Shown: piece by piece, positions 1-64,000 of the stretch
Position numbering within the stretch: position 1 is the first letter of the stretch
How the letters are laid out: each line of letters begins with the position of its first letter
Assembly (NCBI RefSeq): GCF_020832205.1
Contig: NZ_JAFIFD010000046.1
Location: 1-64,000, forward strand
Length of the DNA: 64,000 nt
Origin: Exiguobacterium sp.
Lineage (GTDB): Bacteria > Bacillota > Bacilli > Exiguobacteriales > Exiguobacteriaceae
Direction: 5' to 3'
The notes under the pieces: generated by a model
Told to the model about the DNA's origin: nothing
Seen by the model: only the letters and a program-made list of their open reading frames with translations
Database searches by the model: none
Program-made: the position numbers and the translations under genes

Positions 1-598
1 GGGGCGCCCCCTGGGGGGGCCGCCTGTTACCCCCATTAAAAACCCCCACCCAAGGGGGCGCTTCACGGTGAGCGTTCTAGTGAATTGGACTTCCATTCGA
101 CCGATGACTCGATCGACCGTCCCATGCGTTCATTCCCGATACTAGAAAAGTTGATGCGGCGTGTGCGAGGATTTCGCGTGCCCGTTCGTCTTTGTGACGG
201 CTCGGCCCCTTCTCAAGAGAACGAAACGTTCTTCCGGTTGGCACGGCACCGCCACTTTGACATATAAGAATGAAATCTGTCACACTCCTCGATCTAGCCC
301 ACCTTTTCCTTGGCGTATAACCGCAACTACGCGACCCGCTTCCCCAAAGAAACATGTTCGTCTGCCTCTCACGTCAGAGCGTGAGATCGGCGACAGCAAA
401 AGGAGTAGGGAACAGTCCCACAATCGGGTTTACGCAAGCTGTCTCTCGTTTCACCGAGCCGGCATCGGTCAAACGTCTCGAAGATCGTTTCATCCGTCGC
501 CCCCTTTCACTCCAATCTGTTGAATGAGGACTACATTAATACAATAGCCGTTTTCGCGGCCGTCAAATCCGTGTTCACCATTTCTCCAAATCTCTGAT
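1..598. other. No recognisable gene
   Basis: About 600 bases without a convincing coding region. The open frames here are rich in Arg and Ser, have no family resemblance I can see and lack a well-placed ribosome site. The first 60 bases are dominated by G and C runs, which may be a contig end or a cluster of hairpins. A terminator-like hairpin at 36-58 faces left, and a weak promoter-like pair (TTGACG at 561-566) lies near the other end, so a leftward non-coding transcript is possible but unproven. Confidence 0.5.
36..58 (-). terminator. Terminator-like hairpin, leftward
   Basis: Read on the minus strand, CCCCC and GGGGG (54-58 with 43-47) enclose a six-base loop and are followed by a run of five T. 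It would end a leftward transcript, but no gene ends near it; the closest, at 599, is over 500 bases away. Confidence 0.45.
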
Positions 599-1447
599 TC
601 ATACGTATTGATCCAAGGCGTAGGCGACGCCGTCAGCCTCGACGTCTCTCGTAATATGGGTGCTGATGTCTTTTAACGCATCTACCGCATTCCCCATCGC
701 AATACACGTCTCCGCCACTTCGAACATGGAGACGTCGTTTAAATTATCGCCGATCGCCACGATATCTTGTTTTGCGATGTGATGATGTGCTGCCAACTGT
801 TCGAGCGCCATCCCTTTACTCGCTTTCGGATGACCGATTTCGATTTTCGTCCACCCGGCTGTCGTGATCAAAATATCGGTCCGGGGCTCGTACAACTTCC
901 GAAGCTTGTGGAGTTTACGCCGATCGAACGAGTAGATGAACACCTTATACACTTCATCCGCCTCAAAATCGATGTCTTCAATCGTCTCGACGTACGTCAA
1001 CCCGAACTGTTCGTTTTGAATCTCAATCTCCCGCTCTCCCCATTCCCGCGTGAACGATTGATCGTGCGGGAGCACCTCGTCAAGCTCGCCTTTCAATAAA
1101 TCCGTCCCTGAGCGGAGCACCTTCACGCCCGCATTCGTATAAAATTCAACGTACGTGTCGTGGGCGCGGGCGATGTCCCATAACTCTTGGACGACCTGTT
1201 TCGGAAGCGAATGATAGTAAATCCGCTCATTTTCATAAAAGGCGATCGCCCCGTTGCCCGATAAAATCGGACACGTCAAGTTGCTCCGTTTTAAAATTTC
1301 CTCGATATCATGAATCGAACGGCCTGACGAGATGGCGACGATATCGCCTTGGTCTTGCCGCCGTCGAATCGCCTCCTGGTTCGTCTCTGTGATGACACCC
1401 TTTCGCGACAACAGCGTCCCGTCTAAATCGATCGCAATCAACTTCAT
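599..1447 (-). CDS. Cof-type HAD-superfamily sugar phosphatase
   Basis: Predicted soluble phosphatase of 282 residues, the usual length for the Cof/YidA branch (HAD class IIB), which removes phosphate from sugar phosphates or related small molecules. Motif I is DLDGTLL with the nucleophile Asp7 and general acid Asp9; the late motif GDNLNDVSMF supplies the magnesium-binding acids. The region between (about 85-190) is the C2-type cap that sets substrate choice. The ATG follows AGGAGGG. It stands alone, divergent from the BCCT transporter. Family assignment is firm; the substrate cannot be read from sequence. Confidence 0.9.
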   Translation of the reverse strand: MKLIAIDLDGTLLSRKGVITETNQEAIRRRQDQGDIVAISSGRSIHDIEEILKRSNLTCPILSGNGAIAFYENERIYYHSLPKQVVQELWDIARAHDTYVEFYTNAGVKVLRSGTDLLKGELDEVLPHDQSFTREWGEREIEIQNEQFGLTYVETIEDIDFEADEVYKVFIYSFDRRKLHKLRKLYEPRTDILITTAGWTKIEIGHPKASKGMALEQLAAHHHIAKQDIVAIGDNLNDVSMFEVAETCIAMGNAVDALKDISTHITRDVEADGVAYALDQYV

Positions 1448-1610
1448 ATGGGTCCCTCCTTTTTTTGCAGTCTTCTTCTTTCCCTTTCCCTGATTTTCAG
1501 CAGCTCAATGTCAAGATTGCACAATCGATGAAATTCTCGTTTCCTGATTTTATTTTTAGGGAATAATAATTACGCCTACATACTCGTTTTAGTTATAGGA
1601 AGGAGACCGT

Positions 1611-3125
1611 ATGAATCATTCATCGAATAAGCCACGGCTGAACCGTGTGTTTTATATTTCGGCAAGCGTCATCGCCTTGCTCGTATTGTTCGGGGCCGTA
1701 CGTCCGGCGTTGTTCGCAGAAATTGCCGGCAACATCTTCACTTTCACGACCCAGTCGTTTGGTTGGCTTTACTTGTTGGCCGTCTTTTTCTTCGTCCTCT
1801 TTCTCGTCTTCCTCGCGTTCAGTAAATACGGGAAGATTCGTCTCGGTACGGACAGCGACCGACCGCAGTATCCGTTCTTCACGTGGATCGGGATGCTCTT
1901 TTCGGCCGGATTCGGCGTCGGGCTCGTCTTTTGGGGCGTCGCTGAGCCGATGAGCCACTTTTTTACACCGCCTTATGCGGACACCGAAGCGTTGACGGTC
2001 GAAAGTGCCCGTCTCGCCATGGCATACTCGTTCTTTCACTGGGGAGTGAGTCAATGGTCCGTATTCGCCATCGTCGGTTTGATCATCGCTTATTTCCAGT
2101 TCCGGAGAAACGCTGATGGCCTCATCTCGACGAGTTTGTCCCCGCTCATGAAAGAGCGGCCGTATACGCGCCCGCTCAACCAGACGATTGACATTTTCGC
2201 TGTCATCGCGACGGTCATGGGTGTCGCCACGTCGCTCGGTTTAGGTGTGCTTCAAATCAACGGAGGGCTAAACAGCGTTTTCGGCTTGCCGAACACGGCA
2301 CTCGTTCAAGTGTTGATCATCATCGTCTTGACCGCCCTGTTCTTGACGTCGACGACGACCGGGCTCGACCGCGGCATTAAATGGCTGAGTAACCTCAACT
2401 TGGCGACGGCGCTCACCCTTATGATTTTCGTCTTCTTCGCCGGTCCGACCGTCTTCATCCTCGAAACGTTCACGCTCGGGTTCGGTGACTATTTGCAAAA
2501 CTTTATCCGCTATAGTCTCCGGCTCCAACCGTATCAACAAGGGACGTGGGTACAGGACTGGACGATTTTCTACTGGGCGTGGGCCATCGCGTGGTCGCCG
2601 TTCGTCGGGGCGTTCGTCGCCCGCGTCTCGCGCGGCCGCACCATCCGTGAGTTCATCATCGGCGTGCTCGTCGTGCCTCCGGTCATCGCACTTCTATGGA
2701 TCGCGGTATTCGGCGGAACGGCGCTTCATCTCGATCTGTTCGAAGGGACATCGATCGCCCAGGCTGTCGATGCGGACGTCACGAGCGCCTTGTTCGTCAC
2801 CTTCGCGGAATTACCGTTCAGCTTCATCCTATCGACCTTGTCGATCCTATTGATTCTGACGTTTTTGATCACGTCCGCCGACTCGGCGACGTATATCATC
2901 AGCAGCATGACGACGAATGGCAGCTTGAACCCGCCCCTCGCCGTACGCATCGTCTGGGGTGTGTTGCTCGGCGGCATCGCGGCCGTCCTGCTCATCGCGA
3001 GCGGTCTTGAAGGGTTGCAGACCGCTTCCCTGATCTCGGCGTTGCCATTCACCATCATCCTCATTTTGATGGTGTACACGCTGTTCAGTCTATTGCGGAA
3101 AGAAAACATGAAGAAAATCAAATGA
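1611..3125 (+). CDS. opuD: BCCT-family glycine betaine transporter (OpuD-like)
   Basis: Membrane protein of 504 residues in the betaine/choline/carnitine transporter family, with about twelve hydrophobic segments. The family's tryptophan-rich stretch is clear at about residues 315-345 (WTIFYWAWAIAWSPFVGAF). These carriers couple sodium to uptake of betaine or related osmoprotectants. The ATG follows GGAAGGAGA. It lies upstream of the kyn operon but is separated from it by a terminator and a promoter, so it is probably its own unit. OpuD is the likeliest orthologue; choline or carnitine carriers of the same family are alternatives. Confidence 0.88.
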   Translation: MNHSSNKPRLNRVFYISASVIALLVLFGAVRPALFAEIAGNIFTFTTQSFGWLYLLAVFFFVLFLVFLAFSKYGKIRLGTDSDRPQYPFFTWIGMLFSAGFGVGLVFWGVAEPMSHFFTPPYADTEALTVESARLAMAYSFFHWGVSQWSVFAIVGLIIAYFQFRRNADGLISTSLSPLMKERPYTRPLNQTIDIFAVIATVMGVATSLGLGVLQINGGLNSVFGLPNTALVQVLIIIVLTALFLTSTTTGLDRGIKWLSNLNLATALTLMIFVFFAGPTVFILETFTLGFGDYLQNFIRYSLRLQPYQQGTWVQDWTIFYWAWAIAWSPFVGAFVARVSRGRTIREFIIGVLVVPPVIALLWIAVFGGTALHLDLFEGTSIAQAVDADVTSALFVTFAELPFSFILSTLSILLILTFLITSADSATYIISSMTTNGSLNPPLAVRIVWGVLLGGIAAVLLIASGLEGLQTASLISALPFTIILILMVYTLFSLLRKENMKKIK

Positions 3126-3131
3126 TGCCGC

Positions 3132-3162
3132 AAGAGCCGCCTTTTTCCTCGGCCGCTCTTTT
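3132..3162 (+). terminator. Terminator after opuD
   Basis: AAGAGC pairs with GCTCTT, interrupted by one mismatch and continued by GCC/GGC around a T-rich loop, then a short T run. It lies just after the opuD stop codon. Confidence 0.6.
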
Positions 3163-3183
3163 AAGTCGATCGGCTCCACTCAG

Positions 3184-3212
3184 TTGACACAGTTGACGCC
3201 GATTGCTACGCT
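3184..3212 (+). promoter_or_regulatory. Sigma-A promoter of kyn operon
   Basis: TTGACA (3184-3189), a 17-base spacer and TACGCT (3207-3212) lie 39 bases before the kynU start. The -35 box is perfect and the -10 box is fair. Confidence 0.55.
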
Positions 3213-3250
3213 TTTGTCAGAATTGCACGACGAATTTTAGGGGGATGAAC

Positions 3251-4528
3251 ATGCTACACGATTTCACACGGGCTCACGCCGAGACGCTTGATAAAGGCGA
3301 TACTCTGGCACGCTATCGGGGAGAATTTTATTTGCCGCAAGACGGGATTTACATGGACGGGAACTCGCTCGGATTGTTGTCTAAACGGGCTGAACAGACA
3401 TTACTCGAGTCGCTCCAAGACTGGAAAGAGCTCGGGATTGACGGGTGGATGTCGGGGCGCCACCCATGGTTCAACTTGTCAGAACAACTCGCCGGCTTGA
3501 ACGCCCCGCTCATCGGGGCCCGGGCAGAAGAAGTCATGGTGACGGGGTCGACGACGGTCAACTTGCATCAACTCGTCGCCACGTTCTTCAAACCAAAAGG
3601 AACCCGGACCAAAATTTTGGCCGACACGTTGACGTTTCCTTCAGACATCTACGCGCTCAAGAGCCAACTCGACCTGCACGGGCTCGACCCGGCTGAACAT
3701 TTGATTCAAGTCGACAGTCCGGACGGCCGCTACTTGCGCGAAGATGACATCATCCGTGCCATGACCGACGACGTCGCCCTCATCGTCTTGCCGACGGTGC
3801 TTTATCGGAGCGGGCAAATTCTCGACATGGCGCGTCTTGCGAAGGCAGCTCACGAACGGGACATCTTGATCGGATTTGACGCCTGTCATTCGGTCGGTGC
3901 CATCCCGCACGCGTTTCACGATTGGGGTGTCGACTTTGCTTACTGGTGTAACTACAAACATTTGAACGGCGGACCTGGGAGCGTCGGAGGATTGTTCGTG
4001 CACGAACGTCATTTCGGAACGGCGCCAGGACTTGCCGGCTGGTTCGGCTCACGCAAAGACAAACAGTTCGACATGGACCACACGATGACACCGGCCGATC
4101 ACGCCGGGGCGTTTCAAATCGGCACACCCCACGTCTTGAGCCTCGCCCCGCAACTCGGCGCCCTCGAGATGTTCAACGAAGTCGGGATGGAAGCGATTCG
4201 CGAGAAATCGCTCGCCTTGACGACATATATGATGGATTTGGTCGAGACGGTGCTCGCGCCTTATGGGTTTGTCATCGGCAGTCCGCGCGACGAGGTTCAA
4301 CGCGGGGCCCATATCAGCCTCGAGCATCCGGAGGCTGCGCGCATTTGTAAAGCGCTGAAACAGCATCGCGTCATTCCAGATTTCCGCGCCCCGAACATCA
4401 TCCGGCTCGCCCCGGTCGCTCTCTATAACACGTTCACCGACGTATATGACGTCGTGCACATATTAAAAACGATCATGGACGATAAAGAATACGAGGCGTT
4501 CGCGAACGTTCGCGAAGTCGTGGCGTGA
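3251..4528 (+). CDS. kynU: Kynureninase
   Basis: Pyridoxal-phosphate enzyme that cleaves kynurenine to anthranilate and alanine, third step of the tryptophan-kynurenine route. At 425 residues it has normal length. The cofactor lysine lies in the motif [11 protein letters not shown] (Lys236), preceded by [17 protein letters not shown] (Asp210, His213) and the phosphate-cup motif FPSD (129-132). The ATG at 3251 is preferred over 3245 because AGGGGG at 3239-3244 gives a six-base spacer, while 3245 touches the ribosome site. First gene of kynU-kynA-kynB, spaced 12 bases from kynA. Confidence 0.95.
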
Positions 4529-4540
4529 GGAGGAAGAACG

Positions 4541-5380
4541 ATGAGTGAACGAATTGAACATAAAGTCGAGACGACGATTCAAACCGATTTTTCAAAAGAC
4601 ATGTCCTACGGGGACTATTTGCAGCTAGAGCCGATTCTTTCAAGCCAACATCGCCTGTCGGACCACCACGACGAGATGCTCTTCATCATCATTCACCAGA
4701 CGAGTGAGTTATGGATGAAACTCATCTTGCACGAGTTGACGGCCGCGACGACGGCCATCGCGAACGAAGACCTTGAACGATCGTTCAAGATGCTCGCCCG
4801 CGTGTCGAAAATTCAACAACAGCTCATTCAATCGTGGGGCGTGCTCGCCACCCTCACACCGGCCGAGTATCTCGAGTTCCGGGACAAGCTCGGCTCATCA
4901 TCCGGCTTCCAATCGTATCAAAACCGTCAAATCGAATTCGCCCTCGGGTTCAAAAACGCACGGACACTGAGCGTGTATGCGCATGACGAGACGCTGTATC
5001 CGCTTTTAGAGGCATCACTTCACGCCCCAAGCATTTATGATGTGACGGTGCGTGAGATGCATCGCCGCGGCCTCGCGATCGATCAAGCCGTACTTGACCG
5101 TGACGTGACCGAAGATTGGGAATGGAATGAGAGCGTCGAAGCGGCGTGGGTCGAGGTGTATCGGGACGTCGACACGTACTGGGACTTGTATGAGCTCGGT
5201 GAGAAGCTGCTCGACATCGGCAGCCAGCAACAGATGTGGCGTTTCAATCACATGACCACCGTCGAGCGTATCATCGGCCAAAAAATGGGCACCGGCGGTT
5301 CGTCTGGCGTGAACTATTTGCGACGGGTGCTCGACCACCGCTTCTTCCCTGAACTTTGGACCGTTCGCACGAAACTATGA
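4541..5380 (+). CDS. kynA: Tryptophan 2,3-dioxygenase
   Basis: Heme enzyme of 279 residues that opens the indole ring of tryptophan to give N-formylkynurenine, the committed step of the pathway. Seen directly: the active-site segment [11 protein letters not shown] (His52) and [14 protein letters not shown], whose His237 corresponds to the heme-ligand histidine in the characterised bacterial enzyme, followed by the [11 protein letters not shown] loop that closes over tryptophan. GAGGAGG precedes the ATG. It sits between kynU and kynB in one operon, so gene order does not follow reaction order. Confidence 0.96.
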
Positions 5381-5394
5381 GGAGGGAAAATGAG

Positions 5395-6018
5395 ATGACT
5401 TGGATTGATGTATCCCAACCGCTCGAGGACACGATCACGACGTGGCCGGGCGATACTCCGTTTCACTATGAGATCGCATGGCCGATGGCAGACAGCGGCT
5501 CGGTCAACGTCGGGAAAGTGACGATGAGCTTGCATACCGGCACCCACATCGACGCCCCGTTCCACTTTGACGATGCCGGCAAGCGTGTCATCGACCTTGA
5601 CCCGGGTCTGTATATTGGGCCGGCCCGCGTCATCCATCTGCCTCGCCGCGATCGTATCGAGGCTTCTGATTTGGACGGCTTCGACTTGACCGGTGTGGAA
5701 CGGCTCATCTTAAAGACAGACGGCTGGCCGGAGAAACACGTGTTTCCGGCGCGCATCCCCGAGCTGACCCCTTCCTTAGCCGACCGGCTCGGTGAACTCG
5801 GCATTTATTTGATTGGTCTCGATTTGCCGTCGGTCGACGCGATTGATAGCAAAGAGATGGCGGCCCATCACGCGCTCGCAAGAAACGGCGTCCATATCCT
5901 TGAAGGACTCGTCCTCGACCATATCGCGCCAGGTGATTACGAACTGAACGCCGTCCCGCTCCCAATCGTCGAAGGAGACGGCAGTCCGGTCCGGGCGTTG
6001 CTCCGTTCGCTCGACTAA
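5395..6018 (+). CDS. kynB: Kynurenine formamidase
   Basis: Cyclase-family metal-dependent hydrolase of 207 residues that removes the formyl group from N-formylkynurenine. The metal-binding signature HTGTHIDAPFH is complete (His47, His51, Asp53, His57). The ATG at 5395 lies eight bases after AGGAGGG. It is the last gene of the kyn operon; a strong terminator follows within ten bases. Together the three genes convert tryptophan to anthranilate. No anthranilate-degrading or NAD-branch gene is nearby, so the product's fate cannot be read here. Confidence 0.95.
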   Translation: MTWIDVSQPLEDTITTWPGDTPFHYEIAWPMADSGSVNVGKVTMSLHTGTHIDAPFHFDDAGKRVIDLDPGLYIGPARVIHLPRRDRIEASDLDGFDLTGVERLILKTDGWPEKHVFPARIPELTPSLADRLGELGIYLIGLDLPSVDAIDSKEMAAHHALARNGVHILEGLVLDHIAPGDYELNAVPLPIVEGDGSPVRALLRSLD

Positions 6019-6024
6019 TTTGAC

Positions 6025-6055
6025 ATCCATCCGGACCCCCCGGGTGGATTTTTTT
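6025..6055 (+). terminator. Terminator of kyn operon
   Basis: ATCCATCCGG pairs with CCGGGTGGAT (one G-T pair) and is followed by seven or more T, directly after the kynB stop. Confidence 0.9.
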
Positions 6056-6075
6056 GTGGGAAACTGTGGGACGAC

Positions 6076-6101
6076 GCTTGATTGTACGCCGAAGAGGGAA
6101 A
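6076..6101 (+). promoter_or_regulatory. Sigma-B-like promoter of csbB operon
   Basis: GCTTGA (6076-6081), a 14-base spacer and GGGAAA (6096-6101) fit the sigma-B pattern GTTTAA-N12-15-GGGWAW. The match is meaningful because csbB of Bacillus subtilis is a known sigma-B-controlled gene. Confidence 0.5.
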
Positions 6102-6141
6102 AGAGGTACTACGCAAACTGTGTAGAAAGGAGTGTTTTTTT

Positions 6142-7128
6142 ATGAAAGTCATCTCATTTATTCTCCCCGCCTATAACGAAGAAAAAAACATTCCACTCGT
6201 CTTTGAAGCTATCCGTGAGCAGTTCGAGGGGACGTCTTATGACTATGAGATCGTGTTCATCAACGACGCGAGCTCTGACAATACGCTAGATGCCATCAAA
6301 CATTTAGCAACAGGACATCCCGAAGTGCGATACGTCTCATTTTCCCGGAATTTTGGAAAAGAAGCGGCCATTCTCGCCGGCCTGCAACACGTAACCGGGG
6401 ATGCCGCCATTTTAATGGACACCGACTTGCAACATCCCCCGGCCCTCATCCCGCAAATGATCTCCGGTTATGAGGAAGGATATGACCAAGTCATCGCCAA
6501 GCGCGACCGGACCGGCGAGAGCGGATTCCGAAAGTTCGCCTCTCAGACGTACTATAAACTGATCAATAAAATTGTCGACGTCGAGCTTGAAGACGGGGTC
6601 GGCGACTTCCGTCTCTTGAGCCGTGAAGCGATCGACGCGCTGTTACGGATGAACGAGAATCACCGCTTCTCGAAAGGGTTGTTCTCTTGGATCGGGATGG
6701 AGCAAAAAATCGTCACGTACGAGAACGTCCTGCGTCAAAACGGTGAGACGAAATGGTCGTTCAATCAGCTGTTCAATTACGGCATCGACGGCTTGATTTC
6801 CTTTAACTCGAAGCCGCTCCGTTTCTGCTTTTATACGGGCGTCTCGATTTTGATGTTGTCGATGCTCTATATTTTGTTCACGCTGTTCGGCATCATTCAA
6901 GACGGTGTCGAGACACCAGGTTACTTCACGCTCATCTCGGCGATCCTGTTACTCGGCGGCATCCAACTCGTCAGCCTCGGGATTATCGGCGAATACGTCG
7001 GACGCATCTATTTTGAGACGAAACAGCGTCCCGCTTATTTGATTCAAGAAACCAATATGCAAAGGAAGAGTGTGAATGAACAAGCGAAAGGCAGAGTTTA
7101 TAAGATTCATCGTCATCGGGGGAATTAA
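6142..7128 (+). CDS. csbB: CsbB-like lipid-carrier glycosyltransferase (GT2)
   Basis: GT2-family enzyme of 328 residues (DPM1/GtrB/CsbB type), which loads a sugar, usually GlcNAc, onto undecaprenyl phosphate at the inner face of the membrane. The N-terminal domain shows ILPAYNEEKN and the nucleotide-sugar/metal motif MDTDLQHP (Asp93, Asp95). Two membrane helices follow at about 230-250 and 265-290, then EYVGRIYFETKQRP, typical of the family. ATG at 6142 follows GAAAGGAG; an upstream in-frame start lacks a ribosome site. Its end overlaps gtcA by 53 bases, so the two are probably co-translated. The sugar itself is inferred. Confidence 0.9.
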   Translation: MKVISFILPAYNEEKNIPLVFEAIREQFEGTSYDYEIVFINDASSDNTLDAIKHLATGHPEVRYVSFSRNFGKEAAILAGLQHVTGDAAILMDTDLQHPPALIPQMISGYEEGYDQVIAKRDRTGESGFRKFASQTYYKLINKIVDVELEDGVGDFRLLSREAIDALLRMNENHRFSKGLFSWIGMEQKIVTYENVLRQNGETKWSFNQLFNYGIDGLISFNSKPLRFCFYTGVSILMLSMLYILFTLFGIIQDGVETPGYFTLISAILLLGGIQLVSLGIIGEYVGRIYFETKQRPAYLIQETNMQRKSVNEQAKGRVYKIHRHRGN

Positions 7129-7465
7129 CACCCTCAATTATTACTTGGTATACATGTTGTTTCATCACGTATGGAAAGTCGGCTACGGGGTCTCTCATGT
7201 GGTGGCGTTCACGCTCAGCATGGTCGCCTCTTTCTTTTTGAACAGCTATTTCACGTTCAAAGTGAAGCCGACCCTCCGCAAGTTCTTGCAGTTCCCGTTG
7301 ACGCAAGTCGTCAACTTCACGGTCACGACCGTCTGCATCTACTTGCTCGTCGAACAGCTCGACGTCTCGACGTCGATCGCGCCGCTGTTCGCCATCTTCA
7401 TCGCTGTGCCGGCGACGTTTATTGTCACGAGTAAAATTTTGAAGCGCGAGCATTCGGCCGTATGA
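7076..7465 (+). CDS. gtcA: GtcA/GtrA-family lipid-linked sugar flippase
   Basis: Small membrane protein of 129 residues with four predicted helices (about 8-28, 36-56, 72-92, 98-118) and the GtrA-type opening KAEFIRFIVIGGINTLNYYLVY. The family is thought to flip undecaprenyl-phosphate sugars across the membrane for wall or lipoteichoic acid glycosylation. Its ATG has AGGAAGAG upstream and lies inside csbB in another frame; its stop overlaps the start of yfhO (ATGA). The three genes therefore form a tightly coupled unit: loading, flipping and transfer. Confidence 0.88.
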   Translation: MNKRKAEFIRFIVIGGINTLNYYLVYMLFHHVWKVGYGVSHVVAFTLSMVASFFLNSYFTFKVKPTLRKFLQFPLTQVVNFTVTTVCIYLLVEQLDVSTSIAPLFAIFIAVPATFIVTSKILKREHSAV

Positions 7466-9990
7466 AAAAAATCATACTCGTCGTCGCAGCTTTTCTCGTG
7501 TCAATCGTCGCCCATGCCTTTTTCATCTACTATCAATCACAAGGCGGCTACATCGCCGGCCCGAACGATGGATTGTCTCAGATGGTCCCGTTCAAACATT
7601 TCTTATACGAGACGTTCCATAACGGCAACCTCGTCTACGCCGAGAACTTCGGGTTCGGCGGCGGCGTCATCACGCAACTCGCCTACTATTACGCGACGTC
7701 TGTCGTCTTTTGGGCCACGGTCGCTGTCGTCTCTTTGTTCGATGTACTCGGCCTCGTCACGCCTGACCTTGAGTTATGGTTACGACTTTCTCTTGTCGTG
7801 AGCGTGTTCCGCCTGGCCATTGTGTTACTGCTCGCCACGTATGCCTATCGGCTGTTCCACGTAAAGATGCCTCATGCTTTCACAGGGGCCGTCCTTTACG
7901 GTGTGTCGGTCATGTACATTCGTCACGTGACGTTTTGGGAGTTTTTCGCAGACGCTTTTTTATGGGTCCCGCTCCTCGTCATCGGGCTCGAGCGGATCAT
8001 CCGTCTCGGGCGGGCTGACTTTTTCATCGTTGTCAGTGCCATCATGCTCATCAACAATTTTTACTTCGCCTACATCAACTTGGTGTTCGTACTCGTTTAC
8101 GTCTTGTTTCGCCAGTTCATCCGTTTCCCGGAAGATCGGACGAGACGCCGGCAACAATGGCTGCTCTATAGCGGGTCTGGCGTCATCGCGCTCTTATTGA
8201 GCGCGTTCGCTTTCGTACCAGCCACCTATGGGTTCTTGCAAAACGAACGTCCGTCACTGGCGCACGACATCCCATGGTTCCGTCCCGATAACGTGTTGTA
8301 CGATAGCACCATTTTAATTATTCCAGCAGCCTTCTTACTGTTCGCACTCTATCGTCCGCTCTATCGCCACTCCGCGTTCCGCTTGTTCGCAGCGATGAGT
8401 CTGCTATTCGTCATGCTCCACTTCAGCCCGCACGTCGGCAGCTTTTTCAATGGCTTCTCGGCCCCGCAATTCCGCTGGGAGTATCTCGCGAGCTTCACGA
8501 TCGGCGGTGCGGTCGCGGTCGGCTTGTCACATTGGCGGTTTGAGACCCGGGCATTTCTCGTCGCAGCAGCCGGAACGATCATCGTTTATCTCGGGTTCGG
8601 GCTGTTCGGCAACGTGTCTTCGTCTGTCGCTCTCGTCGTCTTTGGACTGATGATCGCCGCAGTCGTCTCGCTCTGGTGGAAACCGGTCGTTGCACCGTAC
8701 ATCCTCATCGCGTCATGTCTCATCGTCTTCAATGGGTATACGAAGCTCATCCTCCACGACAAATCGATCGTCAATACGAATGAGACGTTCGTGAACAGCT
8801 CAAGTTACGACAGTGCCGAACAACGGGAACTGATTGATATCGTGAAGGACGAGGCCGGACCACTCGAACGACTCGACTGGATGGTCCATCTGCGTAACAA
8901 TACGCCGATCGTCCAATCGTTCCTCGGCACGAGCCTATATTCGAGCATTTTGAACGGCAACTTGCTGACGTTTTATTGGCGCGACCTCGAGATCGACATG
9001 TTGCGTGAAAGCGTGAGCCGCTACGGGACGCTCGGCAATCGCGCGAACTTGCACCATCTGTTGTCGAGCCCGTATTGGATGCGAAATCAAAACGTGTCGA
9101 GCGAAGCGCCTTACGGCTTTAGCTTGCTCGCCGAGACAGAACGGTACGCCGTCTATGAGAGCGGGACGCGGCTCCCGTTCGTCCGGACGACGACGTCCAC
9201 GTATCGTCAAGCCGAACTTGAGGATGCCTCGATGTTGACCCGCGAACAAGCGATGCTCTCGGGCGTCATTTTAGAAGACGGGAGTGAGACGCCGAGTCCG
9301 GCCCGATCGATCGACTTCACGACGGAAGACGTCGATGCCGTAAGCGACGGGGAAACCGTTCGTGTGAGCGGCGATGAAGGTGGAATCGACTTGATTCCAG
9401 ACATCCCAGAAACGGCCACAGGCGACTTGTACGTCTCCTTCAACATCCGAAAGCTTGAAGGTGACGGGTTCTTCATCAAACTCGGCGGTTACCGGACGAC
9501 ACGGAAGCCGGAGGCATCGATCTACCGGACCGACCTCACCTCGATGACGCTTCGCACCCCGTTGTCCGAGCGTGTGCCGCTACGCCTCCCGGAAGGCACG
9601 TACGCGCTCGAAGACGTGACGGTCGAGTGGGAAGATTATGCGACGCTCGAGTCTGTGCTCGACGAGACGAGTACGCGTCCTGACATCCCGGTCACTTGGG
9701 ACGGTCCTGATCTCGACTTCACGGTCGAAGCAGCGTCGACCGAAACGTACGCCGTCTTGCCGGTCCCGTTCGAACGGGGCTGGAGCGCCAAAGTGAACGG
9801 CGAGCGCCGGGACATCTTACAAGCGAACTACGCGTTCAGCGCCATCGCTCTCGACGAAGGCCGAAACGAGGTCGAGTTGACGTATCGTCCGCCGTTTTTC
9901 ACCGTCACGACCGCGATGACGCTGCTTGGCCTCGCCTTGTTCGTCGGTTATCTTCTGTATCTACGCCGTAAAGAGCATCCGTTCACGTGA
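7462..9990 (+). CDS. yfhO: YfhO-family membrane glycosyltransferase
   Basis: Large membrane protein of 842 residues. About a dozen helices fill residues 1-435, a long extracellular portion follows, and one helix closes the protein at about 810-835. This is the architecture of YfhO, a GT-C-fold enzyme that transfers sugar from the flipped lipid carrier onto lipoteichoic acid. Family-like features include the N-terminal loop with GPNDGLSQM and FGFGGGVITQLAYYY, and the C-terminal stretch PVPFERGWSAKVNG. It overlaps gtcA by four bases. Its last codons lie within a terminator hairpin shared with the convergent RpiR gene. Confidence 0.88.
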   Translation: MKKIILVVAAFLVSIVAHAFFIYYQSQGGYIAGPNDGLSQMVPFKHFLYETFHNGNLVYAENFGFGGGVITQLAYYYATSVVFWATVAVVSLFDVLGLVTPDLELWLRLSLVVSVFRLAIVLLLATYAYRLFHVKMPHAFTGAVLYGVSVMYIRHVTFWEFFADAFLWVPLLVIGLERIIRLGRADFFIVVSAIMLINNFYFAYINLVFVLVYVLFRQFIRFPEDRTRRRQQWLLYSGSGVIALLLSAFAFVPATYGFLQNERPSLAHDIPWFRPDNVLYDSTILIIPAAFLLFALYRPLYRHSAFRLFAAMSLLFVMLHFSPHVGSFFNGFSAPQFRWEYLASFTIGGAVAVGLSHWRFETRAFLVAAAGTIIVYLGFGLFGNVSSSVALVVFGLMIAAVVSLWWKPVVAPYILIASCLIVFNGYTKLILHDKSIVNTNETFVNSSSYDSAEQRELIDIVKDEAGPLERLDWMVHLRNNTPIVQSFLGTSLYSSILNGNLLTFYWRDLEIDMLRESVSRYGTLGNRANLHHLLSSPYWMRNQNVSSEAPYGFSLLAETERYAVYESGTRLPFVRTTTSTYRQAELEDASMLTREQAMLSGVILEDGSETPSPARSIDFTTEDVDAVSDGETVRVSGDEGGIDLIPDIPETATGDLYVSFNIRKLEGDGFFIKLGGYRTTRKPEASIYRTDLTSMTLRTPLSERVPLRLPEGTYALEDVTVEWEDYATLESVLDETSTRPDIPVTWDGPDLDFTVEAASTETYAVLPVPFERGWSAKVNGERRDILQANYAFSAIALDEGRNEVELTYRPPFFTVTTAMTLLGLALFVGYLLYLRRKEHPFT

Positions 9991-10005
9991 ACGGATGCTC
10001 TTTTT
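9971..10005. terminator. Bidirectional terminator, yfhO/rpiR-type
   Basis: AAGAGCATCCGTTCA pairs with TGAACGGATGCTCTT with almost no loop, flanked by T runs on the plus side. Both convergent stop codons (9988-9990 plus, 9983-9985 minus) lie inside the hairpin. Confidence 0.85.
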
Positions 10006-10867
10006 CTTGCATGATTTCGCTCGAACTTTTCCGATGATCGAACCGTTTTGAAATTTGAATCTTATACTTAAGATTTTCATCATAGTCTTTTGCAAACACA
10101 CCGGCGTATAAGAAATCGAGCAGACAATGGATCGAGTCGTTCGAGGTGAAACTGCCGATTTTCGAGTAGAGACGTTCACGCGTCGTCAAGCGGAGCGCAC
10201 AGTCCGCCTCATGCGAGATGGCGTTCTCTCCAAGGCTCGTAAGCGCGAGTATCGGGACGTTGCGCCGTTTTAAATACGGGATGAGACCGACCGTATAATC
10301 ACTCTCCCCTGTATAGGAGATGAGGAGTGCGCACGTCCCTTCGTCTGCATTCGCCGCTTCAAACTCGGCGTCCACCTCACAAAGAGTGACTTGTTTGCCG
10401 ATCCGGTTCATTTTGGATTTGAAGTCATGGCAGAGCAGCAAGTTATGAATGATTGAAAAGACTTTAATATGGCGGGCCTCATGCAACATCGTCACGGCTT
10501 GCTCGAACGCCTCATGGTCGAGGAGCGACAGCGTATCTTCAATCGTCATCTGCTTCAACGCCGCCACTTTGCTCGCCACCGTCATCAACCCGTCTTCAGC
10601 TGCAAACGGGTAGTTGGCGTCGATCGTCGAAAAATGACGGTTCAAATAATCGATTTCCTCTAAAAACGCCGTCTTCAAATCGACCCAACCCGAGAATTCG
10701 AGCTTTTCGGCGATTCGACTGAGGATTGACGGATGCGTATACGTCGCCTCGGCGATCTGCTTCATCGTTTTAGAAGAGATGTGTTCCCGCTGGTCAAATA
10801 AATACGCGATAACGCTTCGTTCAGACGACGAGAATAGATCTTGCTTTAACTTTTCGGTCAACAACAT
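9983..10867 (-). CDS. MurR/RpiR-family transcriptional regulator
   Basis: Regulator of 294 residues: an N-terminal RpiR-type helix-turn-helix (about 1-77, with the turn near ATYTHPSILSRIAEKL) and a C-terminal SIS domain (about 105-240) that senses phosphosugars. AGGAGG precedes the ATG. It is divergent from the GH4 6-phospho-beta-glucosidase, and two inverted copies of one 17-base motif lie between the genes, so it most likely controls that gene and itself in response to a phosphorylated beta-glucoside. The ligand is inferred from context only. Confidence 0.87.
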   Translation of the reverse strand: MLLTEKLKQDLFSSSERSVIAYLFDQREHISSKTMKQIAEATYTHPSILSRIAEKLEFSGWVDLKTAFLEEIDYLNRHFSTIDANYPFAAEDGLMTVASKVAALKQMTIEDTLSLLDHEAFEQAVTMLHEARHIKVFSIIHNLLLCHDFKSKMNRIGKQVTLCEVDAEFEAANADEGTCALLISYTGESDYTVGLIPYLKRRNVPILALTSLGENAISHEADCALRLTTRERLYSKIGSFTSNDSIHCLLDFLYAGVFAKDYDENLKYKIQISKRFDHRKSSSEIMQEKEHPFT

Positions 10868-10888
10868 GGCGGTTCCTCCTGTAAATGA

Positions 10889-10905
10889 AATTCACAAAAA
10901 TGAAT
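10889..10905. promoter_or_regulatory. Operator-like motif, copy 1
   Basis: AATTCACAAAAATGAAT lies 22 bases before the regulator's start codon. An almost identical sequence in opposite orientation lies at 11024-11040 before the GH4 gene. It is a candidate binding site for the RpiR-family protein. Confidence 0.5.
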
Positions 10906-10922
10906 GTTACATTGTGTTTGTT

Positions 10923-10936
10923 TGTAAACGCTTTCG
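10923..10936. promoter_or_regulatory. cre site (CcpA)
   Basis: TGTAAACGCTTTCG matches the catabolite-responsive element except at the last base. It lies about 20 bases before the -35 box of the GH4 gene, fitting carbon-catabolite control. Confidence 0.6.
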
Positions 10937-10954
10937 GACTTCTCCCGTCTCGTA

Positions 10955-10982
10955 TTGTCACTATTTTTCTTTATTCTATACT
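10955..10982 (+). promoter_or_regulatory. Sigma-A promoter of GH4 gene
   Basis: TTGTCA (10955-10960), 16 bases, TATACT (10977-10982). It gives a leader of about 70 bases that includes operator-like copy 2. Confidence 0.55.
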
Positions 10983-11023
10983 GAATGAGAAGCGAAGTTA
11001 CATCTAATTCATTTACGTCTGAG

Positions 11024-11040
11024 ATTTATTTTTGTGAATT
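11024..11040. promoter_or_regulatory. Operator-like motif, copy 2
   Basis: The reverse complement reads AATTCACAAAAATAAAT, one base different from copy 1 at 10889-10905. It lies within the leader, just before the GH4 ribosome site. Confidence 0.5.
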
Positions 11041-11058
11041 GACAAGGAGGAGATTGAC

Positions 11059-12453
11059 ATGACAACTGGAATCAAGCTCGTCACAATCGGAGGCGGCAGC
11101 AGCTACACGCCAGAATTGATGGAAGGATTCATCAAACGCTACGAGGAGTTGCCAATCCGAGAGATTTGGCTCGTGGATATCGAAGCGGGAAAAGAGAAGC
11201 TCGAGATTGTCGGACAGATGGCCCAGCGCATGTGGGACGCTTCACCTTATGATGTCAAAGTACATCTCACGCTCAACCGGCGGGAAGCGTTGCAAGGCGC
11301 CGACTTCGTCACGACCCAGTTTCGCGTCGGATTACTCGATGCCCGCATCAAAGACGAACGCATCCCGCTCTCTTACGGCATGGTCGGGCAAGAGACGAAC
11401 GGAGCCGGCGGCATCTTAAAAGCGTTCCGGACGATCCCGGTCATTCTCGACATCGTCGAGGACATGAAACAACTTTGTCCGGATGCATGGCTCGTCAACT
11501 TCACGAATCCGAGCGGCATGGTGACCGACGCGATCATCCGCTACGGGAAGTGGGAAAAAGTCATTGGATTGTGCAACGTCCCGGTCAACGCGATGATGGC
11601 CGAACCGGAACTGATCGGTAAACAACCGGAGGAATTGACGTATTCATTCGCCGGGCTGAACCACTTCCACTGGCACCGCGTCCACGATTTGAGCGGGACC
11701 GACGTCACGCGCGATATCATCGACAAGATGTACGATGGTAATTCCGGTATCCCGGCAAACATCCACGACATGCCGTTCTTCAAAGAACAGTTGCACCAGA
11801 TGAACATGATCCCGTGCGGTTACCATCGTTACTATTATCGCGCCGAAGAGATGCTCGCCCATATGCTTGAAGAGTATCGGGACCCGGCTGTCGGAACACG
11901 GGCCGAACAAGTGAAGCAGACGGAAGCGGAACTGTTCGAACTGTACAAAGACCCACATCTCGACCATAAACCCGAACAACTGTCGAAACGCGGCGGCGCT
12001 CACTACTCGGACGCTGCGTGCGAGACGATCGCCTCGATTTATGCGAACAAGAATACGCACATCGTCGTCTCGACAAAAAACAACGGGGCCGTCCCGGACC
12101 TCGCTCCGGACGACGTCGTCGAAGTGTCCGCCTATATCGGTGCGACCGGCGCGAAGCCGATTGCGTTCGGTGCCCTCGCACCGGCCGAGAGAGGCTGGCT
12201 CCAAGTCATGAAGAACATGGAGCTGTGCGTCGAAGAGGCGGCCGTGACGGGCGACTACGGTCTCGCCTTGCAAGCGTTCATCATCAATCCGCTCATCCCG
12301 AGCGGTGAGACGGCGAAACGTGTGTTAGACGAGCTCCTCATCGCCCATAAAGATCACTTGCCGCAGTTCGCCGACAAAATCGCCGAGCTCGAGGCAGCCG
12401 GTGTGACGGTCAAAGATGAAGTCGTTCAAGCACTCCGTCCAATCACCCAATGA
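11059..12453 (+). CDS. GH4-family 6-phospho-beta-glucosidase
   Basis: NAD- and metal-dependent glycosidase of 464 residues that splits phosphorylated beta-glucosides such as cellobiose 6-phosphate in the cytoplasm. The N-terminal nucleotide loop is TIGGGSSYTPEL; the metal cysteine lies in GLCNVPVNAM, followed by the histidine motif GLNHFHWHRV. NPSGMVTDA and PIPxG-like segments fit the 6-phospho-beta rather than alpha branch (LicH/CelF type). GGAGGAG precedes the ATG. No PTS transporter gene is adjacent, which is unusual because the substrate is normally made by one. Confidence 0.92.
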   Translation: MTTGIKLVTIGGGSSYTPELMEGFIKRYEELPIREIWLVDIEAGKEKLEIVGQMAQRMWDASPYDVKVHLTLNRREALQGADFVTTQFRVGLLDARIKDERIPLSYGMVGQETNGAGGILKAFRTIPVILDIVEDMKQLCPDAWLVNFTNPSGMVTDAIIRYGKWEKVIGLCNVPVNAMMAEPELIGKQPEELTYSFAGLNHFHWHRVHDLSGTDVTRDIIDKMYDGNSGIPANIHDMPFFKEQLHQMNMIPCGYHRYYYRAEEMLAHMLEEYRDPAVGTRAEQVKQTEAELFELYKDPHLDHKPEQLSKRGGAHYSDAACETIASIYANKNTHIVVSTKNNGAVPDLAPDDVVEVSAYIGATGAKPIAFGALAPAERGWLQVMKNMELCVEEAAVTGDYGLALQAFIINPLIPSGETAKRVLDELLIAHKDHLPQFADKIAELEAAGVTVKDEVVQALRPITQ

Positions 12454-12454
12454 T

Positions 12455-12493
12455 AAAAAACAGCCGGTGCGTCCCATGGACGCACCGGCTGTT
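12455..12493 (-). terminator. Terminator of rbs operon
   Basis: AACAGCCGGTGCGTCC pairs with GGACGCACCGGCTGTT. On the minus strand six T follow, so it mainly ends the rbs operon; it could also slow rightward transcription from the GH4 gene. Confidence 0.85.
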
Positions 12494-12496
12494 GCC

Positions 12497-13408
12497 TTAT
12501 TTGATGAGTTCGAGGTCGACCGGAATGTTGTCTTCCACCGTCTCACCTTTCAAGTAATTGACGGCTGCTTCGACACCGAGTTTCCCGATCTCTGTCGGTT
12601 TTTGTGCGACCGTTGCGGCCATCGTTCCGTCTTCAACAGCCTTTACGGCGTCATCTGTCGCATCGAATCCGATGACTTTGACGTCGCTCATCCCTGCGCT
12701 GTTCAACGCTTGTACGGCACCGAGCGCCATCTCGTCATTATGCGCGAACACCGCAACAATGTCTTTGTTGTCTTGGAGGATGTTTTCCATGACCGTCAAT
12801 CCTTGAGCGCGGTCAAAGTTTGCCGATTGTTTCGCGACGACGTCGAGTTTTCCGTCAATCGCCTCGTTGAACCCTTGACCGCGGTCACGTGTCGCTGAAG
12901 CTCCTGGAATCCCTTCGAGTTCGACGACTTTTCCGCCTTCCCCAACGAGCTCGACCATGTATTCGCCTGCAAGCATACCACCGGCCACGTTGTCTGACGC
13001 GACGTGGGCCACGACTTCTCCTGATTCAGCGTTCCGGTCGACCGTGATGACCGGGATGCCCGCGTCGTTCGCGCTTTGAACGGCCGCTCCGACCGCTTCC
13101 GAGTCGGTCGGGTTAATGAGAATCAAGTCCATGCCTTTTTGAATCATGTCTTCGACGTCGCTCACTTGTTTCGCCGCATCGTTTTGCGCATCTGCGACCG
13201 TGAGTGTGGCATCGAGCGCGGCAGCTTGTTCTTCCGCCCCGTCTTTCAACGCGACGAAGAACGGGTTGTTTAACGTTGAGATCGAGAGACCGATTTTAAA
13301 GTCCCCATCTTTCACTTCTTGCTCTGAACTCGATCCCGGTTGTTCCGTCGAGCAGGCGGCCATGACGACCATTGTCAATACGAGTAGCCAAGCTGTCCAT
13401 TTTTTCAT
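12497..13408 (-). CDS. rbsB: Ribose-binding lipoprotein
   Basis: Substrate-binding lipoprotein of 303 residues for the ribose ABC importer. Its signal peptide ends in the lipobox VMAAC (Cys19), followed by a Ser/Glu-rich linker and a periplasmic-binding fold of the sugar type (IGLSISTLNNPFF start, PTDSEAVG, ATRDRGQGF, NDEMALGAV). The ATG at 13408 has AAAGGGG upstream; longer in-frame starts would bury the signal peptide. Last gene of rbsR-K-D-A-C-B, followed by a strong terminator. Confidence 0.95.
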   Translation of the reverse strand: MKKWTAWLLVLTMVVMAACSTEQPGSSSEQEVKDGDFKIGLSISTLNNPFFVALKDGAEEQAAALDATLTVADAQNDAAKQVSDVEDMIQKGMDLILINPTDSEAVGAAVQSANDAGIPVITVDRNAESGEVVAHVASDNVAGGMLAGEYMVELVGEGGKVVELEGIPGASATRDRGQGFNEAIDGKLDVVAKQSANFDRAQGLTVMENILQDNKDIVAVFAHNDEMALGAVQALNSAGMSDVKVIGFDATDDAVKAVEDGTMAATVAQKPTEIGKLGVEAAVNYLKGETVEDNIPVDLELIK

Positions 13409-13430
13409 CTTCCGTTTCCCCTTTCGATGA

Positions 13431-14396
13431 TTACGCGTTTTGTTTCCGATCGAGCAATACCGCGAACAAGATGACGGCACCTTTGACGACGAGTTGGAAG
13501 AACGATGAAACCCCGAGCAAGTTCAATCCGTTGTTCAACGTTCCGATAATGAGCGCTCCAATGAGCGTCCCGACGATCCAACCGCGACCACCAGCTAAAC
13601 TCGTCCCCCCGAGGACGACGGCTGCGATCGCATCGAGCTCGTATGACGTTCCGGCCGTCGGTTGCGCCGAGTTCAGCCGTGACGTCAAGATAATGCCGGC
13701 GAGTGCCGCGAGCATACCAGATAACGAATAGATCATGACTTTCACTTTATTGACGCCGATTCCCATCAGTTTGGCAGCTTCTTCGTTACCGCCGATCGCG
13801 TACGTGTGGCGGCCGAACGTCGTCTTTTTCAAAATGAAGTAGAGCACGCCGAACGCGATCAGCATTGTGACAGCCGGCACCGGAATGATCCAGAAGTAGC
13901 CGCGTCCTAACATCTCGAACCACGTCGAATCGCCTAAGCCGGTGATCGGCCGTCCGTCCGTATAGACGAGCGTCAAGCCTCGATAAATCGTCATCGTCGC
14001 AAGCGTCGCGATGAACGGTGCCACTTTCCCGTACGTGATGACCGCCCCGTTAAAGGCACCGAGCAAAGCCCCGGCAATCAATCCGAGCGCGATCGCCATG
14101 ACCGCATGCTGTCCATCGACCATCATCCCGGCGACAAAAGCCGACGAGAGCGCTAAAATCGATCCGACCGATAAGTCGATTCCGCCCGTCAAGATGACGA
14201 ACGTCATCCCGAACGCGATGAGGGCGTTGATCGATACTTGGCGTAAGACGTTAAAGATGTTATTGAGCGAAAGAAATCCTGGTTCGAGCGCCGTTACGAC
14301 GACGATGATGACGAGTAGTCCGAACAACGGACCCAGTTTTTGACCCCACCCGAGCTTTTGCGGTCGCTGCAGTGCAGTCGTTGCTTTTAATTCCAT
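13431..14396 (-). CDS. rbsC: Ribose ABC transporter permease
   Basis: Membrane permease of 321 residues with eight to ten helices. The family segments ALIAFGMTFVILTGGIDLSVGS and GTSLAGGRG are present, the latter in the region that contacts the ATPase. The ATG at 14396 follows AGGAGG located inside the end of rbsA; one base separates the rbsA stop from this start. It forms the transmembrane channel for ribose with RbsA and RbsB. Confidence 0.95.
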   Translation of the reverse strand: MELKATTALQRPQKLGWGQKLGPLFGLLVIIVVVTALEPGFLSLNNIFNVLRQVSINALIAFGMTFVILTGGIDLSVGSILALSSAFVAGMMVDGQHAVMAIALGLIAGALLGAFNGAVITYGKVAPFIATLATMTIYRGLTLVYTDGRPITGLGDSTWFEMLGRGYFWIIPVPAVTMLIAFGVLYFILKKTTFGRHTYAIGGNEEAAKLMGIGVNKVKVMIYSLSGMLAALAGIILTSRLNSAQPTAGTSYELDAIAAVVLGGTSLAGGRGWIVGTLIGALIIGTLNNGLNLLGVSSFFQLVVKGAVILFAVLLDRKQNA

Positions 14397-14397
14397 G

Positions 14398-15876
14398 TCA
14401 CTGTCCTCCTGTCGCATATGTCATGACTTTTTCCTGCGTCGCCTCGTCTTTCGACAACGTCCCGGTGACGACGCCTTCTCGCATGACGACGATGCGATCA
14501 CTCATGCCGAGCACTTCTGGTAAATCAGACGAGATCATGATGATGGCGACGCCTGATTCGGCGAGTTCACTCATGATCGTGTAAATTTCTTTCTTGGCGC
14601 CGACATCGACCCCACGCGTCGGTTCATCGAGAATGAGGACGTCCGGTTCGACGCCGAGCCATTTCCCAAGGACGACTTTTTGCTGGTTCCCGCCCGAGAG
14701 CGACTTCACTTTTTGTTCCATCGAATGATGTTTGACACGTAGCTTTTTCAAGTAACTGTCGGCGAACGTCTCTTCCGCTTGTCTCGAGATAATCGTTCCT
14801 TTCGCCCGGCGATCGAGCGTCGGGAGCGACAGGTTTTCCCGGAGCGAGAAGTCGAGCAATAACCCTTCGCCTTTTCGGTCTTCCGTCAAAAAAGCGATTC
14901 CGTGACCAATGGCGTCAGCAGGTTTCTTGATTCGCACTTCTTTCCCGTTCAATTTGACGGTTCCGCCTTTGGCTCGATCTGCCCCAAACAAGGCGCGCAT
15001 CACTTCCGTCCGTCCCGCCCCCATGAGTCCAGAGAACCCGACGATTTCACCGGCCCGGACGTCGAACGATACATTGTGGAACCGGTTACCTATCAATCCG
15101 TTCACTTCAAGCACGACGTCACCAATCGTCGCCGTTCGGTCCGGATAACGCTCCCCGATTTCACGGCCGACCATCTCTTTCACAATTTCTTCAAACGACG
15201 TCTCAACAATCGGGTGTGTCCCAATTGAAATCCCGTCACGAAGCACGGTAATGCGGTCGCACAGTTCGAAAATTTCTTCCATCCGGTGCGAGATGTATAT
15301 GATGGAGACCCCTTGGTCACGCAGTGCACGCGATACCGAGAACAGCGCTCGAATCTCACGGTCTGTCAGCGCTGCGGTCGGTTCATCCATGACGATGACT
15401 TTTGCGTCCGTCATGAGCGCCTTGGCGATCTCGATCATCTGCTGTTGCCCGACTGACAAGTTTTTCGCAAGTTCATCGACTTCCATGAACACGTTCAGCT
15501 CGGCCAAATATTCACGGGCCCGCCGCTTCATCTCTTGTTGTTTGATGACGCCGAACGCCCCTGTCAACTCACGGCCGAGGAACAAGTTCTCAGTGACCGT
15601 CAATTCCGGCAAGATATTCAACTCTTGATGGATAAAGGCGATGCCTTCCCGCTCCGCTTCTTTCGGATGCTTGAATTGACGGACCGCCCCGTCGATGACG
15701 ATTTCTCCTTCATCCTGTGCGTGAAGTCCGGTCATTACTTTCATGAGCGTCGATTTCCCGGCCCCGTTCTCGCCCATTAAGGCATGAATCTCACCAGGTA
15801 ACAGTTCAAAATCGACACCTTTCAATACACTGACCGGACCGAACGATTTATGGATGCGTTTCAATTCGATATGCAT
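14398..15876 (-). CDS. rbsA: Ribose ABC transporter ATP-binding protein
   Basis: Double ATPase of 492 residues. The first half has Walker [10 protein letters not shown], signature LSVGQQQM and Walker B VIVMDEPT; the second half has a degenerate P-loop GLMGAGRTE, signature LSGGNQQKV and Walker [16 protein letters not shown] weakened second P-loop is normal for sugar importers of this class. AAGGAGGG precedes the ATG. Energises ribose uptake with RbsC and RbsB. Confidence 0.96.
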
Positions 15877-15887
15877 CGAATCCCTCC

Positions 15888-16277
15888 TTAAAAGATGACG
15901 CCGGCGTGCAAGATGACGTTCGCGTATGGTGTTGCCTCTCCGGTTCGGATGACGACTTTCGCCGTTGCGACTTCCCGTTTGAAGTCTTCATGCGAACACG
16001 TCTTCACCGTATCGAACCGTTCGGTCAGCACGTTAGCAATCGGTTCATTTTCCGTGAACACCTCGTCGGCGACCGTGATTTGTTCGATGACCATATCCGC
16101 CTCGACCGCGTCCAACACGTCGAGAAACGAAGGTTCCCCGAGGCGAAGCGCCAAGTCGACTCGTTCAACCCCGTTTGGGATCGGCAAACCGCAGTCAGCG
16201 ATGACGACTTTATCGGTATGGCCGAGATCGGCGAATACTTTCGTCAAGTGACTGTTCAAAATACCAAGTTTCTTCAT
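15888..16277 (-). CDS. rbsD: D-ribose pyranase
   Basis: Enzyme of 129 residues that converts beta-ribopyranose to the furanose form used by ribokinase. The family start [11 protein letters not shown] with the active-site histidine, and IADCGLPIP, are intact. The ATG at 16277 shares one base with the rbsK stop (TGATG), pointing to translational coupling; a GTG three bases upstream is possible but gives poorer spacing from GGAG. It lies between rbsK and rbsA, the order seen in Bacillus. Confidence 0.93.
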
Positions 16278-17161
16278 CACACTCGCTCCAATCGTGTCTT
16301 GACTTCGTCTCGGGTCGGCATGCCGCCTTGCGCGCCGAACCCTTCCACGCTCATTCCTGAGGCGACGACGGCAAATCGTGCCGCTTCTTCTAATCGCATC
16401 CCTTCGACGAGAGCGACCGCCAAGGCTCCGTTGAACGTATCGCCGGCACCGGTCGTATCGACGACATCGGCGCGGATGGCCGGAATGTGCCGAATCGTCT
16501 CGCCGTCGAAGAAGCGAATTCCGCGGACTCCTTCGGTCACAATCAATTTGTTCGGATAGCGGCGCAACACGTCTTCGATTGTCACTTCACCGAACAGATC
16601 TCGGCACTCGTGCTCGTTCGGTGTTACGTACGTCACGTTTTCGAGCAGTGTTGCCGTGAGCGGTTGCGACGGCGCCGGATTCAACAGGACCGGGATATGG
16701 TGTTTCCGGCAGTACGCACTCACTTGCTCGACCGTCTCGAGCGGAATCTCAAGTTGCAACAAGACGAGCGTCTCTTCATCGAGCAAGGCGTCGAGCTCTG
16801 AATCGGTGAACTGCACATGCTTATTGGCCGATTGGACGACGACGATCGAGTTATCACCTTCGGCAAGGACGATGTGCGCCGTGCCTGTCACGTCTTCTTC
16901 GATCGTCCGCAAATGTTGCGTTAAGACGTTATTCCGATCAAAGTTTTGCCGAATGCTCGTACCGAACGCATCAGAACCGATGCACCCGACCATCTCGACC
17001 GTACCGCCGAGTCGCGCTGCGGCCACAGCTTGGTTGGCCCCTTTTCCACCTGGTACTGTTTGAAACGCCTCACCGATGACCGTCTCTCCTGCTTGTGGTC
17101 GTTTGTCCGTCGTGACGACCAAATCCATCGAGATGCTTCCAATCACTACAATTCGCTTCAT
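16277..17161 (-). CDS. rbsK: Ribokinase
   Basis: PfkB-family kinase of 294 residues that phosphorylates ribose to ribose 5-phosphate. Both signatures are present: [16 protein letters not shown] near residue 38 and [13 protein letters not shown] near residue 247, the latter holding the catalytic Asp and the anion hole. The start overlaps the rbsR stop by four bases (ATGA), and the end touches rbsD, so regulator, kinase and pyranase are co-translated. Confidence 0.96.
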
Positions 17162-18141
17162 GTGTCCTGCCCCTTCCGTTTCGTCGTCTGCCGCTCCGTC
17201 AACGTGACGGGCAATAAAATCTCTTTCGTCTCAATCTCTCTCTTTTCAATCAAATCGAGCAACCGTTCCGTCGCCCGACGCCCCATTTCATAGATGGGCT
17301 GTGCGATCGTCGTGAGAGGCGGGGACGTCATTTCGCCGAGCTCGATGCCGTCATAACCGATGACTTGCAAGTCTTCCGGCACACGCACGTTCCGGCGCAC
17401 CGCTTCCTGCAGCACCGCCGCCGCGATGACGTCGTTGGCAGCGAACACACCATCGAACGGCCAATACGCATCAAACAAGTGTTTTGACGCCGTGACCGCC
17501 TCTTTAAACGTAAAACTCGAATGTGTCATCCCGACGAGTCGATCGCCGGCGACGTCCAAAAAGCCATCCGTCCGTCGTTTTACCGTCTGGAGCTGTTCCG
17601 GTCCCCCGATCTGGGCGAGCTTTGTCGCGCCACAAGCTAAGAGCGTCTCCGCCGCAAGCCGTCCGCCTTCATACCCGTCCGAGATGACGGCATCGATCCC
17701 AGATTTGACGATGCGGTCGAGCGCCACCATCGGCAATTCCAGCTTTTCGTAGTTCGGGTTGTCTGAATGATTCGTCGTGATGATCAAGCCGTCGACATGC
17801 ATCGTCTGCAGCGCGACCAAGTACGTCTGTTCTTTCGCAAGTTGCTCGTCCGTGTTACAGAGCACGACTTGATAGCCGTGTTGATTGGCCACGTCTTCGA
17901 TCGCCCGGGCCAACTGTGGAAAGAACGGATTTGTGATATCCGGCATGATCAAGCCGATTAAACCCGATGTTTTTGTAAATAGTGAACGGGCGACCCGGTT
18001 CGGGGCATAGTCGAGATCGGCGATGGCCCGCTCGACGGCTTCCCTAGCTTCTGCACTGACATATCCGTTATTGTTCATGACACGGGACACGGTCGCGACA
18101 GAAACGTTCGCCCGTTTGGCCACTTGTTTGATTGTCGCCAT
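17158..18141 (-). CDS. rbsR: LacI-family ribose operon repressor
   Basis: Repressor of 327 residues. The LacI helix-turn-helix ATIKQVAKRANVSVATVSRV opens the protein, the hinge helix follows (YAPNRVARSLF), then a ribose-binding-protein-like core. As first gene of its own operon it is autoregulated: a perfect 14-base palindrome lies inside the spacer of the operon promoter. AAGGGGGAG precedes the ATG. Confidence 0.94.
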   Translation of the reverse strand: MATIKQVAKRANVSVATVSRVMNNNGYVSAEAREAVERAIADLDYAPNRVARSLFTKTSGLIGLIMPDITNPFFPQLARAIEDVANQHGYQVVLCNTDEQLAKEQTYLVALQTMHVDGLIITTNHSDNPNYEKLELPMVALDRIVKSGIDAVISDGYEGGRLAAETLLACGATKLAQIGGPEQLQTVKRRTDGFLDVAGDRLVGMTHSSFTFKEAVTASKHLFDAYWPFDGVFAANDVIAAAVLQEAVRRNVRVPEDLQVIGYDGIELGEMTSPPLTTIAQPIYEMGRRATERLLDLIEKREIETKEILLPVTLTERQTTKRKGQDT

Positions 18142-18156
18142 CTCGCTCCCCCTTTT

Positions 18157-18170
18157 TGGTAACGCTTACA
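18157..18170. promoter_or_regulatory. cre site in rbs leader
   Basis: Minus-strand TGTAAGCGTTACCA matches the CcpA element with one mismatch. It lies just downstream of the -10 box, a position that blocks transcription when CcpA binds. Confidence 0.65.
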
Positions 18171-18175
18171 AACAC

Positions 18176-18204
18176 ATCATAATGTGTAACCGGTTACATA
18201 TCAA
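18176..18204 (-). promoter_or_regulatory. rbs promoter with embedded RbsR operator
   Basis: TTGATA (18199-18204), 17 bases, TATGAT (18176-18181), leftward. The perfect palindrome TGTAACCGGTTACA (18185-18198) fills most of the spacer and abuts the -35 box, so bound RbsR would exclude RNA polymerase. Confidence 0.75.
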
Positions 18205-18224
18205 TGATTTTTTTAAATTTCTTA

Positions 18225-18251
18225 AAAAAAACCATCTCAACGTCGAGATGG
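18225..18251 (-). terminator. Terminator of the RimJ-type GNAT gene
   Basis: CCATCTC pairs with GAGATGG around six bases, followed on the minus strand by seven T. The gene's stop codon (18237-18239) lies in the hairpin. Confidence 0.85.
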
Positions 18252-18791
18252 GGCGTGCTCATATTCTTGTTGTGTGATGACATACAGAAGACTTTGAACG
18301 GTCCGGCCGTCCAGACGCGTCAGTTGTTGCGATGTCGTGAAAACGTACGTGAAACCCGTTTTCTCGACGACGCGGCGCGACTGGTCGTTGAAATCGAAAT
18401 GGCCGCACCACACCCGTTCAAGACCGAGATCTTCGAAACTATGGCGAATCACTTCCCGTACCGCTTCCGGGATGTATCCACGCCCCCAATGGTCGGGGCT
18501 GAGCACGTAACCGATCTCACGCTGGCGATCATGTTGAATTTCCGGGTCGGGCCGCCGGTCATGCAATCCGAGGCTGCCGATGACTTCGCCGGTCTCTTTC
18601 AGCGTGATGGCCCAGACGTCGCCGTCTTGTTGAAAAATACGGATGACATCTTGTGTCTCCTCAACCGATTGATGCGGCGCCCATCCGGCTTTTGGACCGA
18701 CCCGCTCGTCTTTCGCATAGTAAAACATCTGCTCAGCGTCCTCGAGCTGAAACGCCCGCAATCGGAGCCGGTCTGTATCGAGTTGAATCAT
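18237..18791 (-). CDS. GNAT acetyltransferase, RimJ/RimL type
   Basis: Protein of 184 residues resembling the RimJ/RimL branch of GNAT enzymes. It opens with TDRLRLRAFQLEDAEQMF and has the acetyl-CoA loop DHWGRGYIPEAV and the late motif NDQSRRVVEKTGF. Members acetylate ribosomal-protein N-termini or small amines; no substrate can be assigned here. Single gene ending in its own terminator, downstream of and convergent with nothing obvious; the rbs promoter lies just beyond its end. Confidence 0.85.
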   Translation of the reverse strand: MIQLDTDRLRLRAFQLEDAEQMFYYAKDERVGPKAGWAPHQSVEETQDVIRIFQQDGDVWAITLKETGEVIGSLGLHDRRPDPEIQHDRQREIGYVLSPDHWGRGYIPEAVREVIRHSFEDLGLERVWCGHFDFNDQSRRVVEKTGFTYVFTTSQQLTRLDGRTVQSLLYVITQQEYEHAPSRR

Positions 18792-18857
18792 GTATCCTTC
18801 CTTTCCCTCGTTTCCCTCCGATTCGTTCCGGGAATGAATTCATGAGGAGGGATGACG

Positions 18858-19304
18858 ATGCCGTTTGATTACGACTTAGATTTTGAGACGATTGACTTTC
18901 GAAAACAACCCGAACTGTACCGAGTCGGACGAGGGGAACAAGGCGTCCTGCTCGTCGAACCGTACAAGAGTGAGATTTTGCCTCATTGGCGCTTCAAGAC
19001 ACCAGCTATCGCCAAACAGTCGGCAGACGAAATCATGGAGCTGTTTGAAGCTTATCGGAAAAACGATGACTTCGTCGGGATGGACATGGCCCGCAAGTTC
19101 ATTCAAATGGGTTATACGCGGGCCCGCCGTTACGCCAACTATAAAGGCGGGCGCAAGTATAAAGACGACGGTGACATCCACGAGCGCCAAATCGATGAAG
19201 AGAAAGCCGAGTCGGCCCGCATCTTCAAAGAGCGCTGGGATCAAATTCGGGCCGATGATGATTATTTGAGACGAAAAAAAGCCCACCAGAAACAGTATGG
19301 TTGA
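18858..19304 (+). CDS. DUF4385 family protein
   Basis: Soluble protein of 148 residues. The whole length matches the DUF4385 pattern I know from bacteria and phages: FDYDLDFETIDFRKQPELY at the start, VGRGEQGVLLVEPYKSEI, then LPHWRFKTPAIA and a basic segment ARRYANYKGGRKY. No biochemical role is established. The ATG at 18858 gives a seven-base spacer to GGAGGG; 18852 is too close to it. The stop codon directly abuts that of the convergent GNAT gene (TGA|TCA). Confidence 0.85.
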   Translation: MPFDYDLDFETIDFRKQPELYRVGRGEQGVLLVEPYKSEILPHWRFKTPAIAKQSADEIMELFEAYRKNDDFVGMDMARKFIQMGYTRARRYANYKGGRKYKDDGDIHERQIDEEKAESARIFKERWDQIRADDDYLRRKKAHQKQYG

Positions 19305-19745
19305 TCAATCGGCCATGACGACGAATTCAGTGTCCGCTTTTTGAAACGAGGCGATCGGACGAAAACCGAACTGTTCGTATAAATGAATGGCTCTTAGATT
19401 GAACGCGGCCACGGTCAACCGGAGCGGCTTCCCGGCCCGCTTCGCCTCTTTCACCACGATGGCGAAGAAGGTCCGGCCGAGACCTCTCCCGGTATGGTCG
19501 GGACGCATACCAAGCCCGATATCCGTTCGTGTCTCGTCGTACACATACGTCTCGTTCGGCACTTGGGCATACGCACCGAGACAAAAAAATCCGATCAGCT
19601 CGGTTCCATCGTAAATCCCCTCGTAAGTCATCAGTTCGTCAATCCCGTCGTCAGACGGTGCTTGGTTATACAAATGATAAGGAGCCTCGTACGTCCACGC
19701 CTGAATCGCGCGGGCGTCTTCTTCTGTCACATGACGAATCTCCAT
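19305..19745 (-). CDS. GNAT acetyltransferase
   Basis: GNAT-fold protein of 146 residues. The acetyl-CoA loop is MRPDHTGRGLGRTFF and the C-terminal element NLRAIHLYEQFGF is typical. The ATG at 19745 follows AAGGAGG; longer frames upstream run into a low-complexity Arg-rich extension without a ribosome site. Substrate unknown. It ends tail to tail with the DUF4385 gene with no bases between. Confidence 0.85.
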   Translation of the reverse strand: MEIRHVTEEDARAIQAWTYEAPYHLYNQAPSDDGIDELMTYEGIYDGTELIGFFCLGAYAQVPNETYVYDETRTDIGLGMRPDHTGRGLGRTFFAIVVKEAKRAGKPLRLTVAAFNLRAIHLYEQFGFRPIASFQKADTEFVVMAD

Positions 19746-19811
19746 GCCATCCTCCTTTCCTTCGTCTTTCTCTGTTCGTCCTTTCCGTTTCGAATTCCTG
19801 TCTTGCTCCAC

Positions 19812-19838
19812 AAAAAAAGGATGGGTCGCCCCATCCTT
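19812..19838 (-). terminator. Terminator of osmC-type gene
   Basis: AAGGATGGG pairs with CCCATCCTT, followed leftward by seven T; the stop codon of the OsmC gene lies at its edge. Confidence 0.88.
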
Positions 19839-20286
19839 ACTTCCGCGTCCACGATGCCGTAATCTCGACATCAGCCGCATGCATCAAGTTATGGATCGGG
19901 CACCGGGCCTCGACCCCTTTTTGAAGCGCCGCGATGCGTTCATCTGACTCCGTCGTCTCGAGGACTACTTTGATGTGCACTTTCTCAAAATACGTTCGGA
20001 CCCCTTCGACGCCTTGGAAGCCGCGCGGATCAAGCGTCCCTTCCGTCACGAACGTCACCCCGTCGTAGTCGAAGTTTTGATCTTGGGCGACGTAGGCGAT
20101 CATAATGGTCGTACAGGATGAGTAAGCCCCAAGTAAGTATTCAAGCGGATTCGGTCCGGCGTCCGTTCCGCCGAGCCGTTCCGGTTCATCGACGATAAAC
20201 GGTTCTAAGTCACGCACATGCACCGTCGTCTTCACACTTGTCGCTTCTCCTTCAGCACGCATCGTCACTAACGGTTTTTCGCTCAT
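19837..20286 (-). CDS. OsmC-family peroxiredoxin
   Basis: Protein of 149 residues in the OsmC/Ohr/YhfA superfamily, thiol peroxidases that reduce organic hydroperoxides or related oxidants. The two active-site cysteines are visible: YSSCTT near residue 57 and EARCPIHNLMHAADV near residue 128; the usual GPNPLEYLLGA lies before the first. The sequence is closer to the YhfA-like than the Ohr branch. GGAGGAG precedes the ATG. Single gene with its own terminator. Confidence 0.88.
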   Translation of the reverse strand: MSEKPLVTMRAEGEATSVKTTVHVRDLEPFIVDEPERLGGTDAGPNPLEYLLGAYSSCTTIMIAYVAQDQNFDYDGVTFVTEGTLDPRGFQGVEGVRTYFEKVHIKVVLETTESDERIAALQKGVEARCPIHNLMHAADVEITASWTRK

Positions 20287-20331
20287 AGCGTCTCCTCCTC
20301 CAAAATGATGTCATCCTCCTATTCGTTCCCG

Positions 20332-21897
20332 TTATTTCGGACCGTGTAACACGTCATCGTAAATCGCATAATCATTTTTCCCTTGTTGTTTGATTTGATA
20401 CATCGCTTGGTCCGCTTTATGGATGAGCGTATCTAGATCGTTTCCTTGTTCAGGCGATACACTCACCCCGATGCTCGCTCGAATCAAAACGGTCTCACGC
20501 CCGAGTCGGAACGGCCGCTCCGTCAACAGCGACTGCAACCGTTCAACGAACGTTACGATGTCATCCGCTTCGACATCCGTCAAATAAATATAAAACTCAT
20601 CGCCCCCGACACGCGAGGCGAGGCCCGTCTCCGGTGTCGCCGTCTCGAGCAAGACACCGAGATGGACGAGAAAGTCGTCACCGACTTGGTGGCCATACGT
20701 GTCGTTGACCCCTTTAAACCCGTCTAGGTCCAGTATGATGAGCGCGAACGTATCCGCCCGCAACAGCGCTTGATCAGCTTGTTCGTAAAAGGCGCGGCGA
20801 TTGGCTAGTTTCGTCAGCGGATCGTGATAGGCGAAGAAGCGAATCGTCTGCTCGGCTTCTTTGAATGAATGTACGTCCCGGATGAGAATCATCCCGTGAA
20901 TCTTTTGGTCGATATAGACGAAATCACCATCGATGACGACGTAACGTTCTTGCCCCGTCTTCGTTAAAATTTTCGTCTCAAACTCGAGGAACTTCTTTTG
21001 GGCGTGGAAATGTTGGCGATAATGCTCGCACCATTCGTCCCGTTTTTTCTCCGGCAACAAGTCGACGAAGCGCTCATTGACGACTCGCACCGTATGGAAC
21101 AACATACGCGCGGCCGGGTTGGCGCTCTCGATCCGCCCCGCGTCGTCGACGAGCAAGATGGCGGACGGGTTCAAGTTGTACAGGGTGCTGTATCGTTTTG
21201 CGTACGACGCCAAAAAATCGAGCCGGTTCATGGCCACGACGAGCGCGACCGCCCAGACGAGCCCGCCGAACATGTACCCGTACGGCGGCATGACGCCCCG
21301 GAACTGGAAGTAGCCGAAGACGACGTCCCAAATCAAGACGACCACCGCCGTCCAAATGAGCATCCGTAACACGCGCTGGTGCTCCGACCGTTCTGCTCGC
21401 TTGAGCGCGTAGATGAGCAACAAGATGATCAGAAAATGAAACACGTTCCCGACCGTCATCGTCGTCAAATAGGAGGCGTTGAACTCTGGATAAATCCATA
21501 GCCCGACACGATCAAAGCGTTGACTGTTGATGATGTTCTCTTGACGGATGAACGTCAAGGCGACCGGGATGAGCGGCAAATATATCGCATATGGATATAT
21601 CCATTTTGGCAACCTCGCCCCGACCCCCGTCACTTTGACGATGAAGTGGACGGAGAAGACGAAAATGAGGATTCCGGCGTTGCCGAACCAGTAGGTGACG
21701 AAAGCTGGACTTTGTTCGATCGGCGACAAGTGACGTCCGAACTCCGCCATGAACAGCATCGCATAGCCGAATACAAATAGGCTGAGCAGACGATGTTCGA
21801 CTTGCCTCGGGTTGCGCAGCAACACGTCGAGGGCCAGGTGGCTGAGCAAGAAGGCCGGTACGAGATAAACGGCCATGTATATAAACAGTGCGGTCAT
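20332..21897 (-). CDS. Membrane diguanylate cyclase (7TM-PAS-GGDEF)
   Basis: Protein of 521 residues with three parts: seven membrane helices (about 1-225, the 7TM sensor region also found on histidine kinases), a PAS domain (about 235-345, starting YNLNPSAILLVDDAGRIESAN) and a GGDEF domain (about 355-515). The catalytic motif RVGGDEF is intact, so c-di-GMP synthesis is likely. The RxxD inhibitory site that normally precedes it is missing. The start has AAGGGG eight bases upstream. The signal sensed is unknown. Confidence 0.9.
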   Translation of the reverse strand: MTALFIYMAVYLVPAFLLSHLALDVLLRNPRQVEHRLLSLFVFGYAMLFMAEFGRHLSPIEQSPAFVTYWFGNAGILIFVFSVHFIVKVTGVGARLPKWIYPYAIYLPLIPVALTFIRQENIINSQRFDRVGLWIYPEFNASYLTTMTVGNVFHFLIILLLIYALKRAERSEHQRVLRMLIWTAVVVLIWDVVFGYFQFRGVMPPYGYMFGGLVWAVALVVAMNRLDFLASYAKRYSTLYNLNPSAILLVDDAGRIESANPAARMLFHTVRVVNERFVDLLPEKKRDEWCEHYRQHFHAQKKFLEFETKILTKTGQERYVVIDGDFVYIDQKIHGMILIRDVHSFKEAEQTIRFFAYHDPLTKLANRRAFYEQADQALLRADTFALIILDLDGFKGVNDTYGHQVGDDFLVHLGVLLETATPETGLASRVGGDEFYIYLTDVEADDIVTFVERLQSLLTERPFRLGRETVLIRASIGVSVSPEQGNDLDTLIHKADQAMYQIKQQGKNDYAIYDDVLHGPK

Positions 21898-21982
21898 GGA
21901 GAGACCCCTTTCTCAAACGGATACGTCTTTACTTTCTCTATCGGACGTTTCGTTTCCTTTATCGAGCCAAAGGGCACATTCC

Positions 21983-22013
21983 AAAAAAAAACGAACGGAC
22001 CAAAGTCCGTTCG
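21983..22013 (-). terminator. Terminator of thi/NAD(P)-binding unit
   Basis: CGAACGGAC pairs with GTCCGTTCG around a four-base loop, followed leftward by eight or more T. It ends the transcript carrying the NAD(P)H-binding gene and perhaps the thi genes. Confidence 0.9.
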
Positions 22014-22019
22014 CACGCA

Positions 22020-22655
22020 TCATAATGTGTCTTCGATGGCCGTGTCACCTTTGACCAGGTCGATCGCTTTATTTTTCGCTGCCTCGTTCCCGATGACGTG
22101 GGCGAGGAAAGCGGCCACGTCTGCACGTGGAACCTCTCCGGTCGAGACGTCCCCGACCTTCACTTTGCCCGTGCCGGAATCATCCGTCAACGCCCCCGGA
22201 CGGACGATCGTGTACGTCAGTCCGCTCTCTTCGAGCAAGCGGTCCGCATGATGTTTCGCCACATAGTATGGCTTCATCGAGTCCGGCCACGCCGAGCGGT
22301 CTTCAGCCTTCAAGGCGCTCACCATGACGAACTGTTTGACGTTCCCGTCGGCTTTGGCCGCTTCGACACTTTTCGCGGCACCGTCCAAATCGATCAGCAG
22401 CGTCTTGTCCGCTCCTGTGTCCCCGCCGGAACCGGCTGCGAATACGACGACGTCCATGCCCGCGATCGCTTGTTTCAACTGAGCGACGTCACCTTCTAAG
22501 TCACCTAAAACGGCTTGATAACCTTTCGATGTGAAATCGTCGAGTTGCTCTTGTTTGCGGACCATCGCCGTCACGTCATGCTTGCCTTCCTCATGTAAAC
22601 GTTCGACGAGCTGTTTCCCAATCTGTCCGTTCGCACCAATTACAAATACGTTCAT
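22020..22655 (-). CDS. NAD(P)H-binding SDR-like protein (YhfK type)
   Basis: Rossmann-fold protein of 211 residues with the nucleotide loop VIGANGQIGKQL at its start and the atypical-SDR motifs FAAGSGG, VSALKAED and YYVAKHHADRLLEESGL. It resembles the SDR_a5/NmrA-like group that includes Bacillus YhfK, often described as sugar epimerase-like but without a proven reaction. The ATG at 22655 follows GAGGAGG. It lies 23 bases after thiE with no terminator between, so it may be read with the thi operon, though a thiamine role is not implied. Confidence 0.87.
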   Translation of the reverse strand: MNVFVIGANGQIGKQLVERLHEEGKHDVTAMVRKQEQLDDFTSKGYQAVLGDLEGDVAQLKQAIAGMDVVVFAAGSGGDTGADKTLLIDLDGAAKSVEAAKADGNVKQFVMVSALKAEDRSAWPDSMKPYYVAKHHADRLLEESGLTYTIVRPGALTDDSGTGKVKVGDVSTGEVPRADVAAFLAHVIGNEAAKNKAIDLVKGDTAIEDTL

Positions 22656-22678
22656 TTGCCTTCCTCCTCGAATCGAAT

Positions 22679-23320
22679 TCAGAGACACTTGAAACGTCGT
22701 GTGGCTTCTGCCACGTCCGGCGCCGAAGCGATGGCCGAGATGATGGCGACCCCGTTGGCCCCGTCACGCCGAATCGAGTCGACGTGTTCAGGCCGGATGC
22801 CCCCGATCCCCACGATGGGGAGCTCCCGATACGCCGTCCGCACTTGACGGATGAGCGTCGTCCCGTTCACTTCTCCGGCGTCCTCTTTCGAGTCCGTCGG
22901 AAAGACGGGACCGATGCCGACATAGTCCGCGTGCTCAATCGCCGTCGCCGCTTCTTCGAGCGAGTGTACCGAGACACCGAGCCATTTGTCCGCCCCAATC
23001 ATCTGTCTGACGCGGCGGGCCGACACATCTTCTTGGCCGACATGCACCCCGTCTGCATCGAGCTTCAACGCCAGCTCGACGTCATCGTTCACGATAAACG
23101 GGACGCCGTACGTGCGACAAAGTCGAAGCAACCTTTTTGCCACCGCTTCTTTTTCATCTCCATACAGTGCCTCATTTCCTTTTTCGCGAAATTGGAAACA
23201 TGTCACACCACATTGGAGCGCCGTCTCGACCGTGCGGAAGATATTTTCAGTGTTCGTCGTCCCGCATATGAAGTACAGCCGCAAACGCTCAGCGAGCTCG
23301 GCTTGCCGTGATCGTTTCAA
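22679..23320 (-). CDS. thiE: Thiamine-phosphate synthase
   Basis: TIM-barrel enzyme of 213 residues that joins HMP pyrophosphate and the thiazole phosphate to thiamine phosphate. Family motifs are clear: FQFREKG, VNDDVELALKLDADGVHVGQED, GIGPVFPTDSKED and VGIGGI. The start is TTG at 23320, nine bases after AGGGGAGG; no ATG in frame fits. It overlaps the end of thiD by 32 bases. Last thiamine gene of tenA-thiM-thiD-thiE. Confidence 0.95.
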   Translation of the reverse strand: MKRSRQAELAERLRLYFICGTTNTENIFRTVETALQCGVTCFQFREKGNEALYGDEKEAVAKRLLRLCRTYGVPFIVNDDVELALKLDADGVHVGQEDVSARRVRQMIGADKWLGVSVHSLEEAATAIEHADYVGIGPVFPTDSKEDAGEVNGTTLIRQVRTAYRELPIVGIGGIRPEHVDSIRRDGANGVAIISAIASAPDVAEATRRFKCL

Positions 23321-24131
23321 TCGTCACATCCTCCCCTCTATACATCCCGTACGCCCAATGATTCGTCGGTCCATGTCCCGAACCGATGTGTAAGTCATGG
23401 ACGATGGCACTTTGAATGAATCGTTTCGCCGTCACTGCCGCGTCGATCAACGCGTGTCCTTTCCCGAGTTCAGCTGTGAGCGCTGCCGAAAACGTACACC
23501 CCGTCCCATGCGTATTCGTTGTCGCCACGCGGGGAGCGGACAACACGAACGCCTCTGTCGCAGAGATCACGAGATCTTCAGCACGTTCGCCTTCGAGATG
23601 GCCTCCTTTCAAGATGACCGCCTTCGCCCCTAACGACAAGAGGCGTTCCGCTGCCTCGAGACGATCTTGAAACGTACGAATCGTCAATCCCGTCAACACT
23701 TCTGCTTCCGGCACGTTCGGTGTGACGACGGTCGCGAGCGGCAATAAGGACGTCTTGAGCGCGTCGACGGCTGTGTCTTGCAGTAGCGACGCCCCGCCTT
23801 TGGCGATCATGACCGGGTCGACGACGAGCCGTTTGAACGCATGCCGCTTCACTCCGAGAGCGACGGTCTCAATCCGACTCGCATCGAACAACATCCCCGT
23901 CTTGCACGCTTCGATCGAAAAATCGGAACCAATCGCATCAAGTTGTTGCGCGAGCAGTTCTGGTGAGACCGCTTCGACGCCATGGACACCGCGTGTGTTT
24001 TGCGCCGTGACCGCCGTCACGACACTCGTTCCAAACACCCCGAGCTCTTGAAACGTCTTTAAATCGGCTTGAATGCCGGCTCCACCGCCTGAATCCGATC
24101 CAGCAATCGTCAACACTTGGGGGCGCATCAT
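23289..24131 (-). CDS. thiD: HMP/HMP-phosphate kinase
   Basis: Ribokinase-fold enzyme of 280 residues that phosphorylates hydroxymethylpyrimidine twice. Motifs: TIAGSDSGGGAGIQADLK at the start, TAVTAQNT, VDPVMIAKGG and HGTGCTFSAAL with the catalytic cysteine. Its start overlaps the thiM stop by four bases and its end overlaps thiE, so these are translationally coupled. Bifunctional ThiD is likelier than pyridoxal kinase, given the operon. Confidence 0.95.
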   Translation of the reverse strand: MMRPQVLTIAGSDSGGGAGIQADLKTFQELGVFGTSVVTAVTAQNTRGVHGVEAVSPELLAQQLDAIGSDFSIEACKTGMLFDASRIETVALGVKRHAFKRLVVDPVMIAKGGASLLQDTAVDALKTSLLPLATVVTPNVPEAEVLTGLTIRTFQDRLEAAERLLSLGAKAVILKGGHLEGERAEDLVISATEAFVLSAPRVATTNTHGTGCTFSAALTAELGKGHALIDAAVTAKRFIQSAIVHDLHIGSGHGPTNHWAYGMYRGEDVTIETITASRAR

Positions 24132-24916
24132 GATACCACCTCAATTCGATCGCTCGGCAGTTCGATGGCGGTCATCTTTCCAAGTTCGTTCAAGAAGTGG
24201 ATTGGGAAATCTCCCGACCCGTCGGCACGTGCTGTCGCAAGTTCCCCGCAGCGGGCATATCCGGCGAGCGCCGTCGCCGTCGCGCTCATCGCGTCTGCTT
24301 CGACCGCAAGAAACGCACCGACGACCGCACTGAGCAGGCACCCGGTCCCGGTCGTCCGAGTCATCACCTCAGTACCTCCTTTGATTTCAATCGTCACGTC
24401 CCCGTCACTGACGACGTCCATCTCTCCGGTCACAGCGACGACACAGCGATACCGTTTGGCCGCCTCGCGTGCGACATATGTCACGTCATGCAAGACTTCT
24501 CCTGCGTCGACACCACGGGCGTGACTCGTCTGGTCAATCAGTGTCGCAATCTCACCGGCGTTCCCACGAATGACCGTCACCTGCACCTGTTCAAGGATGG
24601 CGGTCGCCACTTGACGTCGAAATGCCGTCGCACCGACACCGACCGGGTCGAAGACGACAGGGCGTCCTGCAGTGTTCGCCGCTTGTCCGGCCCGAATCAT
24701 CGTCGCTTCGGTCGTCGCATCGAGCGTGCCGATGTTCAACACGAGCGCGTCACTCACTGTCGCCATTTCCGCTACTTCCTCGATGGCTGATGCCATGACC
24801 GGGGACGCGCCGACGGCGAGCAGACCGTTCGCCGAAAAGTTCGCGACGACGATGTTTGTGATGTTATGGATGAGCGGCCGCTCGTCTCGGACTTTATCCC
24901 ATAGGTCGCGCTTCAT
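24128..24916 (-). CDS. thiM: Hydroxyethylthiazole kinase
   Basis: Salvage kinase of 262 residues for the thiazole part of thiamine. Motifs: LIHNITNIVVANFSANGLLAVGASPVMA, FDPVGVGAT and TRTTGTGCLLSA with the catalytic cysteine. The ATG at 24916 overlaps the tenA stop (ATGA) and has GGAGGTGA upstream; an upstream in-frame start would extend into tenA without support. With thiD, thiE and tenA it shows a salvage rather than de novo operon: thiC, thiG and thiS are absent here. Confidence 0.95.
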   Translation of the reverse strand: MKRDLWDKVRDERPLIHNITNIVVANFSANGLLAVGASPVMASAIEEVAEMATVSDALVLNIGTLDATTEATMIRAGQAANTAGRPVVFDPVGVGATAFRRQVATAILEQVQVTVIRGNAGEIATLIDQTSHARGVDAGEVLHDVTYVAREAAKRYRCVVAVTGEMDVVSDGDVTIEIKGGTEVMTRTTGTGCLLSAVVGAFLAVEADAMSATATALAGYARCGELATARADGSGDFPIHFLNELGKMTAIELPSDRIEVVS

Positions 24917-25587
24917 CGGCTCACCTCCACCGGTACGTCCCACGTCTCGAGCGTCCACGCCATCTGCCAAAACGCCACTTCGTAGTAACAGCTCTTTAAG
25001 AACGATTGACGGTACCGTTTGCGTTCGGCTTCCGTCGCCTGTTCGGCCAACAGATTGAGGCGTTCAATCTGTTCTTCGACGAGTTCGCGGAACCATTCCG
25101 ATCCGTACGTCGCAATCCAAGCCGTATAAATCGGATGATTCGGCTTCGCACCTTTCAACCGTTCCCCAATCTCGTAGTACACCCAGTAGCATGGCAGAAT
25201 CGCCGCGAGTACGTCGCCGAGCGTCGGTCCGGCTTGCTGCATGTGCATCGCATACGCGTATGCGGTCGGCGCCGGCTCGAACTGTCGGCGCTCCTCTTCG
25301 GTCACGTCAAGCATCGTGAAGAACTCCCGATGCAAGGCGTGTTCCGCCTCGATCGTGTGCAGTGCGTGCGTCAAAAAGCGGCTCGACAGTTCCATGTCTG
25401 ATGCAACGATCGCGCCTCTCGCTTGTACTTTTGAAAACTGGTTCAAATAATACGAGTCTTGCATCACGTAATGTCGGAATTTCGCTTCATCGAGTGTCCC
25501 GTCACCGAGCGATTGGACGAACGGGTGGTCAAAACTCGCTTGGAATAAGGCATCCGCCTCTTGTCGGATTTGTTGTGTGAACGTCAT
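24913..25587 (-). CDS. tenA: Aminopyrimidine aminohydrolase
   Basis: Thiaminase-II-fold enzyme of 224 residues that recycles degraded thiamine by hydrolysing aminopyrimidines to HMP. The active-site cysteine lies in ILPCYWVYYEIG and the late glutamate in SCYYEVAFWQMAW; HYVMQDSYYLNQF near residue 45 is also typical. The ATG at 25587 has AAGGGGGAG upstream. First gene of the thi operon, under a TPP riboswitch. Confidence 0.94.
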   Translation of the reverse strand: MTFTQQIRQEADALFQASFDHPFVQSLGDGTLDEAKFRHYVMQDSYYLNQFSKVQARGAIVASDMELSSRFLTHALHTIEAEHALHREFFTMLDVTEEERRQFEPAPTAYAYAMHMQQAGPTLGDVLAAILPCYWVYYEIGERLKGAKPNHPIYTAWIATYGSEWFRELVEEQIERLNLLAEQATEAERKRYRQSFLKSCYYEVAFWQMAWTLETWDVPVEVSR

Positions 25588-25610
25588 TTCCGTCTCCCCC
25601 TTTTTGTATG

Positions 25611-25646
25611 AAAAAAGACGCCGCCTCCCATAACGGAAGCGGCGTC
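25611..25646 (-). terminator. Riboswitch-linked terminator before tenA
   Basis: GACGCCGC with GCGGCGTC (and inner CC/GG) forms a stem followed leftward by six T, between the TPP aptamer and tenA. This is the likely off-state terminator. Confidence 0.85.
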
Positions 25647-25679
25647 GGACATACACAGAGTGTGAGACAAGTCGTTTCG

Positions 25680-25769
25680 CCCACTTCCCTCCGCTAGCGT
25701 GAACTAGATCAGGTTCAAAGGGTCTGGACCATGTCCATCTCAGCCGCGTCACGCGACTCCCCTAGTGGC
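25680..25769 (-). ncRNA. TPP riboswitch (THI box) of tenA operon
   Basis: On the minus strand the conserved pieces appear in order: CACTAGGGGAGTC, GCTGAGATGG, ACCCTTTGAACCTGATCTAG and AGCGGAGGGAAGTGG, with the two ends pairing. This is the thi-box aptamer; bound thiamine pyrophosphate should favour the terminator at 25611-25646 and shut off tenA-thiM-thiD-thiE. Confidence 0.95.
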
Positions 25770-25801
25770 AAACATTATGAAATTCGGTCGTCTTCGGACA
25801 C

Positions 25802-25829
25802 ATCATACCAATAACAAATAAAAATTCAA
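25802..25829 (-). promoter_or_regulatory. Promoter of tenA operon
   Basis: TTGAAT (25824-25829), 16 bases, TATGAT (25802-25807), leftward, with TG one base before the -10 box. It lies about 33 bases upstream of the riboswitch. Confidence 0.55.
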
Positions 25830-25852
25830 ACCTTTTTATCTAGATTTCATTC

Positions 25853-25877
25853 GTTTGAGTAACGTTGGGCAGGGAAC
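25853..25877 (+). promoter_or_regulatory. Sigma-B-like promoter of channel gene
   Basis: GTTTGA (25853-25858), 13 bases, GGGAAC (25872-25877) match the sigma-B pattern with one mismatch in each box. It lies 37 bases before the potassium-channel start codon. Confidence 0.5.
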
Positions 25878-25914
25878 AGTTTCAGTGAAATCTCAAATGA
25901 TAGGAGCGATCAAC

Positions 25915-26313
25915 ATGAACACCATCTTACTGACGCTTGCCGTCTTATTCGTCGGACTGAACATATATACCTTCTTTCGACAAAAGACGTATCGGCAGAC
26001 CGCCTTTGACGGGCGTCTCTTCAGCCATCTGTTCGTCAGCTTGTCAGGCGTGATGCTTGGATTCGCCGCCATCTACTATGCGCTTTCTTTGGACGGTATC
26101 ATTCTCGTCACGTCGCTCGAATCGATGACCCCCGTCGAACCGTCCTGGCAGAACCTCATCTATTTTAGCGGTGTCACGCTCTTGTCGATCGGTTTCGGAG
26201 ACTTGTTGCCAGTCGGCCCGGCCCGTCTGTTCGCGCTCGTCGAGGCTGCCATCGGCATCTTGCTCCCGACAGCATTTTTCGTAAAGTCCGTATACAAAAA
26301 AGAAGAAGACTGA
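25915..26313 (+). CDS. Two-helix potassium channel-like protein
   Basis: Membrane protein of 132 residues with an extra N-terminal helix, then an outer helix (about 40-62), a pore loop and an inner helix (about 107-125). The pore loop reads TLLSIGFGDLLP; the GFGD filter is a known variant of the potassium-selective GYGD. No cytoplasmic RCK or nucleotide domain follows. The ATG at 25915 has TAGGAG upstream. Single gene with a sigma-B-like promoter; channel type is clear, ion selectivity is inferred. Confidence 0.82.
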   Translation: MNTILLTLAVLFVGLNIYTFFRQKTYRQTAFDGRLFSHLFVSLSGVMLGFAAIYYALSLDGIILVTSLESMTPVEPSWQNLIYFSGVTLLSIGFGDLLPVGPARLFALVEAAIGILLPTAFFVKSVYKKEED

Positions 26314-26326
26314 CAGGCAGTCTTCT
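26298..26326 (-). terminator. Terminator of 50-residue membrane protein gene
   Basis: AGAAGACTG (26304-26312) pairs with CAGTCTTCT (26318-26326); on the minus strand TTCTTTTTTG follows. It overlaps the ends of both convergent genes here. Confidence 0.7.
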
Positions 26327-26477
26327 AGCGTCCGGTAATGAGTAAATACATGTTAAATGCGACGAGGCCGAGCGGAAACAAAGCCACGACGATGATTGGC
26401 CACTTCTTCGTCCGGATGCCGACAAATAACAGTAAACTCCCTACTAGGAGCGCGATGAACGTCGTATACGGATTCAA
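26325..26477 (-). CDS. Small two-helix membrane protein, 50 residues
   Basis: Short gene starting with TTG at 26477, eight bases after AAGGGGG. The protein is two hydrophobic helices (FIALLVGSLLLFVGI and IIVVALFPLGLVAF) joined by RTKKWP. I know no function. Support for it being real: good ribosome site, a terminator at its end, and amino-acid content typical of a membrane protein rather than a shadow frame. Convergent with the channel gene. Confidence 0.65.
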   Translation of the reverse strand: MNPYTTFIALLVGSLLLFVGIRTKKWPIIVVALFPLGLVAFNMYLLITGR

Positions 26478-26525
26478 GCGTCATTCCCCCTTCTATACAA
26501 GGGGGTTTCCCGACTCGGCTAAAAC

Positions 26526-27365
26526 TTAATCGTTTGACTGCCAAAGCGTCGAAAAGCCGTCACGAATTTGATCGGCTTGTTCGTGTTTGTCGGGAAAGCG
26601 AGCCTGGTGCGCCACGCGGCGACTGACGTCTTGAAACTGTCGAACCGCCGCTTCAAACGCTCTCTCGAGCGCCGATGGGTCTGGGATCGTATACGTTTGC
26701 AAATAACCGGCCCAGTCATCGGTCGAGACGTAGTCTTTTAACCGATCGCCTGCTTTTCCTACGTTCACTGAAAAGTCCGTGGCAAACCCGACGTCCCACA
26801 TCAACATTTGTCGAAGCATCGTCCGCATAATTCCCAAGTGATCGAGCGCATACAACATCTGCCCGCGCCGAAGCCCTTTCACGACGTAGAGCGACACCCA
26901 CCAAAACTCGTTCCAACACTGGTCATACGCCCACCGTGTCGGACGGCGAATCCAATATGACTCATCTGTCGGAACCGGTGTCCCGGCCAGTCCGTCCCGA
27001 TCGAGCAAGACGAGGCTGAGGGAATCTTCGGCGATCGCATCCCCCACCTCATGAAGCGGACGGACGGTCAAGTCGATGCGATGCCCGTCCTCATATTGGA
27101 CGAGGAAAGCGAACCGGTCATAGACGAGACGTCCGGGTACTTCGTCGGGCGTTTGCATGATGAGCACCTTTCCGAAACGCCTTATCCATGAGCGGTCTTG
27201 CAAAAAGATCGATACGTCTCTCACGAAGCAAGTGACGTCGACGTCTTGATACGCGTCGGCCTCCACGTTCGGATTGACGAGCGATCCGTTCAAGACGAGG
27301 ACGCGGACGTTGTCATCCGCTTTTGACAGCTCGCACAACTGCTCGATCACGGCTTCCTGGTTCAT
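26526..27365 (-). CDS. Aminoglycoside 6-adenylyltransferase-like (AadK/AadE family)
   Basis: Protein of 279 residues, the length of ANT(6)-type streptomycin adenylyltransferases. The nucleotidyltransferase motif is present as LNGSLVNPN followed by YQDVDVTCFV, with the metal-binding Asp-x-Asp. Canonical enzymes read GSR where this has GSL, so activity may differ. The start overlaps the stop of the pentapeptide gene by four bases, so the two are co-translated. Intrinsic chromosomal members (AadK of B. subtilis) give low-level streptomycin resistance; here resistance is only inferred. Confidence 0.78.
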   Translation of the reverse strand: MNQEAVIEQLCELSKADDNVRVLVLNGSLVNPNVEADAYQDVDVTCFVRDVSIFLQDRSWIRRFGKVLIMQTPDEVPGRLVYDRFAFLVQYEDGHRIDLTVRPLHEVGDAIAEDSLSLVLLDRDGLAGTPVPTDESYWIRRPTRWAYDQCWNEFWWVSLYVVKGLRRGQMLYALDHLGIMRTMLRQMLMWDVGFATDFSVNVGKAGDRLKDYVSTDDWAGYLQTYTIPDPSALERAFEAAVRQFQDVSRRVAHQARFPDKHEQADQIRDGFSTLWQSND

Positions 27366-27964
27366 ACGACAATTGCCCCGAGCGAGCGCGCCACTTGAAC
27401 GGCCTGCATGACGTCTAGTTTCGTTTTCTTGAGCGTGACGTCCGAGAAATCAACCCCGTCCATCTGCGCACCACAAAAATCGGCAGCGGTGCAGTCGGCA
27501 TGTTGTAAGATAGCGCGCGACATCACGGCGTTCGTCCATGTCGACTCGCTCAAGTCGGCACCGTATAAGTCCCCTTCGATGAGACGGACGTTCGACCAGT
27601 CCATTTTCCGGAGCGGGACGTGACGCAAGTTCACGAACGACCAGTCCCCTCCTTGAACGGTTACTCCTTCGAACGTACAGCTTTCAAACGACGTACCTGT
27701 CATTTTGCATTGATCGAACTCGCTTAAAAATAAGTTCGCCCCGTTGAACTGACAGTTCAAGAACGAGCTGCCGCGATGGCGGGATGCGTTCCACTTCGAA
27801 TCAGTGAAGTCGCAGTCGATGAAACGGCATTGCTCCGTCTCGAACTCGGTCGCATCGATATACGTGAATCGGCAGTTCTCGAACGTCGTATGGGTAAGAA
27901 AGACGTCACGGAGCGTCTCGTCACGAAAATCTTCCCCTTCATATGTAGCGTGTGATTGAAACAT
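27362..27964 (-). CDS. Pentapeptide-repeat protein (Qnr-like size)
   Basis: Protein of 200 residues made almost entirely of A(D/N)LXX-type pentapeptides (for instance CRFIDCDFTDS, CQFNGANLFLSEF, DLYGADLSEST, ADFCGAQMDGVDF), which fold into a right-handed quadrilateral helix. Size and break pattern resemble Qnr/MfpA-like proteins that mimic DNA and protect gyrase, but many such proteins have other or no known roles. AAGGAGG precedes the ATG. First gene of an operon with an aminoglycoside-adenylyltransferase-like gene. Confidence 0.85.
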   Translation of the reverse strand: MFQSHATYEGEDFRDETLRDVFLTHTTFENCRFTYIDATEFETEQCRFIDCDFTDSKWNASRHRGSSFLNCQFNGANLFLSEFDQCKMTGTSFESCTFEGVTVQGGDWSFVNLRHVPLRKMDWSNVRLIEGDLYGADLSESTWTNAVMSRAILQHADCTAADFCGAQMDGVDFSDVTLKKTKLDVMQAVQVARSLGAIVV

Positions 27965-28018
27965 GAGGCGCCTCCTTAGCGTATACTAGAAAATAGTAAA
28001 AGAATGGGAGTGATAAGA

Positions 28019-28465
28019 ATGGATATCGTATTTCCGACCGAGCACGGTACGTTCAACTATCGCGTCGCTGGCATCTGGGTTCAAGACGGGCATTTGCTCG
28101 TTCACCGGAACGTGAACGATGACTTTTGGGCCCTCCCGGGTGGCCGGGTCGGCATCGGCGAAGAAGCCGAACTCGCCTTGACGCGGGAGTTGCAAGAAGA
28201 ACTCGACGCCACACTGACAGGAACGACGTTCGCTTTCGTCTCCGAAAATTTCTTCACGTATTTAGAGCGCACAGTCCATGAGATCGGCATGTATTTTTAT
28301 GTATCGGGTGACCTTCCGCTCCGGACCGGGGACTTTCACGGACCGGAAGGAGACCACTTGATTTATCGCTGGCAGCCGCTGCTTGAACTTCGGGATTTGA
28401 AACTGTTCCCTGAGACGCTCTACGCGTTGCCGCAATCACTGCCTCCACACTTTATCGACCGCTGA
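28019..28465 (+). CDS. NUDIX hydrolase
   Basis: Protein of 148 residues with a full Nudix box, GGRVGIGEEAELALTRELQEEL, at about 40-62, giving the magnesium-bound pyrophosphohydrolase site. Substrate (an NDP-X compound) cannot be told. ATG at 28019 is chosen because GGGAGTG lies seven bases upstream; the alternative 15 bases earlier has none. Divergent from the pentapeptide gene and convergent with a small membrane-protein gene one base away. Confidence 0.88.
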   Translation: MDIVFPTEHGTFNYRVAGIWVQDGHLLVHRNVNDDFWALPGGRVGIGEEAELALTRELQEELDATLTGTTFAFVSENFFTYLERTVHEIGMYFYVSGDLPLRTGDFHGPEGDHLIYRWQPLLELRDLKLFPETLYALPQSLPPHFIDR

Positions 28466-28466
28466 G

Positions 28467-28787
28467 TCAGTAACCACGTCTTGAATCTTGTCGTTTCTCA
28501 CGCCTGACGCCGCGCCATATATGTGTGACGAAGGCGAGGCTCGAAATCCCGCACGTCGCTAAACATAAGTAAGTCGTCACGGTGTCACCTCCGAGCGCAT
28601 ACGCGTCGACGATAAAACCTTCCGTCCCAAGCAAGATGACGCTCGTCCCGATGATCGTGACGACGAGAAAACCGAGACCGAACGTGTTCAATCGCTCCGT
28701 CCGCTGGAACGCCGTCACCGCGAACATGATGACGCTCAGACAGAATAAAAACCAAAAGACAAATCGGAAGTACGTGAACACGTCCAT
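28467..28787 (-). CDS. Small membrane protein, 106 residues
   Basis: Three predicted helices (about 5-25, 35-58, 68-88) and a basic tail WRGVRREKRQDSRRGY on what should be the cytoplasmic side. I do not recognise a family. AAGGGGTGAG precedes the ATG. It starts 13 bases after the HAD phosphatase gene and is probably in the same transcript. Its stop is one base from that of the convergent NUDIX gene. Confidence 0.72.
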   Translation of the reverse strand: MDVFTYFRFVFWFLFCLSVIMFAVTAFQRTERLNTFGLGFLVVTIIGTSVILLGTEGFIVDAYALGGDTVTTYLCLATCGISSLAFVTHIWRGVRREKRQDSRRGY

Positions 28788-28800
28788 ACGGACTCACCCC

Positions 28801-29478
28801 TTAAAGAATGGTTTTCAACTCGTTCAAGTCGCGAATCTCATACGTCGTCTCGACCGTCGCCGCTACTTCGTTCGGATTATACCAACATGTGTCCAGCCCA
28901 TACATCCGTCCGCCGGCAATGTCAGCCGTCAGCGAGTCACCGACGATCAGCCCGCGTTCGGGTGACACGTTCGGCACACGGTTAAACACGTAATCGAAGA
29001 ACGGTTTCATCGGCTTCTGTGAACCGGTCGCGTCGGAAACGAACACGTCCTTGAAATACGGGAGTAACCCCGAGGCTTCAAGCCGCTTGAACTGTGTCTC
29101 GGTTACACCGTTCGTGACGATGTAGAGCGGATACTGCTCACTCAAGCTTTGCACGAGTTCAAGCGCCCCATCGATGATGTGCACTCCTTCGTGCAAATGC
29201 TCCCGATAGCGCTGCTCGACGTCGTGTCCGTCGATTGCGATACCGAGCGTGTCGAACAATTGTGTATGGCGGCCGATCAAGACGTCGTCCCGCCCGACCT
29301 CGCCGCGTTCGAATGCGCGCCAAAGTCCGTTGTTAATCGTCACGTATTGTTGTTTCAGTTCGTCGGTCATTCGGACGTTGTGCGAAGCGAGCAGCTGCTC
29401 CAAGGCAACGTGCTCACTCCGCTTAAAGTCGAGCAACGTGTCATCGACGTCAAATAAAATTGCATCATATCGTTTCAT
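28801..29478 (-). CDS. HAD-family phosphatase, YjjG/YfnB type
   Basis: Soluble HAD hydrolase of 225 residues. Motif I is FDVDDTLLDF (Asp10 nucleophile, Asp12), motif II is IVTNG, motif III the Lys in SQKPMKPFF, and motif IV GLIVGDSLTADIAGG. An alpha-helical cap (about 18-90) fits the YjjG branch, which dephosphorylates non-canonical pyrimidine nucleotides. The exact substrate is inferred from family only. First gene of a two-gene unit with the small membrane protein. Confidence 0.9.
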   Translation of the reverse strand: MKRYDAILFDVDDTLLDFKRSEHVALEQLLASHNVRMTDELKQQYVTINNGLWRAFERGEVGRDDVLIGRHTQLFDTLGIAIDGHDVEQRYREHLHEGVHIIDGALELVQSLSEQYPLYIVTNGVTETQFKRLEASGLLPYFKDVFVSDATGSQKPMKPFFDYVFNRVPNVSPERGLIVGDSLTADIAGGRMYGLDTCWYNPNEVAATVETTYEIRDLNELKTIL

Positions 29479-29549
29479 ATTCTTTATTACCCCTCTCTGT
29501 CTTTAATGTACAGGAACACACATCGAAGTTCAAAAAAGGAGCGAACCAT

Positions 29550-30392
29550 ATGCCGAAAAAGCCAATCACCAACCTCGCGTATTCCGATAAAGAACTCGCA
29601 TCGTTTTTTTACTTAGCCGATGAGACATTCGGTATCGACTTTCGCGAGTGGTACAATGCTGGCGAATGGACTGACCGCTATCGCTGTTATTCATTCACGT
29701 TCTATCGAAATGTCATCTCGAACGTCGGGATGAGCCGGATGACAGTGATGACGGACGGAACTGCTCGCGAGGCGTACCAAATCGGGACGGTTATGACGGA
29801 TGAGATCAGACAAGGACAAGGACTCGCCACCCGCATCTTCAAGCACTTGTTCAAGCAACATGATACGGATGGGTTACCTTATTTTTTAGCTTGCGACGAA
29901 ATCGTCGAACCGTTTTACGAGAAACAAGGGTTCACCGCCCAATCCGAACCGGAGCTGTTCATTTCCGTGTCAGGGGCGGCACCCCCGCTCGAACACGTCC
30001 GTGTCGATGCCGAACAGTGGCGTCGTTTCAAACTCGAGTCGCTCCCGTATTCACCGCGGCTGTACACAAAGGACGACATGCACATTTGGATGTTCCATTA
30101 CTATCAAGGGATGGACGAGGACGTATATCGTTTCGATGACGTCCATGTCATTTATATGATTGAGCGCTCGCGCTTAAATCTGTACGCCGTGCTGTCGCCG
30201 CGGCCTGTCGACATGCGTGACGTCGTGGCACGGCTCTCCTTTGAAGGAATCACGGAAATCGTCTTTAAATTCACGCCCGATCTTGACGGTGTGGAACAAC
30301 GTCCGTCCCGTGACGGTCAATGGATGTTTCGTATGAACGATGGACAGCTTTTCCCGGAAGGTTGTCGCTTCCCTTATTTGTCGAAAGCATGA
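29550..30392 (+). CDS. GNAT acetyltransferase, 280 residues
   Basis: Two-part protein. The N-terminal half is a GNAT domain with DEIRQGQGLATRIFKHLF as acetyl-CoA loop and EPFYEKQGF as the late motif. The second half (about 165-280) is an extra domain I cannot name, rich in aromatic residues. ATG at 29550 follows AAAGGAG; upstream in-frame codons would reach into the divergent HAD gene. Substrate unknown. Confidence 0.82.
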   Translation: MPKKPITNLAYSDKELASFFYLADETFGIDFREWYNAGEWTDRYRCYSFTFYRNVISNVGMSRMTVMTDGTAREAYQIGTVMTDEIRQGQGLATRIFKHLFKQHDTDGLPYFLACDEIVEPFYEKQGFTAQSEPELFISVSGAAPPLEHVRVDAEQWRRFKLESLPYSPRLYTKDDMHIWMFHYYQGMDEDVYRFDDVHVIYMIERSRLNLYAVLSPRPVDMRDVVARLSFEGITEIVFKFTPDLDGVEQRPSRDGQWMFRMNDGQLFPEGCRFPYLSKA

Positions 30393-30421
30393 AAACACTC
30401 GCCTCAAGGGCGAGTATTTTC
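30391..30421. terminator. Bidirectional terminator
   Basis: GAAAACACTCGCC and GGGCGAGTATTTTC pair around CAA, with A and T tracts on both arms, between the convergent GNAT and esterase genes. Both stop codons touch it. Confidence 0.8.
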
Positions 30422-31351
30422 ATGTGTGAATGCATCTCGTAACGCGCGGGCTGCCTCTTTCACGGCCCGTTTTGCTTCTGGCACGTAAAAGTAATAGTTC
30501 GCAAACCCGTGAATCAATCCGGCATAGTTCTTATAGTCAACGGGGACACCGAGGCTGACGAGCTTGTTCGCATACGCCCGCCCGAGGTCCCGAAGCGGAT
30601 CGTACTCGGCCGTGAGGAGAGTCGTCGACGGCAGCTTCTCTAAATACGGGGAGAAAATCGGTGACGCATATGGATCCGTCAACTCTTTCTCGTCATTAAA
30701 ATACTGATGTTGGAACCACCGAATCAACCCTTCATCGAGCAAGTAGCCGTTCGCATACTCGATCAAGGACAGCGGTAAATTTTCCTCCGTCCCGGTGACC
30801 GGGTAGAACAAGAGCTGATGCGTGACGGCCGGGCCGCCCCGCTCAAGCGCGATCAAGGCGCTCACTGTTGCGAGCGTACCGCCGGCGCTGTCGCCTCCGA
30901 CGGCGAGACGTGAGGCGTCCACCCGAAGTGTTTCCGAATGCTCGGCGACCCAAGCGAGCGCGTCATACGCATCTTCGACGGCAGCCGGGAACTTGTGCTC
31001 CGGAGCAAGACGATAGCCGACAGAGATGACCGTGCAATCCGCCTCGTTCGCGAGCGTCCGGCAAATCGCATCGTGCGTATCCAGACTCCCCGTGACATAC
31101 CCGCCTCCATGGTAATAAACGAGCGTTGGCGCGATTGAATCGTTTGCCCGATAAATCCGGGCCGGGATCGATCGTCCATTAAGCGCCATCTCAAGATTCT
31201 CCACGTCATGCACACGCTCTTTATGTTGAAATCGGGTCATCATCGCGTCTTCTTGTCGTCTCAATTCGAACGGATCCAATCGATCGTACGTCGTCGGTAA
31301 ATCATTTTGAAGCTGGTTCAAATAAAATTGAATCGTCGGATTGACTGGCAA
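30404..31351 (-). CDS. Alpha/beta-hydrolase esterase (HSL family)
   Basis: Carboxylesterase of 315 residues in the hormone-sensitive-lipase family. The oxyanion motif YYHGGGYVTGS, nucleophile elbow GGDSAGGTLA, catalytic Asp in AEYDPLRD and His in GLIHGFANYY are all visible. No signal peptide, so cytoplasmic. The start is TTG at 31351, seven bases after AAGGG. Acts on short-chain esters as a class; the natural substrate is unknown. Confidence 0.9.
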   Translation of the reverse strand: MPVNPTIQFYLNQLQNDLPTTYDRLDPFELRRQEDAMMTRFQHKERVHDVENLEMALNGRSIPARIYRANDSIAPTLVYYHGGGYVTGSLDTHDAICRTLANEADCTVISVGYRLAPEHKFPAAVEDAYDALAWVAEHSETLRVDASRLAVGGDSAGGTLATVSALIALERGGPAVTHQLLFYPVTGTEENLPLSLIEYANGYLLDEGLIRWFQHQYFNDEKELTDPYASPIFSPYLEKLPSTTLLTAEYDPLRDLGRAYANKLVSLGVPVDYKNYAGLIHGFANYYFYVPEAKRAVKEAARALRDAFTHENTRP

Positions 31352-31534
31352 TGGGAATCCCTTCTTTCTCTATTGGCTTTCAGTTGCCTATTCCCACCGT
31401 TGCCTTCCTCTAAGCAGACATATCTGCTCGCCGCCATAGCGACCTTTATGGTTACTTTTCCGACGAAATCGCGCCCCCCATTGTTATATGTTTGTTCCTT
31501 CTTTCCGATCAGTTTCCCGTTTACCCATCAAAAG

Positions 31535-31559
31535 GTTTATTTTTTCAAATCAGGTGAAT
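31535..31559 (+). promoter_or_regulatory. Weak sigma-B-like promoter of aldehyde dehydrogenase
   Basis: GTTTAT (31535-31540), 12 bases, GGTGAA (31553-31558). The -35 is good, the -10 has two mismatches. The rest of 31352-31598 holds nothing I can identify. Confidence 0.3.
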
Positions 31560-31598
31560 ACTTCTTAAGGTGAAGCAAAAAGAAAAAGGAGTGTTGTT

Positions 31599-33056
31599 AT
31601 GCATACCGATTTTACAAAGATGTACATCGACGGGCAGTGGGTCGAAGGCTCGAGCGACAAGTCAATCGACAATGTCAACCCGTTCACGGACGAGACGTTG
31701 TTCTCGATTCGCTCGGCCGATGAGAGCGATTTAGACAACGCCTACCGCACAGCCAAAGAAGCGCAAAGTGAATGGGCCTCCATGTTGCCGCAAGACCGGC
31801 GCGCCTTGATCGAGCGTTTCGCGGAACTGACGCTCGAACATAAAGAAGACATCATCGACTGGCTCGTCAAAGAGTCGGGCAGTACGCGCATTAAAGCGGA
31901 AGGTGAATTTTTAGCCTCGATGGCGATCATTAAAGAAGCGGCGACGTTCCCGTTCAGGATGGACGGGCTCATCAAGCCGTCGATCGTCCCGCATAAAGAG
32001 AACCGGGTGTATCGCAAACCGCTCGGCGTTATCGGAGTCATCAGCCCGTGGAACTTCCCGTTCCATCTCGACGTCCGCTCGATCGTCTCGGCGCTCGCGC
32101 CAGGCAATACGGTCGTCGTCAAACCGGCGACCGCGACACCGGTTACGGGCGGTCTCCTCTTCGCTTCATTATTTGAAGAGGCGGGTCTTCCGAAAGGCGT
32201 GTTGAACGTGATCGTCGGCCGCGGCTCGGAGATTGGCGACGCCATCGTCGAGCATCCGATTCCGAAACTCATCTCGTTCACCGGGTCGACCGAGGTCGGA
32301 AAAGGAATTGCCGAGAAGGCCGGTCGCATGTTGAAAAAGACCGCGCTCGAACTCGGGGGCAACAACGTCTTCGTCGTGCTAGATGATGCCGACATCGACC
32401 GCGCCGTCGAATCGGCCGTCTACTCGAAGTTCTACCATCAAGGTCAAATCTGTATGTCGACGAACCGGATTCTCGTCGCCGAGTCGGTTCACGACGCCTT
32501 CCTCGAAAAATTTGTCGAGCGGGTCAAAGCCTTGAAATTTGGTAATCCGAACGAGCCGGACACGCAAGTCGGTCCGCTCATCGACCACGACCAAGTCGAG
32601 CGCATCCTCGACCAAATCGATCAGACGGTCGAGGCCGGGGCGACGCTCCAAACTGGCGGCAATGCCGACGGAAACGTGCTCGAACCGACCGTCGTGAGCG
32701 GTGTCACGAACGACATGCCACTCGCGAAAAATGAGATTTTCGGACCGGTCGCCGTCATCTTGTCGTTCAAAGACGATGCCGAGGCGCTCCAAATCTCGAA
32801 CGAACTCCCGTACGGACTGAGCGGTGCCGTCCACGGCTCGATCTATCGCGCGACCGAGTTCGCCCGCCAAGTCGAGACGGGGATGATTCACGTCAACGAC
32901 CAATCGGTGAACGATGAGCCGCATTTGCCGTTCGGGGGCGAGAAAGACTCAGGGCTCGGCCGTTTCAACGGTGAATGGGTGCTCGAGGAGTTCACGACGC
33001 TCCAATGGGTCTCTGTCATGCATGAACGCCGTGAATACAAACCGTTCTTCTCTTAA
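31599..33056 (+). CDS. NAD(P)-dependent aldehyde dehydrogenase (AldY-like)
   Basis: Enzyme of 485 residues. The general base lies in LELGGNNVF, the catalytic cysteine in HQGQICMST, and the cofactor loop is SPWNFPFHLDVRS with SFTGSTEVGKGIAEKAG. It resembles AldY/vanillin-type dehydrogenases more than GabD or betaine aldehyde dehydrogenase. AAAGGAG precedes the ATG. Monocistronic, closed by a strong terminator. Likely detoxifies aldehydes; substrate inferred only. Confidence 0.92.
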   Translation: MHTDFTKMYIDGQWVEGSSDKSIDNVNPFTDETLFSIRSADESDLDNAYRTAKEAQSEWASMLPQDRRALIERFAELTLEHKEDIIDWLVKESGSTRIKAEGEFLASMAIIKEAATFPFRMDGLIKPSIVPHKENRVYRKPLGVIGVISPWNFPFHLDVRSIVSALAPGNTVVVKPATATPVTGGLLFASLFEEAGLPKGVLNVIVGRGSEIGDAIVEHPIPKLISFTGSTEVGKGIAEKAGRMLKKTALELGGNNVFVVLDDADIDRAVESAVYSKFYHQGQICMSTNRILVAESVHDAFLEKFVERVKALKFGNPNEPDTQVGPLIDHDQVERILDQIDQTVEAGATLQTGGNADGNVLEPTVVSGVTNDMPLAKNEIFGPVAVILSFKDDAEALQISNELPYGLSGAVHGSIYRATEFARQVETGMIHVNDQSVNDEPHLPFGGEKDSGLGRFNGEWVLEEFTTLQWVSVMHERREYKPFFS

Positions 33057-33058
33057 GC

Positions 33059-33097
33059 AAAAAGCTGTTTCGGTCCACGGACCGAAACAGCTTTTTT
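33059..33097. terminator. Bidirectional terminator
   Basis: AAAAGCTGTTTCGGTCC pairs with GGACCGAAACAGCTTTTTT over a two-base loop. It serves both the aldehyde dehydrogenase and the convergent yjdM gene. Confidence 0.92.
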
Positions 33098-33434
33098 ATA
33101 GTTTTTTGACGAATTCCGACTTCAGTTTCATCGCGCCGAACCCTTCGATTTTGCAATCGATATCGTGGTCGCCTTCGACAAGACGGATGCCCTTCACTTT
33201 CGTACCTTGTTTGACGACGAGCGACGTCCCTTTCACTTTCAAGTCTTTGATGACCGTGACCGTGTCTCCGTCTCGGAGCACGTTCCCGTTCGCGTCTTTC
33301 ACTTCAGCGTCTGCTTCGGCTTCGGCCGCCTCAGTCGGTGACCATTCGTAGGCGCATTCCGGGCAGACGAGTAAAGCACCGTCTTCATATACATACGTGG
33401 ACTGGCATTTCGGGCAATTCGGTAGTTCTGTCAT
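33096..33434 (-). CDS. yjdM: YjdM/PhnA-type zinc-ribbon protein
   Basis: Protein of 112 residues: an N-terminal zinc ribbon with CPKC and CPEC (about 7-28), then the conserved PhnA domain ([25 protein letters not shown] split as seen in E. coli YjdM, ending [10 protein letters not shown]). Formerly called PhnA because of proximity to phosphonate genes in E. coli; true function unknown. GGAGG precedes the ATG. No phosphonate genes are nearby. Confidence 0.93.
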
Positions 33435-33500
33435 CTTGCATCCTCCATTCGCTTCTCTGTCGCCAGTATAACGTATTTTCGGGATGCCGACATCTGCCCA

Positions 33501-34013
33501 TCACCCTTCCTGCGGGGTGTCCGGGCCTTCCAAAGTTAACTGATAGAACGACAAATCGAGCCACTTGCCGAATTTGTAACCGGCTTGCTTGATCGTGCCC
33601 GAGTGGACGAAGCCGACTTTTTCGTGCGCCCGGATGCTCGTCACGTTCGACGCATCGATGCCCCCGATGACCGTCTTATACTCCTGCACTTCGGCGAGCC
33701 GGACGATTTCACGCAACAATTTATTGCCAATCCCTTTTCCGCGATACCCTGGATGGACGTAAACGGAATGTTCAACCGTGTATTTGTAAGCCGGCCATGG
33801 ACGAAACGGACCGAACGTGGCAAACCCCATGACGACGTCTCCTTCTTCCCAAACGATCATCGGGAATGCTTGGGCTTTCTTGTCTTCATACCACTCGACC
33901 CGGTTTTGAAGCGTGACCGGTTCGTAATGGTACACGGCAGTACTGTTGACGATGGCATCGTTATATATATGTAAGACGGCTTGAAGGTCGTCACGACGGC
34001 AATTTCGAATCAT
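33501..34013 (-). CDS. GNAT N-acetyltransferase, phosphinothricin/MsnO type
   Basis: Protein of 170 residues closely fitting the Pat/YwnH group: AYKYTVEHSVYVHPGYRGKG, IGGIDASNVTSIRAHEKVGF and the C-terminal GYKFGKWLDLSF. Members acetylate phosphinothricin, methionine sulfone or sulfoximine; the native substrate is usually an amino-acid analogue. Starts ATG at 34013, with GGTGGATG just before it. Monocistronic. Confidence 0.9.
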   Translation of the reverse strand: MIRNCRRDDLQAVLHIYNDAIVNSTAVYHYEPVTLQNRVEWYEDKKAQAFPMIVWEEGDVVMGFATFGPFRPWPAYKYTVEHSVYVHPGYRGKGIGNKLLREIVRLAEVQEYKTVIGGIDASNVTSIRAHEKVGFVHSGTIKQAGYKFGKWLDLSFYQLTLEGPDTPQEG

Positions 34014-34092
34014 ACATCCACCACTTTCATGAGTTTTTCTTCATTATACGTATCCTAATCGCAAAACACACGCGGCGACGCGCGCTTCCATT

Positions 34093-34119
34093 AAAAAAGG
34101 TCAGTCGCATCGACTGACC
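34093..34119 (-). terminator. Terminator of Cys-rich gene
   Basis: GGTCAGTCG pairs with CGACTGACC around three bases; six T follow leftward. Confidence 0.9.
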
Positions 34120-34128
34120 GTACGTTGC

Positions 34129-34455
34129 TCACGCCGCCAAACGATCACACATCGAGGCGCACTCGAAGCAGACGCGGGCACACTCTTGGCAATGCTCGTG
34201 CTTATGTTTCTCACACTCTTGAGCACACGCCTTGCAGATGATCGCGCAAGCCCGGGCAAGTTCCGGCACGAACGCCGAATCACGCGTCATCGCCTCGGCG
34301 AGAAACGCACACATCGCCGCGCACTCCCGGTCGAGCCGGATACAGTCGACCATCATCTTCACATCATGTTCCTCAAGACAAGATTCGAGACAGTAATTGC
34401 ACGTCTCAACACAATCGTGCAGCGTTTCCAATTCGTTCGCGTAAATCCGGTGCAT
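34129..34455 (-). CDS. Cysteine-rich four-helix copper-binding-type protein
   Basis: Protein of 108 residues with 16 cysteines placed on helices with three-residue spacing (CNYCLESC, CAAMC, CAIICKACAQEC, CQECARVCFECASMC). This is the YhjQ/DUF326 pattern related to the Csp copper-storage proteins, in which the cysteines line a four-helix bundle and hold many Cu(I) ions. No signal peptide, so a cytosolic store. AGGAGG precedes the ATG. No copper exporter or CsoR gene is adjacent. Confidence 0.88.
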   Translation of the reverse strand: MHRIYANELETLHDCVETCNYCLESCLEEHDVKMMVDCIRLDRECAAMCAFLAEAMTRDSAFVPELARACAIICKACAQECEKHKHEHCQECARVCFECASMCDRLAA

Positions 34456-34522
34456 ACGTACATCCTCCTTTTAAGAAGTGACACGACAACGACGACACGT
34501 TATTGATGTTCCCTAATCTGCA

Positions 34523-34560
34523 AAAGAAAAACGACCGTCGACTACCGCCTCGGGTCGTTT
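34523..34560 (-). terminator. Terminator of kinase-like gene
   Basis: AAACGACC and GGTCGTTT pair around a 16-base loop, followed leftward by TT and C/T. It overlaps the last codons of the kinase gene. Confidence 0.6.
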
Positions 34561-35153
34561 ACGAACGTTCGATAAACGTAAGCGATCCCGTTCAACAAGC
34601 GCTCGGAATAACGCTTCGGTACGAAGCGAAGCCGGTAAATGCGATACATCCGTTTCAAGTCTTCCCATTGGTGATCGATCTGTTGACCTTGGCGAAATCT
34701 GGCCAAATCGATTAAAAAGATCCGTCCGTCCGAGCTCAAGATGATGTTCCGCAAATGAACATCTGACGGGGTGAGACCGCGCCCACGCGCCGCTAAAAGC
34801 GCGTTGTCGACGTCGTCCAGATACGCCGCGTCAATCCAAATCCCTTCGGTCAGACATTCGAACAGCGTCTTCCCTTCGATATAGTCGATCACGATATAAT
34901 TCGGTCCGGCCTCGTGCAAGCGTGAAAACTGCGGAAGATCTGCCAGCGTCTCATAAACGACCGCTTCCTCGGCTGCGATATGGGTGAATCCAGGGAAAAA
35001 GACTTTGATGACGAGACAGGTGCCGTTAATCCGAAACACAGCGGCGCTGCGCCCGATGCCATGCAACTCGAGGCTCTCGTGCATATGTCTCACACGCGTC
35101 TCCTCGCCGGACTGGTCAAACGATACATCAGCAAATAAATCATAACGGTTCAT
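34542..35153 (-). CDS. Small protein-kinase-like protein
   Basis: Protein of 203 residues in the eukaryotic-like kinase fold, trimmed compared with the usual 250-300. A short N-lobe carries the ATP lysine in CLVIKVFF, a helix-C glutamate is plausible in AAEEAVVYE, the hinge is YIVIDYIEGKTL, the catalytic loop is PSDVHLRNIIL (Asp and Asn) and the DFG equivalent is IDLARF. It resembles Bacillus YrzF/YbdM-like kinases. No membrane or sensor domain. ATG at 35153 follows GAGGAG. Substrate unknown. Confidence 0.8.
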   Translation of the reverse strand: MNRYDLFADVSFDQSGEETRVRHMHESLELHGIGRSAAVFRINGTCLVIKVFFPGFTHIAAEEAVVYETLADLPQFSRLHEAGPNYIVIDYIEGKTLFECLTEGIWIDAAYLDDVDNALLAARGRGLTPSDVHLRNIILSSDGRIFLIDLARFRQGQQIDHQWEDLKRMYRIYRLRFVPKRYSERLLNGIAYVYRTFVNDPRR

Positions 35154-35230
35154 GAGGGACTCCTCTTTCAAGTTGTGTCCTTAATCATACCGGATTTTTG
35201 AACGTTTGACTTGCTCCTTGAATCGACAAA

Positions 35231-35259
35231 GTGACGCTCGGTCTGTTTATCCGTATAAT
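35231..35259 (+). promoter_or_regulatory. Sigma-A promoter of aldo/keto reductase
   Basis: GTGACG (35231-35236), 17 bases, perfect TATAAT (35254-35259), 33 bases before the start codon. Confidence 0.6.
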
Positions 35260-35291
35260 GAAAGCGACAGACAATTTAGGAGGAATCGATT

Positions 35292-36188
35292 ATGCAACGA
35301 ATCGCACTAACGGAAGACTTATCGTTTTCACGTATCGTCCACGGGATGTGGCGTCTCGCTGAATGGGACATGTCCGCACAAGAACGCCTCACTTTTATCG
35401 AGCAATGCATTGAGCTCGGCATCACGACGTTCGATCATGCCGACATTTACGGCGGATATACGTGTGAAGGCCTATTCGGAGAAGCACTTCGCTTGAAGCC
35501 GGAGCTTCGTGACCAAATCGAGATCGTGACGAAGACCGGGATTAAATTGACGGGCGACTTCAACCCGGGCCAAACGCTCAACCACTACGACACGACGAAA
35601 GCACATATTATCCGTCAAGCCGAACGGTCGTTGCAAGAGCTTGCCATCGACCACATCGACACGTTGTTGATTCACCGTCCCGACCCGTTGATGGATCCGG
35701 ACGCAGTCGCCGAGGCGTTCACCGCGTTACATGAGAGCGGGAAAGTCCGGACGTTCGGGGTGTCAAACCACTTGCCGTCGCAACAACGTCTGCTCCAGTC
35801 GCGTTTGTCGTTCCAGCTCGTGACGAATCAGCTTGAACTGTCTCCGATGCAACTGAAGCATTTTGAGGACGGGTCAGTCGACTTGTGCCATGAAGAACGG
35901 ATGCCGCTCATGGCGTGGAGCCCGCTCGCCGGCGGCCGTCTCTTCTCAGAAGAAGACTACGCCCCGCTCCGTGACACACTTCAGACGATTGCCTCACGCC
36001 ATGACGTGAGCGGGATCGATACGGTCGTGTACGCCTGGTTGCTCGCACATCCGGCCCGCATCTTGCCGATCATCGGTTCTGGGAAAATAGAACGAGTCCA
36101 AAGCGGTGTCGAAGCGCTCAATATCGAGCTCACACGAGAAGAATGGTTCGAAATTTTGAAGGCCGCGCGCGGTCGTGACGTAGACTGA
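35292..36188 (+). CDS. Aldo/keto reductase, YdhF type
   Basis: Barrel oxidoreductase of 298 residues using NADPH. The catalytic tetrad is visible: Asp in TTFDHADIYGGY, Tyr in the same segment, Lys in VTKTGIK and His in LLIHRPDPL. GVSNH and PIIGSGKIER bind cofactor. The LIHRPDPLMDP signature is that of the YdhF/YccK-like branch. AGGAGGAA precedes the ATG. Monocistronic, promoter well placed. Confidence 0.92.
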   Translation: MQRIALTEDLSFSRIVHGMWRLAEWDMSAQERLTFIEQCIELGITTFDHADIYGGYTCEGLFGEALRLKPELRDQIEIVTKTGIKLTGDFNPGQTLNHYDTTKAHIIRQAERSLQELAIDHIDTLLIHRPDPLMDPDAVAEAFTALHESGKVRTFGVSNHLPSQQRLLQSRLSFQLVTNQLELSPMQLKHFEDGSVDLCHEERMPLMAWSPLAGGRLFSEEDYAPLRDTLQTIASRHDVSGIDTVVYAWLLAHPARILPIIGSGKIERVQSGVEALNIELTREEWFEILKAARGRDVD

Positions 36189-36344
36189 AGGTAAAAATAA
36201 ACAGTTTAATCCTTTTATAAACCATTCGAAAAAGAGGGGAATGAATATCGCTTTACTTGAGCGATTGATAATTCTAGCTTTTTCGTCAAAAATCGACACT
36301 GCGAAAATCTCGAAATACCATTTCATATCCATAAGTGTAAACGA

Positions 36345-36376
36345 AGCCCGCTCAGTTCAAGTCGAGCGGGTTTTTC
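36345..36376 (+). terminator. Terminator, rightward
   Basis: CCCGCTC (36347-36353) pairs with GAGCGGG (36364-36370), followed by five T. It lies about 160 bases after the aldo/keto reductase stop; 36189-36340 holds no other feature that I can see. Confidence 0.8.
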
Positions 36377-36433
36377 GTCTTTTTTTCAAAAAAACACTTT
36401 AATTTTCCTAAGCCTAAAGTCACAAAAAATTGG

Positions 36434-36442
36434 TGCTAAAAT
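36434..36442 (+). promoter_or_regulatory. Extended -10 promoter of lipoprotein pair
   Basis: TGC followed by TAAAAT, an extended -10 element, 34 bases before the GTG start. No clear -35 box. Confidence 0.35.
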
Positions 36443-36475
36443 GATGAAAGTTATTCATTGAAGGAGAGCATCGAT

Positions 36476-37738
36476 GTGAAAAAGTACCTGATTTTCTGTA
36501 CACTTGCCATTTTAACGTTTTTGTTCGGATGCGAAGAAGAACAAGCGTTTCGCTTACATACAGCGCCAGAGTACTATCAAGGCCGCGCGACGTTACCGTC
36601 CGGGCAACAAATCGAGATGACCGAAGCGGACCGGACGAGCGTCCTAGACGCTTGTTATCCGGACGACGCCCTCGCCCTCGCTCCCGACGGCGAACGTCGT
36701 TGGATCGGCACGGTTACGTTGTCCCAACCGCTGACGACGAACGCTTCGACTCAAGCATTCCCGACGGCCACATTTTTTGAAGTGGAAAATCAAACGTATG
36801 TAGAATGTCGCGTCGACAAGATTTCTTACATGAAGCAAATCGACGCGGTTCCCGACAGTCTCGTTCCACACCGTGAACAAGCGGTCACGTACCCTTCCGT
36901 CGCCAAGCTACGGAACGCCCAACCGCACGAACGGTTGCACTACTTAAAGGAAATGAACAAACCTATCGGAAATGAACCTTATCCAAAACGGACGGCGCTC
37001 GAGCAGACGCTCGTCCACGTGACGATGCCGTTCAACGGATCGTTCGAAATGACGTTCGAGTCCTCAGAGGGTGTCGAGACGGTCACCGTGCCGATCGATG
37101 CAGCATCACGCCACCCGTACTTGTCGCTCGGCTTCGGGATCGAGACAGCGGAAGGCACGAACCGATACGGAATCTATACTTCAGTAAACCAAGATCTGTA
37201 CCAAGACGTCATTCGGCCAAAAGACGCTTCGTTCGATCAACTCCTTGGGGCCCGCCGAACTGACACCCTCCCGTCGACACTCGTCCCGGGCCAACGCTAT
37301 CCGTTGTTCAGTTTTTCGTTCATGCGTGACAACGTCCCGCATAAAGAAGTCGTCTCACTCACGTACAAACAGCCGGTCCTCCTGCGAGGAGAAGCGCTGA
37401 AACGCGAAATGCGCGCCGAGTTTTCCAATCGTCAGCATGCCGTCTTTCATGAACTCGCCCTCATCGGTACTGAGTCGAGAGACGCTGCATTTTTGACCCA
37501 TTTGACAGCCGATGAGACACGTTTCGTCTTCAAGGCGATCGAGCGTTCCAAAGCGACGACCGAGACGGGCGAACCGGCCTCGATTCCGTATTTGACCGTG
37601 TTCGAAGGGATCTGTGCCCAAACGTTTGACGTCAGTTATAAAGGAGACGATGTCTTTTTGACGAATACGAAAACAGGGTCCCACTTTAAGCTACTACGGG
37701 ATGATGCAAACAAATGGCACGACCGCTTTGACAACTAA
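36476..37738 (+). CDS. Lipoprotein of unknown function, paralogue A
   Basis: Secreted lipoprotein of 420 residues. GTG start at 36476 is nine bases after AAGGAG; the signal peptide ends in LFGC (Cys19), followed by acidic residues. No family recognised. The C-terminal 60 residues (GEPASIPYLTVFEG, QTFDVSYKGDDVFLT, HFKLLRDDANKW) align with those of the next gene, and both start with the same kind of N-terminal block, so this is one of a tandem paralogous pair, 12 bases apart and co-transcribed. Confidence 0.8.
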   Translation: MKKYLIFCTLAILTFLFGCEEEQAFRLHTAPEYYQGRATLPSGQQIEMTEADRTSVLDACYPDDALALAPDGERRWIGTVTLSQPLTTNASTQAFPTATFFEVENQTYVECRVDKISYMKQIDAVPDSLVPHREQAVTYPSVAKLRNAQPHERLHYLKEMNKPIGNEPYPKRTALEQTLVHVTMPFNGSFEMTFESSEGVETVTVPIDAASRHPYLSLGFGIETAEGTNRYGIYTSVNQDLYQDVIRPKDASFDQLLGARRTDTLPSTLVPGQRYPLFSFSFMRDNVPHKEVVSLTYKQPVLLRGEALKREMRAEFSNRQHAVFHELALIGTESRDAAFLTHLTADETRFVFKAIERSKATTETGEPASIPYLTVFEGICAQTFDVSYKGDDVFLTNTKTGSHFKLLRDDANKWHDRFDN

Positions 37739-37750
37739 AGGAGGAATCTT

Positions 37751-38995
37751 GTGCACAGAATCAGCATAGCCGCCTCACTTCTACTCACATTGGCTCTGGT
37801 CGGCTGCACGGAAGAGGAGACGGCGCTCGAACTCAACGTTCGCCCCCTCTTGTTTGACGGCTATCGCCTCGAGATTGGAAAGACGTTGACACAGATGGAC
37901 GAGGCGGAGCATACGGCCGTCCATACGATTTGCGACGAGACGGACGTCACGTCGCTGCCGGACCGCCAGTTCGTCTTCGATGCGTCATATCGTAGCTTCA
38001 CACGGTTCTCACCCGAGACGATTTCGCCCCTGACAGGCCTCACCGTCTTCCATGACGACGAAGCGACATACGCCTACTGTGAGACCGGCCACAGCCGGTA
38101 TGTGAAACAGATCGACCCGGAACTCATGCCAATTGCTTATCGTGAAGCAGACCCTGAGCCGCTTCGCCCGCGTGCAGCCCGTGTGTCCGCCGATACACAG
38201 CAGGCGCTTCTTGAACAACTCGAGGACGACACTCCATATTTCGAGTTCAAACCGTTCAACGCGCCGTTTGTCGCGTTACAGGCGCCCCTGTTCACGACGC
38301 TTTCGATTGAAGTAAACACGCAGGACGCATCGATGACATTCTCTCGTCCTTACGAACCAAGCTTGAGCTTGCAACATGTGACGCTCTCGCTTCATATCGT
38401 TGAGATGAATGGGTTCGTCCAACCGGCGCTCTTTGAGTCTTCTGAGGCGAACACATCGCAGTGGCTGCTCGACCCGGTGCCTGACGGTGGTGTCCCGACA
38501 CTGTCAGACACGTATCTGTTACCCGAGACGCTCGAGTTCGGGAAGACGTACCCGCTCTGGCAACTTTCCTATGATGTCGAAGGGGAAATCGTCGAGCAGA
38601 CTGTCTCACTTCGCTATGAGCCACCCGTCACGATGACGCAAACCGAGGTTAATGCCGCAACGATGACGGCCGATGAGGAAGTCACCATCGGTTATTTCCA
38701 CAAGACACCGCTGTCCGGGAAGACCGAGCTGCACGCCTTAGACGCGGTCCAGACGTTGACGACGGACGGTGCAATGTTGAAACAGATGGTGGCGCGGGCC
38801 GAACCGGTCAAACGGAGCGGCGAACCGGCCGACTATCCGTTGTTCACGTTAATCGAGGGTGTGACATCCCAGACGTTCGAGGTGACGCTCCATAAGCGCT
38901 CGAAAAAAACGGACGTCTTCCTCACGACCGAAGGCAAACATTACAAACTGAACTCTGAGGACAGCGCCTCGTGGCTGTCGCTCGCCCCTTACTGA
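37751..38995 (+). CDS. Lipoprotein of unknown function, paralogue B
   Basis: Lipoprotein of 414 residues, GTG start after AAGGAGG. Signal peptide with lipobox LVGC (Cys19). It shares layout and scattered identities with the preceding gene (for example GEPADYPLFTLIEG, QTFEVTLHK, DVFLTTEGKHYKL and a final Asp-x-Ala-x-x-Trp), but overall similarity is low, so the duplication is old. Two cysteines after the lipid site recur in similar places in both. Function unknown; extracellular and membrane-anchored. Confidence 0.8.
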   Translation: MHRISIAASLLLTLALVGCTEEETALELNVRPLLFDGYRLEIGKTLTQMDEAEHTAVHTICDETDVTSLPDRQFVFDASYRSFTRFSPETISPLTGLTVFHDDEATYAYCETGHSRYVKQIDPELMPIAYREADPEPLRPRAARVSADTQQALLEQLEDDTPYFEFKPFNAPFVALQAPLFTTLSIEVNTQDASMTFSRPYEPSLSLQHVTLSLHIVEMNGFVQPALFESSEANTSQWLLDPVPDGGVPTLSDTYLLPETLEFGKTYPLWQLSYDVEGEIVEQTVSLRYEPPVTMTQTEVNAATMTADEEVTIGYFHKTPLSGKTELHALDAVQTLTTDGAMLKQMVARAEPVKRSGEPADYPLFTLIEGVTSQTFEVTLHKRSKKTDVFLTTEGKHYKLNSEDSASWLSLAPY

Positions 38996-39020
38996 CAGAC
39001 GGTCTTCCCGTCTGTCTTTT
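38994..39020 (+). terminator. Terminator of lipoprotein pair
   Basis: GACAGACGG pairs with CCGTCTGTC, then TTTT. It overlaps the stop codon of paralogue B. Confidence 0.85.
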
Positions 39021-39101
39021 GCATGTTCTGTAAGCAACATCGTCCAATCACAAACCGAGACTGTGCGACAATGAAACAAATGACACGAAGGAGTGGATTC
39101 G

Positions 39102-39959
39102 ATGACAACACGATTCGAACGCGACGTCGCCGACAGTTGGCGCGTCTCCTATAAACAAAACGGCTATCCGCACGTCCAACAAGGCTGGGTGTTGCCGCCT
39201 GAGCGTAAAGACGAGTTCGACCCGTTCATTTTGATGGCCGAGGACTGGTTCAAGCGCGGCACCTTTTCTGACCATCCGCACCGTGGCTTCCAGACAATCA
39301 CGTACGTGATCGATGGCCGACTCGAACATATCGACAACCACGGCGGTCATTCGATTCTCGATGCCGGGGATGTGCAGTATATGAACGCCGGTTGGGCTGC
39401 CCGCCATGCCGAGGAGGCGGTGGCGGACGATTTGATCCACACGTTGCAGTTGTGGCTCAACTTGCCGAAGTCGCTGAAGACGACGACAACGTCTTATCAA
39501 AACGTCTACGTCGAAGATGCCCCGGTCGTCCCGGTCGATGGCGGGCACGTCCGCGTCTACTCCGGTGACATCGCCGGTGTGAAAGGACCGCTAGACAGCC
39601 TCGTCCCGATTACGATGAGCGAGATCCAATTGCGTGACGGGGCAACATATGAACACGTCTTGCCGGCGAACCATAACGCCTTCGTCTACGTGCTTGCCGG
39701 CTCTGTCGAGATCGGCTCACACGCGACACCGCTCGAGAAGACGGATGTCGCGACATTGACGTTCGATGAGACGATAGAGGGTGAGAGCGGCCTCTCAATC
39801 AAAGCAACGTCCCGGACGAAGCTCCTCGTCTATTCGGGAGTACCGCTCCGTGAAGATTATATCGCCCACGGTCCGTTCGTCATGAACACGGAGGACGAGA
39901 TTCGCCAAGCGTTCCGCGACTATCACGCCGGCGTCTTCGGACCGCCCGCAGTGAAATAA
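39102..39959 (+). CDS. Pirin family protein
   Basis: Cupin protein of 285 residues. The N-terminal pirin domain has the iron-binding residues DHPHRGFQT (two His) and, 45 residues later, a His-x-Glu pair in ARHAEEA; the C-terminal domain (about 160-270) has the second cupin. Bacterial pirins often show quercetin dioxygenase activity or bind regulators; the physiological role is open. ATG at 39102 is eight bases after AAGGAG. Confidence 0.92.
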   Translation: MTTRFERDVADSWRVSYKQNGYPHVQQGWVLPPERKDEFDPFILMAEDWFKRGTFSDHPHRGFQTITYVIDGRLEHIDNHGGHSILDAGDVQYMNAGWAARHAEEAVADDLIHTLQLWLNLPKSLKTTTTSYQNVYVEDAPVVPVDGGHVRVYSGDIAGVKGPLDSLVPITMSEIQLRDGATYEHVLPANHNAFVYVLAGSVEIGSHATPLEKTDVATLTFDETIEGESGLSIKATSRTKLLVYSGVPLREDYIAHGPFVMNTEDEIRQAFRDYHAGVFGPPAVK

Positions 39960-39960
39960 A

Positions 39961-39990
39961 ATGAGCCACGCGCGATGCGTGGCTCATTGT
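39961..39990. terminator. Bidirectional terminator
   Basis: ATGAGCCACGC pairs with GCGTGGCTCAT, between the convergent pirin gene and a small membrane-protein gene whose stop lies inside the stem. Confidence 0.8.
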
Positions 39991-40286
39991 TTGTCCGGCT
40001 TCAATACCGTCTGCTGTGTCGGAATGCGTCCGATCGGCACGGTACGCTCGAAAAGGACGTATCGTTTCCCGTCCACTTCAAATTTCCGGTCCCCAAGATA
40101 GTGTGCGGACTTGCCGTCCTCGTATAACTTCGTCAAAATCGCCGGTACGTATTCATTCAAGTTCGTATAATGCTCATCGAGCGTCATGACGATATTGCCT
40201 TTCTCATAACCCATCCACTGGTTCGACATGAAGAACATCAATGAAATTGTTCCGATGACCCCAATCACTAAAATAACCGTTTCCAT
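39984..40286 (-). CDS. Small membrane-anchored protein, 100 residues
   Basis: One N-terminal helix (about 2-20, VILVIGVIGTISLMFFM) followed by a soluble part of 75 residues with no family I recognise. ATG at 40286 has AGGGG four bases upstream, rather close; longer in-frame starts have nothing better. The soluble part contains KFEVDGKRYVLFERTV, suggestive of a small beta structure. Confidence 0.65.
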   Translation of the reverse strand: METVILVIGVIGTISLMFFMSNQWMGYEKGNIVMTLDEHYTNLNEYVPAILTKLYEDGKSAHYLGDRKFEVDGKRYVLFERTVPIGRIPTQQTVLKPDKQ

Positions 40287-40336
40287 CAAACCCCTACCTT
40301 CGCTGTTTTCTAAACTGCTCGTCATAGCGACAACTT

Positions 40337-40810
40337 CTAATGATTTCGCAAGTGTTTCGTGACAATTTGACGTTTCGCCTGAAACCCCATTTGGTCATAA
40401 AATCTAGACGCCTCTTTATTCGCGACCCAATAATCTAGCTCGATGGAGGCAAAATCATGAGCATGTGCCCACTGTTCCACATATTCCATCATTTGTCGGC
40501 CGAAGCCGTTCCGCTTGTGAGTTGGCAAGATGCTGATTTGTCTGACATATAGCGTGCGTATTTGTTGACGAAACGCAGTACCTTTACTCACTATCTCTTC
40601 AAACCAAACATATCCGATTGGTTCCTCCTCAAATTTGCCGATGATAAAATGATGTCCGCTTTGCTTCATCGTATCAGCGATCGTGTCACGAATTCGCGAA
40701 TGATCGTAAGGAGCAAAAAAGCTCGGCATCAGCTGAAGGTGGTGTTCATGAATGGGGCGATTCAACGTCGCAATCAAATCCGCGTCTCTCGTTTGTAGAA
40801 ATCGCATCAT
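40337..40810 (-). CDS. GNAT acetyltransferase
   Basis: Protein of 157 residues with a standard GNAT layout: ISILPTHKRNGFGRQMMEYV as the acetyl-CoA loop and NKEASRFYDQMGF near the end. Base composition is visibly more AT-rich than its neighbours, which may mark transfer. The start overlaps the stop of the upstream membrane-protein gene (ATGA), so the two are co-translated. Substrate unknown. Confidence 0.85.
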   Translation of the reverse strand: MMRFLQTRDADLIATLNRPIHEHHLQLMPSFFAPYDHSRIRDTIADTMKQSGHHFIIGKFEEEPIGYVWFEEIVSKGTAFRQQIRTLYVRQISILPTHKRNGFGRQMMEYVEQWAHAHDFASIELDYWVANKEASRFYDQMGFQAKRQIVTKHLRNH

Positions 40811-41115
40811 CCCCCATTGCCTCCATATGGAGAGTTGCGGTCTTCCGTCACCCCGTGCGGCTTCTCGTTGCCGCGCAGCTCGTGCCGTTTTGACCCGCGC
40901 GGTTTCCCATGAAGACGATGCTGGATTGGACGGGCGAGCACATAGCCGCCGAACAAGGAGAGCGGGAATGCGATGAACGCCATTCCGAATAGAATTAGAA
41001 TTTGATTATTCGACCCGCCATACGTCTCCGTCAAAAAGCTGATTCCAAAATAAAAGCCGACAAACAACACGCCTACGAACGCATACTCGATGCATTTCCC
41101 AAGAAATCGTTTCAT
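40807..41115 (-). CDS. Small two-helix membrane protein, 102 residues
   Basis: Two hydrophobic segments (about 8-30 and 40-60) and a long polar tail rich in Arg, His, Gly and Asn ending GGNGG. Family not recognised. ATG at 41115 follows AAAGGAAG. Co-translated with the downstream GNAT gene by a four-base overlap, which suggests but does not prove a shared role. Confidence 0.68.
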   Translation of the reverse strand: MKRFLGKCIEYAFVGVLFVGFYFGISFLTETYGGSNNQILILFGMAFIAFPLSLFGGYVLARPIQHRLHGKPRGSKRHELRGNEKPHGVTEDRNSPYGGNGG

Positions 41116-41170
41116 CGATTCACTTCCTTTCGTTGTTACTCCCTTATACGAAAGATCGATACAAAACGTT

Positions 41171-41695
41171 TCATTTTGTTTGTTCGGCCACATACCAAAT
41201 CGTCGCAACGCGTTCCGTCTCCGACACCCATTCTTGTTTCCCTTGAATGTAGCTTTCGATATCGCTCGGGTGCTGCTCAGCGAGTGTTCGTTTCAAGTCG
41301 CCATATTCGGCACGCACGTCCGGGAACGCTTTTAAATATTCACGAAACGCCAAATGGCGGGTCACACCTTCATCGCCCGCCTCGAACACGTGAACGTGAA
41401 ACGTCCGCACCTCGTCACCTTTTGCAAAAAAACGACGCCGTGGAATACCATGCTCCCCAAAACTGCGATAGCCGAGTGCCTCCATGTGACCAACCAACTC
41501 GTCCACTTGCTCAATCTCTTGTACGACCGGCATGATGTCGATGATCGGCTTCGCTTCGAGTCCCGGCACCGACGTGCTCCCGATATGATGGACCTCGACC
41601 ACGGTGCCACCGAATAGCCGTTTCAACTTGTCCGCCTCTTCCTCGAAGCGCGCCGACCATGCTGAATCGTACGGTACAACCTCTACTCGTCTCAT
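41171..41695 (-). CDS. GrpB/UPF0157 nucleotidyltransferase-fold protein
   Basis: Protein of 174 residues with the full GrpB signature HIGSTSVPGLEAKPIIDIM near residue 37, followed by RFFAKGDEVRTFHVHV. The fold is of the nucleotidyltransferase type; some relatives are fused to dephospho-CoA kinase, but no reaction is established for the stand-alone form. AAGGAGGG precedes the ATG. Confidence 0.9.
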   Translation of the reverse strand: MRRVEVVPYDSAWSARFEEEADKLKRLFGGTVVEVHHIGSTSVPGLEAKPIIDIMPVVQEIEQVDELVGHMEALGYRSFGEHGIPRRRFFAKGDEVRTFHVHVFEAGDEGVTRHLAFREYLKAFPDVRAEYGDLKRTLAEQHPSDIESYIQGKQEWVSETERVATIWYVAEQTK

Positions 41696-41784
41696 GATGT
41701 CCCTCCTTGTCTTTGCTTCGATCCCCTTCTTCCATCATCATACCCGTTCTCGCTTCTGTTTACAGCCGGAAGTCGTGCGAGATG

Positions 41785-41809
41785 GTTTGTCGCATCAGAA
41801 AATGGGAAA
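41785..41809 (+). promoter_or_regulatory. Sigma-B-like promoter of yocK-type gene
   Basis: GTTTGT (41785-41790), 13 bases, perfect GGGAAA (41804-41809), 38 bases before the start codon. The best sigma-B match in the window, before a gene whose Bacillus relative is a general stress protein. Confidence 0.6.
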
Positions 41810-41847
41810 TGCTATTACTAATGAAATGAGAACTGGAGTGTGAAACT

Positions 41848-42390
41848 ATGTTGACACAAGAGCAAATCGAGACGTTCAAAGAGCGTTTGTTAAAAGAGAA
41901 AGCGAAGACGGAAGGATACATGGAAAACCGAGAAGAAGTGTACGACGAAGGGGAACTGTCACACTACGACAACCATCCGGCCGACTCTGGGGAAGAGCTG
42001 TTCCTCCGTGAGCGTGACCAGGCCCTGACCGAACTCGATGAAGAGTTTTTGACCGACGTCGATAAAGCGCTCCTCGCCATCGAGAACGGCACGTACGGCA
42101 AATGTGAAGTGTGCGGTGAAGAAATTGAGATCGACCGTCTCGAAATCATCCCGGAAGCGACGCTTTGTATCGAACACGCACGTGAACGAGAAGCGGAAGA
42201 GCACAAAACCGATCAGGAACGCCCGGTCGAAGAAGACGTCCTTGATCCGTCGGAAACGGCACGCCGAAAACAACTTGATGGCAGTGACGACATCAACCAG
42301 AGCACCGATGCGTTCAGCCAAGTCGAGGATTTCGGGAGCTCCGATACAATCGCCGATAGCGAAGGAAACCACGATCCGACAAGAGAATGA
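41848..42390 (+). CDS. yocK: DksA/TraR-type general stress protein (YocK-like)
   Basis: Protein of 180 residues. An N-terminal helical hairpin (about 1-80) contains DNHPADSGEE, then a zinc finger GKCEVCGEEIEIDRLEIIPEA split over CxxC and a later CIEH, with His as fourth ligand. A long acidic, probably disordered tail follows (125-180). This is the YocK/YteA branch (general stress protein 16O), not the classical ppGpp cofactor DksA. Ribosome site GGAG is modest. A sigma-B-like promoter upstream fits the stress role. Confidence 0.88.
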   Translation: MLTQEQIETFKERLLKEKAKTEGYMENREEVYDEGELSHYDNHPADSGEELFLRERDQALTELDEEFLTDVDKALLAIENGTYGKCEVCGEEIEIDRLEIIPEATLCIEHAREREAEEHKTDQERPVEEDVLDPSETARRKQLDGSDDINQSTDAFSQVEDFGSSDTIADSEGNHDPTRE

Positions 42391-42394
42391 CGTC

Positions 42395-42418
42395 AAGCCG
42401 CCTCGGGCGGCTTTTTTG
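42395..42418 (+). terminator. Terminator of yocK-type gene
   Basis: AAGCCGCC pairs with GGCGGCTT around three bases, followed by TTTTTT. Confidence 0.92.
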
Positions 42419-42420
42419 CG

Positions 42421-42449
42421 CAAAAAAGACGCAACGTGTCCGTTGCGTC
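42421..42449 (-). terminator. Terminator of M23 peptidase gene
   Basis: GACGCAAC pairs with GTTGCGTC, followed leftward by six T. It stands back to back with the terminator at 42395-42418, so the convergent genes each have their own. Confidence 0.9.
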
Positions 42450-43434
42450 AGTACGTGGCTTTAATGGCTGAAGCGCCACCGAGCAGTTGCGCTACTTTCA
42501 TCGGATCGACTGTGTTCCCTGCCGAACTTGGCGAGAACGAGTAAGTTCCTTTGTGCACTTCGAAATGCAAATGCGGACCAGACGAGTTGCCGGTGTTACC
42601 GATTTGGCCGATGCCTTCGGCTTGGCGGACCGTCTGTCCTTTTTTTACATCAATCTTATGCAAGTGCGCATACACGGTCGTCCATTTCTGACCATCGATA
42701 TTGTGCTCGATTTTGACGTGCTTGCCGTATGGCCCACGCCCGCTCACTTCGATGACTTTCCCATCGGCCGCCGCATACACCGGTGTGCCGATTTTCGCGG
42801 CGATATCGATGCCGTTATGGAACGTATAACCGAACTGTCCGCTCGCCGGGCCGAACCCTTGCGACAGACGGCCGTTCGCCGGCATCATGAACTTGTCCGG
42901 CGCCATCGCCGCATGTTGCTTTTTCAAGTCGCTCAACTTCGTCGCCTGCGCCTTCATTTGTTCAGATGCGACCGTATAAGATGACTGCGTCTTTTCTTTC
43001 GCCGCTTTGACTTCCGCTTGCTTCGCCGTCAATTCGTCGAGTGTCTGCCTCGCCGCCGCCTTCTGGTCTAAGATGTCTTGATGCTTCTTTTCAGATTCGG
43101 CCGCTTCGGCTTTCGCGTTCGGCAAGACGGTCGACAGTACTTGTTTGAACAACGAAGTCTCTTCCGGATCGATGGCCGCTTGATACGCCTCAATCTGTTC
43201 AGTCACTTCATCGATACCCGCCTGAAGGTCCGCTGCTTCCGACTCGATTTTTTCAATTTGTTGTTCGGCTTTCGCCACAGCTTGTTTTGACTCGGATAGC
43301 TGATGTGTAGTTTGTTCGATTGTTTTTGTCGTCTCGAGGAGTTGTGCCGGGGTGATGTCATTTGCCGACGCCGATTGCGCACCACTAAAGATGAACACAC
43401 CTGCGCCTGCCGTAAGGATGAGTTGTTTCAACAT
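42448..43434 (-). CDS. M23-family peptidoglycan endopeptidase with coiled coil
   Basis: Exported protein of 328 residues: signal peptide (1-24, ending SASA), a long coiled coil (about 30-175, rich in Glu, Lys, Gln and Ala) and a LytM/M23 domain (about 190-310). Zinc ligands are seen in FHNGIDIAAK and PHLHFEVH. The layout is that of EnvC-like or cell-division-linked hydrolases or their activators; all metal ligands look intact, so it is probably an active enzyme. The start has GGAGG but with a long twelve-base spacer. Confidence 0.9.
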   Translation of the reverse strand: MLKQLILTAGAGVFIFSGAQSASANDITPAQLLETTKTIEQTTHQLSESKQAVAKAEQQIEKIESEAADLQAGIDEVTEQIEAYQAAIDPEETSLFKQVLSTVLPNAKAEAAESEKKHQDILDQKAAARQTLDELTAKQAEVKAAKEKTQSSYTVASEQMKAQATKLSDLKKQHAAMAPDKFMMPANGRLSQGFGPASGQFGYTFHNGIDIAAKIGTPVYAAADGKVIEVSGRGPYGKHVKIEHNIDGQKWTTVYAHLHKIDVKKGQTVRQAEGIGQIGNTGNSSGPHLHFEVHKGTYSFSPSSAGNTVDPMKVAQLLGGASAIKATY

Positions 43435-43614
43435 ATATATAGAAAACCTCCAAATGGGATCATTCGCTAGCTCAATAAAAAGCTACATGTGCGAATATAG
43501 CACCCCATCTAAAAAAGTTCAATATATGAAACATTTCATTTGTATGTCGATTTCATCACGACAATTGATTCCCATCCCATAGTCTTCACCGAATTTTCGC
43601 GGAGTTTCTCCTGT

Positions 43615-43797
43615 TCAGCCCCGCTTCGCTTTTAGCACGATGACGACGATGCTGACCGCTGCGAGGACGGTCAATGTCGGCCCACCGAACAAAAATAGCC
43701 GTGTGACGACGGATGATAAGTTCGTCGTCAGGCCGAGAATCGTCAATAAATTGCCGACGATCAGCACGATCATCAGCGCAGGCAACAGCCTCACCAT
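43615..43797 (-). CDS. Small two-helix membrane protein, 60 residues
   Basis: Two helices (about 2-22 and 36-56) with a short polar loop and a C-terminal KAKRG. No family known. ATG at 43797 shares its first base with the stop of the upstream GNAT gene (TGATG), with GGAGGAG upstream, so it is translated with it. Confidence 0.7.
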   Translation of the reverse strand: MVRLLPALMIVLIVGNLLTILGLTTNLSSVVTRLFLFGGPTLTVLAAVSIVVIVLKAKRG

Positions 43798-44594
43798 CAC
43801 GTCTCCTCCTTTTTCACCATCTCGAACTGGGCGACCGTGTCTTTTACGAATCCGAGCGCTTCCGCCGCCTCGATGAATGCCGGACGATCGGACGTAAACG
43901 TCAAATGAACCGGACGTTCACGACCGGCGGCCCGTAACAGCCAGTCGGCATCTTCGTCACGGCCGAACACGTCGAGGAGCACGTTATCCCGGAACAAGAG
44001 TGCTCCTTCTCGCCCGCCTTCTGTCACCCGAACGAGCGTGGCCTGTTGTTGGGTCGTCCGCACGTCCCGTTGCCAAATCGGACGGTGTGCAGCTTTCGGA
44101 TATTCCTGTTCGAACAGCTCCTTGATCGAAACAGTGGCAAACGTCGCCGTCGTCTCGGTCGGGACGGATCGATAATAAACGATCTCCCGCACGACGTCAT
44201 AACCGAGCCTGTCGTACAAGTCGAATGCCTGCTCATTTCCTTGAATGACCTCGAGCAGCCGCGTCCCTTCCGCTTGTTCGTCGAAGCGGCGCATCAATTC
44301 TCTTGCGATGCCGAGCCTGCGGTAGCCTGGTGCGACGGCCAACCCGCCGCAGCGAGTGACCCAGCCCGTGTCTAGATGGGCGATCCCGCTCAGCATGACA
44401 CCGACCGGTCGCCCATCGACGTACGCCACGACGGACCGGGACGGCTGATTTTGATCGCGGACGAGGAAGATCGCCTCAAACGCAGCCTCGTCTATATCAA
44501 AACGAATCATATAATCGGAAAAACCGTCCATGAAAGCCCGATACAAATCGGCGATCGGTGGATTTTGTTGATAGGATACCACTTGATTCGGCAT
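43797..44594 (-). CDS. GNAT acetyltransferase with C-terminal SCP-like half
   Basis: Protein of 265 residues. The N-terminal half is GNAT: GGLAVAPGYRRLGIARELM binds acetyl-CoA and EQAFDLYDRLGYDVVREI closes the fold. The remaining 110 residues form a second domain of the kind fused to some GNATs, which I cannot name with certainty. ATG at 44594 follows GAGGGG; the longer frame begins before the promoter. Followed by a coupled small membrane protein. Confidence 0.85.
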   Translation of the reverse strand: MPNQVVSYQQNPPIADLYRAFMDGFSDYMIRFDIDEAAFEAIFLVRDQNQPSRSVVAYVDGRPVGVMLSGIAHLDTGWVTRCGGLAVAPGYRRLGIARELMRRFDEQAEGTRLLEVIQGNEQAFDLYDRLGYDVVREIVYYRSVPTETTATFATVSIKELFEQEYPKAAHRPIWQRDVRTTQQQATLVRVTEGGREGALLFRDNVLLDVFGRDEDADWLLRAAGRERPVHLTFTSDRPAFIEAAEALGFVKDTVAQFEMVKKEET

Positions 44595-44660
44595 ATCTCT
44601 TTTCCCCTCTTCATATCGTTCAGTATAATAAGACAAACTTCTAAATCAGGAGGAATGACC

Positions 44661-45128
44661 ATGTCCCACGTCACGTTAGAAACGCTTCACAACGGCCACT
44701 GGCCCGCACTTGAGGCGTTCACGTTACCGCTCGATCAAGAAAAATATACGACCCTTCCTCGCGACATTGACTCCCCGCTCCCTGAAGGCGTGCATCCGAT
44801 CGTCATCGTCGCCGACAGTCCCGTCGGTTTCTTTTTGCTGCACGACACCGAACAGGTTCGAACTTATACGGAGTCCGAACATGCGCTCTTGCTCTCGATC
44901 TTTTCCATCAATCACCCGTCCCAAGGAAGCGGCTATGCGAAAGCAGCGCTCCGACAACTGCCTGCCTACGTTCGTCAAAAATTTCCGAAAGCGCCGGAAG
45001 TCGTCTTATCTGTGAATTTGAAAAATGACGCCGCCTTCGCGCTCTATGAGAAAGTCGGTTTCTCAGACACCGGACGACGTATCACAGGACCGGTCGGAGA
45101 ACAACGAATCATGTCGCTCACGCTCTGA
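44661..45128 (+). CDS. GNAT acetyltransferase
   Basis: Protein of 155 residues with a compact GNAT fold: INHPSQGSGYAKAALRQL as acetyl-CoA loop and KNDAAFALYEKVGF near the end. ATG at 44661 follows AGGAGGAA; the open frame extends 285 bases further upstream but that part lies over the divergent gene and is not coding. A TATAAT at 44624-44629 may be its -10 box. Substrate unknown. Confidence 0.87.
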   Translation: MSHVTLETLHNGHWPALEAFTLPLDQEKYTTLPRDIDSPLPEGVHPIVIVADSPVGFFLLHDTEQVRTYTESEHALLLSIFSINHPSQGSGYAKAALRQLPAYVRQKFPKAPEVVLSVNLKNDAAFALYEKVGFSDTGRRITGPVGEQRIMSLTL

Positions 45129-45135
45129 ACGGGAT

Positions 45136-45219
45136 TCACTTCCGGAAACACCAGACTAAAAGCCCGCCAATCCCGAGAACGAGTAGGACGTTCAACAGCT
45201 GCCAAATGAAATCAATCAT
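45136..45219 (-). CDS. Tiny single-helix membrane peptide, 27 residues
   Basis: An ATG at 45219, inside the end of the NUDIX gene in another frame, opens a 27-residue peptide with one helix (IWQLLNVLLVLGIGGLLVWCF) and a basic end. It overlaps the upstream stop by eight bases, so translational coupling could make up for its weak ribosome site (GATGAG). Content is typical of small bacterial membrane peptides; existence needs proof. Confidence 0.45.
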   Translation of the reverse strand: MIDFIWQLLNVLLVLGIGGLLVWCFRK

Positions 45220-45805
45220 GTCGCTCATCCGCAAACGCTTTGATCCCTGTCATCACGTCGTTCCAATATGATGTCGGGTGCGGGACGAGAGAGGCGCACG
45301 TGACGTTATGCGGCTCCCCGGTCAACGCTGACGTCGCTTCTATCGTCTCAATGTCCCCTGTGACCAAAGCCGTAAACCGTTCACGGTCGACCGTGACGAG
45401 ATCGGCGACCTCGGCCGCATCGAGCGTGAACGGTTCACCCGCATACGAATAGACATACGTATGGGCGAACTCGCGGTCGAGAAACGTCTCTGTCTCGATG
45501 ACGTCTTCGAACACTCCTAAGGCGGTCAATTCGTCGAGCGTCACCTCAAGCCCGATCTCTTCCTGAACTTCCCGTACCCCGTCCCTGACCGTCTCCCCGG
45601 CCGCCAAATGACCGGCCGCTGTGATGTCGAACAGTCCCGGAAAATCTTGCTTCGTGTCACTGCGACGTTGCAAAAAGAGGCGTCCCCCTTCCACGAGCCA
45701 ACAATGGAACGTCTCGTGCCAGTCTCCATCGCGATGGACGTCAGCCCGTGGTTTCAGTCCGATTTTCTTTCGCCGTTCGTCGACGACAGTAATGAATTCA
45801 ATCAT
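45212..45805 (-). CDS. NUDIX hydrolase, IPP-isomerase-like group
   Basis: Protein of 197 residues. The Nudix box GHLAAGETVRDGVREVQEEI is complete. The start (FITVVDERRKKIGLKPRADVHRDG) and WHETFHCWLV are those of the YfcD/isopentenyl-diphosphate-isomerase-like subgroup, but the isomerase's catalytic cysteine context is not evident, so hydrolase is the safer call. ATG at 45805 follows GGAGGAAGG. Co-directional with two membrane-protein genes on either side. Confidence 0.88.
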   Translation of the reverse strand: MIEFITVVDERRKKIGLKPRADVHRDGDWHETFHCWLVEGGRLFLQRRSDTKQDFPGLFDITAAGHLAAGETVRDGVREVQEEIGLEVTLDELTALGVFEDVIETETFLDREFAHTYVYSYAGEPFTLDAAEVADLVTVDRERFTALVTGDIETIEATSALTGEPHNVTCASLVPHPTSYWNDVMTGIKAFADERHD

Positions 45806-45826
45806 GTCCTTCCTCCTATCCCACAC

Positions 45827-46132
45827 CTAGAACAAATCAGGGTCTTCTGAAAGCGTCCGAACTTTGCGGATCTTCCGCACCCGGCCCGTCCAACCGAGCG
45901 TCGTGAAGAAAAAGCCGCCCCCGATGACGAGCGACAGGCCGACCAAGCCTGCGACCACACCGTCAAATCCGTAACGTTCTCCGCTCATGACGAGCAGCCA
46001 AGGCGAGAGAAAGAATGTGGTCGCCAACAAGAATAAACCACCCCACATCCGTCGTCGTGGAAATCCAATCGTCCACCATCCGAACGCAACCAATGCCACA
46101 CCGATCAATCCGACCATCCCGATTAGAATCAT
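45827..46132 (-). CDS. Small membrane protein, 101 residues
   Basis: Three predicted helices (about 1-22, 30-50 and 60-82) and a basic tail with KIRKVRTLSEDPDLF. No family recognised. ATG at 46132 is eight bases after GGAGG; an in-frame codon 33 bases earlier has no ribosome site. Lies 21 bases before the NUDIX gene and is probably transcribed with it. Confidence 0.7.
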   Translation of the reverse strand: MILIGMVGLIGVALVAFGWWTIGFPRRRMWGGLFLLATTFFLSPWLLVMSGERYGFDGVVAGLVGLSLVIGGGFFFTTLGWTGRVRKIRKVRTLSEDPDLF

Positions 46133-46279
46133 CGTCAGCGCCTCCGCTCTCCAAGTTGTCTTCATTACATTCCGCGGACCAATGACAAATTCCTGTCAAA
46201 ACGGTTCGATAGATTACCTGATTGAGGGTAAATAAGTAGTAGACACCAGTGGACCGGGCTTTCGTAGAGGAGGCGCCTC

Positions 46280-46591
46280 ATGAGAACTCGAATCATCTTT
46301 GCCCTCACGTTTATCGGACTTTGTTTGGCGGCCGTGTATTGGATCAGCACGTGGAACGACCATCAGATTGAAGGGACGATCGAACAAATCAACATTCCCC
46401 AACTGATGATCACAACGGAAGACACAGGGAGTGAGATGAAGTTGCGGACAGTGCTCATCAATGCAGAGACGAAAGTGACGGGAGATGTGCGTGACGTCCA
46501 ACAACTTCGCACCGGTCAACGTGTGACCGTCGAACTCGTCCCGGACGGTAATTTGAACGTCGCGGTCTCCATTCATGTGCAATCCGATTGA
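46280..46591 (+). CDS. Membrane-anchored small protein with OB-like domain
   Basis: Protein of 103 residues: one N-terminal helix (4-22) and an extracytoplasmic part with strands such as HQIEGTIEQINIPQLMITTED and LINAETKVTGD, reminiscent of DUF5666/OB-type beta barrels. No confident family. GAGGAGG precedes the ATG. Single gene. Confidence 0.68.
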   Translation: MRTRIIFALTFIGLCLAAVYWISTWNDHQIEGTIEQINIPQLMITTEDTGSEMKLRTVLINAETKVTGDVRDVQQLRTGQRVTVELVPDGNLNVAVSIHVQSD

Positions 46592-46673
46592 ATCGCACGT
46601 TTTTTCATAAAACGAGCATAGTTTTCACGGAACGGTGGAATATGAGAACAGGAAGCTGAAAGGAGCGAATGGT

Positions 46674-47459
46674 ATGATTTCAAATACATTGTTGTCGGGG
46701 AAGGTCGCGTTCGTCACTGGCGCGGCATCAGGAATCGGACGGGCGGCGGTCATCCGGTTCGTCCAGGCGGGCGCAAAAGTCGCCATCGTCGACTTGAAAC
46801 TAGAAGATGCCGAACAACTGGCGAGTTTGATCGGTGAGGAACGCGCCGTCGGGATCAGTGCCGATGTCGCCAATGAAGAAGAGATGAAACGAGCGTACGA
46901 ACAGACAGTCGAACGGTTCGGCCGCGTCGACATCGTCTTCGCGAACGCCGGAAGGAACGGGACGATCACACCGATCGAGCATCTATCGCTCGAAGACTGG
47001 AACGGCGTCGTCGAAACGAATTTGACAGGGACGTTCGTCACCGTGAAACAAGCCATTCCGTACTTAAAAGAACAAGGCGGAAGCATCATCATCACATCGT
47101 CGATCAACGGAAATCGTTATTTTAAAAACTTTGGGTTCAGCGGCTATGCGACGACGAAAGCCGGACAGACCGGATTCGCGAAAATGGCCGCCGCCGAGCT
47201 CGCCCAGTTCGGTATTCGTGTCAATTCGATTTGTCCCGGCGCGATCGATACGAACATCGACGACTCGACGAACCGTGACGACGCCTTGCTAGAAGAGATC
47301 GTCATCCCGATCGAGTATCCGGAAGGCAACCAACCGCTCGCCGGAAAATCTGGATCGGCCAAGCAAGTCGCAGACGTCGTCTTGTTCTTCGCCAGCAACA
47401 TGTCGAGCCACGTCACCGGTTCCGAAGTGTACGTGGACGGTGCCGAATCTTTACTTTAA
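46674..47459 (+). CDS. Short-chain dehydrogenase/reductase
   Basis: Classical SDR of 261 residues. The cofactor loop is TGAASGIGRAA, NAG and the catalytic Ser-Tyr-Lys (TSSINGN, YATTKAG) are present, and the end KQVADVVLFFASNMSSHVTGSEVYVDGAESL is standard. Acidic IVDLKLED after the second strand suggests NAD preference. ATG at 46674 follows AAAGGAG. Substrate unknown; glucose-1-dehydrogenase-like naming would be a guess. Confidence 0.9.
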   Translation: MISNTLLSGKVAFVTGAASGIGRAAVIRFVQAGAKVAIVDLKLEDAEQLASLIGEERAVGISADVANEEEMKRAYEQTVERFGRVDIVFANAGRNGTITPIEHLSLEDWNGVVETNLTGTFVTVKQAIPYLKEQGGSIIITSSINGNRYFKNFGFSGYATTKAGQTGFAKMAAAELAQFGIRVNSICPGAIDTNIDDSTNRDDALLEEIVIPIEYPEGNQPLAGKSGSAKQVADVVLFFASNMSSHVTGSEVYVDGAESLL

Positions 47460-47463
47460 CGCC

Positions 47464-47491
47464 AACAGGTCGCCCCGCGGGGCGACCTGTT
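47464..47491. terminator. Perfect 28-base palindrome between convergent genes
   Basis: AACAGGTCGCCCCG followed by its exact complement, without loop. T runs are weak on both sides, so termination efficiency is uncertain. Confidence 0.6.
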
Positions 47492-48288
47492 TACTTGAGG
47501 ATCGGACTTTTCATCACAGCTTTCTGATAAAACGGCTGGAACCCTAACCGTTCCATGTTCCGTCCTGAAGCGGTATCCACTTTCGTCGTGACCGTCACGT
47601 ACTCGCATCCGGACGCTTTCGCATGGGCGATGCGCTCGAGAATAAGTTGGGTTTGATAGCCTCTCCCTCGATAAGCCGGGATCGTGCTCGTCAAAAACAA
47701 CTCCCCCATTCCGTCTTGAATGGCGAGAATACCGCCAGCGACCGCCTTCTCGCCGTCACGGACGAGAAACGCCTTATTTTCCGGGAGCGCATAAAAGCCT
47801 TTCGCCGTATCGACCGTCTCTTGAACAACCGAGCCCGCCTCCGCGAAGCCTGCCGCGATGGCCCGGGCCCACTCGTTCACGTTATCCGCGTCGACCCGTT
47901 CGACTTGATTCGGGTCCGGCAGCGTCGTCTCAAACTGCGTCACATCGAGCAACCAGACGTCAAGGAAGTGATCGAGCGTATAGTTCCGTTCCTGAAGGAG
48001 CCGGATGAGCGACATATCGGCGAGCGGACAGACCTCGATATGGAGACGGGAAACGTTTTTCCCACGGACCCACTTCTCCATTTGGTGCAAATCATAAAAA
48101 CTCGTCGGGCGATTCAATCCGAAGCCGACCGCGAAGCTCATATTGCCCATTCGGAAGACGTGTCCTTTGTTCTCGACAATCAACTCCGAACCTTCATAGG
48201 GAGGGGTCTGTTTACGATGCCGAATATAAGCAGACGTCCCTTCCGCTTTGATGCGTTCGATTCGTCTGGCTAATTCTAAGCGTTTCAT
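47491..48288 (-). CDS. GNAT acetyltransferase, 265 residues
   Basis: The GNAT domain is in the second half: LFLTSTIPAYRGRGYQTQLILERIAH and ASGRNMERLGFQPFY. The N-terminal half (about 1-130) looks like a degenerate partner GNAT domain (SRLHIEVCPLADMSLIRLLQERNY), a common two-domain arrangement. GGAGGG precedes the ATG. Substrate unknown. Confidence 0.86.
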   Translation of the reverse strand: MKRLELARRIERIKAEGTSAYIRHRKQTPPYEGSELIVENKGHVFRMGNMSFAVGFGLNRPTSFYDLHQMEKWVRGKNVSRLHIEVCPLADMSLIRLLQERNYTLDHFLDVWLLDVTQFETTLPDPNQVERVDADNVNEWARAIAAGFAEAGSVVQETVDTAKGFYALPENKAFLVRDGEKAVAGGILAIQDGMGELFLTSTIPAYRGRGYQTQLILERIAHAKASGCEYVTVTTKVDTASGRNMERLGFQPFYQKAVMKSPILK

Positions 48289-48366
48289 CTTGTTCCCTCC
48301 CTCTAATCTTCCCTGAGTTTACCACACTTCAATTGCGAACATGTTGTGATTCCGTTACAAGGCCAG

Positions 48367-49434
48367 TTACAGACGGACTTCGTCCACGACGAACGACGAC
48401 GACCCTTCGATTTCTTCGATGAAGTGCGATCCGAACAACATCGCCGGTGTGAAACTGCCTGGAATAACCGGCTTCGAGTCGATGAGCCGCTTTACGACCT
48501 CGAGCGCACCGTAAACGGTGAAGGCATACGTGCTCGCCGTCTTGATCCGGACGATGACTTTACGTCCCTCGCCATTTGTCGCCTCGCCCCACACGTACGT
48601 TGACGAGCGTTCCCGTTCCGATTCGTCCGGTCCGCTGACGTTTTCATCCACGTAACGCAACAGTTTGCCTTGCACTGCGTCGCTGCCAAGAATCGGGCTA
48701 AACCATGACAATAACCGTGCCCCGTATGCATACACCGGCGGCACCGGGACCCACGTCGTGATGTTCGGAACACCTGTCGTATAGTACGCGGTCGAGACGT
48801 CGCCCCACGGAATGGCGATTGCTGTTTTCTTCCCGCGCCCAAAGTCGATTTGTCGTCGCTTCGCCCCGAGCGGGAACGGCGACAGTTTCCCGTCTTTTCG
48901 CTCGGCACTGCTCGAGCCGAGCCCACGAATCGCCGTTTTCATTGTCCCGCGCGAAATACCCGCCGCAGCCGAGAACCCGAGAGCGAGATTCGTCGCATCC
49001 GGCATCAACTCTTTTAACTTACGGGCGACGCAATCGGTCGGGATGACATCGAACCCGACACCGGAGCACAACAACACACCGGCTTCTTGCGCGAGCTTGA
49101 CTCGTTTTTTCGAGTGAATGTACTCGAACACCTCGATTTCCCCGGTAATATCGAGGTAATGCGTCTTCGAGGCGACACACGCCTCGACCATCGGCTGACT
49201 CGTGTCAGCGAAAGGTCCGGCACAATGTAACACGAGGTCGATATCGACGAGTTCTTGTTTCGCTTGATCGAATGACAAACTGAACACACGCGTCTCACAC
49301 CCGAGCTCTTTGCCGAGCCGTTCGATCGCCTCCGCACTCCGTCCCGCGAGTACCGGTGCCATACCTTCTTCCACTGCTTGGCGGGCGATCAGTTCACCCG
49401 TATAGCCGTTCGCACCATAAATCATCCATTTCAT
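48367..49434 (-). CDS. Saccharopine-dehydrogenase-like trans-acting reductase
   Basis: Rossmann-fold protein of 355 residues, with IYGANGYTGELIARQAVEEG at the start, LVLHCAGPFADTSQPMVEAC and GVGFDVIPTDCVA. These match the saccharopine-dehydrogenase-like family that includes mycobacterial trans-acting enoyl reductases and human SCCPDH; no lysine-pathway role is implied. ATG at 49434 is preferred over the GTG just before it because of spacing from GGAGGAA. Reaction unknown. Confidence 0.88.
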   Translation of the reverse strand: MKWMIYGANGYTGELIARQAVEEGMAPVLAGRSAEAIERLGKELGCETRVFSLSFDQAKQELVDIDLVLHCAGPFADTSQPMVEACVASKTHYLDITGEIEVFEYIHSKKRVKLAQEAGVLLCSGVGFDVIPTDCVARKLKELMPDATNLALGFSAAAGISRGTMKTAIRGLGSSSAERKDGKLSPFPLGAKRRQIDFGRGKKTAIAIPWGDVSTAYYTTGVPNITTWVPVPPVYAYGARLLSWFSPILGSDAVQGKLLRYVDENVSGPDESERERSSTYVWGEATNGEGRKVIVRIKTASTYAFTVYGALEVVKRLIDSKPVIPGSFTPAMLFGSHFIEEIEGSSSFVVDEVRL

Positions 49435-49653
49435 CACGATTCCTCCTTCAACTCTATGAACATGTCCTTTTCTTCTTCCCTATCCGTCCGACTTTCATCC
49501 GTACAGATGATGTACGATATTTTGAATCTGACGTTCGATAGTGGCACACCAACACAATCCCGAATCCGATATGTAAGCTGCGATGATCTTCCGATCCCTT
49601 TTGCCCACTCTTCCAACTCTTTTCAACTTTACACGACCCATCAAAAAAGCGCA

Positions 49654-49682
49654 CAAAAAAGCCAGCCTATTGAAAGGCTGGC
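49654..49682 (-). terminator. Terminator of mhq-type operon
   Basis: GCCAGCC pairs with GGCTGGC around eight bases, followed leftward by six T. The stretch 49438-49653 otherwise shows nothing identifiable. Confidence 0.9.
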
Positions 49683-49689
49683 CGACTGC

Positions 49690-50262
49690 TCAGTTGTTTG
49701 CTGCTTCTGTTGTTTCTGCCGCTTTTGTGCGGACCGTCTGCATCGCTTCCGTCCATGGGACGAGTTGGTCGAGCATATCGTTCACCGATTGGACTTGAAC
49801 GTCTTTCGGTGCGAAGTGTGTACCGTTCTCGAAGTCTGTGAAGAGCGAGAGTGCCGGGTGGACACGAACGTGAGCGATCAACAGCTCACTCAAGACACCG
49901 CGCAAGTGTTCTGTCGCCCGGGCACCGCCGACAGAACCGTACGAAACGATGCCTGCCGCTTTGTTATGCCATTCGTTGCGTAAGTAGTCGAGGGCGTTTT
50001 TGAGCGCACCTGTGATCGAGTGGTTGTATTCTTGAACGATGAAGACGAAACCGTCCATCTCAGCGATTTTCTCTGACCAGGCGCCAGCACCTGTCGCATC
50101 GCCGCCTGGTTCACCGAGGAGTGGCAAGCTGTAGTCGGCGATGTCGATGATTTCATAGTTGGCGTCACCGCGTTTGTCGGCGAGTTCTTTCACCCATTCT
50201 CCGACTTGCGGGCTGACGCGTCCTTCACGAGTAGATCCGAGTACGATTCCAATTTTCAACAT
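49690..50262 (-). CDS. NADPH-dependent FMN reductase
   Basis: Flavodoxin-like reductase of 190 residues from this start. IGIVLGSTREGR binds FMN phosphate, then EYNHSITGALKNALDYL and YGSVGGARA complete the site. Members reduce quinones, azo dyes or free flavin. The start at 50262 has AAGGAGGAACT. An alternative start at 50328 would add 22 residues and overlaps the upstream stop (ATGA) with a GAGGG site; both may be used. Last gene of the mhqR-type operon, fitting quinone detoxification. Confidence 0.88.
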   Translation of the reverse strand: MLKIGIVLGSTREGRVSPQVGEWVKELADKRGDANYEIIDIADYSLPLLGEPGGDATGAGAWSEKIAEMDGFVFIVQEYNHSITGALKNALDYLRNEWHNKAAGIVSYGSVGGARATEHLRGVLSELLIAHVRVHPALSLFTDFENGTHFAPKDVQVQSVNDMLDQLVPWTEAMQTVRTKAAETTEAANN

Positions 50263-50324
50263 AGTAGTTCCTCCTTGTAAGTTGGTTGCTTCTTCTTGTT
50301 TACCGAACAGACGATTGAAAAAAC

Positions 50325-51320
50325 TCATGATTTCATTCCCTCATATTCTTTCTCGAACGTTTTAGTGCTTCTGACCGTATCGATCGGCCGGACCATTGCT
50401 TCGATTTGTTCCCGCTTCGCTTCTAAGAACGGCGGGAGCGACAGCTTCTCACCGACTGTCTCGTACGGCTCATCACCCATGAATCCCGGTCCGTCTGTTG
50501 CCCATTCGAACAAGATTTGCGGTGCGACCCGTGCATACGACGATTCAAAGAAGAAGCGATCGACGTAACCAGACGTCGGTAACCCGAACTGTTGAAGTCG
50601 TGCCGTCCACTCATCGAGAACGCTGCGGTCGTCGACGCGGAAAGCGACGTGGTGTACCGTACCGAACCCTTGACGTGCTTGTGGTGACGTCTCGTCATGA
50701 ATGACGATGACTTGCGCTCCGTTTCCACCCTCACCTCCTTCAAAGAGATGCGCGTCGCCTTCTTGCCCGATTTCTTTGAACAACATGACTTGCTCCATCA
50801 CTTGTTTGAAATACGTGAAGTCCGCGACGCGGATGAAGATCGGACCGAGGCCAGTGATGGCGTATTCGAGCGGAATCGGCCCGTTTTGCCACGGCTCACC
50901 GGAAGCAATCCCGACGTTGAACTCGTCCGAGATGAGTTGATACGCCTGCTCATCGAAGTCGATGAACGAGAGCGTCTTCTTCCCGAACTGCTCGGTGATG
51001 CCCTCATGTTTCACACCGAGACGGTCGAAACGGCGCACCCAGTATGTGAGCGCCTCGTCGGTCGGGACGCGGAATGACGTCTTGGCGATCTCGTTCGTCC
51101 CGTGCACGCCTTTCGGGATACCCGGGAAGTCGAAAAACGTCATGTCTGTCCCAGCGCTGCCTTTGTCATCAGCGAAGAATAAGTGGTACGTCTGAATGTC
51201 ATCTTGGTTGACCGTCTTTTTGACGAGTCGCATACCGAGTACGTTCGTGAAGAAGTCGTAGTTCTTCTCGGCACTGCTCGTGATGGCCGTTACGTGGTGA
51301 ATCCCTTTTACATGGTTCAT
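50325..51320 (-). CDS. mhqO: Ring-cleaving dioxygenase (MhqA/MhqO type)
   Basis: Two-domain glyoxalase-fold protein of 331 residues. The first domain begins GIHHVTAITSSAEKNYDFFTNVLGMRLVKKTVNQDD, the exact family opening, and the second contains GTVHHVAFRV with the metal histidine; the final ligand is in ILFEWATDGPG (Glu). The family opens rings of hydroquinone-type compounds. AAAGGAG precedes the ATG. An operator-like palindrome lies 18 bases before the start, matching that before the MarR gene. MhqA and MhqO cannot be told apart by eye. Confidence 0.9.
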   Translation of the reverse strand: MNHVKGIHHVTAITSSAEKNYDFFTNVLGMRLVKKTVNQDDIQTYHLFFADDKGSAGTDMTFFDFPGIPKGVHGTNEIAKTSFRVPTDEALTYWVRRFDRLGVKHEGITEQFGKKTLSFIDFDEQAYQLISDEFNVGIASGEPWQNGPIPLEYAITGLGPIFIRVADFTYFKQVMEQVMLFKEIGQEGDAHLFEGGEGGNGAQVIVIHDETSPQARQGFGTVHHVAFRVDDRSVLDEWTARLQQFGLPTSGYVDRFFFESSYARVAPQILFEWATDGPGFMGDEPYETVGEKLSLPPFLEAKREQIEAMVRPIDTVRSTKTFEKEYEGMKS

Positions 51321-51338
51321 AGAAATCGCTCCTTTAAA

Positions 51339-51354
51339 ATCTTGATTTCGAGAT
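51339..51354. promoter_or_regulatory. MhqR-type operator, internal
   Basis: Minus strand ATCTCGAAATCAAGAT is a 16-base imperfect palindrome nearly identical to the known B. subtilis MhqR operator (ATCTcgaattcgAGAT). It sits between the regulator gene and the dioxygenase gene. Confidence 0.7.
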
Positions 51355-51356
51355 AA

Positions 51357-51791
51357 TTAATTAAAAAAATTTGACGCTTCGGCGCGCTTGCCGACCGTCT
51401 TCAATTGTGTGATTGTGTCATCTAGGTCGAGCCCATCGAACAGCTCATCGATTCGTCTCGCGTGGGCTGGGAAAATTTGATTCATCAAGTCGGTTCCCGT
51501 TTCGGTCAGTGCCGCATACGTGACACGCCGATCGCTCGGACACGCTTTTCGCTGCAAGTATCCTTTCGCCTCAAGCCGGTCGACGATATACGTCATGCTA
51601 CCGCTCGAGAGCAACACGTTCTTGCCGATCATTTGAATCGGTTGGTCGCCTTTATGGTAGAGCAGTTCGAGCACCGAAAACTCGGTCGGGTTCAAACCGT
51701 ACGCAGCGACTTCTTGCTTCACCATGTCTTGGATGGACTGTGAGGCCCGAAACAATACGGTGATCGCTTTTAACGCTTGCCGTTCTTCCAT
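51357..51791 (-). CDS. mhqR: MarR-family repressor (MhqR-like)
   Basis: Winged-helix regulator of 144 residues. Recognition region IGKNVLLSSGSMTYIVDRLEAKG and wing ACPSDRRVTYAALTETG are clear. It matches MhqR in length and context: its neighbours are a ring-cleaving dioxygenase and an FMN reductase, and two MhqR-type palindromes lie in the operon. In Bacillus, MhqR is released by hydroquinones and other electrophiles. ATG at 51791 follows AAAGGAGGGG. Confidence 0.88.
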   Translation of the reverse strand: MEERQALKAITVLFRASQSIQDMVKQEVAAYGLNPTEFSVLELLYHKGDQPIQMIGKNVLLSSGSMTYIVDRLEAKGYLQRKACPSDRRVTYAALTETGTDLMNQIFPAHARRIDELFDGLDLDDTITQLKTVGKRAEASNFFN

Positions 51792-51837
51792 GTGTTCCCC
51801 TCCTTTGCTGAGAGAAAACAATACTTTAAATTTAATT

Positions 51838-51853
51838 ATCTTTAATTTGAGAT
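51838..51853. promoter_or_regulatory. MhqR-type operator at promoter
   Basis: Minus strand ATCTCAAATTAAAGAT, one base downstream of the -10 box. It matches the internal operator in both arms and would block transcription start. Confidence 0.7.
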
Positions 51854-51854
51854 A

Positions 51855-51883
51855 AATATAACACGTCATTTTCCAGCGGTCAA
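51855..51883 (-). promoter_or_regulatory. Promoter of mhqR operon
   Basis: TTGACC (51878-51883), 17 bases, TATATT (51855-51860), leftward. Confidence 0.7.
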
Positions 51884-51895
51884 TCAATTTGATTT

Positions 51896-51924
51896 AAAAA
51901 ACAAGACGAGCGAACTCGTCTTGT
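51896..51924 (-). terminator. Terminator of SpeG-like GNAT gene
   Basis: ACAAGACGAG pairs with CTCGTCTTGT around four bases; six T follow leftward. Confidence 0.88.
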
Positions 51925-52358
51925 CATGTGCGGCGAATGACTGCCCTCTCACGGCCGAAGCGATGGCCCTCGTCCACAAAACCTAGGCTTGCGTATAACC
52001 GATGCGCGCCCGTATTGTCAGGGTGATAGCCGACGACGATCGGTTCAGGCCCGAACCGTCCCATTTCCTCAAGCATGAGCTCGGTCGCTTTCCGGCCAAT
52101 CCCTTTTCCTTGATGCGCGTGGTCGACCATGATGCGATACACCCAGCGCGCGTCCAACTCTTCGGGAACGGTGTTATACATGAGAAAGCCGACCATCGTC
52201 TCGTCCTCGTAGATGGCACGGGCCTCGAGCGTCGGTTCATACATCGCTTGCAGTAGAGAGATGGCGTTCGGTTCCATGTACGTCTGTTGCGTTTCGCTCA
52301 ACGTGAGCTGACAACACACATACCAGTTTTGTTCCGTGATCGGTTGAAGTGTGACCAT
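51924..52358 (-). CDS. GNAT acetyltransferase, polyamine type (BltD/SpeG-like)
   Basis: Protein of 144 residues. RIMVDHAHQGKGIGRKATELML binds acetyl-CoA; GYHPDNTGAHRLYASLGF and the C-terminal GRERAVIRR resemble spermine/spermidine acetyltransferases such as BltD, as does the region LQAMYEPTLEARAIYEDETMVGF in outline. ATG at 52358 is six bases after AAGGAG. Ten bases downstream of the CAT-TPR gene, so in the same transcript. Confidence 0.83.
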   Translation of the reverse strand: MVTLQPITEQNWYVCCQLTLSETQQTYMEPNAISLLQAMYEPTLEARAIYEDETMVGFLMYNTVPEELDARWVYRIMVDHAHQGKGIGRKATELMLEEMGRFGPEPIVVGYHPDNTGAHRLYASLGFVDEGHRFGRERAVIRRT

Positions 52359-52368
52359 TCGTGTCTCC

Positions 52369-53499
52369 TTACTCATATGTCTCGTCCAAGTTGCGCGCAT
52401 AGAAAGCGATGGCGCGGCGATAACGCGTGATGCTGTCATCAGGCTTCGGATTCGCGAGCAGTTCGAGCAATGCGCCGGTCGCTTCCGCATGGCGGCCGAG
52501 ATTGTAATGGGTCATCGCCCGGAACACTTTAAGCGCACCGATGTCCGGAAACTGTTCGATGGCTCGGGTGAACAGCTCTTCGGCGTCCTCATAGCGGCCG
52601 AGCGCCCGATACGTGCTGCCGAGACCGATGTATGTCTCACGGAGCTCATCTCCGGTGAGGCCGAGACGAATCGCCCGTTCATAGTGCGGGACGGCTTGAC
52701 CTTCTTCGCCGAGCGCGTCGTAACACGCGGCACAGTGGGCATGCAGGCGAGGGTTCTTTTCATCTTGCCGGAGCAACATGATAAACAACTGTTTCGCCCG
52801 CTCGAGCTCACCGTTCTCACGCAGGCGAATCGCTTCGTCGAGTCCTTTCTCTTCCGCCCGAATCGGCACTTGGAGATCACTCAAATCGTCGAGCCATACT
52901 TGGAGCCGTTCATAGTAGCGACCGACGTGCACACCGTCGACGAGCGCGTGATGCGCTTGAACCGAGAGCGGCATCGTCAGTCGGTCACCGGATGGCATAA
53001 ATTTGCCCCAGGCGATTCGCGGTACGCTGTCGTGTCGTTGGTCATGCGTCGGGTGGCTGATGCTTGTGAACGAGACCCACGGCACACTTGTGATGTAAAG
53101 AAGGTCGTCAGACTCCTCATCACCGACATAGACGTGTTGCTTTGCCTCTTCCATCCGCGCGGTCACGTCCTCCACGAATTGAGAAAACGTCTCTTTATAA
53201 GACACTGTGCAGAAATTGAAAACATCCTCATCCATCATGACGGTGAACGACGGATGGACGACGTCATGCTCGACGACTTCGTCGCCGCGCATCCGATACC
53301 GAAGCTCTGGAATCTCATTCGCCGTTTTGACCGCACCATACAAGAACAGCTTGAAAAACGACTGGCCGCTCGTTTTCGCGAGCGTATGTAGCTTCGTCAC
53401 GTCGACGTTCGCCGTCACGTTGAAGTGCGGTGCGTCAAACGATTTGAAGAACTCATAATGTTTCTTTCGTGGCCACGTCTCCATTTGAATGCGTTTCAT
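52369..53499 (-). CDS. CAT-like acetyltransferase fused to TPR domain
   Basis: Single frame of 376 residues with two parts. Residues 1-210 match type-A chloramphenicol acetyltransferase in length and order: FDAPHFNVTANVDVT near the start, WVSFTSISHP in the middle and QAHHALVDGVHVGRYYE, where His184 would be the catalytic base and Asp188 the structural acid. Residues 218-376 are tetratricopeptide repeats like the stand-alone TPR_5 proteins (YYxLGxxYRALGRYEDAEEL-type units). Normal CATs have about 220 residues and no such tail. The ATG follows AGGGGG. Chloramphenicol need not be the substrate. Confidence 0.85.
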   Translation of the reverse strand: MKRIQMETWPRKKHYEFFKSFDAPHFNVTANVDVTKLHTLAKTSGQSFFKLFLYGAVKTANEIPELRYRMRGDEVVEHDVVHPSFTVMMDEDVFNFCTVSYKETFSQFVEDVTARMEEAKQHVYVGDEESDDLLYITSVPWVSFTSISHPTHDQRHDSVPRIAWGKFMPSGDRLTMPLSVQAHHALVDGVHVGRYYERLQVWLDDLSDLQVPIRAEEKGLDEAIRLRENGELERAKQLFIMLLRQDEKNPRLHAHCAACYDALGEEGQAVPHYERAIRLGLTGDELRETYIGLGSTYRALGRYEDAEELFTRAIEQFPDIGALKVFRAMTHYNLGRHAEATGALLELLANPKPDDSITRYRRAIAFYARNLDETYE

Positions 53500-53548
53500 G
53501 CTTTTTCCCCCTGCGTTTTCTTTCACTGTATCAAAGGAGGCCGCGCGT

Positions 53549-54088
53549 TCAAAGTTTTTGCTTCAACACGTCGTAATGCCCTCTCGCCAAATCAAAGTAG
53601 ACGAAGTCCTTTCGATCAATCCGTTGAAGCGTCTCTTCAAAATCTCGCCATCCTCTCTCGACGAGTTCAGGTGTCAGTTCACCTGACTGTGCCGCCGCTT
53701 CAAATTCATCCTCGTCTTTACGAACAACGTCCCCGTTCGGGAAGACCAAAATGTCGAGCAACAGATCGTCCATATAGGGGATCCCGTCCTCATACCCGAT
53801 CGCTTCGACGATGTCGATGTACCATTGGACAATCTTTCCGTTGTCATCGAACATGACCGTCACTCCGAACGGTTCATCGTCCGGAAAATATTGGAGCCAG
53901 GCATAGCCCCCATCGGCGACGATGAATTCTTCACCTTTATGCTGTTTATATTGCGGGTCCCGGACAGCGTCAATTTGAAACAAAGCGACCGTGCCAGAGA
54001 AACGGTCATCGTGGACGGCCATTTGGGCGTAACGATTCTCGCGGATTCGTTCCCAGTCTCGGCGGTTGGCAAATTTTCGTTTTGGCAT
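53549..54088 (-). CDS. DUF402-family nucleotide phosphatase-like protein
   Basis: Protein of 179 residues. The DUF402 core is clear: DNGKIVQWYIDIVEAIG, DLLLDILVFPNGDVVRKDEDEFEAA and SGELTPE, with the conserved acidic residues that bind metal. Characterised relatives (YgaC/Sa1684, FomD) hydrolyse nucleoside di- or triphosphates. ATG at 54088 follows AAAGGAG. No partner gene is evident. Confidence 0.88.
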   Translation of the reverse strand: MPKRKFANRRDWERIRENRYAQMAVHDDRFSGTVALFQIDAVRDPQYKQHKGEEFIVADGGYAWLQYFPDDEPFGVTVMFDDNGKIVQWYIDIVEAIGYEDGIPYMDDLLLDILVFPNGDVVRKDEDEFEAAAQSGELTPELVERGWRDFEETLQRIDRKDFVYFDLARGHYDVLKQKL

Positions 54089-54301
54089 CGTTCTCTCTCC
54101 TTTTGTCATCGTGTCTTATCTAAGTGTTCGCCAAAATCCGACATTTCCCTGTTCCGTCGTACAGATTATATACGCAAAAGCAACAGTAGTACCGCTCCTT
54201 TCACCTCGATGAGAAAGTGTTCAGGTTCTCATTCGTCACCTCCCGTGCTACGCTCAATGATAATAGGTAAAAAATGTAACTTTATAAGGGGGAACGAACC
54301 G

Positions 54302-55048
54302 ATGAAACGGTTGAGTATGCTCGGATTGAGCGTCTTGTTGCTGACAGGATGTACCGAGCCGATTGAAAAGCCGGTCATCCCGGCCGATACGAACGAACCC
54401 GCTCCTGAAAAAATGACCGACTGGACGCGTGAGGACTTTAAAGACGTCTTTGACCAATATGAGACAGCTCAAGATTTGCTCGTGGCACTCGAGGCGGACG
54501 GGCTGACACCGTTTCGTGAGACGTTTGAACGAGTTGTCATCACCGGTGACGGCATTCGTCATACATACGCCGACGTTTACCCGTTTCAGCTCGATGACGG
54601 GACGTACGCTACCGTCTACGAAGGCGAGAACGGAGACATCGCCAACGGCCCCGAGTCCGTCGCGCCACTCTTTTGGCAAGAAGCGTCGTTCCTTCAATTC
54701 GTCGAAGAAATCGAGAAACGGAAATATGGGACGAGTGCTCCCCCGACCGATGTCGTCTTGACGCAAGACGAGTTTCAATCGATTTATGACCGTCACGCCT
54801 ATACGTCCGCGCTCATCGTCGAGCTCGACGAATGGGGTGTATCGGTCGCCCGTGACCCGATTGAAGACGTCATCATCGCCGGTGACGGGGTTAAGGAAGT
54901 CAAGGCCGACTTAATCGTCTTTGAAGTCGAGGGCGGCTATGCCGTCGTCTACGACCGAGACGGAGAGATTTTCAAAGGTCCGGAGTCGATCGCTCAGCTG
55001 TTTTGGAATGAACGCGACTACAAAAACTTGATCGACAAGAACGAGTGA
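54302..55048 (+). CDS. Lipoprotein with internal duplication
   Basis: Lipoprotein of 248 residues; signal peptide ends LLTGC (Cys17). The mature part holds two copies of one module: residues 46-131 and 157-241. Each has an acidic helix start, an (I/V)I(T/A)GDG segment, an aromatic strand and the ending GPES(V/I)A(P/Q)LFW. I know no family for it. ATG at 54302 has AAGGGGG upstream. It is unrelated at sight to the paralogous lipoproteins at 36-39 kb. Its stop abuts that of the next gene (TGA|TCA). Confidence 0.82.
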   Translation: MKRLSMLGLSVLLLTGCTEPIEKPVIPADTNEPAPEKMTDWTREDFKDVFDQYETAQDLLVALEADGLTPFRETFERVVITGDGIRHTYADVYPFQLDDGTYATVYEGENGDIANGPESVAPLFWQEASFLQFVEEIEKRKYGTSAPPTDVVLTQDEFQSIYDRHAYTSALIVELDEWGVSVARDPIEDVIIAGDGVKEVKADLIVFEVEGGYAVVYDRDGEIFKGPESIAQLFWNERDYKNLIDKNE

Positions 55049-56020
55049 TCACGCCCCACGACGCTTCAAGTCCCGATATTCCAACCATAAGTTGAGCCAT
55101 TGGGCCGGCTTGTCGCTCGATTCGGACGGATCACCCCGATAGCGGTTCACATATACATGCCACGACAGGGCCCGGTAGACGCAACCGAGCTCTTCAGCGA
55201 TTAACAAGTGACGCCACAACACGTCCGATGGCGCAATCCCTTCCCATTCCGTCAAGTAGACGGTACGCATTTTCTGAATTTGTTCATACCAGGCGACTTC
55301 ATCGTCTTCCGGCAACAAGTCGTACAGCGCGTTCCAAAACACACGGACGCTGAAGAACGGATGGGTGACCGTCGCGTCGCCCCAATCAAGAATGCATAAG
55401 TCATCCGCCTGCTCGCGCCAAAAGATGTTACCGCCATGCAAATCGCCGTGCTCAAGACTCATCGGCACCCCAGTCGCGAGCTCGTCGCACATGGTGAGGA
55501 GCTCGTCTCGGAGCGCCAGCACCGCATCTGCCTTCTCTTGATTTAACCCTGTGCATAGCTCAGGCAAATACATCCGAATCTCTTCTTTCAGACGAGCCGG
55601 ACGCCGGTCTGGGATACCATAACTTAACAGCTCATCGACGTGCGCTGTCTCCTGCCGCTGCAGCTTGGCGTATTGCCGCAAAGAAGTTTCATATCGGCTC
55701 AACGTCGCATGTTCACGTAATGCCTCACCCTCGATGTCTCGCAGAAGCAGCCATCCTTGCACAACATCGATTGCGACGACTTCTGGGACGAGACCTGGGT
55801 GGCGCCTAGCTAGACGTAACGTCAGTTCCGCCTCGCCTTCACTGATCGGCGTCACCGCTTTGGCGTAAAAACGTTTCCCATCACTCTCGGTCCAGACCAC
55901 ATATGTCAAATCCGTATCTTTCGCGATTGACCACTTGGCCCCATGTACGTACGTCTCGAGCCACGTATGGAATCGGTGAAGCATCTCCGGGTTTCGCCAC
56001 GGAGCCCCATGTTTCATCAT
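55049..56020 (-). CDS. APH-family phosphotransferase
   Basis: Kinase-fold protein of 323 residues in the aminoglycoside/choline phosphotransferase superfamily. The catalytic loop SLEHGDLHGGNIFW and metal motif LDWGDATVTHPFF are intact; the hinge region is VQGWLLLRDIEG. Such genes are common in Bacilli and seldom act on antibiotics; the substrate may be a small alcohol. AAGGGGG precedes the double ATG start. Confidence 0.86.
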   Translation of the reverse strand: MMKHGAPWRNPEMLHRFHTWLETYVHGAKWSIAKDTDLTYVVWTESDGKRFYAKAVTPISEGEAELTLRLARRHPGLVPEVVAIDVVQGWLLLRDIEGEALREHATLSRYETSLRQYAKLQRQETAHVDELLSYGIPDRRPARLKEEIRMYLPELCTGLNQEKADAVLALRDELLTMCDELATGVPMSLEHGDLHGGNIFWREQADDLCILDWGDATVTHPFFSVRVFWNALYDLLPEDDEVAWYEQIQKMRTVYLTEWEGIAPSDVLWRHLLIAEELGCVYRALSWHVYVNRYRGDPSESSDKPAQWLNLWLEYRDLKRRGA

Positions 56021-56182
56021 CGCATCTTCCCCCTTTCCTTGCCTCTTTTTGAGAGGGAATCAAATGTGGACGTTATCTCTTATCCTTACCCGATTGCTGC
56101 GGAACGTTTCATGTTTTATGCATCACGGTCTCGCTTTCTCTAGCTTCATCTCGAGAAAAATCGTCGCAATAAAATCATCGTG

Positions 56183-56191
56183 TGCTATACT
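56183..56191 (+). promoter_or_regulatory. Extended -10 promoter of thiW
   Basis: TGC followed by TATACT, about 15 bases before the TPP riboswitch; no good -35 box. Confidence 0.45.
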
Positions 56192-56205
56192 CGAAGCAAT
56201 AAACG

Positions 56206-56290
56206 ACCACTAGGGGAGCCTTCGGGCTGAGACGGCAGACGCCGGACCCTTTGAACCTGATCTGGCTCATACCAGCGTAGGGAAGTGGTG
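56206..56290 (+). ncRNA. TPP riboswitch of thiW
   Basis: Conserved thi-box pieces in order: CCACTAGGGGAGCC, GCTGAGACGG, GGACCCTTTGAACCTGATCTGG and AGCGTAGGGAAGTGG, with the ends pairing. A terminator follows at 56308, so thiamine pyrophosphate should repress thiW. Confidence 0.95.
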
Positions 56291-56307
56291 TGGGATTCGT
56301 CTGTTCC

Positions 56308-56345
56308 ACGCCACTTTTCCTTTTTGGAGAAGTGGCGTTTTCATT
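56308..56345 (+). terminator. Riboswitch-linked terminator before thiW
   Basis: CGCCACTT (56309-56316) pairs with AAGTGGCG (56330-56337), followed by a T-rich run. Its left arm CCACTT can compete with the aptamer's closing GGAAGTGG. Confidence 0.8.
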
Positions 56346-56363
56346 TTGAAAGGAGACAAATCC

Positions 56364-56849
56364 ATGCGTATTCAACAACTCACTTGGATGGCGATGCTCG
56401 TCGCCATCGCCGTCATCGGCTCGCTGTTCATCTCGATTCCGACTGGGGTCGCCCGGGCTTTCCCGATTCAACATATGGTGAACGTCATCGCGGCCGTCAC
56501 CGTCGGTCCGCTCGGTGCCGTACTCGTCGCTTTCGTGACAGGGCTCGTCCGTGTCGTGACCGGCACCGGGTCACTGCTCGCGTTCCCGGGCGGCATGATC
56601 GGAGCACTTCTCGCCGGCGTCTTTTACGTTCGGACGAATCGCGTCGCCTTCGCCGCAATCGGTGAAGTGATCGGCACAGGCGTCATCGCCTCGCTCATCG
56701 CCGTGCCTTACGCGAAAATCTTAATGGGGTCCGAGTTCGGGGCGCTCTTCTTTTTCCCGGCTTTCCTCGCTTCGAGCGTGACCGGCGCCTTGCTCGGTTG
56801 GATCGTGCTCGCTCGCGTCAAACAACTGCGTCCCGTCCTCAAACAATAA
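56364..56849 (+). CDS. thiW: ThiW-type ECF substrate-binding membrane protein
   Basis: Membrane protein of 161 residues with five or six helices. It fits ThiW, the substrate-binding subunit of an ECF importer thought to take up the thiazole precursor: FPIQHMVNVIAAVTVGPLGAVLVAF, GLVRVVTGTGSLLAFPGGMIGALLAG split by short loops. ATG at 56364 follows AAAGGAG. The shared ECF ATPases are not in the window. With thiM at 24 kb it gives a thiazole salvage route. Confidence 0.92.
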   Translation: MRIQQLTWMAMLVAIAVIGSLFISIPTGVARAFPIQHMVNVIAAVTVGPLGAVLVAFVTGLVRVVTGTGSLLAFPGGMIGALLAGVFYVRTNRVAFAAIGEVIGTGVIASLIAVPYAKILMGSEFGALFFFPAFLASSVTGALLGWIVLARVKQLRPVLKQ

Positions 56850-56925
56850 TTGAGTCGTTTGCCCTCTCCCTTTTACATGTACAGATGGTAAAATAAGGTT
56901 ATCTTATTCAAAAGGAGTGACCGTT

Positions 56926-57189
56926 TTGACTCGACTGCAATTATCGGTGATCGGCGCTGCCGCCACCTTCATCACCGCTCTTTTGTTCACGTTAGAGCGC
57001 ATCGCGGCGTACACACGTTGGCACGCGTTGGTCGCGACAGGTGTCTGGCCCGAGGAACCGGCCCTCATGGACATCCTGGCGCAAAATTGGTTCATCCCGC
57101 TCTTCGGCTTCACCGCACTCATCTGCTTCTTCATGGCTGGTAATTCGGTCAAAGCGACTACCATGAAAACAGGGACGACCGACTTATGA
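56926..57189 (+). CDS. Small two-helix membrane protein, 87 residues
   Basis: Starts with TTG at 56926, eight bases after AAAGGAG; the GTG at 56917 lies inside that ribosome site. Two helices (about 8-26 and 55-72) flank a polar region with RWHALVATGVWPEEPAL. No family recognised. Lies behind thiW without a clear terminator, so it may be in the same transcript. Confidence 0.65.
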   Translation: MTRLQLSVIGAAATFITALLFTLERIAAYTRWHALVATGVWPEEPALMDILAQNWFIPLFGFTALICFFMAGNSVKATTMKTGTTDL

Positions 57190-57204
57190 CGGTTGTCCCT
57201 GTTT
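57166..57204. terminator. Terminator between convergent genes
   Basis: AAACAGGGACGACC pairs with GGTTGTCCCTGTTT (one G-T pair) around ten bases; it covers both stop codons. Confidence 0.75.
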
Positions 57205-57663
57205 GACGTGATACACCCAAATCTCTTCCCCGTTCCATTCATCGATACGACCGCTATCGACAAATCCACCTCGTTGATAAAATCGCTTCGCTGGTTCATT
57301 TGTCGAGTGTAAACTTAGAACGATGTCATCCACATCGAACCGTTCCTGAATCCAGACGAGTGCCAACTGTAAGAATCGTGATCCGAGCCCCTGTCCTTGC
57401 TCACGCCCATCCATCATAAAGCGGTCGAGCCAGACATAGCGGTCGACTTTGTTCTCCGCACCAATCATCATGAAGCCGACCGGTCGCTCGTCGAGGCAAA
57501 GCGCATAGCACGACCAGGCGTACTTGATGTCGACTTCCATCTCGCGGAGCGATTCCGCATTCGTTTCGATAAAACGGGACTGTTCCGGAGCCACGGTCAA
57601 GCTGAGTACAGCTTCCCGATTTGTGTCATCAACCGGTTGAATCGTCAACATATTGATATCCAT
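57184..57663 (-). CDS. GNAT acetyltransferase
   Basis: Protein of 159 residues, polyamine-acetyltransferase-like in outline: RFMMDGREQGQGLGSRFLQLAL, SLHSTNEPAKRFYQRGGF and a C-terminal GEEIWVYHV. ATG at 57663 follows GGGAGGTGA; the frame upstream is open for another 200 bases but has no start signal. Substrate unknown. Confidence 0.86.
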   Translation of the reverse strand: MDINMLTIQPVDDTNREAVLSLTVAPEQSRFIETNAESLREMEVDIKYAWSCYALCLDERPVGFMMIGAENKVDRYVWLDRFMMDGREQGQGLGSRFLQLALVWIQERFDVDDIVLSLHSTNEPAKRFYQRGGFVDSGRIDEWNGEEIWVYHVKQGQPS

Positions 57664-57755
57664 CCTTTCACCTCCCCGATGTCCTATACGCTCCTTCTCT
57701 AGAAAAGTTCCGTTTCCAGCCAGGATTCGATAAGATGAAAGAAAGGAGTGACACG

Positions 57756-58154
57756 ATGAAACAAATCCACCATCTCTGTATCCAAACGCCCGACTATGAG
57801 GCGTCGAAACGATTTTATGAAGCGCTCGGCTTCGAGCTCGTCCAAGAGTCGCCTGACTTTCACACACGGGCGTTCAATAGCTGGCTCAAGCTCGGTGACT
57901 TTTACATCGAGCTCCAGACGGCAAAGCAGGACGAGACGTTGACCCCCTATTCGAAACACGTGGCCGGTCCCGTCCATTTCGCTCTGTACGTAGACGACCT
58001 CGAAGCGGAAGTGAGACGACTCGAGGCGCTCGATGTGCCGTTCTTACCGAAACACGGTGGCAATATCTATTTCGTTGTCGACGGCTATTTAAGCAAACTG
58101 AAAGCCCCGGAAGGCACGATCATCGAACTTCGGGACTCGTTTTTAATCAAGTGA
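57756..58154 (+). CDS. VOC-family (glyoxalase-like) protein
   Basis: Single-domain protein of 132 residues. Metal ligands typical of the fold are visible: His in IHHLCIQT, Glu in FYIELQTA, His in GPVHFALYV and Glu in GTIIELRDS. This set fits glyoxalase I or a similar metalloenzyme, but the family is very diverse. ATG at 57756 follows AAAGGAG. Confidence 0.87.
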   Translation: MKQIHHLCIQTPDYEASKRFYEALGFELVQESPDFHTRAFNSWLKLGDFYIELQTAKQDETLTPYSKHVAGPVHFALYVDDLEAEVRRLEALDVPFLPKHGGNIYFVVDGYLSKLKAPEGTIIELRDSFLIK

Positions 58155-58177
58155 GGCCATACGCCTCGCTTTTTTTG
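58151..58177 (+). terminator. Terminator of VOC gene
   Basis: GAGGC pairs with GCCTC around five bases, extended by one more pair, followed by seven T; overlaps the stop codon. Confidence 0.8.
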
Positions 58178-58247
58178 TACACCGTGATGTTTTCGGCCAC
58201 ATGAAAACAGGAACATTCAAACAACTTGGTTTTCTTGGAGGCACCTC

Positions 58248-60065
58248 ATGAAATATCTCGATTATTGGACTTATTTGTTTCTCTCGCTCCTCAAGCTCTA
58301 TTTGTTCAGCGTACTGACGACGAGTGCGTTCACATTCCACTTCTTCCTCGTCAACGTCGGTATGATTCTCATGATGACGAGCTGGGCGTTACTCGTTCGA
58401 CCGAACGTTCGAAGATGGATTCTCTTCACCTCGCTCTTTTTACATAGTACTCTGCTTATCTCGGACGCTTGGTATTATCGCTATTTCGGAAACGTTTTGT
58501 CGGTCGCTCTCTTGTCGGATGCCGGACAGATGGGCGACGTCGGCGGCGGGTTCTTGACATTGATTCAGGCGACCGATTTCCTCTTTTTCGCCGATTTACT
58601 CGTTTTTGGAGCAATTATGATGTATCAAAATCGGCACCCGCTTCGGGAGACGAGAGGGCGACGCACGGCCGGCCTTGGTTTTTTAGCCGGACTCATGCTG
58701 TATAGCGTCCCGCTCATTGTCAATTATCCAACGGACGACCGTGCCGCCATCTCGAACATGCGTGAGTACTACAAGTTCGGGTTTTGGGGCTATCACGGTC
58801 TAGATGTTGCGCGCGGCATACGTGACGTGGCTGGACTCGGAAAGTCGTTGACTGACGTCGACCAGTCCAACGTCTTCGCCTTATCCCAGACGGCCGTGAG
58901 CGTCTCGTCCGATACGAACGTCATCGTCGTCCAGCTCGAGTCGTTCCAGACGTCCGTGATTGGCCAAGTCATCAACGGTCAAGACGTGACACCGAACTTG
59001 AACGCACTCCGCGACGAGATGCTTTATTTCCCGAACATCTATCACCAAACACATGAAGGGCGGACGTCGGATGCAGAGTTCACCGTCAACACGTCGCTCT
59101 ACCCGGTCAAATCGGGGTCCGTCTATACCCAGTACGCCGACCACACGTTCGACGCCTTGCCCGAACGGTTGAAAGCGGCCGGTTATGATACGGCGGCGAT
59201 GCATGCATTTGATCAAACGTTTTGGAATCGAGATAACTTCTACGACAACATCGGCTTCAATCACTTCTTCTCCGCAGAGGATTACCCGGACGGTGAAGTG
59301 ATCGGCATGGCGCTCAACGACCAAGACTTTTTGACGGAGTCCGTCCGTTTCATGGAGACGCTCGAACCGCCCTTTTATTCGTTCGTCGTCGCCTTGACGA
59401 GCCATACGCCTTACGACATACCGGACCGTGAGAAACGGCTCGACTTGTCCGGCTATGACGACCCGCTCCTCCAAAACTATTACCACACCGTCCATTATGT
59501 CGATACGGCCGTCGGGCTGATGATCGACGCGTTGAAGGCGAACGGCATGTGGGACGACACGCTCGTCGTGTTTTACGGCGACCATGACAACGGATTGACC
59601 GCACCCGGCGACGAGATGGCTGAGAAAGAAGGCGCGACGTCCGTCACCGACGCCTTTTCCCTCGACCGCGGAGTGCCGCTCTATATCAAACCGGCCGGGC
59701 TAACGCACGGCGAGGTGATTCAAGCGAGCGGCGGTCAACTCGACTTCGCCCCGACCATCCTCGAGCTGCTCGGGATGGCGCCTGGCTATATGCTCGGAAG
59801 TTCACTCTTCGACGATGAGCCCAACTTGACCGTGTTCCGAAACGGCTCATTCCGTTACGGCGACGTCTACTTCGATCCGGATTTGACGAAACCGTTCGGG
59901 GCCGGCACGTGTTATGCAATCGATTCAGGAGACTCGCTCCCGCTTGACGCCTGCGCGCCTTATATCGATGAAGCGGCCGACCAGTTACGGCTATCCGACA
60001 CCATCGTCGAAAAAAATGCCCTATCAGAATTTAAACAACTCGATGCACAAGCCGCCCCGAACTAA
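58248..60065 (+). CDS. LtaS-family lipoteichoic acid synthase
   Basis: Protein of 605 residues: five membrane helices (1-180), a linker and an extracellular sulfatase-fold domain (about 220-560). Active-site features are present: the metal-binding VVQLESFQ, the threonine nucleophile in HEGRTSDAEF, and FYGDHDNGL with the late Asp-His. LtaS-type enzymes polymerise glycerol phosphate from phosphatidylglycerol onto a glycolipid. Which paralogue this is (LtaS, YfnI, YqgS or the primase YvgJ) cannot be settled by eye. GGAGG precedes the ATG. Confidence 0.92.
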   Translation: MKYLDYWTYLFLSLLKLYLFSVLTTSAFTFHFFLVNVGMILMMTSWALLVRPNVRRWILFTSLFLHSTLLISDAWYYRYFGNVLSVALLSDAGQMGDVGGGFLTLIQATDFLFFADLLVFGAIMMYQNRHPLRETRGRRTAGLGFLAGLMLYSVPLIVNYPTDDRAAISNMREYYKFGFWGYHGLDVARGIRDVAGLGKSLTDVDQSNVFALSQTAVSVSSDTNVIVVQLESFQTSVIGQVINGQDVTPNLNALRDEMLYFPNIYHQTHEGRTSDAEFTVNTSLYPVKSGSVYTQYADHTFDALPERLKAAGYDTAAMHAFDQTFWNRDNFYDNIGFNHFFSAEDYPDGEVIGMALNDQDFLTESVRFMETLEPPFYSFVVALTSHTPYDIPDREKRLDLSGYDDPLLQNYYHTVHYVDTAVGLMIDALKANGMWDDTLVVFYGDHDNGLTAPGDEMAEKEGATSVTDAFSLDRGVPLYIKPAGLTHGEVIQASGGQLDFAPTILELLGMAPGYMLGSSLFDDEPNLTVFRNGSFRYGDVYFDPDLTKPFGAGTCYAIDSGDSLPLDACAPYIDEAADQLRLSDTIVEKNALSEFKQLDAQAAPN

Positions 60066-60082
60066 TCGGGACGGCTTGTTTT
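60049..60082. terminator. Terminator between convergent genes
   Basis: AAGCCGCCCCGA pairs with TCGGGACGGCTT (one mismatch), followed by GTTTTTAG. It includes the stop of the LtaS-type gene and reaches that of the next. Confidence 0.85.
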
Positions 60083-60966
60083 TAGTAGACGTTTCGTAGC
60101 GTCGCCATATCAATCTTCTTCATCGGCAAGAACGCTTGTGTCACGCGGGCCAACTGCTCTGGCGTGCCGGTCATCATCATCTCTTCCATCTCCCACGGCA
60201 CGATTTGCCACGAGACGCCGTATCGGTCCTTGAGCCAGCCACACTGCTCCGCTTCCGGCACGGCCGATAACTTCTTCCAATAGTCGTCAATCTCATCTTG
60301 CGTCTCACAGAAGCCGATGAGCGACTGCATCTCGTTGAACGCGAATTGATGATTTTCCGCGCTGTCCATGGCGACGAACTCGCGACCGGACAAGACGAAG
60401 CGGGCATAATTGAGCTTCCCTTCCACTTCTGGGCCATCCGCCGCTTCGTAACGAATCAGATGGTCTTCGAGCACGTATGAATCCGGGAAGATGGATACCC
60501 AGTCATTCATCGCCGCCTCGGCCTGACCGAACACGTCACCGACGAACAGGAAACAGGGGGTCACGGTCTGGATGTCCATCCCGCCGCTATGCATGATTTG
60601 CCACGACACACCGTGCTTGTCTTTGAGCCAACCGTAACGCTCGCTGAAGTCGTACGTGTCGAGCGGCATGAGCACGTCCGCCCCTTCTGCGAGCTTATGC
60701 CAAAGCGTCTCGACCTCTTCTGCCGTCGGGAGCGTCACCATGTAGGAAATCGATGGGTTACGGTCCTTCATCTTACCGGAGCCGAGCAGTTGAAAGAATT
60801 GACCGGAAAGCGACAACGTGACGATCGTCGTCTCACCAGACGGCGTATCGGTCAGTGTCGTCGTATAGTCGATAAATGAGTCGGGAAAGACCGACACATA
60901 CCACTCCGCGATTGCTTCGACGTCCTGTTCGAACCAAATGCACGGGATGATCGGTTGCGTGATCAT
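60082..60966 (-). CDS. Tandem PhnB-like VOC protein
   Basis: Protein of 294 residues with two PhnB/3-demethylubiquinone-methyltransferase-like VOC domains (about 1-125 and 130-270). Both contain the ending YGWLKDKHGVSWQI or CGWLKDRYGVSWQI, showing internal duplication. The annotation as methyltransferase common for this family has no support. AAAGGAG precedes the ATG. Shares a transcript with the upstream monooxygenase-like gene, 14 bases away. Confidence 0.88.
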   Translation of the reverse strand: MITQPIIPCIWFEQDVEAIAEWYVSVFPDSFIDYTTTLTDTPSGETTIVTLSLSGQFFQLLGSGKMKDRNPSISYMVTLPTAEEVETLWHKLAEGADVLMPLDTYDFSERYGWLKDKHGVSWQIMHSGGMDIQTVTPCFLFVGDVFGQAEAAMNDWVSIFPDSYVLEDHLIRYEAADGPEVEGKLNYARFVLSGREFVAMDSAENHQFAFNEMQSLIGFCETQDEIDDYWKKLSAVPEAEQCGWLKDRYGVSWQIVPWEMEEMMMTGTPEQLARVTQAFLPMKKIDMATLRNVY

Positions 60967-60980
60967 AGCGTTTTCTCCTT

Positions 60981-61265
60981 TCAGACTTCTCGCAGACGGT
61001 ACACGTCACGGCCGGCAAGCAGCGTCTGAGCAGCTTGCCGATACGCTTGATAATGCGGTGAGTTGATGTGGTGATCGAGCGCCGCCTCATCGCGATACTT
61101 CTCATAGAATACGAACGTTCCCGGCGCGTCAATCGACTCGTGCAACACGTAAGCGAGACATCCATCCTCTTGTCGTGACGGCGGGATGACCTTGTCGAGT
61201 GCTTGACGCAAGTCGTCTTCTTTACCAGGATGGGCCGTTAAGACGGCCGTGATTGTAATTTCCAT
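60981..61265 (-). CDS. Antibiotic-biosynthesis-monooxygenase (ABM) domain protein
   Basis: Small ferredoxin-like protein of 94 residues: ITAVLTAHPGKEDDLRQAL at the start, CLAYVLHESIDAPGTFVFYEKY in the middle and HINSPHYQAY. Characterised members (YgiN type) oxidise quinols; many are uncharacterised. ATG at 61265 follows AAGGAGG; the open frame upstream extends but without signal. Confidence 0.88.
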   Translation of the reverse strand: MEITITAVLTAHPGKEDDLRQALDKVIPPSRQEDGCLAYVLHESIDAPGTFVFYEKYRDEAALDHHINSPHYQAYRQAAQTLLAGRDVYRLREV

Positions 61266-61327
61266 ACACGATTCCTCCTTAAATGTCTGTTCGTTCATCT
61301 GTTCCCTAAACGAAAACGATCTATCCC

Positions 61328-61361
61328 AAAAAAGCGGACGCCTCTTCACGAGACGTCCGCC
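61328..61361 (-). terminator. Terminator of MMPL gene
   Basis: GCGGACG pairs with CGTCCGC, with inner pairs CTCT/AGAG around a short loop, followed leftward by six T. Confidence 0.88.
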
Positions 61362-61366
61362 GTCAC

Positions 61367-64000
61367 TTACTTGTTCTTTTTCGGTTTGAACGGCCACCAT
61401 ACCCCGTCACCGAACGAGACGGTGATCGCCGGGATGAGTAGCGGGAGCACGATCAATCCGTACAGCAACAGTCCGGTGATGACGATCGTCGCGATTTGGA
61501 CGAGACTGAGCACGCCTGACGGGATCATCGCCCCAAACGTACCGGCGAGGATGACGGCCGCCGTCATGATGACCGTCCCCATCTTCGTCATCGAGTGGAC
61601 GAGGGCGTCGCGCACCGTCATGCCGTTAATCGACTCTTCCCGGAACCGGTCCAATAAGAAAATCGAGTAATCGATGCCGAGCGCGGTCAACATGACGAAT
61701 CCGAAGAACGGTACGGCCCAACTGATGCCGTCGTAGCCGAGTCCTTCGACGAAGATAAGCTCCGTGATGGCCGCTGACGTGTAATACGTGAGTAAAAGCG
61801 ACGCGATCATATAGAGCGGCATGATCATGGAGCGGAACAGAGCCGTCATGACGACGAACAACGTCACGAGCATGATGGCGACCGTCCGATTGAAGTCGTT
61901 CGTTGAAGTCGTATTCAAGTCACTGTTGATGCTCGAGATGCCGGCATAGCCGATCGCGGCCGCCTCAAACGGTGTATCCGTAACGATGCGGTCCATCGTC
62001 TCTTTCACCGTCTCGACCGCTTCAATCGCTTCCGGCGAATACGGATCCATCTCGAGGATGACTTCAAGCTGAGTCGCCGTTCCCGCGTCGAACACGTAAC
62101 GCTCGACGGCTGGAGCGAACTCGTCTGACGTGAGCGTCCCATCCGGTAAATAGACGCCTGTGTCGCGCAAGCCGTCCGCTTCACTGAGCGCAGAGAGGAA
62201 CGCCACCGCGTCGCCAAGACCGGTTTCGATTTGGGCGAGTCCGGCGTTCGCTTCGCCGACTCCTGTCGCGAGTTGACCGAGGCCCGTCCCAAGCTCCCCG
62301 ACTTGCGCACCTTGTGCCGTCAACGCCGTGGCCGCTTCATTGATGCCCGCCTCGATTTGGCTGAGACCACCGGACACTTGTTGAAGTTGCACCACTGTCG
62401 CCGGGACGTTTTGCGTCGCTGAAAGACCTTGTCCGATCAAGCTAAGCTGTGCGTTCAGTTGACCAAGACCAGTCGCCGCTTCCGCGAGCGGTGCCCCGGC
62501 GTTCGCCGTGCCCGCCGGCAATTGACCGACGACCGCTTGCAGACCGGCTTCCACTTGAGTGAGTCCATCTTGCACGTCACCGAGACCCATCTCCGCCTCG
62601 GCGAGTCCCGAACTGACTTGTTCAAGCTGTGTATCGACATAAAAGTCTTCGATGACGTCACCGGTCGGACGCGTGATCGAACGGACCCCGCTCACGCCAT
62701 CGACTTTTTCCAGCTCACTCGCGAACTTCTCGATGTACGCGATGTCCGACTCGGTCAGTTCCGCATCGCGTTTTAAGATGACTTGGACCGGAAGTGACTC
62801 GCCTTTCCCGAATCCTTCTGAGATCAAATTGAGACCGCGGACCGAATCATAATCGTCGCCGATCTCATCGACCGTGTTGAACGACCGGGCATCATCATAC
62901 GTGAACAACACCGGGACGGTGATGAGCGCGACGACGAGAATTGACACGAACGGCCGATTGACCGACAACCGGCTGAACATGGCCCACAACTTGCTGTCAT
63001 GGTGTTCACCCGCTCGCTTCGACGGCCAGAACAAGCGATGTTTGAGCGTCGCCATGAAGAACGGGACGACCGTGAACAAGATTAAAAGCAAGACGGCAAT
63101 CCCGACCGCGACGGCAACGGCCGATTTGAAGATTGGAAAATCGGCAAAACCGATCGAGGCGAAGCCGACAAACACGGCAAGTCCGCTAATGAGGACCGTC
63201 CGTCCAGCCGTTTTATACGTGTTGACGATAGCATCTTCAATCGCATGCCCGGCGCTGAGTTCTTCTTTGTAGCGGCTGAGGAGTAAGATGCAATAATCCG
63301 TCCCGATCCCAAACAAGATAGCCACGAGGAAGATTTGCGTGTAGTTCGAGACGGGGAAGCCGAACCAATCGACGAAAAACGCGACGAACGATTGGCTAAG
63401 CAGATAAGTGAACCCGACCGCAATGAGCGGGATGAACGGCGTCACAATGGAACGGAAGACGAGGAGCAGCAAGCTGAAAATCAAGACGACTGTAATGATC
63501 TCGGTCTTCTTCAGTCCTTCTTGCGCACTCAAGTTCACATCGTTGTTGATGATTTCTTCTCCCGTGATATATACCGTCACGTCCTGCGGCAATACGTTTT
63601 CCCGCACGTCGTCCGCGAAGGCGTTAATGTCTTCCATCGACCCTTCGACCGTGATCGGAACGAGGACGATCCGTTCGTCATCCGAGACGAGCTGTGCTTC
63701 CGTCTCCGCACTCGCGAACGGGTCGAGCACGTCTTTGACGACCGTATCGTTTTGTTCCATCTCGGCGATTACCCGGGCAATATCGGCCAGCTCGGCTTCA
63801 CCAATTGATTCAAACTCATAGACGAGCGAGATTGTCTTATCGCTCTTGCCCGCTGCGTTCAAAATGTCTTGCGCGCGTTGCGAGTCCATGTCTTCCGATA
63901 ATTGGAAACTTCCCGCTTGTTCTGCCTGTTCAGTCAAATTTGGTGCCGCCACAAACAAGGCGGCGGTCAAAACGATGAGGCCGATCAAGATGCCCCAGCG
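61367..64000 (-). CDS. MMPL/RND-family exporter, 5' end missing
   Basis: At least 877 residues; the frame is still open at the right edge, so the true start lies outside. Two MMPL repeats are visible, each with helices and the proton-relay-type segment: GIGTDYCILLLSRYKEE in the first and ALGIDYSIFLLDRFREE in the second. Between them a long extracellular stretch (about 460-650 of the visible part) is built of heptad-like units (GLAEAEMGLGDVQDGLTQVE, then GLGQL and similar), a coiled coil seen in YdgH/YdfJ-type proteins. Exports lipids or drugs; substrate unknown. Confidence 0.92.
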   Translation of the reverse strand, partial: RWGILIGLIVLTAALFVAAPNLTEQAEQAGSFQLSEDMDSQRAQDILNAAGKSDKTISLVYEFESIGEAELADIARVIAEMEQNDTVVKDVLDPFASAETEAQLVSDDERIVLVPITVEGSMEDINAFADDVRENVLPQDVTVYITGEEIINNDVNLSAQEGLKKTEIITVVLIFSLLLLVFRSIVTPFIPLIAVGFTYLLSQSFVAFFVDWFGFPVSNYTQIFLVAILFGIGTDYCILLLSRYKEELSAGHAIEDAIVNTYKTAGRTVLISGLAVFVGFASIGFADFPIFKSAVAVAVGIAVLLLILFTVVPFFMATLKHRLFWPSKRAGEHHDSKLWAMFSRLSVNRPFVSILVVALITVPVLFTYDDARSFNTVDEIGDDYDSVRGLNLISEGFGKGESLPVQVILKRDAELTESDIAYIEKFASELEKVDGVSGVRSITRPTGDVIEDFYVDTQLEQVSSGLAEAEMGLGDVQDGLTQVEAGLQAVVGQLPAGTANAGAPLAEAATGLGQLNAQLSLIGQGLSATQNVPATVVQLQQVSGGLSQIEAGINEAATALTAQGAQVGELGTGLGQLATGVGEANAGLAQIETGLGDAVAFLSALSEADGLRDTGVYLPDGTLTSDEFAPAVERYVFDAGTATQLEVILEMDPYSPEAIEAVETVKETMDRIVTDTPFEAAAIGYAGISSINSDLNTTSTNDFNRTVAIMLVTLFVVMTALFRSMIMPLYMIASLLLTYYTSAAITELIFVEGLGYDGISWAVPFFGFVMLTALGIDYSIFLLDRFREESINGMTVRDALVHSMTKMGTVIMTAAVILAGTFGAMIPSGVLSLVQIATIVITGLLLYGLIVLPLLIPAITVSFGDGVWWPFKPKKNK

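Follow-up and report, generated by a model that had tools for sequence, protein, structure and literature searches.

A single gene of Exiguobacterium sp. joins a chloramphenicol acetyltransferase (CAT)-like acyltransferase domain to a tetratricopeptide (TPR) domain of the TPR_5 family, and acyltransferases recur as fusion partners of TPR_5, in at least six lineages by our reading of the sequences, which is the new observation of this analysis. The gene lies on the reverse strand of the window, the 64,000-nucleotide stretch of DNA that was analysed. With roughly even confidence, we read the product as a CAT-like acyltransferase tethered to a TPR module that would recruit it by binding a partner or ligand. 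The observations beneath this explanation are the fusion and its conservation, the identity of the domains, the catalytic residues, the changed pocket, the recurrence of such fusions and the invariant TPR_5 residues.

The fused reading frame and its conservation

The frame occupies window 52369–53499 and encodes 376 amino acids plus a stop codon, with its ATG at 53499 and its stop at 52371–52369. The features of the gene and its surroundings, from upstream to downstream, are:

53549..54088, reverse strand: DUF402 gene, co-directional, 49 bp upstream of the fusion and syntenic across the genus
52369..53499, reverse strand: CAT-TPR fusion coding sequence, 376 residues plus stop
52888..53499, reverse strand: CAT-fold O-acyltransferase domain, residues 1–204 (Pfam CAT 128.6 bits; fold match to 3cla, Z 24.3)
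52933..52953, reverse strand: catalytic motif HHALVDG, residues 183–189, invariant in 17 genus sequences
52843..52887, reverse strand: variable flexible linker, residues 205–219 (pLDDT below 50 at 212–217; dN/dS 0.65)
52867..52869, reverse strand: possible internal GTG start, codon 211, with a putative Shine-Dalgarno (SD) sequence of moderate strength (-8.8 kcal/mol)
52372..52842, reverse strand: TPR_5 (BH0479-type) domain, residues 220–376, four TPR repeats (Pfam 66 bits; 3k9i, E 4e-31)
51924..52358, reverse strand: GNAT acetyltransferase gene, 144 residues, ten bases after the fusion, its SD sequence overlapping the fusion stop
51900..51925, reverse strand: intrinsic terminator-like hairpin of 11 pairs plus a T run, after the GNAT gene

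A preliminary description of this DNA had seen a complete CAT-type domain and a TPR domain in one uninterrupted frame, and the exact frame, the motif at residues 183–189 and the profile, structure and model comparisons all agree with it. The Pfam CAT model (PF00302) aligns with residues 2–200 at 128.6 bits (cut-off 23.5), covering profile positions 4–205 of 205, while TPR_5 (PF12688) aligns with residues 257–371 at 66.2 bits (cut-off 24.2), alongside many further TPR models. A sequence search of the PDB matched residues 4–201 to CAT III (E 3e-31) and residues 262–375 to Bacillus halodurans BH0479 (3k9i, E 4e-31). Fold comparison of an AlphaFold model of the fusion protein, built on 51 relatives (mean pLDDT 86, pTM 0.57), placed CAT III (3cla) on residues 1–209 with a Z score of 24.3 and a consensus TPR on residues 216–352 with a Z score of 17.7. 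With this pTM, and with linker residues 212–217 disordered (pLDDT below 50), the arrangement of the two domains is not fixed and they are loosely joined.

Seventeen of the 19 Exiguobacterium genomes have the whole frame uninterrupted, at 73–100% identity. In another (G015) the gene is interrupted solely by contig ends, and in the last (G003) the TPR part stands alone at the locus, the CAT part is gone, and a search of the whole G003 genome found no CAT domain. The junction is thus conserved among relatives. Averaged over sequence pairs, dN/dS comes to 0.10 in the CAT part, 0.06 in the TPR part and 0.65 in the linker: purifying selection acts strongly on either domain, whereas the linker is relaxed. 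Among 398 sampled genomes of the class, covering 145 genera, the fusion is confined to Exiguobacterium; elsewhere in this sample the relatives are separate proteins, with identities of up to 58% for CAT and 48% for TPR, bearing out the earlier view that the two parts are normally separate. That an assembly error or frameshift joined two genes is ruled out by the single frame kept across the genus, and we give it practically no credence: the layout is identical in 17 independent genomes, and the separate TPR gene of G003 sits in a genome without any CAT. An origin from a mobile element or plasmid was also rejected, as a DNA search of plasmids gave no match and no plasmid record holding the fusion was found. 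Viral contigs searched for the fusion contained none, and defence-system models gave a generic TPR match only.

In a tree of the TPR part, G003 lies beside the aestuarii-type clade (support 99/99; genus clade 100/99). Since the fusion occurs in each of the two other groups of the genus, it predates their split, and the CAT part was lost in G003. The G003 TPR gene starts at a GTG with an SD sequence of its own, and the GNAT gene is missing at this locus, so that TPR_5 has a function needing neither enzyme. A decayed CAT remnant upstream of the G003 TPR gene is not claimed, as 16 of 500 shuffles score as high. All six aestuarii-type fusions carry, at codon 214, a GTG whose SD sequence (-10.5 to -16.0 kcal/mol) equals or nearly equals in strength the one at the true start; in each of these genomes 5–10% of synonymous draws are as strong, and it is suggestive only that an internal start at the junction makes free TPR in this clade. 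In most of the window's own clade, the internal start at the junction is weak or absent. From the solitary G003 gene and the possible free TPR of the aestuarii-type clade we conclude that the TPR half has a use of its own.

Catalytic residues and acceptor pocket of the CAT half

Alignment with CAT III equates R11, H184 and D188 of the fusion with R18, H195 and D199, and Thr137 replaces Ser148. Both the HHxxxDG motif and the partner equivalent to Arg18 that mark type A CATs (CatA) are therefore present, H184, D188 and R11 are invariant in the genus, and the fold is shared over residues 1–209 with CAT III (3cla) and CAT I (1pd5) at a Z score of about 24. The pocket differs: at the CAT III positions Q92, N146, Y168 and I172, whose numbering was anchored by the mutant list of 1qca, the aligned residues are S84, Y135, D157 and R161, of which S84, D157 and R161 do not vary within the genus. 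The closest CAT relatives of the fusion are stand-alone proteins of other Bacilli with 50–58% identity, and in the aligned rows shown the DSVPRIAW stretch is common to the nearest of them, with one conservative change in one relative.

These features bear on whether the gene encodes a chloramphenicol acetyltransferase that inactivates the antibiotic and carries its tail incidentally. The retained CAT fold, the conserved equivalents of H195, D199 and R18, and the threonine in place of Ser148 would be compatible with such an enzyme. However, the protein scores 131.3 bits against the CatA equivalog cut-off of 270 (NF000491), is about 30% identical to CatA, and has a rewired pocket and an added C-terminal TPR domain; the gene is chromosomal and syntenic across the genus, and plasmid CATs, among the matches listed, are all less than 40% identical to the CAT part. 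Its best NCBIfam match, the CatA-like O-acetyltransferases of family 1 (NF033155), reaches 136 bits over residues 3–203, far below the cut-off of 300. We therefore regard a resistance enzyme as very improbable. The changed pocket and the score far below the CatA cut-off make chloramphenicol an unlikely natural acceptor of the CAT half, and the earlier proposal of a role other than antibiotic inactivation appears likely on the same comparisons. In the portions of the literature available to us, we found no paper on a CAT-TPR fusion, and those on Exiguobacterium CATs were general surveys.

TPR_5 fusions and the proposed role of the tethered module

TPR_5 is widespread in Bacilli as a protein of about 160 residues, with records also in, for example, Vibrio and Streptomyces. 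The BH0479-type proteins (3k9i, B. halodurans) belong to this family and have the same invariant D, S, R and N as the fusion, although they usually stand alone, at about 160 residues; no paper on BH0479 was found in our literature search. Across 153 distinct TPR_5 sequences, D261, S295 and R298 never vary and N333 is kept in 99%. In 75 members fetched without the use of sequence patterns, fused or free, the four residues are conserved at 100, 100, 100 and 97%, and R227 at 89%; all four are kept in the fused members checked. By canonical TPR numbering we place them at positions 9, 12 and 13 of helix A, positions that usually point towards the concave side of a TPR domain. Their near-invariance suggests a ligand shared by fused and free TPR_5 proteins, and is the main reason for proposing one. 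At codon 258 (window 52726–52728), a putative groove position, this species has Ala; the other aligned genus members differ, mostly with Trp, which occupies the position in 69% of the pattern-free set.

A search for extra domains at several hundred TPR_5 loci showed an acyltransferase partner in six or more lineages, CAT in one and differing GNATs in five, in both domain orders, in addition to fusions with other partners:

CAT-TPR: Exiguobacterium
Acetyltransf_3 GNAT-TPR: the sister genus, with TPR alone at the same locus in other species of that genus
AAC(6')-like GNAT-TPR: Rossellomorea (L146, L158, L251–L253)
RimJ-type GNAT-TPR: Paenibacillus
TPR-GNAT, reverse order: Ectobacillus antri, and genome G941
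HAD-TPR: genome G153 (L066), with a beta-phosphoglucomutase-like HAD hydrolase
TPR_5 extended at its C-terminus by about 200 residues, with no Pfam match: L071 and L072

Compared between fusion lineages, the GNAT domains are no more than about 25% identical over any stretch of substantial length. Independence of the fusions, which are few events, was judged from trees and from this dissimilarity. An acyltransferase is the partner in six of eight TPR_5 fusions (P ~4e-5 if partners were drawn at the 11% rate of GNAT neighbours, treating the eight as independent and computed after the pattern was noticed). Stand-alone TPR_5 genes showed no enrichment of GNATs beside them (12 of 109 immediate neighbours and 12 of 145 farther genes in the same loci), and their neighbourhoods look rich in small modifying enzymes such as NUDIX proteins, hydrolases and nucleotidyltransferases. 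Adjacency thus proves nothing, and the fusion pattern may partly reflect GNAT-rich neighbourhoods. The joining of TPR_5 to unrelated acetyltransferases on at least six separate occasions makes it probable that the family serves such enzymes as a dedicated partner or sensor module and does not belong to an antibiotic-resistance gene. A TPR family with a solved structure and no assigned function thereby gains a testable link to acetyltransferases of two unrelated folds.

Reverse-order TPR_5-GNAT genes occur at loci L187, L249, L250 and L254. The AAC(6')-like and TPR genes of Rossellomorea and relatives are fused at L146, L158 and L251–L253 and adjacent, 18–19 nt apart, at L178 and L260–L262; the fused AAC(6')-like domains score below NCBIfam cut-offs, and resistance screens could flag them. 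Both these and the CAT-like domains joined to TPR_5 could pass for resistance genes. At L263 (genome G271, sister genus), a truncated TPR adjoins an N-terminal fragment resembling GNAT, which looks like a GNAT-TPR fusion in decay.

In the explanation that we favour, the Exiguobacterium protein would belong to a CatA-like subfamily of CAT-fold acyltransferases, be encoded on the chromosome and probably form trimers as CAT does. It would probably use acetyl-CoA, with His184, Asp188 and Arg11 as its catalytic machinery, to modify an acceptor different from chloramphenicol. The flexible linker would tether this enzyme to the TPR_5 domain, whose putative groove (R227, D261, S295, R298 and N333) may bind a conserved ligand or partner, bringing the acceptor to the active site or tying the enzyme to a partner complex. 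A recruiting module associated with acyltransferases, joined elsewhere in Bacilli to GNATs, would then have acquired a CAT-fold enzyme in Exiguobacterium. The preliminary description had proposed that the TPR tail brings the acetyltransferase to a protein partner; the recurrent fusions strengthen this as a plausible role.

The halves may instead have two independent functions, a CAT-like gene beside a resident TPR gene having lost its stop codon, with the tail of no influence on the enzyme and the arrangement kept mainly by descent. G003, sister to the aestuarii-type clade (99/99), keeps the TPR without any CAT, the codon-214 GTG and SD sequence suggest that the six aestuarii-type fusions also yield free TPR, and the neighbours of stand-alone TPR_5 genes are varied. 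Yet the fusion is kept in 18 of 19 species with both domains constrained, acyltransferases are strongly over-represented among TPR_5 fusions, and the window's own clade has not conserved a strong internal start; on this balance we hold independence to be rather unlikely. A ligand-sensing TPR domain that switches the acyltransferase on and off seems more doubtful still. Invariant polar residues at canonical concave-face positions in fused and free members would suit such a sensor, as would the occurrence of both domain orders, expected of a tethered regulator, but the flexible, unconserved linker (pLDDT below 50, dN/dS 0.65) argues against tight allosteric coupling. The precedent would be the ACT-GNAT enzymes, amino-acid-regulated protein acetyltransferases in which ACT domains act as an on/off switch (PMC6434083). 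These likewise combine an acetyltransferase with a non-catalytic ligand-binding domain, whereas both the binding domain and the catalytic fold are different, so that the likeness is one of principle only (PMC6434083).

A broader form of the recruitment reading, which we consider improbable, is that TPR_5 is a general acetyltransferase partner module of Bacilli, hard-wired to CAT-fold and GNAT-fold enzymes, whose groove would recognise one common carrier, for example a peptide, a protein terminus or a CoA-linked molecule. In eukaryotic NatA, the TPR subunit Naa15 is paired with the GNAT Naa10 and binds both the catalytic subunit and its substrate. There the TPR subunit is large and separate and the enzyme has the GNAT fold, and the likeness is one of analogy. 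If the broader form were true, TPR_5 would play in bacteria, in principle, the part that auxiliary TPR subunits play for the N-terminal acetyltransferases of eukaryotes. A search for the ligand has a ready pair in the fusion, and in G003 nature has already deleted the enzyme half.

The downstream GNAT gene and the surrounding locus

The order DUF402, CAT-TPR, GNAT, MarR and ring-cleaving dioxygenase is common to both deep clades of the genus. The GNAT gene starts with an ATG at 52358, and its ribosome-binding site has the sequence TAAGGAG and overlaps the stop codon of the fusion. A promoter-like site was not found between DUF402 and the fusion, the only one in the region preceding marR. This, together with the terminator after the GNAT gene and the overlap of SD sequence and stop codon, makes it likely that DUF402, CAT-TPR and GNAT form one transcript unit. 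The earlier placement of a second acyltransferase in the same transcript is thus likely here and does not extend to the whole genus: of 13 genus genomes checked, 4 have no GNAT gene directly behind the fusion, and G003 lacks it as well, which indicates an optional rather than a fixed partner. Its spacing of ten bases was described correctly, but its designation as a polyamine-type enzyme holds at the level of distant similarity only: the best PDB match, the spermine/spermidine acetyltransferase 2fl4, is distant (E 7e-12), and the protein reaches 16.5 bits where the PaiA cut-off is 250.

Further upstream of DUF402, on the same strand, lies an APH-family phosphotransferase-like gene (window 55049–56020). 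On the other side, window 49690–51794 holds genes for a MarR regulator, a ring-cleaving dioxygenase/glyoxalase and an NADPH-FMN-reductase-like protein, a conserved unit next door whose layout resembles the MhqR quinone-detoxification arrangement of B. subtilis.
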